19,124 nt of DNA. It comes from Polaromonas sp. GTDB taxonomy: Bacteria > Pseudomonadota > Gammaproteobacteria > Burkholderiales > Burkholderiaceae_C. Location of the stretch: NCBI GenBank assembly GCA_026786065.1, contig JAJAYS010000187.1:1-19124 (forward strand). The letters run 5' to 3'. Of the stretch, positions 1 through 19,124 are shown in pieces; position 1 is the first letter of the stretch, and each line of letters opens with the position of its first letter. The position numbers and the translations under genes were made by a program. Under the pieces are notes generated by a model. That model saw nothing but the letters and a program-made list of their open reading frames with translations. It was not told the origin of the DNA and ran no database searches.

Positions 1-1
1 G

Positions 2-832
2 GCCGGGCGCGCCTACAGCGAGGCGGTGTACGGCAACCACCCCTATGGTTTTGAAACCACCGCCGCCACCCTGGAGCGCATCAGCGTGGCCGACATGCAG
101 CGCACGCATGCCGCCGGCGTCGTCGCCTGCCGGGCCAGGGTCAGCATCGTCGGCGCGGTCAACCGGGCCCAGGCCGACGCGATGGTGACCCGGCTGCTCG
201 CCCGCCTGCCGCAAAAGCCCTGCGCGGACTTGCCGCCGCTGGCCGCCGTTGCCGAAGTTGCGCCGCTGACGCAGCCGCAAGACCGGCGCATCGCCTTCAA
301 TTCGGCCCAGGCCCAGGTGCTGATCGGCCAGCCCGGCTACAAACGCAACGACCCCGATCACTTCCCGCTGTTCGTCGGCAATTACATTTTGGGCGGCGGC
401 GGTTTCGTCTCGCGCCTGACCAGCGAGGTGCGCGAAAAGCGCGGGTTGACGTACGGCGTGTCCAGCTATTTCTCGCCGGGTCTGCATGCTGGCAGCTTCA
501 CGCTGAGTCTGGCGACCCGGCCCGACCAAGCCGCGCAGGCGCTGGAGGTGTCGCGCAAGGTGCTGGCCGATTTTGTGGCCAGCGGGCCGACCGGGACTGA
601 GCTGCAGGCCGCCAAGGACAACCTGATTGGCGGCTTTGCGCTGCGCCTGGACAGCAACCGCAAGCTGCTCGACAACATCGCCTTCATCGCCTGGAGCGAC
701 CTGCCACTAACCTACCTCGACACCTGGACGCAAGCCGTCGAGCAGGTCACGCTGGCCGACATCAAGGCCGCGTTTGCGCGCAAGCTGCAACCCGAAAAAA
801 TGGTGACGGTCGTGCTGGGAGCCGCATCATGA
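2..832 (+). CDS. M16-family peptidase, C-terminal part (5' truncated by window edge)
   Basis: This is the last ~276 residues of an M16 (pitrilysin/PqqL-like, mitochondrial processing peptidase-related) protein; the reading frame is open from base 2, so the gene starts outside the window. Visible are the YGNHPYG segment typical of the first half and, later, a glycine run followed by SRL-x-EVREKRGLTYGVSSY. That matches the conserved Arg/Tyr pair of the second M16 domain, which contacts the substrate C-terminus. The zinc motif HxxEH is not in the visible part. In betaproteobacteria such genes often come in pairs, one catalytic and one non-catalytic, just upstream of rsmD; which one this is cannot be decided here. 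The protein is probably periplasmic, but that is inferred from the family. The stop overlaps the rsmD start by 4 bp (ATGA), indicating translational coupling. Confidence 0.85.
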   Translation, partial: AGRAYSEAVYGNHPYGFETTAATLERISVADMQRTHAAGVVACRARVSIVGAVNRAQADAMVTRLLARLPQKPCADLPPLAAVAEVAPLTQPQDRRIAFNSAQAQVLIGQPGYKRNDPDHFPLFVGNYILGGGGFVSRLTSEVREKRGLTYGVSSYFSPGLHAGSFTLSLATRPDQAAQALEVSRKVLADFVASGPTGTELQAAKDNLIGGFALRLDSNRKLLDNIAFIAWSDLPLTYLDTWTQAVEQVTLADIKAAFARKLQPEKMVTVVLGAAS

Positions 833-1527
833 TGAGAATGCTGCCTGCCAAACCGGCCAGGCGCGATCGGCCCGATAAAGCCGCGGCCACCACTTCGGTA
901 GTGGCTGTGGCCAAGCCTGCGGCGAAAGCCGGAGCACGCTCCCCGGCGCTGCCAAAAGGCAAAAAGCACGGCAAGCTGCCGGGCGAAATCCGCATCATCG
1001 GCGGGCTGTACAAGCGCACCAAGCTGCCGGTGCTGGAGAAGCCGGGGCTGCGCCCGACCCCCGACCGCGTCCGCGAGACCCTGTTCAACTGGCTCGGCCA
1101 GGATTTAAGCGGCTGGCACTGCGCCGACGTCTTTGCCGGCACCGGCGCGCTTGGTTTCGAAGCTGCCTCGCGCGGTGCCGCAGAAGTGTTGATGGTCGAA
1201 CAGGAGGCCGGCCTGGTCTTGCAACTGAAAGCCTTCAAAGACAAGCTCAAGGCCGATGCGGTGCGCGTCGAGCGCGGCGACGGCTTGAGCGCGCTCCGCC
1301 GGCTGAACCCGGGCAGCATGCAGCTGGTGCTGCTTGACCCGCCTTTCGAGTCCGATCTGTACCTGAGCGCCTTGCAGGCGGCAGCGCTGGCGCTAGCGGG
1401 CTCCGGGCTGATCTACCTCGAAGCACCGCGTGCCTGGTCGGCCGACGAGCTGCAGGCGCTCGGCTTGCAGTTACACCGCAGCGGCAAGGCCGGGGCGGTG
1501 CATTTTCATCTGCTGACGCGCGGCTGA
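829..1527 (+). CDS. rsmD: 16S rRNA (guanine966-N2)-methyltransferase RsmD
   Basis: RsmD methylates N2 of G966 of 16S rRNA in the assembled 30S subunit using S-adenosylmethionine. The SAM-binding motif DVFAGTGALGFEAASRG lies at residues 100-116 and the catalytic LLDPPF motif at 168-173; the family entry motif GEIRIIGG is at 52-59. The protein is 232 aa against about 200 for the E. coli enzyme. The excess is an N-terminal stretch of roughly 50 residues rich in Ala, Lys, Pro and Arg with no recognised domain. The start at 829 overlaps the upstream peptidase stop, which supports it, and no later in-frame ATG lies between the low-complexity stretch and the conserved core. It is followed by coaD, the usual neighbour in proteobacteria. 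Confidence 0.93.
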   Translation: MMRMLPAKPARRDRPDKAAATTSVVAVAKPAAKAGARSPALPKGKKHGKLPGEIRIIGGLYKRTKLPVLEKPGLRPTPDRVRETLFNWLGQDLSGWHCADVFAGTGALGFEAASRGAAEVLMVEQEAGLVLQLKAFKDKLKADAVRVERGDGLSALRRLNPGSMQLVLLDPPFESDLYLSALQAAALALAGSGLIYLEAPRAWSADELQALGLQLHRSGKAGAVHFHLLTRG

Positions 1528-1629
1528 AGCCGGTCTGGATTGCGCGGCCGCAGTGCCGGCGGTTCCGACGGTGCTCGATTGCCAGACGCGGCGACCGCCT
1601 CGAAAACTTTGCAAAGGCATAATCAGGTC

Positions 1630-2148
1630 ATGGCCGACCGCCCCGTTACGCCTTCCCGAATCGCCGTGTATTCCGGCACCTTCGACCCGTTTACCCGGGG
1701 CCACGAAGACCTGGTGCGGCGCGCCGCCGGCCTGTTCGACCGGCTTGTCATTGCGGTCGCCATGGCCCACCATAAAAAGACGCTGTTCACGCTCGACAAC
1801 CGTGTCGGGCAGGTGCGCCAGGCCTGCGCTAGGCTGCCCAACATCGAAGTGCTGTCCTTCGACGGCCTCATCATGGATTTTTGCCGCGCACACAACGCAA
1901 GTCTGGTGGTGCGCGGCATTCGCAACCTGACCGATTTCGACTATGAGTCGCAGATGGCTGCAATGAACCGCAAGCTGCAGCCCGGGATAGAGACCGTTTT
2001 CATGCTGCCCGATGCGAACGTGCAATGCATCAGCAGCACGTTGGTGCGCGAGATCAGCAAGCTCGGTGGCGATGTGGCGCAGATGGTCAACCCCCAAATT
2101 GCCACCGCACTCAAAGCCGCCCATGCTGCGGCAGGCAAGGGCGGTTAG
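1630..2148 (+). CDS. coaD: Phosphopantetheine adenylyltransferase (PPAT)
   Basis: CoaD transfers AMP from ATP to 4'-phosphopantetheine, the penultimate step of coenzyme A synthesis, in the cytoplasm. The nucleotidyltransferase signature GTFDPFTRGH is at residues 16-25 (TxGH motif). The substrate-binding segment RGIRNLTDFDYE and the second nucleotide motif ISSTLVREI follow. I chose the ATG at 1630, giving 172 aa, close to the usual ~160-170. The frame stays open upstream to a TTG at 1540, but those 30 residues look non-conserved and the resulting protein would be over-long. The ribosome binding site is weak (an AAAGG about 15 bases upstream). The gap to rsmD is about 100 bp; the gap to the ferredoxin gene is 3 bp, so those two are surely co-transcribed. 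Confidence 0.95.
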   Translation: MADRPVTPSRIAVYSGTFDPFTRGHEDLVRRAAGLFDRLVIAVAMAHHKKTLFTLDNRVGQVRQACARLPNIEVLSFDGLIMDFCRAHNASLVVRGIRNLTDFDYESQMAAMNRKLQPGIETVFMLPDANVQCISSTLVREISKLGGDVAQMVNPQIATALKAAHAAAGKGG

Positions 2149-2430
<282 letters not shown>

Positions 2431-2700
2431 AGCTTGATTGTGAAGCAGCCGGGCTGAGCTCGCACCGTTCGGGCTAAGCCCCTCATTTTGGTTGCGCCTA
2501 CCCATCGTTCGGACTGAAGTATCGAATTGGGCAAACACAGTTGGCCCTGAAAAATCGGCTGACTTCATGCATAAATCGGCCGATATGCCAAGCAAAACGG
2601 GCGTAAGCAGCTACTGAATGTATAGCGACATAAAGTGGCTCAGGCGAGTGCCGCAGCGCCGCTGGGCGCATCCAGCCCGGGCTTGAAGCGCGATTGGGCT
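2431..2700. other. Convergent intergenic spacer with two degenerate repeat units
   Basis: This is the 270-bp gap between the convergent ferredoxin and pth genes. No convincing gene is seen. It holds two related short segments, CCGTTCGGGCTAAGCC near 2465-2480 and TCGTTCGGACTGAAGTATCG near 2504-2523. Both resemble degraded copies of the GTTCGGGCTGAGC-type dispersed repeat common in Burkholderiales intergenic DNA (recalled, not searched). A shorter GGGCTGAGCTCG lies at 2451-2462. I see no clean rho-independent terminator for either gene. Confidence 0.4.
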
Positions 2701-3315
2701 TCAGTCTTCCACATCCATTTTCCGAGGTGGTTTTACCCTTGGCGGCTGACTGGTGTGAATCGTCATCGTGGCTTTTTCGATGTGGCCACTCAGCAGGTCG
2801 GGTATCGCTTTAAGGCAGCGATCAATGCAGTCGTCGATAGCGCTGCGATGCTCGGGCGAGGGTTTTTTCAGCACCCAGTTGATGACCTCGGCTTTGACGC
2901 CGGGGTGGCCGATGCCCAGACGCAACCGCCAATAGTCGCCGGTGCCAAGCTGTGCATGAAGGTCGCGCAGACCGTTGTGGCCGGCATGGCTGCCGCCGAA
3001 CTTGAGCTTCACCTGACCGGGAACGATGTCAAGCTCGTCATGAGCGACCAGGATTTCCTCCGGCGCAATCTTGAAAAATCGCGCCAGTGCGCCGACCGAC
3101 TTTCCCGAAAGATTCATGAACGTCAGTGGCTTGAGCAGCCACACGCTGTGACCACCGATGCTGAGTCGTGCAACTTGTCCGAAGCAAGTTTTGTCGAGTG
3201 CCAGTGGCGCCTTGAGCTCACGGGACAGCGCATCGATCCACCAGAACCCGGCGTTGTGCCGGGTAGCCTCATATTCAGTGCCTGGGTTGCCCAGGCCGAC
3301 AAACAGCTTGATCAT
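2701..3315 (-). CDS. pth: Peptidyl-tRNA hydrolase
   Basis: Pth hydrolyses the ester bond of peptidyl-tRNAs that drop off the ribosome, recycling tRNA in the cytoplasm. All residues recognised as essential in the E. coli enzyme sit at the same positions: N10, H20 (GNPG...TRHNAGF), N68 (FMNLSG), D93 (AHDELD) and N114 (GHNGL). Length is 204 aa from the ATG at 3315, versus 194 in E. coli; the last ~12 residues are a Pro/Lys/Arg-rich tail. An upstream in-frame TTG at 3378 would add 21 non-conserved residues and was rejected. No good Shine-Dalgarno sequence precedes the ATG. It lies downstream of rplY, a widespread pairing, but a terminator-like hairpin separates the two. Confidence 0.95.
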
Positions 3316-3429
3316 CTGGAATTTGGTGGAACAGAGGGGCAGCAAGCCGCATGGCTGAGTGATGCCAGAAATTATCAACGCATCGCGGCGAGCGGCACCA
3401 GAAAACTGGCGTTCGCAAACCGTCGGCCC

Positions 3430-3477
3430 AAAAAAAACGGCCCCTGATCCTGTTTGGGAGCAAGAGCCGGAGGGCCT
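3430..3477 (-). terminator. Rho-independent terminator after rplY
   Basis: Read on the minus strand, a GGCCCT arm (3471-3476 region) pairs with AGGGGCC (3439-3445 region), with one bulged G and a loop of about 25 bases. It is immediately followed by an eight-T run (bases 3430-3437). It sits between the rplY stop at 3504 and the pth start at 3315, so it would reduce read-through into pth. The long loop makes the stem weaker than ideal. Confidence 0.55.
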
Positions 3478-3503
3478 TCTCAGGCACTAAAAAACGCTTT
3501 GAA

Positions 3504-4232
3504 TTATTTCTTGGCGGCCGGCTTGGCTGGCGTCTTGGCAGCAGGCGCACCGGCGGCTGCTTTGGCCGCTGGTTTTGCACCGGCCTTGGCGCCCGACTTG
3601 GCACCGCCCTTGGCCTCTTTTCCGTCGGCAGCAGGCGCGTCGGCGCCTTCAGCCGCAGCCGGATCGACCTCTTCGACAATTGCCGACACCGACACCAGAA
3701 CCGGGTTGTCTTGGCCCTTGGCGACAAACTTCACGCGTTTTGGCAGCTTGATGTCTTTCAGGTGCAGCGGCGCGCCTTTTTTCAGCCCGCTCAGGTCAAC
3801 GTTGATGAATTCGGGGACGTCGGCCGGGAAGCACGACACCGTCAAATCGGTCATCACGTGGTTGACCAGGCAGTTCTCGGTCTTGACTGCCGGGGACTCT
3901 TCCTCGCCGCTGTAATGCAGCGGTACTTTCATCGTCAGGCGGGTGCGCGCCTCGACGCGCTGAAAATCGATGTGCAAAACCTGCTGCTTGTACGGATGCA
4001 TCTGCAAATCGCGCAGCAGCACTTTTTGCTCTTTCCCGGCCAGTTCCATCTCGAGAATGGACGCATGGAAGGCTTCCTTCTTGATGGCATGCCACAGCGC
4101 GTTATGGTCAAGCTCGATCAGGATCGGTTCACCGGTGCCACCGTAAACAATACCGGGCGTACGGCCCGAAACGCGGAGACGGCGGCTCGCACCCGTGCCC
4201 TGCTTGGCGCGCTCAAAAGCGACGAATTTCAT
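3504..4232 (-). CDS. rplY: 50S ribosomal protein L25, long Ctc/TL5 form
   Basis: L25 binds 5S rRNA in the large ribosomal subunit. The N-terminal ~95 residues form the 5S-binding L25 domain, with RGTGASRRLR-like and PGIVYGG segments followed by the LLRDLQMHP-x-K-x-VLHIDFQ signature. The second, TL5/Ctc-type beta domain runs to about residue 190 (VPLHYSGEEESPAVK, LPKRVKFV). The remaining ~50 residues are a low-complexity Ala/Lys/Pro/Gly tail, which makes the protein 242 aa, longer than the two-domain form alone. The start is set by a clear AAGGA (4241-4245), eight bases before the ATG. It lies 102 bp downstream of prs on the same strand, the usual betaproteobacterial order. Confidence 0.95.
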   Translation of the reverse strand: MKFVAFERAKQGTGASRRLRVSGRTPGIVYGGTGEPILIELDHNALWHAIKKEAFHASILEMELAGKEQKVLLRDLQMHPYKQQVLHIDFQRVEARTRLTMKVPLHYSGEEESPAVKTENCLVNHVMTDLTVSCFPADVPEFINVDLSGLKKGAPLHLKDIKLPKRVKFVAKGQDNPVLVSVSAIVEEVDPAAAEGADAPAADGKEAKGGAKSGAKAGAKPAAKAAAGAPAAKTPAKPAAKK

Positions 4233-4283
4233 GGTATTTCTCCTTGAGGGGCGGACCGCGACCAGTTCGCCCGGACTTCAAAA

Positions 4284-4311
4284 GACTGCTGAACCGATCT
4301 GTTCAGCAGCC
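4284..4311 (-). terminator. Hairpin between prs and rplY, probable terminator
   Basis: A perfect 9-bp inverted repeat, CTGCTGAAC (4286-4294) and GTTCAGCAG (4301-4309), with a six-base loop. On the minus strand it is followed directly by TCTTTTG. It lies just after the prs stop codon (4335), so it probably terminates or attenuates prs transcripts. The U-run is short, so partial read-through into rplY is likely. Confidence 0.55.
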
Positions 4312-4334
4312 GCTTTTGCTTCAGTGCAAGATCT

Positions 4335-5309
4335 TTAAAACAAGTTGTCCTGCTCCGAAAACAAACTCATGACCGACTCGCCGTTGGCAATGCGCTGAAT
4401 GGTTTCGGCAATCAGCGGTGCGACGGAAAGCTGGCGTATTTTTTTGCAACTCTGGGCAGACGAACTCATCGGAATGGTGTTGGTGATCACCACCTCGTCG
4501 AGCGCCTTGCCCTCGGCGATGCGCTCAAGCGCCGGACCGGAGAACACGGCGTGGGTGCAATACGCATAGACTTTTTTGGCCCCGCGTTCCTTCAGTACCT
4601 CAGCCGCCTTCAGCAAGGTGCCGGCGGTGTCGATCATGTCGTCCATGACCACGCAGTTGCGACCGTCGATGTCGCCAATCACGTGCATCACCTCCGAGAC
4701 GTTGGCCTTGGGCCGACGTTTGTCGATGATGGCCATATCGCAGCCAAGCTGCTTGGCTAGAGCGCGTGCGCGGACCACGCCGCCGACATCGGGCGAGACG
4801 ACCATCAGGTCGGTGTAGTTCTTCAACCGAAGATCACCCAACAGCACCGGCGAGGCGTAGATGTTGTCAACCGGAATGTCGAAAAAACCCTGAATCTGGT
4901 CTGCATGCAGATCCATGGTGAGAACCCGCGACACCCCCACGGCCTGCAGCATGTTGGCGACAACCTTGGCTGTAATGGGTACGCGGGCCGAACGCGGTCG
5001 TCGGTCCTGGCGTGCATAGCCAAAATACGGGATGACGGCGGAAATGCGCTCTGCCGACGCGCGTTTGAGCGCATCGACCATGATCAGCAATTCCATCAGG
5101 TTGTCGTTGGTCGGTGCGCAAGTGGACTGAACCACGAAGACGTCGCGAGCCCGGACGTTTTGCTGGATTTCCACCGTGACTTCACCGTCGGAAAATCGCC
5201 CGACATGTGCCGCGCCAAGTGAAATGCCGAGATGCTCAGCGATCTGGATGGCCATGCTCGGGTTGGCATTGCCAGTGAAAACCATGAAGTCGGGATGGTG
5301 CGTTTGCAT
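4335..5309 (-). CDS. prs: Ribose-phosphate pyrophosphokinase (PRPP synthase)
   Basis: Prs converts ribose-5-phosphate and ATP to PRPP, the precursor of purines, pyrimidines, NAD, histidine and tryptophan. The N-terminus MVFTGNANP, the catalytic-loop segment [10 protein letters not shown], the metal-binding [12 protein letters not shown] and the PRPP-binding loop [13 protein letters not shown] are all present and intact. Length is 324 aa from the ATG at 5309 against 315 in E. coli. The first residues ([16 protein letters not shown]) match the form I know from other Burkholderiales. An upstream in-frame start at 5342 adds 11 residues without support. The gene follows tRNA-Gln and ispE on the same strand, a well-known arrangement in this group. 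No strong ribosome binding site is visible. Confidence 0.96.
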
Positions 5310-5583
5310 AGAAGACCCAGCAGAAACGTGAACTCGATGCAAGCGTAATGTGGCGGGGTCGGAATTGGAAATGCCGGAGAATTGCCGCCGGTTGGGTGCC
5401 CGACTGCACTGCCAAACTCACCGGAAACGATTGGCAAAAAACCGTAGCTGTCCCAAAAAACCGGCGCTTAGAGACCCTTCTGCAGATCGATGGGTTGCTG
5501 GTGCCGCCCGGTGCTCATGCAGAAAAGACAAGAACGTGCATATGTCTAACCATACGCAGATACATGCAGCTTCAAGAAAAATT
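5310..5583. other. Spacer between tRNA-Gln and prs
   Basis: These 274 bp upstream of prs have no coding potential I would accept. I looked for a sigma70 promoter reading toward prs and for an additional tRNA and found nothing I can defend. prs may be read from its own weak promoter here or from ispE/tRNA-Gln transcripts. Confidence 0.4.
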
Positions 5584-5660
5584 TGGCAGGGGTGGAAGGA
5601 GTCGAACCTGCGAATGCCGGAATCAAAATCCGGTGCCTTAACCAACTTGGCGACACCCCT
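5584..5660 (-). tRNA. tRNA-Gln (anticodon TTG)
   Basis: This is a 77-nt cloverleaf on the minus strand with an encoded CCA end. The acceptor stem AGGGGTG/CACCCCT pairs fully. The D arm is GCC...GGC, the anticodon stem CCGGA/TCCGG encloses loop TTTTGAT with anticodon TTG, and the T arm carries TTCGACT. U8-C9 in place of the usual U8-A9 is normal for bacterial tRNA-Gln. Position between ispE and prs is conserved in betaproteobacteria. Confidence 0.97.
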
Positions 5661-5776
5661 ACAGGGAAAGTTGCGCTTGCTGCGCGGTGAAGTGATCCAC
5701 CTGCGCGGTGCTCAACGCAACCGACCCATAAAAACGTTCAATCAACCTTTCGCTTGCCAGCTGCGTCTTGCCGCTG

Positions 5777-6739
5777 TTACCAACCCGCAAGTGGATGCGA
5801 CTCGAGACTGCCGCAGATCCTAAGCGCACAACCGGGTGGCGCAACTCGCAATATTTTATCGGACGGTAGCGGTGCGAAAACAGCACTTCCGGAACCGGTC
5901 ATTCGCCCTTCGAGCTGTTGCGCAGACAACCATGCAAGCGCTTGGTCAATCTGCGGGCACAGCTTCTGTGCGACCGGCTGCAGATCGTTTCGGCCAAATT
6001 TCCAGATTGAATTTACACCTGGAAAATCGCCGTCTCCGTCGTTTTCAGAAAAGCCTCGCATTGTAGCAGCCGGAGCATCGCGCTTCAGGTCAGACGAGCT
6101 GAAAATTTCCGCAGTCGAAACTCCCGAGATTGGTTTGAGCACCACAAAACGAGCGGACGGCAGGCGCATTCGCTCGACGATGTCGCCGATCCCTTCGACC
6201 CAAGCCGGGCCGCCAGCCAGAAAGAACGGAACATCGGCGCCCAAGGAAAGCGCCAGCGCCTGCAGTTGTGCGGGAGGCAGACTCACTTGCCAGAGGCGCT
6301 GAAGCGCGAGCAGGCAGCTCGCCGCGTCGGAGGATCCGCCGCCCATCCCGGCTTGCGCAGGAATGCGTTTGCGCAGACCAATATGCACGCCCAGCGCGGT
6401 GCCGCTGGCCCTTTGCAGCGCTTTGGCAGCCCGCACGCTGAGGTCGTCGGCTGGCAGCAAAGCCTCCACGGACGCGGCGTCCGCCGCAGGCTCGTGCAGG
6501 TCCTCGCGGGAGATGCCGCCGTCGGTGCGCAGTTCAAAATTCAGCGTGTCGTACCAGTCGATCAGGACGAAGACCGATTGAAGCAGGTGATAACCATCCG
6601 GGCGACGGCCGGTAATGTGTAAAAAAGCATTCAGCTTTGCGGGAGCAGCAACGTCGTACAGGGCGGAAAGTGGGCCGACGCGGCCGGAACGGGCAGGCGG
6701 ATTCGCATACGGCTGAAGCAGGGTGGCGGGGGCGGTCAT
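5777..6739 (-). CDS. ispE: 4-diphosphocytidyl-2-C-methyl-D-erythritol kinase
   Basis: IspE phosphorylates the 2-OH of CDP-methylerythritol with ATP, the fourth step of the non-mevalonate (MEP) isoprenoid pathway. It is a GHMP-superfamily kinase: PAKLNAFLHITGRRPDGYH at residues 33-51, the ATP-binding glycine loop PAQAGMGGGSSDAA at 127-140, the GADVPFF catalytic aspartate segment, and the C-terminal GSGSA motif. The protein is 320 aa, somewhat long. The first ~27 residues before LYDV are extra, but no alternative start codon was found closer to the core. The ATG lies 11 bp after the lolB stop, so lolB-ispE form an operon, with tRNA-Gln 116 bp downstream. Confidence 0.95.
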   Translation of the reverse strand: MTAPATLLQPYANPPARSGRVGPLSALYDVAAPAKLNAFLHITGRRPDGYHLLQSVFVLIDWYDTLNFELRTDGGISREDLHEPAADAASVEALLPADDLSVRAAKALQRASGTALGVHIGLRKRIPAQAGMGGGSSDAASCLLALQRLWQVSLPPAQLQALALSLGADVPFFLAGGPAWVEGIGDIVERMRLPSARFVVLKPISGVSTAEIFSSSDLKRDAPAATMRGFSENDGDGDFPGVNSIWKFGRNDLQPVAQKLCPQIDQALAWLSAQQLEGRMTGSGSAVFAPLPSDKILRVAPPGCALRICGSLESHPLAGW

Positions 6740-6750
6740 GGCCGGGGGTG

Positions 6751-7299
6751 CTAGCGTTCCATCAGGACGCGCAATTCGGCCTGTGGTGCAGGTCGCAGGC
6801 GTTGGGCGACGATTCTGCCTTCTGCATGACGCGACAGGTCGGCCGTCCAGCCGCCGAGGCTGGCGGGACGGCCCTGCAACCAGGAAAAAAGTGCTTCAAG
6901 GGGAATCGCCGACCCAGTCGCTTCGCGCGTGAGTTCATCGACCGATCCGAAATACCTTACATTCCCGTTGCCTGAATCGAGTTCAGCGTGGCCCGGCGAC
7001 CATGACAGGATGCCCACGACCGTACCGAGCGGGCTGAGCAGCGTCAGATCGCCGCGCGATGCTTGGCCCCGGAGCGCAAATCCCCCCGAAAAAGATTGCG
7101 GCGGCTCGTCTTGGACTTTCAGGCTGATACGCCCGGTCCATGCCTCGGTTTGCAAGTCATTTAGCTCTTTGAGCGCCGGAATACGGGCGCAAGCAGCTAC
7201 AAATATTGTAGCGACTGCGACGCCGGCAAAGCGCAGCCGGCGGCGTCGTAGCAGGTCCGGCGGCGCCGCCGATGCGGGGTGAACGTCAGAGCGACACAC
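6751..7299 (-). CDS. lolB: Outer-membrane lipoprotein insertion protein LolB
   Basis: LolB receives lipoproteins from the periplasmic carrier LolA and inserts them into the inner leaflet of the outer membrane. The N-terminus has an Arg-rich n-region, a hydrophobic stretch and the lipobox VAAC (lipidated Cys about residue 37). The mature part shows the family features WTGRISLKV and FSGGFALRG, then GDLTLLSPLGT and a C-terminal LEALFSWLQGRP segment. The GTG start at 7299 lies inside the end of the upstream TPR gene (14-bp overlap). It was chosen because it allows a complete signal peptide and there is no ATG before the hydrophobic core. Length of 182 aa is normal (E. coli LolB about 207). Next in line is ispE. 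Confidence 0.9.
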   Translation of the reverse strand: MCRSDVHPASAAPPDLLRRRRLRFAGVAVATIFVAACARIPALKELNDLQTEAWTGRISLKVQDEPPQSFSGGFALRGQASRGDLTLLSPLGTVVGILSWSPGHAELDSGNGNVRYFGSVDELTREATGSAIPLEALFSWLQGRPASLGGWTADLSRHAEGRIVAQRLRPAPQAELRVLMER

Positions 7300-9064
7300 G
7301 CAGGCGCTTCAGGGTCTCTAACAGGGTTTCGTTCTCGGGGTTGAGCAACTTGCCCTCTTTCCATATCGCGACCGCGCGCTCGCGTTGGCCGAGGCTCCAG
7401 AGCACCTCGCCGTAATGGGCGGCAATTTCGGCATCCGGTCGGGCTTTGAAGGCGGCGTCGAAGATGGCGGCTGCTTCGGCCTTGTTGCCAAGGCGAAATT
7501 CAACCCAGCCAAGGCTGTCGCGAATATAGGGATCTGTGGGGGCAAAACTCAGCGCTTTTTCGATCAGCTGTTTGGCCTCGGGCAATCGCACATCGCGTTC
7601 GGCCAGTGAATATCCCAGTGCGTTGTAGGCATGGTGGTAGTCGGGCTTGAGGCGCATCACCTGCCGCAGGTCCCGCTCCATCTCGTCCAGCAAGCCGAGT
7701 TTTTCGGACACTATTGCGCGGTCGTACAACAGGTCGGTATCGTCTGGCGCGGCCTGTAGGGCGGAGCTTAGCAAGTCGTGGGCTGGTTTGTACTGTTTGG
7801 CGTCCCGCAGCAGGCTCACCTCTACGATCAGCTTCTGCCTGGCTTCTGCGGTGGTTTTTGCGGGCAGGCTGCGAATCAGTTCACGACCCATTTCGAGCTT
7901 TCCCTGCGCCGCGAGAATCGATGCCCGCCGCGTCTGTGCCTGAATTAATTCTTCAGAGTTTTCAATCTTGTCGAGCCAACCCTCCGCAGCGGGAAAGTCT
8001 TTGCGTTTCTCGGCGACCTGGGCCAATGCCAGGTAAGCCTGTGAAAGACTGCGGTTGCGCTCGGCGCCAGGTGTGTCTTGCTGCACGGTCAGGGCCACAT
8101 AGCGCTCCAGCGAGGTCTGGGCCTGCACCAGTTGGTTGTCCTGTAATTGCAGGGAACCCAAGACCAGCCAAGCCTCCGCAAAATCCGGTCGCTCGCGGCC
8201 AATGATTTGTAACTGGGCCGTTGCCTCAGAGTAACGCTGCGCCTCAAGCAGCGCGCGCGCGAATCCAAGACGGATCTCACTGGCAGGTTTGGCACTTTTG
8301 TCGAGATAGTGACGAACCAGAGTCTCGGCGCCGGATGATTTTGCGTCCATCAGCTCTAACGCAACCAAGGCAGCCGTTTCGGACTGGACGTCAGCCGACT
8401 GGGCGCGCTGGGCGGCTTCCAGTGCCGCAGGAATTTCGTCAGCGGCCAAGCGCAGCCTGGCGACAGCGCCCCAGGCTTCTGCGGCGGTTACAGGATCGGC
8501 CAGCGTGCTCCTCAGTGCTTCTTCGACCATTTTGGCGGCGAGCTTCTTGTCGCTGGCGCGTGCAAACGCGGGCGGAACTGCTGCCAGCACCGCGCTACGC
8601 TCTGGCGCCGGAGCGAGTCGCAGCTCCGTTTGCAGTGGCTCCCTCGCCTCGGACAATCGGCCGAGGACGATCAGGATCTGCAAGACATAGCGATTTGCTT
8701 CTCTCGACTCTGGAGCCGCCTGTTTCCAGGCTAGCGCGGATTGCAATGCGTTGTCGCCCGCGCGTGCCCTCAGTGCTACCTCGGTTGCGCGCTTATAAAG
8801 GTCGGCATCGCCCGTTTTTCGCGCGGCGTCGAGAATCAGTGCGAATGCGGCTGCTGCTTCGCCCCCCTGTGCAGTAATTTCTCCGATCAGCAACTGATAG
8901 AAGAGCTGGCTACCGAGCGCCGAGCTTGCGACCGCCGCCTGCGAGGAGTCGGTTCCGGCTGGGCTGGCAAGCGAATCCCCCGCCTTTTGGGCACGCGTCT
9001 GGGCACAGGCCGGCAGCCCAGCGAGCAACAAAAAGCCGAGGGTCCAGCCTGAAAGTTTTGTCAT
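7286..9064 (-). CDS. Tetratricopeptide-repeat protein, exported, probably a lipoprotein
   Basis: This is a 592-aa protein starting at the ATG at 9064 with a signal sequence (MTKLSGW, a hydrophobic stretch, LPAC). The LPAC is an acceptable but imperfect lipobox, so the protein is either a lipoprotein or cleaved after ACA by ordinary signal peptidase. The rest is helical TPR-type repeat, clearest in the C-terminal third: segments such as YHHAYNALGYSLAERD and DPYIRDSLGWVEFRLGNKAEA carry the Gly, Tyr and Ala spacing of TPR units. Such genes are regularly found before lolB in Burkholderiales; function is unknown, and a scaffold role in the envelope is only a guess. The frame stays open about 400 bp further upstream into mutM antisense, which I reject. 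The stop overlaps the lolB start. Confidence 0.85.
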   Translation of the reverse strand: MTKLSGWTLGFLLLAGLPACAQTRAQKAGDSLASPAGTDSSQAAVASSALGSQLFYQLLIGEITAQGGEAAAAFALILDAARKTGDADLYKRATEVALRARAGDNALQSALAWKQAAPESREANRYVLQILIVLGRLSEAREPLQTELRLAPAPERSAVLAAVPPAFARASDKKLAAKMVEEALRSTLADPVTAAEAWGAVARLRLAADEIPAALEAAQRAQSADVQSETAALVALELMDAKSSGAETLVRHYLDKSAKPASEIRLGFARALLEAQRYSEATAQLQIIGRERPDFAEAWLVLGSLQLQDNQLVQAQTSLERYVALTVQQDTPGAERNRSLSQAYLALAQVAEKRKDFPAAEGWLDKIENSEELIQAQTRRASILAAQGKLEMGRELIRSLPAKTTAEARQKLIVEVSLLRDAKQYKPAHDLLSSALQAAPDDTDLLYDRAIVSEKLGLLDEMERDLRQVMRLKPDYHHAYNALGYSLAERDVRLPEAKQLIEKALSFAPTDPYIRDSLGWVEFRLGNKAEAAAIFDAAFKARPDAEIAAHYGEVLWSLGQRERAVAIWKEGKLLNPENETLLETLKRLRVSL

Positions 9065-9193
9065 CGAAGGATGATAATTGAAGCTCGCCGGCCGGGCCGT
9101 CATGGGAGTCCAGAGCCGTGTCCCCTCAGGCCCATTGCCGCATTTGCCGCGAGTGCACAAATGCGATGTGCTGCCCCAGCCCCTTAATTTTCC
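9065..9193. promoter_or_regulatory. Divergent promoter region between TPR gene and mutM
   Basis: This 129-bp spacer separates two divergent operons and must therefore contain promoters for both. No clear -35/-10 pair or Shine-Dalgarno sequence stood out on either strand; the region is assigned by gene arrangement only. Confidence 0.4.
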
Positions 9194-10009
9194 ATGCCTG
9201 AACTGCCCGAAGTTGAAGTCACCCGCCTGAGTTTTGCGGATCGCATAGCGAACGCGCGAATTGACACAGTGACCTTGGGAAAGCCGCTGCGCTGGCCGCT
9301 GGGTTGCGCCGCAGAGCGGCTTCATGGCCTGACGGTGAAATCGGTACGCAGGCGCGGCAAATACCTGTTGCTGGATTTGAGTGACGGTTTGCTCTTGGTG
9401 CATCTTGGCATGTCCGGCAGCCTCAATTTTGGCGGCCCGTTCCCGCTGGCCGGAAAGCACGATCATTTCGATATGGTGACCAGCTTAGGCACACTCAGGC
9501 TCACTGATCCTCGCCGCTTTGGCGCCGTCGTATTTGCATCGCTGGAATCCGAGGGTCTTGCCAAGAAGTTGCTCGGCGGTCTGGGTATTGAGCCGCTTGG
9601 CGAAGACTTCGCAGAAGGCCCATTCCATAAGGCGCTCAAGCTGCGGCATTTTGCGATCAAGCAGGTGTTGCTGGCGGGCAAAACCGTTGTTGGTGTGGGA
9701 AACATCTACGCTTCCGAGGCGCTCTTTCTCGCCGGCATTCGACCGACGACTCTCGCATCCAGCCTGAGTGCGCCACGCGCGGCAAAGCTGCATGCCGCGA
9801 TTCGGCAAGTGTTGGCCCAGGCAGTACGCAGCGGCGGCAGTACGCTCCGCGATTTCAAGAACGCGCATGGCGAAGCCGGCCAATTCCAGCATGCCGCGCA
9901 GGTTTACGACCGGACAGGCCTCCCTTGTCGGGTTTGCGCTAGCCCGATAAAAACGATTCGCCAGGGTCAGCGTTCGACTTTTTATTGCCCCCTGTGTCAA
10001 AAACGATAA
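9194..10009 (+). CDS. mutM: Formamidopyrimidine-DNA glycosylase (Fpg)
   Basis: MutM removes 8-oxoguanine and formamidopyrimidines from DNA and cleaves the abasic site (bifunctional beta,delta-lyase). The N-terminus MPELPEVE gives the catalytic proline (after Met removal) and the general-acid glutamate. RRRGKYLL holds the conserved lysine, [11 protein letters not shown] is the helix-two-turn-helix region, and the C-terminus is a zinc finger C-x2-C-x16-C-x2-C with the conserved Arg (QGQRSTFYC) just before the third Cys. The length of 271 aa is typical. The ATG at 9194 is fixed by the catalytic proline; no good ribosome binding site precedes it. It is the first gene of a plus-strand run with the dynamin-like GTPase and mutY, the other oxidised-guanine repair glycosylase. 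Confidence 0.96.
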
Positions 10010-10080
10010 TGCGAGCCGCAAACAGGGTCCGTAATAGAAGCCCGATGCTATATTGGGCGACAACTGTTTCTTGAATCAGC

Positions 10081-12057
10081 ATGTCTTTTAACGAACAATT
10101 TGATCGGCACGCTGCCTGGCGGCGGGAGTTCGCCGTGCGGCTCAAAGCGCTTGGTGAGTGGATGAAAGGCCACGATTTGCTTGATGCTGCCGTCGAGGAA
10201 AGATTACGCTTGCTGGAATTGCAGGTGCGCAACGACAAAGTGCTCGTGGCATTTGTTGCGGAGTTTTCCCGCGGGAAGTCCGAACTGATCAATGCGATAT
10301 TCTTCGCTGAGTATGGACGCCGCATCATGCCGGCCAGCGCCGGTCGAACCACGATGTGCCCGACGGAACTTGGCTATGACGCGGATGTACCGCCCTGCCT
10401 GCGCCTTCTCCCAATAGAAACCCGTGCGCAGATGCAGGCGCTGATGGAATGGCGGCGCGTGCCTGAGCGATGGACGCAGATCAGTCTCGACGTTAATGAC
10501 CCTGAGCAACTCGCTCTTGCCATGATGAAGGTTTCGGAGGTTTCCCACGTTTCCCAAGCCAATGCGCGCGCCCTTGGACTCTGGCACGACAACACCCCCG
10601 AAGACAATCCTCCGGTAAGGGCCGATGGACTGGTGGAGGTGCCCAAATGGCGCCACGCATTGATCAACATTGCGCATCCACTTTTGAAACAGGGGCTGGT
10701 GATACTTGATACGCCTGGACTCAATGCGATCGGCGCTGAGCCCGAACTGACTGTGAGCCTGATTCCTCAAGCTCACGCGGTGCTTTTCATCTTGGCGGCC
10801 GATACCGGAGTCACCAAGTCCGACTTGGCAATTTGGCGCGAGCACCTGGTTACAGAAGGTGATGGAATTAAGCCCAGGCTGGTTGTGTTGAACAAGATCG
10901 ACACCTTATGGGACGCTCTCAGCACGCCCGCGGAAATCCGGGCGCAGATTGATCGTCAGCGCACAGATTCGGCCGAAATTCTGGGATTGCCCGAATCTCA
11001 GGTCATTCCGGTGTCTGCGCAAAAAGGTTTGGTAGCCAAGGTCACCGGGAACAAGGCCTTGCTGCAAGCCAGCCAGCTTCCGGCGCTAGAGCGGGCATTG
11101 GGACAGGGGGTGATGAGCCAGCGCCAGACGATGTTGAGATCGGCGATCGCGAAAGGGGTTTCAGAACTGCGCGCTGAGGCGGGTCGTGCGCTTGGTGTTC
11201 GGCGAAGGGATCTGGCGGAGCAAATGCTAGAGTTGCGTGGGCTCCGCGGTAAAAACACGGTAGTCATACGTCAAATGCGCAACCGAATCGTCGAGGAACA
11301 AAATCTATTCGATGCAAGCAGCGGGAGAATTCAGGCGGTACGCTCCGTACACTTGAAACTGTTAAGTGAAGTGGTTTACTTGCTTGGTATGCCAGCGCTG
11401 AAAACCGAGTTGGCAGAGCTGACTGAGGTACTCAGAAATGCGGGCTTCAAGCTTGGTGTGAAGCGAGCCTACGGACAGACCTTCCGGCAGCTGCGGGCGG
11501 GACTTCAACAGGCCAGCAAATTGAACTTGGACATTCAGGCGATGATTGCAGCAACCTTTCGGCAATTGAATTCAGACTACGGGTTTTCTTTACAGGTTCC
11601 CAAGGAGCCCGACCTCGCCCAGTACGAGGCCGACCTCAATCAGATTGAGCGCAGTCACCTGCAGTATCTTGGCGTTCGAAACATCTTGAAGTTGTCGCAA
11701 GCGGATTTTTCGGACCGTCTTGTTCGCGCGCTATCAACGCGTCTGCGCGTGATCTACGAGTCCGCTCTGGTAGAAGTCGAGCTATGGAACAAATCTGCAG
11801 GGGCGCAACTCGATGCGCAACTGCGCGACCGGCGAAAAAACTTTCGTCGTCGTCTTGAAGCGATCGAACGTATTCAGCTTGCTGCCTCAGGGCTCAACGG
11901 ACGCCTTGAAGAAATTGCTGCTGAAGAGCAGGAGTTGCAGGCGCTTCACGCGAGATTAATCCAGTTGACTGCCTTTCTGATGGTGGATCGGGAGCCCGAG
12001 AATTTCGTGCACACCGTGCCGGCTGGCTTGCCTTCTGGCAAGCTCATCGGAGCTTGA
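10081..12057 (+). CDS. Large dynamin-family GTPase
   Basis: This 658-aa protein has a GTPase domain in the N-terminal ~350 residues. The G1 P-loop is AEFSRGKS (60-67), with Ala in place of the usual first Gly. G2 threonines lie in GRTTMCPTE (89-97), G3 is DTPGLNA (210-216) and G4 is NKID (271-274). The C-terminal ~300 residues are predicted helical and charged, with long coiled-coil-like stretches near 365-420 and 580-640, as expected for a dynamin stalk. I see no transmembrane helix. Bacterial dynamin-like proteins remodel or protect membranes; the substrate of this one is unknown. The gene sits between mutM and mutY, an arrangement I recall in other Burkholderiales. The start ATG is preceded by no clear Shine-Dalgarno sequence; the gap to mutM is 71 bp. 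Confidence 0.88.
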   Translation: MSFNEQFDRHAAWRREFAVRLKALGEWMKGHDLLDAAVEERLRLLELQVRNDKVLVAFVAEFSRGKSELINAIFFAEYGRRIMPASAGRTTMCPTELGYDADVPPCLRLLPIETRAQMQALMEWRRVPERWTQISLDVNDPEQLALAMMKVSEVSHVSQANARALGLWHDNTPEDNPPVRADGLVEVPKWRHALINIAHPLLKQGLVILDTPGLNAIGAEPELTVSLIPQAHAVLFILAADTGVTKSDLAIWREHLVTEGDGIKPRLVVLNKIDTLWDALSTPAEIRAQIDRQRTDSAEILGLPESQVIPVSAQKGLVAKVTGNKALLQASQLPALERALGQGVMSQRQTMLRSAIAKGVSELRAEAGRALGVRRRDLAEQMLELRGLRGKNTVVIRQMRNRIVEEQNLFDASSGRIQAVRSVHLKLLSEVVYLLGMPALKTELAELTEVLRNAGFKLGVKRAYGQTFRQLRAGLQQASKLNLDIQAMIAATFRQLNSDYGFSLQVPKEPDLAQYEADLNQIERSHLQYLGVRNILKLSQADFSDRLVRALSTRLRVIYESALVEVELWNKSAGAQLDAQLRDRRKNFRRRLEAIERIQLAASGLNGRLEEIAAEEQELQALHARLIQLTAFLMVDREPENFVHTVPAGLPSGKLIGA

Positions 12058-12122
12058 TGGCGATTGGCTTCACGGGGTTCCTCAAGCTGTCTGAAAGCGC
12101 ACACCGCATAAGGCCTGAATAA

Positions 12123-13187
12123 TTGTCTCTGGCCGCACACTTCGCGCCGGAAATAATCCGCTGGCAAGTCTGTCACGGCCGGCATGCCTTGCCTTGGCAA
12201 GGCACTCAGGACCCGTATCGAATCTGGCTTTCTGAAGTAATGCTTCAGCAGACTCAGGTGAGCACGGTTCGGGCGTATTACCTCAAATTCATTGCGCGCT
12301 TTCCTGACGTTCATGCGCTGTCCGACGCGGAGGAGGACGATGTATTGGGTCTGTGGAGTGGACTCGGCTACTACAGCCGCGCGCGCAATCTTCATCGTTG
12401 CGCCCGACTGGTAGTGCGGGGTCATGGCGGCCGGTTTCCAGAAACAGCCATTGAACTCCAGACCTTGCCGGGCATCGGTCGCTCGACCGCTGCCGCAATT
12501 GCCGCCTTCTGCTTTAACGAAAGGGTTGCTATTTTTGATGCGAACGTCAAAAGGGTGCTGTCCCGACTATTGGCGTTTTCTGGCGACCTGTCGATGAAGG
12601 CCAGTGAAGATCAACTTTGGAACCACGCGACGGCGCTGCTCCCCGCTTCAACCCACCCTCACGCGATGTCACGGTATACGCAAGGCGTGATGGATTTGGG
12701 CGCAACCGTCTGCACGGCAAGGCGACCTGCTTGCGTCGTCTGCCCGGTCCGGCAACTCTGTGTCGCTTCTTCCGAAGGCGCACCGGAAATTTACCCGGTC
12801 AAAACGCGCAAAGTCAAGCGCGGCACGCAAAAGCTTTCGTTGCTCTGGATGGAGATAGACGACGGGAGACTGTGGCTCGAGAAAAGACCTTCGTCCGGGA
12901 TTTGGGGAGGGCTGCATTGCTTTCCAACCTTTGAAAACGATGATGATCTCCAAGTATCTTTTCCGCGAGGGCTTCGCCCCTTGCTTAGGCGTTTGCCAGG
13001 TTTTGTCCACATCCTTACCCATAAGACGCTGCAGATATCAGCGTGGCGCGTGGTTTTGAGCGACACCACGGAAATTTCGAAAGTGCCGAAATATCTCGGC
13101 ACTTCCGGTGCGTGGCATGTTAGAGGCGAATGGATAAAACTTGGTCTTCCGGCACCCATACGCAAACTATTGGAAGGTGCTCGCTAG
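12123..13187 (+). CDS. mutY: A/G-specific adenine DNA glycosylase
   Basis: MutY excises adenine mispaired with 8-oxoguanine, acting after MutM and MutT in the GO repair system. The catalytic Glu is E38 (WLSEVMLQQTQV). The helix-hairpin-helix is LPGIGRSTAAAI (115-126), the catalytic Asp is D139 (IFDANVKRV), and the [4Fe-4S] loop is C197-x6-C204-x2-C207-x5-C213. The C-terminal ~120 residues are the NUDIX-like domain that reads 8-oxoG (LWLEKRPSSGIWGGLHCFP). Length is 354 aa. The start appears to be TTG at 12123, with AAGG about nine bases upstream; there is no ATG near the conserved N-terminus. It is convergent with rapZ, with a 34-bp gap. Confidence 0.95.
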   Translation: MSLAAHFAPEIIRWQVCHGRHALPWQGTQDPYRIWLSEVMLQQTQVSTVRAYYLKFIARFPDVHALSDAEEDDVLGLWSGLGYYSRARNLHRCARLVVRGHGGRFPETAIELQTLPGIGRSTAAAIAAFCFNERVAIFDANVKRVLSRLLAFSGDLSMKASEDQLWNHATALLPASTHPHAMSRYTQGVMDLGATVCTARRPACVVCPVRQLCVASSEGAPEIYPVKTRKVKRGTQKLSLLWMEIDDGRLWLEKRPSSGIWGGLHCFPTFENDDDLQVSFPRGLRPLLRRLPGFVHILTHKTLQISAWRVVLSDTTEISKVPKYLGTSGAWHVRGEWIKLGLPAPIRKLLEGAR

Positions 13188-13221
13188 CGCGAAGGCGTCG
13201 CTCCGCGCTGTGATGAGCGTT

Positions 13222-14106
13222 CTATTTAGGTGCGGGATGCCTGCCGTCGAGTTCGCGATGTCTTCTAAGCGTTGGCCAGAGATTCGAAAAAATACTGGAC
13301 AGGACCTCAACCAAGTACACCGAACGATGTTGCCCTCCAGTACAACCGATAGCCACCGTAACGTAGCTGCGGTGATCGCGCGCCAAGCTGCTTAGCCAAT
13401 TGGAAAGGAAGGTTTCAATGTCTGCGGTCATCGCCCTTACGTCGGGTTGGCATTGCAGATAGCTGACAACCGGCTCGTCCAAGCCCGAGAGGTCGCGCAA
13501 CCTGGCCTCATAGTGGGGATTCGGCAGCATTCGAACATCGAAAATGAAATCGGCATCGAGCGGGACGCCGCGCTTGAACGCGAACGACTCGAAAACCAGA
13601 GTAAGTTGAACGGTCGGCGTCGAGATCAACGACTTGACGTAATTTTGGAGCTGGGCCGGTCGGATCATACTGGTGTCGAGAATATGTGCGGTCTCACGCA
13701 TTTCCCCCAGCAACTCGCGCTCCAGTTCAATTACCTCGGCGAGGGCCCGGTGCTGGTCCGATGCCTCGATACGCGAAAGAGGGTGAAGCCGCCGCGTCTC
13801 GGAAAACCGGCGCACCAAAGTTTCGGTGCTGGAGTCTAGAAACAGCGATTGCACCAAGAAACCCGTGTCCCGAAGTTGCCTGAGTTGCTGAGGCACCAGG
13901 GGTAGGGATGTTGCGCTCCGGACATCCATCGCGATGGCTACTTTCGAAGCGCCATGCTTCTGCTCAAGCTCGATAAATGCCATAAGTAGTTCTGGGGGCA
14001 GATTGTCAACACAGTAATACCCCGCATCTTCCAGGGCGTGCAGTGCAACCGATTTCCCCGATCCAGCCATGCCGGTGATCAACACAATCTCAAATTCGCC
14101 GATCAT
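13222..14106 (-). CDS. rapZ: RNase adapter protein / nucleotide-binding protein RapZ
   Basis: The N-terminal domain carries a Walker A motif (GMAGSGKS, residues 12-19) followed by [15 protein letters not shown]. The C-terminal domain has FSFKRGVP-like ([23 protein letters not shown]) and [14 protein letters not shown] signatures. In E. coli RapZ binds small RNA GlmZ/GlmY and guides RNase E to control glucosamine-6-phosphate synthase; in betaproteobacteria the target is not established. Length of 294 aa is near normal (284 in E. coli). The ATG overlaps the recN stop by 4 bp (ATGA), so the gene is translationally coupled to recN. The usual companions ptsN and hprK are not in this window, which makes the recN linkage worth noting. 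Confidence 0.94.
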
Positions 14107-15746
14107 GACCCAAGCATCTCCCGGGCGTGTGCCAGCGTTATGTCAGATTGTTTAGAGCCCGACAACATCCTCGCCAATTCAGCCACGCGACGAACATGGT
14201 CGAGGCTGGTTACCGTGCTTACGGCCCCGCTGCTATCGGACACCTTGGCCACAAGCAGATGGTGATCGGCACAGGCGGCGACTTGGGGGAGATGCGTGAC
14301 GGCTAAAACTTGCCGATCGTTGCCGAGCTGCTTCATCAGGCGGCCAACGATTTCTGCCACTGCGCCGCCCACACCTGCATCGACCTCATCAAAAATTAGC
14401 GTTTGAGCCTCGCCAAGTTGACTGGTAGTCACCGCTACTGCAAGTGCTATCCGAGAGAGTTCGCCGCCCGAGGCTACTTTCCCGACCGGTCGGGGTGTAC
14501 TCCCGCTGTGGCCGGCTACCAAAAACTCTGCCTGTTCGAGGCCATACTCTGCCGGTTGAGCGAGTTCCGTCAGCCTAACTTCAAACTTGCCTCCCGTCAT
14601 TCCCAATTCCTGCATCGACCCCGTAATCGCTCTGGAAATAATAGGCGCAGACTGGCGCCGGGCTGCGGAGATCCGACGCGCCTCCTCCGTATATGCCGAT
14701 TCCGCAAGGTGCAACCGGTCGCCGAGCTGCATCAGGTCGGAAGCCTGTTCGAGCTTGCCGAGGTCCAGGCGCCAGGATTTAAGTAGTTCTGGAAGCGCTG
14801 ACGGACTGCGCTTGTAGCGCCTGGCGAGGCCGATCCAAAGGGATAAACGCTCATCGAGGTGTCCAAGCGCAAGCGGATCCGGGTCGGCATGCCGGGCATA
14901 GCCGTGAAGGGTTCGCACCACGTCTTCCACTTCCGCCAACGCATCCTGCAATACCCCAGCAGGACCTTCAAACTGCGGCTCGATACTCAAGTGGGATCGG
15001 AGTGCCGTTGAAGCTTTCGCAATCAAGGCCGCAACATTTTCGTTCCCGTCCGAAAGAGCCTGCACTGCCGTGTAAACGGCATCGCGCAGTACTTGTGCGT
15101 TGGACAGGCGTGCATGCCGTGCGTTCAAGTCGTTCCACTCATCGTCCCCAGGCGCCAAGCGATCAACTTCGGCGATCTGCCAAAGTAGCCTTTCGCGCTC
15201 CTGCATCATTCCGTTTTGCGCTGCTTGAGCGCTGGCAAGGTGTGTCTGAGCGTCCCTCCACCGATGCCAGAATTGCGTCAGCTTGTCGGTTTTGACCTTC
15301 GCATACGAGTCCAGTAACCCTCGTACAGATTCTGGTCGCGTCAAACTTTGCCAAGCGTGTTGTCCATAAATATCCACCAGATGGATTGCAACTTCCTTGA
15401 CCTGCGAAGCGAGCGCGGCGCTGCCATTAATCCAGCATCTGCTTCTTCCCTGCGTGTCGATGGTCCGGCGCAGCAGCAAAACATCGGCGCATTCAAAGCC
15501 AGCGTGTTCTAGCCAAGGCACCAGTTTGACCGGGCAGTCGAACTCCGCGCTGATCTCGCAGCGGCTGCAGCCCTCACGAATTACAGCTACGTCGGCTCGC
15601 GCGCCGAGCGCGAGTTGCAGTGCGTCGATCAGAATTGATTTTCCCGCACCAGTCTCACCGGTCAGTGCTGTAAATCCTGCAGAAAGTCCAAGGTCGAGCT
15701 CGCGTACGATGACGAAATTCCGAAGTGAAATGCTTCTAAGGGTCAT
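14103..15746 (-). CDS. recN: DNA repair protein RecN (SMC-like ATPase)
   Basis: RecN is an SMC-family ATPase acting early in double-strand-break repair. The N-terminal half-ATPase has Walker A GETGAGKS (residues 30-37). The middle (about 150-350) is the coiled-coil arm region. The C-terminal half has the ABC signature [12 protein letters not shown] and Walker [14 protein letters not shown], then the H-loop region VTHLPQVAA. The length of 547 aa is standard. The ATG at 15746 is the family start ([14 protein letters not shown]). It follows nadK by 28 bp and overlaps rapZ. nadK-recN linkage is common in proteobacteria. No LexA box was recognised upstream, and as an internal operon gene it is probably driven from before nadK. 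Confidence 0.95.
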
Positions 15747-15774
15747 GATTGATGAAGATTCCGACTGTGAAAGT

Positions 15775-16650
15775 TCACGCTACCCCTTCATTCCAGTGAA
15801 GCTTCCTGCGCAGCGTATCAAAGTAGCTCCACCCCTTCGGGTGCAAAAATCGCACTTGATGCTCAGAGCGGCGGACAGTAATCCTGTCTGCGTGCAAAAG
15901 ACTCGCCAAAGATTGCATGTCAAAATTTGCACTTGCGTCGCGTCCTGAGACGATCTCAATCGTGATTTCGCCAGCATCGGAAAGCACGATAGGTCGATTG
16001 GACAAGGTGTGAGGAGAAATAGGTACCAAAACCCATCCAGAGATGGAGGGGTGCAGCAGCGGCCCCCCAGCTGAAAGCGAATAAGCCGTCGATCCGGTTG
16101 GCGACGCGATGATGAGTCCATCTGCGCGTTGATTGGCGACGAATCGGCCATCTACTTCAACGCGGAGTTCGACCATTCCCGAGGTGGCTCCGCGGTTGAC
16201 AACGACGTCGTTCATCGCTGTTGCCGCAAATACGCACTGCCCTTCTCGCAGCACTTTCGCCTGCATCATCCAGCGCCGGTCTTCTTCGAACTCTCCTTGT
16301 AGCATCGGTCCAAGTGTGGACTGATAGTGCTCGAAAGCGATATCGGTAATAAAGCCAAGCCTGCCTTGATTGATCCCAACCAGAGGTACGCCGAACTTCG
16401 CCAACACACGACCGATGCCCAGCATGGTACCGTCGCCTCCCACCACCAGCGCCAGGTCGCAGTGGCGTCCGATGGCATCAGCTTCCAGCGACGGAAACTG
16501 ATTCAGGCCGGTGTTGATAGCAGTTTCCAGTTCGATGGCGACTTCGCATCCTTGCCCGATCAAAAATTTCGCAATCTCCTGCAAGGCTGCTTTCGACCCT
16601 TGGGCCTTATATTTGCCGATCAGCGCGACGTGACGAAATTGGGACTGCAT
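15775..16650 (-). CDS. nadK: NAD kinase
   Basis: NadK phosphorylates NAD to NADP using ATP or polyphosphate in the cytoplasm. The GGDGT motif is at residues 71-75, followed by the [10 protein letters not shown] segment. The NDVVVNRG and the glycine/serine-rich [16 protein letters not shown] motif, which shapes the NAD site, are both intact. Length is 291 aa from the ATG at 16650 (292 in E. coli). A TTG two codons upstream is possible but unneeded. The gene is first in the nadK-recN-rapZ run and divergent from hrcA with only 48 bp between their starts. Confidence 0.95.
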
Positions 16651-16698
16651 CGTCAAATTACATCACAACGTTTGAGGCAAGCTCCGTAGAATAAGGAG
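16651..16698. promoter_or_regulatory. 48-bp divergent spacer nadK/hrcA with unusual hrcA Shine-Dalgarno position
   Basis: This short spacer holds the ribosome binding sites, and perhaps overlapping promoters, of nadK and hrcA. A perfect AAGGAG (16693-16698) abuts the hrcA ATG with no spacer, where 5-9 bases are normal. No CIRCE inverted repeat (TTAGCACTC and its complement) is present here, so direct HrcA autorepression through CIRCE is not indicated. Confidence 0.55.
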
Positions 16699-17700
16699 AT
16701 GCTCGATGACCGTGCCCGATTGCTTTTAAAAGCGCTGGTGGAGCGCTACATTGCCGATGGCCAGCCAGTCGGATCGCGTACCTTATCCAAAGCGTCGGGA
16801 CTTGAGTTGTCGCCTGCAACTATCCGCAATGTGATGAGCGATCTGGAGGCGCTTGGGCTGATCGCCAGCCAGCATACGTCGGCCGGCAGGATTCCTACGG
16901 CCAAGGGATACCGCCTGTTCGTGGACACCATGTTGACGACCAGCCGAGCGCTGTTTGCACCTCCATTCCTCGCTCCCGATCAGCCACAGAAGGTCATAAG
17001 CAATGCAGCGCACATGCTGTCGAGCCTGTCCCGGTTTGTGGGGGTTGTCATGGCTCCGCGACGCAACTCCGTGTTCAGACATATCGAATTCCTTCGGCTG
17101 TCCGAAAGGAGGGTGCTGGTGATTATTGTGTCGCCCGACGGCGATGTTCAGAATCGCGTGATCTTTACCGAAACCGAGCATGCGCAGGCTCAGCTTATCG
17201 AGGCGGCCAATTTTTTGAATCGACACTATTCCGGAATGAATATCGACGAAGTGCGTGAGCGGCTTAAGAGTGAAGTTGAAGCGCTGCGTGGGGAGATTGC
17301 TGTGTTGATGCGTGCGGCTGTCGAGGTCAGTTCCGACGCTATCGAATCACATGAGGAGGTTGTCATTTCCGGCGAGCGCAACTTGCTTGCGGTAGCCGAT
17401 TTTTCCAGGGACATGGATAACTTGCGCAAGCTATTCGATCTCTTCGAGCAGAAGGCCCAGTTGATGCGGCTTCTTGATGTGTCGAGCCAAGCCGAGGGGG
17501 TGCGGATTTATATTGGCGGGGAGAGCGAGGTCATTCCTTACCAGGAACTGTCGGTGGTTACCGCGCCTTATGAGGTCGATGGAAAGGTGGTCGGCACGCT
17601 GGGTGTGATTGGTCCGATGCGAATGCCATATGAGAAGATGATTCAGATTGTGAACATCACATCAAGGCTGGTCAGCTCGGCCCTCAGCCACAGCAAGTAG
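16699..17700 (+). CDS. hrcA: Heat-inducible transcription repressor HrcA
   Basis: HrcA represses groE and dnaK type heat-shock operons by binding CIRCE operators; GroEL keeps it active. The N-terminal winged helix (about residues 1-75) has the family sequence [14 protein letters not shown] and [13 protein letters not shown], with the wing [13 protein letters not shown]. The long effector domain ends in [10 protein letters not shown] and the C-terminal [17 protein letters not shown] segment. The protein is 333 aa, typical. The start [18 protein letters not shown] matches the family, so the ATG at 16699 is kept despite the abutting AAGGAG. An upstream in-frame stop (TAA at 16693) rules out extension. 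In relatives hemH often follows hrcA; here the next genes are tRNA sequences and rearranged DNA. Confidence 0.95.
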
Positions 17701-17731
17701 GCGCGAAGCACGGCCGTACAATCCCTCGATC

Positions 17732-17772
17732 AGGGCGTTAGCTCAGTTGGTCAGAGCAGAGGACTCATAATC
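17732..17772 (+). pseudogene. Intronless 5' half of tRNA-Ile2 (CAT), truncated relic
   Basis: Forty-one bases match tRNA positions 1-40: an acceptor 5' strand (AGGGCGT), TA, D arm GCTC...GAGC, anticodon stem GAGGA and loop CTCATAA followed by TC. Bases 17736-17765 equal 18007-18036 of the intact tRNA at 29 of 30 positions. The sequence then diverges within the 3' anticodon stem, and no T arm or acceptor 3' strand follows in the next 200 bases. It reads CTCATAATC without interruption, i.e. like the spliced or intron-free tRNA. It cannot make a functional tRNA alone and probably is an integration or recombination scar. Confidence 0.8.
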
Positions 17773-18002
17773 AATGGTTCTGCAAAGAATTTTTGAAATT
17801 GACTTTGCTGCGAGGCTAAGGGTAAGCGAATTAAGTTGTTGATATTGAAGGGCTTTTTTGAATTTATCGAGAATTCCTTTCAATTTGATGCAGTTGCGAG
17901 ATTTTGACAGGTCAGAAGATTGCAACCGTATTGCAACCAGCAGTGAGTGAAGTCGATAGATCGTCAGTGATCTGCGATGCTCAATGTTGGTGAAAAAGTT
18001 TT
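17773..18002. other. AT-rich segment between the tRNA half and the split tRNA
   Basis: These 230 bp are clearly richer in A and T than the flanking housekeeping genes, and have no credible gene (short frames lack ribosome binding sites and recognisable protein character). They contain a direct repeat ATTGCAACC at 17919-17927 and 17930-17938, 11 bp apart, and then the split tRNA. The layout, tRNA fragment plus foreign-looking DNA plus full tRNA, resembles what remains of a tRNA-targeting integrative element. Confidence 0.45.
17919..17938 (+). repeat. Two direct ATTGCAACC repeats, 11-bp period
   Basis: ATTGCAACC occurs at 17919-17927 and again at 17930-17938. The one-helical-turn period is typical of arm-type sites bound by tyrosine integrases near attachment sites, but other tandem binding proteins would give the same spacing. 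The repeat is certain; its role is inferred. Confidence 0.6.
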
Positions 18003-18323
18003 GGGCCGTTAGCTCAGTTGGTTAGAGCAGAGGACTTAAAATGAAGAAACCTAAACGCGAAAGCGCATGGTTTTTTTAAAATGGGTTGCACTGGGTAAGT
18101 TAACTCTGCCTGGATGTAGAACTTCTCAAAGTCGGTGAAAGCTTAGGTGTTAAAAGCGCCATGCCAATACCGAGCGAAGCTCCGAAAGGAGAACGTGTAG
18201 AGACTCGACGGGAAGGCCGAAAGGCAAGATAGAGTCCAGACCACAAACCGGAAACGGGCGGCGAAAGTCGAAGTGGTAAGCATAATCCTTTGGTCGACAG
18301 TTCAAGTCTGTCACGGCCTACCA
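18003..18323 (+). tRNA. tRNA-Ile2 (anticodon CAT), interrupted by a group I intron
   Basis: Exons 18003-18036 and 18281-18323 join to a perfect 77-nt cloverleaf: acceptor GGGCCGT/ACGGCCT, U8-A9, D stem GCTC/GAGC, anticodon stem GAGGA/TCCTT, loop CTCATAA, variable loop of five, T stem GACAG/CTGTC with TTCAAGT, A73 and encoded CCA. The CAT anticodon with CTCATAATC and acceptor shape resembles E. coli ileX rather than initiator or elongator Met. In such tRNAs C34 is changed to lysidine by TilS so that AUA is read as Ile. The exon boundary is unique: base 18037 is T, not C, and the base before 18281 is G, not T. So the split is between U33 and C34. The gene is essential in bacteria of this type, so efficient splicing is implied. 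Confidence 0.93.
18037..18280 (+). ncRNA. Group I self-splicing intron in tRNA-Ile2 (244 nt, no ORF)
   Basis: The 5' exon ends in U and the intron ends in G, as group I introns require. Pairings read directly: P3 CTTCTC (18122-18127) with GGGAAG (18210-18215); P4 TCGGT (18132-18136) with ACCGA (18169-18173); P5 GGTGT (18146-18150) with GCGCC (18156-18160). P6 is CTCC-GAAA-GGAG (18180-18191), P7 GACTC (18202-18206) with GAGTC (18232-18236), P8 GCC-GAAA-GGC (18216-18225), and P9-region hairpins CCG-GAAA-CGG and GGC-GAAA-GTC follow. Two stem-loops have GNRA loops usable as tertiary contacts. The best internal guide is GGTTTTT at 18069-18075, pairing with the exon end GAGGACT with a U-G at the splice site. 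The P7 neighbourhood (GTAGAGACT, then GACGG) resembles the Azoarcus tRNA-Ile ribozyme as I remember it. No homing endonuclease is encoded. Confidence 0.9.
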
Positions 18324-18331
18324 AAACGTTC

Positions 18332-18361
18332 AGAAGCCACCTTAGGGTGGCTTCTTTTTTT
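18332..18361 (+). terminator. Strong rho-independent terminator after tRNA-Ile2
   Basis: A perfect stem AGAAGCCACC/GGTGGCTTCT (18332-18341 and 18346-18355) with a four-base loop is followed by a run of Ts to 18361. It starts nine bases after the CCA end and would end the tRNA precursor transcript. Confidence 0.92.
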
Positions 18362-18366
18362 CTGGC

Positions 18367-18725
18367 TTACTTCTGTATGAATTCGAGGGCATCGCTGACC
18401 GGCGCGGCACGCTGCTTGTCATCACCGCCGTAGCCCATTGGCTTGTGCTGCACATAACCTTTTTTCGATTGAATAAGAGTTGCAAATTTAGGCTGGCAAA
18501 TCACGTTCCGCAGATTGGGTTTAGATACCGCCGTCTTGGATCGTGACCTTCGATGTGCCTCAGAAAGTCCGGTACGTCTCGCGGGGCCGTTGCATCCATT
18601 GCCAGCGCAGTCTTCGGCAACCATGCGCCAGCAAGCGTTACCAACCCTAATTTCAACAACGACCGGCGTGCCACATCAGGATTAAACGGCAATGACTCGG
18701 GACTAGTTTGTGAATTGGTTTGCAT
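18367..18725 (-). pseudogene. Small Tat-signal protein, apparently frameshifted
   Basis: From the ATG at 18725, the first 62 residues include a twin-arginine signal: ARRSLLKLG at about 19-27, then a hydrophobic stretch and a TALA cleavage-like site near residue 41. They continue with a short mature part, DATAPRDVPDFLRHIEGHD. This frame then gives PRRRYLNPICGT and stops at 18501. Another frame, open across the same point (around 18540), continues with a plausible sequence (KFATLIQSKKGYVQHKPMGYGGDD) to a stop at 18367, just short of the tRNA terminator. A single indel would join them into a protein of about 119 aa. Family not recognised. It may instead be an intact 74-aa protein; I favour a broken gene or a sequence error. 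Such Tat proteins bind cofactors or partners that are exported folded. Confidence 0.45.
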
Positions 18726-18739
18726 CGGTAGTCCTTGGT

Positions 18740-18982
18740 TTATTGTGAAAATCGGTCAGGTTCGTTGCTTTTGGTCGAAACCAGATTGCATGCGGAAGGC
18801 TTCAAGTTCTGGATGCGCCGACACTCGGATGCCAGCATTAGGCAGTAACCGCTTAGGTCGCCAAGCTCAGAGATCAGCCAGCCCACCGCTTCCACACTTT
18901 CAGCACCAACCGTTGCGTCTGCGATTACGGGTGATGAATGCGCAATCAGGTGTCCAACCGCCGCCATTCCGTTTTGGCACAC
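18740..18982 (-). CDS. Small hypothetical protein, start uncertain
   Basis: An 80-codon frame from a GTG at 18982 (an ATG follows five codons later) with a plausible amphipathic helical core (AESVEAVGWLISELGDLSGYCLMLASECRRI). Family not recognised. The frame stays open about 90 bases further upstream without a usable start. A neighbouring frame beginning at an ATG at 19076 reads MKHSFLPNLV and could be the original N-terminus if an indel lies near 18990-19010. It is 14 bp upstream of the Tat protein gene on the same strand, so the two could have been one transcription unit. No Shine-Dalgarno sequence was found. Low confidence; it may be a gene remnant. Confidence 0.3.
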   Translation of the reverse strand: MCQNGMAAVGHLIAHSSPVIADATVGAESVEAVGWLISELGDLSGYCLMLASECRRIQNLKPSACNLVSTKSNEPDRFSQ

Positions 18983-19074
18983 AAGAAGTGGCTCGACAAA
19001 TCTGAACAGCGAGATAAGTGGAAACTCTGACGTATTTGGCCTGACTGACGAGGTTGGGCAAGAAGGAGTGTTTC

Positions 19075-19124
19075 ATGGTCAAGCTGAGAAAGAAAGCGGC
19101 TGTCGTACGGCGCGTACGCAGGCA
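19075..19124 (+). CDS. Start of an unidentified gene, cut by the window end
   Basis: ATG at 19075 is preceded at ideal distance (six bases) by a perfect AAGGAG (19063-19068), the best ribosome binding site in this part of the window. Only 16 codons are visible, reading MVKLRKKAAVVRRVRR: very basic, as in an N-terminal signal or nucleic-acid-binding protein. No function can be assigned. Confidence 0.45.
   Translation, partial: MVKLRKKAAVVRRVRR

Follow-up and report, generated by a model that had tools for sequence, protein, structure and literature searches.

A group I intron in the anticodon loop of a tRNA-Ile2 gene at the probable left end of an integrative element

We analysed a 19,124-nucleotide stretch of Polaromonas sp. 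DNA (contig JAJAYS010000187.1; hereafter, the window) and found a tRNA-Ile2(CAU) gene that is split by a group I intron and lies 230 bp downstream of the broken half of another tRNA-Ile2 gene. We consider it likely that an integrative element has inserted into the anticodon loop of the host tRNA-Ile2 and that the window shows its left end, with a replacement gene that would splice itself and that its intron may shield. The features are listed below; a slash marks a splice junction.

16699..17700, + strand: hrcA, the host-side neighbour of tRNA-Ile2 (NCBIfam TIGR00331, 301.7 bits)
17732..17772, + strand: 5′ half of the original intronless tRNA-Ile2 (attL, host side), cut in the anticodon loop after CATAATC
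17764..17770, + strand: CTCATAA, the 7-bp core, anticodon loop C32-A38, from the att junctions of 10 relatives
17773..18002, + strand: element arm between the split half and the replacement tRNA, with putative integrase arm sites
18003-18323, + strand: tRNA-Ile2(CAU) gene, split at U33/C34 by a 244-nt group I intron
18003..18036, + strand: 5′ exon of the replacement tRNA-Ile2, ending GGACU (U33)
18037..18280, + strand: group I intron, class A (U33/C34), 244 nt, first base U and last base G
18081..18087, + strand: internal guide sequence AUG/GGUU, which fits the GACU/CAU junction
18122..18127, + strand: 5′ strand of P3, CUUCUC (partner GGGAAG at 18210-18215); 100% paired, changed on both sides at 3 of 6 pairs
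18202..18206, + strand: 5′ strand of P7, GACUC (partner GAGUC at 18232-18236); 100% paired
18281..18323, + strand: 3′ exon of the replacement tRNA-Ile2, starting C34 A35 U36 and ending CCA
18332..18355, + strand: intrinsic terminator-like hairpin 3′ of the tRNA (consensus match only)
18360..19124, no strand assigned: start of the element cargo to the contig end, similar to a Rhodoferax element up to 18452 (blastn)

The intron-bearing tRNA-Ile2 gene of the window

The preliminary description of this DNA had placed a group I intron in tRNA-Ile2 at these positions. It proved right on the exon and intron ends. For the joined exons ARAGORN returned a 77-nt CAT tRNA (labelled Met). The five listed E. 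coli matches of this tRNA are all annotated as tRNA-Ile; by its CAU anticodon, its cloverleaf and its closest annotated relatives, the tRNA is tRNA-Ile2(CAU). Consensus matching was the sole basis for the promoter, terminator and repeat results; it gave no promoter-like site.

The splice junction is fixed at U33/C34 because the guide sequence AUG/GGUU is complementary to GACU/CAU. Its AUG (18081-18083) matches the CAU of the 3′ exon in P10, and its GGUU (18084-18087) matches the GACU of the 5′ exon in P1, with a U33·G pair. This fit bore out the preliminary assignment of a site three bases upstream of that in Azoarcus. We rejected a splice site one base later, which would give a UAU anticodon: the intron would then end in C rather than G, and the fit to the guide sequence would be lost.

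The genome contains tilS, and in the assembly, which is 83.6% complete, a pattern search allowing up to 3 mismatches found no further tRNA-Ile2 3′ half; splicing is therefore probably needed. On the unspliced window, ARAGORN missed the intron-bearing gene. The absence of tRNA-Ile2 from such genomes may therefore be apparent only, since ARAGORN as run here misses the gene and the Rfam match lies below the gathering score.

Ribozyme structure and covariation

The search with the group I covariance model that the preliminary description had proposed gave a match to RF00028 at 18028-18261, across the full model, with an E value of 6.3e-6 but a score of 30.8 bits, below the gathering score of 50, which is a threshold and not a structural feature; a default scan was negative. 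The minimum free energy of the gene had a z-score of -2.84, and 1 of 100 shuffles folded equally well or better.

We drew a 71-pair group I structure on the window sequence, with P3 and P10 as separate bracket kinds, and followed it through 37 related introns with the same junction (from 41 references; L114, L115, L123 and L126 were left out). Across these introns 93.7% of the 2602 cells pair, compared with 81.4% in shuffles and 33-42% with slid partners. Changes on both sides occur in 37 of the 71 pairs, and none of 500 shuffles reached any of the five measures. Core pairing and covariation are strongly above chance, in a set of sequences that are related and with a structure that was drawn on the window. 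P3, P4, P6 and P7 are 100% paired and P8 99.1%. Every one of these helices has one or more pairs in which both sides have changed, as had been anticipated for P3 and P7. P3 alternates among relatives between a type with CUUCUC and GGGAAG and one with CUGGUC and GGCCAG. Four of the five P7 pairs are invariant, and the last is A-U, C-G or G-C.

P1 pairs in 37/37 introns, with U33·G in 37/37, and gives no covariation evidence because it never varies. P10 is paired in 90.1% of cells, its middle pair missing in 8 of the 37, and a GGGUUGC block is invariant throughout. The window intron has both the U·G pair at the 5′ splice site and the terminal G. By sequence and structure, these data confirm the insert as a group I intron, which would be expected to splice itself.

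A split host gene upstream

The split tRNA half at 17732-17772 was absent from the preliminary description. It retains an intact anticodon and follows hrcA; in a genome of the same genus (G028, locus L031), an intact tRNA-Ile2 comes straight after the end of hrcA, which was identified by eye. The acceptor strand of the half, AGGGCGT, pairs 7/7 with ACGCCCT, a kind of 3′ strand known from relatives, and 6/7 with the 3′ strand of the intron-bearing tRNA. The half and the intron-bearing tRNA differ in 2 of 7 acceptor bases, which suggests that the latter was imported into this locus. We also considered whether the half could be the start of an intron gene of its own, and rejected this: the next 3′ half belongs to the gene that has a complete 5′ exon.

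Window positions 17733-18452, spanning the split half, the arm region, the intron-bearing tRNA and the start of the cargo, are 83.6% identical to the left end of a 26-kb element in Rhodoferax (G102). A direct repeat, ATTGCAACC, occurs in the arm at 17919-17927 and 17930-17938 and also in the Rhodoferax element, where a dienelactone-hydrolase-family gene follows (Pfam DLH, L165:2124-3347). Only the left att junction is visible in the window. The contig ends 0.8 kb past the tRNA, and the bin, 83.6% complete, yielded neither the displaced 3′ half nor any relative of the G102 integrase; we therefore infer the identity of the window copy from its close homology to G102. Most likely the window shows one end, the left, of an integrative element whose insertion splits tRNA-Ile2 and which brings its own intron-bearing replacement gene.

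Split tRNA-Ile2 loci in relatives

A clear half accompanies an intron-bearing tRNA at 12 loci: the window, G022, G091, G101, G102, G103, G108, G195, G253, G329, G378 and G460. At 10 of these we found the displaced 3′ half, with other sequence before it. Seven lie on the same contig, 2.5-60 kb downstream (G253, 2.5 kb; G378, 8 kb; G460, 20.5 kb; G102, 26 kb; G091, 32 kb; G108, 34 kb; and G101, 60 kb, with two successive elements), and complete elements can be read from the sequence. Three lie on another contig and are not linked (G195, G329 and G103). No 3′ half was found for the window or G022. When the host 5′ and 3′ halves were joined, ARAGORN returned a CAT tRNA in 10/10 cases. The shared att cores of these 10 relatives are short (7-13 bp) and have CTCATAA in common, which in the element family of the window is lengthened to GACTCATAATC; the host tRNA is not rebuilt. 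The intron-bearing tRNA-Ile2 lies about 145-235 bp inside attL. The intron occurs at one of two sites, U33/C34 (class A) or U36/A37 (class B), and both fall inside the 7-bp core.

Integrases were sought by phmmer with four proteins as well as by family matches. A tyrosine integrase would be expected on an element of this kind, and integrase-like genes were recognised at five split loci (G102, G101, G091, G108 and G329). Those of G102 (Pfam) and G101 (NCBIfam domains) lie beside attR. The G091 gene lies near the intron-bearing tRNA and matches a PHROG integrase family with no Pfam match; phmmer found its relatives in G108 and G329, both without an NCBIfam match. None was recognised with the four queries in G460, G378 or G253.

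Comamonas testosteroni (G101) has two successive insertions, whose replacements are one of class A and one of class B, and a single element arm is shared by a class B tRNA in G253 and a class A tRNA in G195. In G195, G253 and G101 the replacement and the split half are clearly different types of tRNA-Ile2. Two split halves follow one another in G108, and the second reads like a replacement without an intron that was split in its turn. In the G022 bin (contamination 4%) an occupied and an empty allele are both present, identical over the 79 leading bases. G006, with a degenerate half, and G105, with a decayed att site 1.5 kb downstream, are imperfect cases that look like older remnants.

Across 399 genomes of the order, one pattern identified 9 halves, spread over 8 genomes, after 3 class B introns were removed by reading; it misses halves with C as the third base after CATAA, and G253 and G195 were found by another route. 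By a second route, a half was found within about 450 bp upstream of 8 of 28 intron genes in the order sample. Among 71 class A candidates, of which the pattern sees 64, three other loci have a half broken in the anticodon loop (L077, by reading, L082 and L086). The first pattern for upstream halves was blind to shorter D loops, and in a repeat count a stem pattern recognised the locus's own exon in 65 of 72 cases, the window included; in 59 of these, 600 bases or more lie upstream. Most class A introns are thus not beside a split gene, so the intron needs no element, and masking of an integration site is not its general reason.

The replacement bears an intron in 5 of the 7 split-gene genomes in which this could be determined, compared with 23 of 391 others (Fisher 2.3e-5, or 2.3e-4 without the window); this test ignores kinship, with G091 and G460 sharing a genus and an att arm, and it relies on an incomplete half pattern that misses some breaks.

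Related arrangements were seen elsewhere. In G435 (C1:1571265-1571498) and G418 (C8:12760-12955) a split half is followed by an intronless replacement, and no displaced 3′ half was found in either genome; this is perhaps a scar left after element loss. In G028 (L046, minus strand), a tRNA-Leu-like 5′ half at about 4119-4159, whose last bases are GGGACTTAAAATC, precedes an intron-bearing tRNA-Leu(UAA) at about 4350-4675. This looks like the same arrangement in another tRNA; its displaced 3′ half was not seen within the 8-kb piece. In a member of the Nitrosomonadales (L103, minus strand, 5′ tRNA at about 2560), the break in the tRNA-Ile2 upstream of a class A gene falls in the T loop and not in the anticodon loop, as though a different integrase subsite had been used. 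In G036 (C1:2411113) and G045 (C5:1151096 and 1124995), which belong to the same genus, tRNA-Ile2 is intact and extra 3′ halves lie downstream, as in classical islands. Both styles of integration seem to occur at tRNA-Ile2.

Distribution and phylogeny of tRNA-Ile2 introns

A pattern for the U33/C34 3′ junction matched 71 genome loci and 7 viral contigs, and 71 of these 78 loci (65 genome, 6 viral) have a candidate 5′ exon. Of the seven without one, six have 241 or fewer bases upstream, and L068 lacks a tRNA 3′ half; the fuzzy match at L079 is doubtful, and at L077 the script picked the upstream split half. Class A hosts include Accumulibacter, Comamonadaceae, Lautropia, Opitutaceae, Planctomycetota and Acidobacteriota. 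Within the order of the window, a pattern of intron core and tRNA-Ile2 3′ exon was present in at least 28 of 399 genomes. The Azoarcus position, U36/A37, also occurs there: 18 of the 28 classified sites are class A and 10 are class B, with 1 of 29 sites (L223) unclassified.

We built a tree from 88 distinct cores, reduced from 95; six introns were left out for motif or length, and six more (L063, L077, L079, L091, L099 and L131) by length or end filters. Class B (13 rows) forms one clade at 100/100, and class A lies outside it. The preliminary description had envisaged independent insertion or re-targeting of a related ribozyme. A separate history is supported by the class B clade; re-targeting from an Azoarcus-type intron is not supported, and we rejected a simple 3-base shift of such an intron. 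The U33/C34 label needs two changes on the tree, so class A may have two origins; several branches are long and the deep joins are unsure. The Opitutaceae class A introns stand apart and branch with tRNA-Leu introns (support 82/63; three Leu introns in the tree). The P9 domain of class A resembles that of tRNA-Leu(UAA) introns, and the 5′ domain is different. Two genomes of the genus to which the window belongs (G000 and G001) have class A introns of different sub-lineages.

The seven viral contigs with the class A 3′ junction (L128-L134) are 17-257 kb long, and six have a candidate 5′ exon. The intron end also has a match in the 595-kb record of an uncultured phage (LR756511.1, 409213-409274). 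Phages thus carry such tRNA genes; blastn against phages gave partial matches only, none covering 80% of the query. At 1433-1731 of the conjugative enterobacterial plasmid pCTX-M3 (L266, NC_004464.2), a group I intron splits a tRNA-Leu-like gene that is missing from the annotation. A blastn search with the window gene matched 1274 plasmid records, 1261 of them at 60-80% identity; the 20 among the matches listed all cover query positions 114-276.

A model for integration and its alternatives

In the model that we favour, integration at CTCATAA, within the longer family core, would leave the host gene as a dead 5′ half at 17732-17772, with the host 3′ half past the contig end. The element would supply a complete replacement tRNA-Ile2, its anticodon loop split at U33/C34 by the intron. 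The ribozyme would pair GACU/CAU with AUG/GGUU, cut after U33 with guanosine and ligate U33 to C34, giving exons that read GGACU/CAUAAUCC; TilS would then modify C34 of the mature tRNA. Because the intron interrupts the core, the replacement would be no att site in DNA and yet a normal tRNA in RNA, shielded from its own integrase and from others that use the same site.

More generally, elements that split tRNA genes may have adopted group I introns as a masking device against the integrase, with self-splicing restoring the tRNA. We hold this tentatively, at somewhat less than an even chance; it is suggested by the position of both intron sites inside the 7-bp core, by the excess of introns in replacement genes and by the intronless pair of loci without a 3′ half. 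These observations count against the idea that elements needing a spare tRNA-Ile2 took copies that were already intron-bearing, the intron being neutral cargo that spreads with the tRNA; the last of them, two intronless cases set against the 3′ halves at 10 of 12 clear intron-bearing split loci, could stem from small numbers, shared ancestry and detection bias. Such hitchhiking explains much of the data, and its chances seem to us close to even: class A introns are common without a nearby split half (Accumulibacter, Opitutaceae and Planctomycetes), the elements of G435 and G418 have intronless replacements, and phage contigs also bear intron-containing tRNAs. It is unlikely, in our estimate, that the intron moved alone, by reverse splicing or homing after retargeting from another tRNA such as tRNA-Leu(UAA). 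The resemblance of the class A 3′ domain to tRNA-Leu introns and the branching of the Opitutaceae introns with them favour such movement, but only three Leu introns anchor that weakly supported join, and in several elements the difference from the split host gene extends to the entire tRNA, which points to import of the gene rather than of the intron alone. Self-movement concerns the older origin of class A and is compatible with the element model.

Two further readings of the window seem very improbable. The spacing of the two tRNA-Ile2 sequences would suit a chromosomal intron-bearing gene that was doubled in tandem, one copy decaying to a 5′ half with no element involved. We rejected this because many loci break after CATAA, CATAATC or nearby with differing sequence beyond, because complementary 3′ halves lie kilobases downstream with other sequence before them, because integrase-like genes occur at five split loci, and because the half and the intron-bearing tRNA have different acceptors, at 2 of 7 bases in the window and clearly so in G195, G253 and G101. 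We give as little credence to a regulatory intron whose slow splicing gates the supply of lysidine tRNA and the decoding of AUA, as the preliminary description had suggested. The presence of tilS and the lack of another tRNA-Ile2 in the assembly would fit such a role, but we saw no regulatory feature, and the assembly is incomplete.

If the masking reading is true, the intron would guard the spare gene against self-integration and superinsertion and would stabilise the element. Masking would also account for the persistence in anticodon loops of introns that lack homing endonucleases, and for the presence of two intron lineages at two positions of one 7-bp core. Bacterial tRNA group I introns, often viewed as neutral passengers, would then have a selective reason, their spread would be possible without a homing endonuclease, and a ribozyme-based step of self-protection would join tRNA-dependent integration. 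The idea that split genes escape integration would become directly testable with one integrase and two substrates.

Comparison with known systems

The Azoarcus tRNA-Ile(CAU) intron, which we take to have its junction after CAU (U36/A37) and a GUG guide, resides in the same tRNA and is the same type of ribozyme as the window intron, and class B relatives share its junction. The window intron differs in its U33/C34 site, extended P1/P2, tRNA-Leu-like P9 domain and short P8, and it falls outside the class B clade. CAU is given as the in vivo triplet (PMC6274277). Group I introns in tRNA-Ile2 are reported from Acidovorax and Burkholderia (tRNAscan-SE 2.0, PMC8450103), the same tRNA in the same order; the relevant passage names no insertion site, element or split gene.

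The split tRNA-Ile2 elements appear to follow the same integration logic as the tRNA-dependent lysogeny of actinobacterial phages, which includes tRNA-Ile2 with 9-10 bp cores (Guerrero-Bustamante & Hatfull 2024, PMC10865867). In the text of that paper the word intron occurs once, in a reference title, so that a phage tRNA intron appears to be undescribed there, whereas in the present elements a group I intron often splits the replacement within the core. There is weak evidence that a group I intron in a replacement tRNA, inside the att core, is new, its parts being known separately: neither the combination of a group I intron with tRNA-dependent integration nor the U33/C34 site was recognised among the matches listed, in a search that took in few subscription papers. 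The T loop of tmRNA, a gene often used by islands for integration, likewise has group I introns at several subsites of one loop; the difference is the T loop of tmRNA itself, and replacement genes borne by elements are absent from the passages available (PMC11915505).

Disruption of tRNA genes has been proposed as protection against the integration of mobile elements (Randau & Soll, cited in PMC4390854). As far as that citing text conveys it, the logic is alike in that a split gene is no target, and their case concerns disrupted archaeal tRNA genes; here, by contrast, a ribozyme within the spare gene that the mobile element itself carries would provide the protection.
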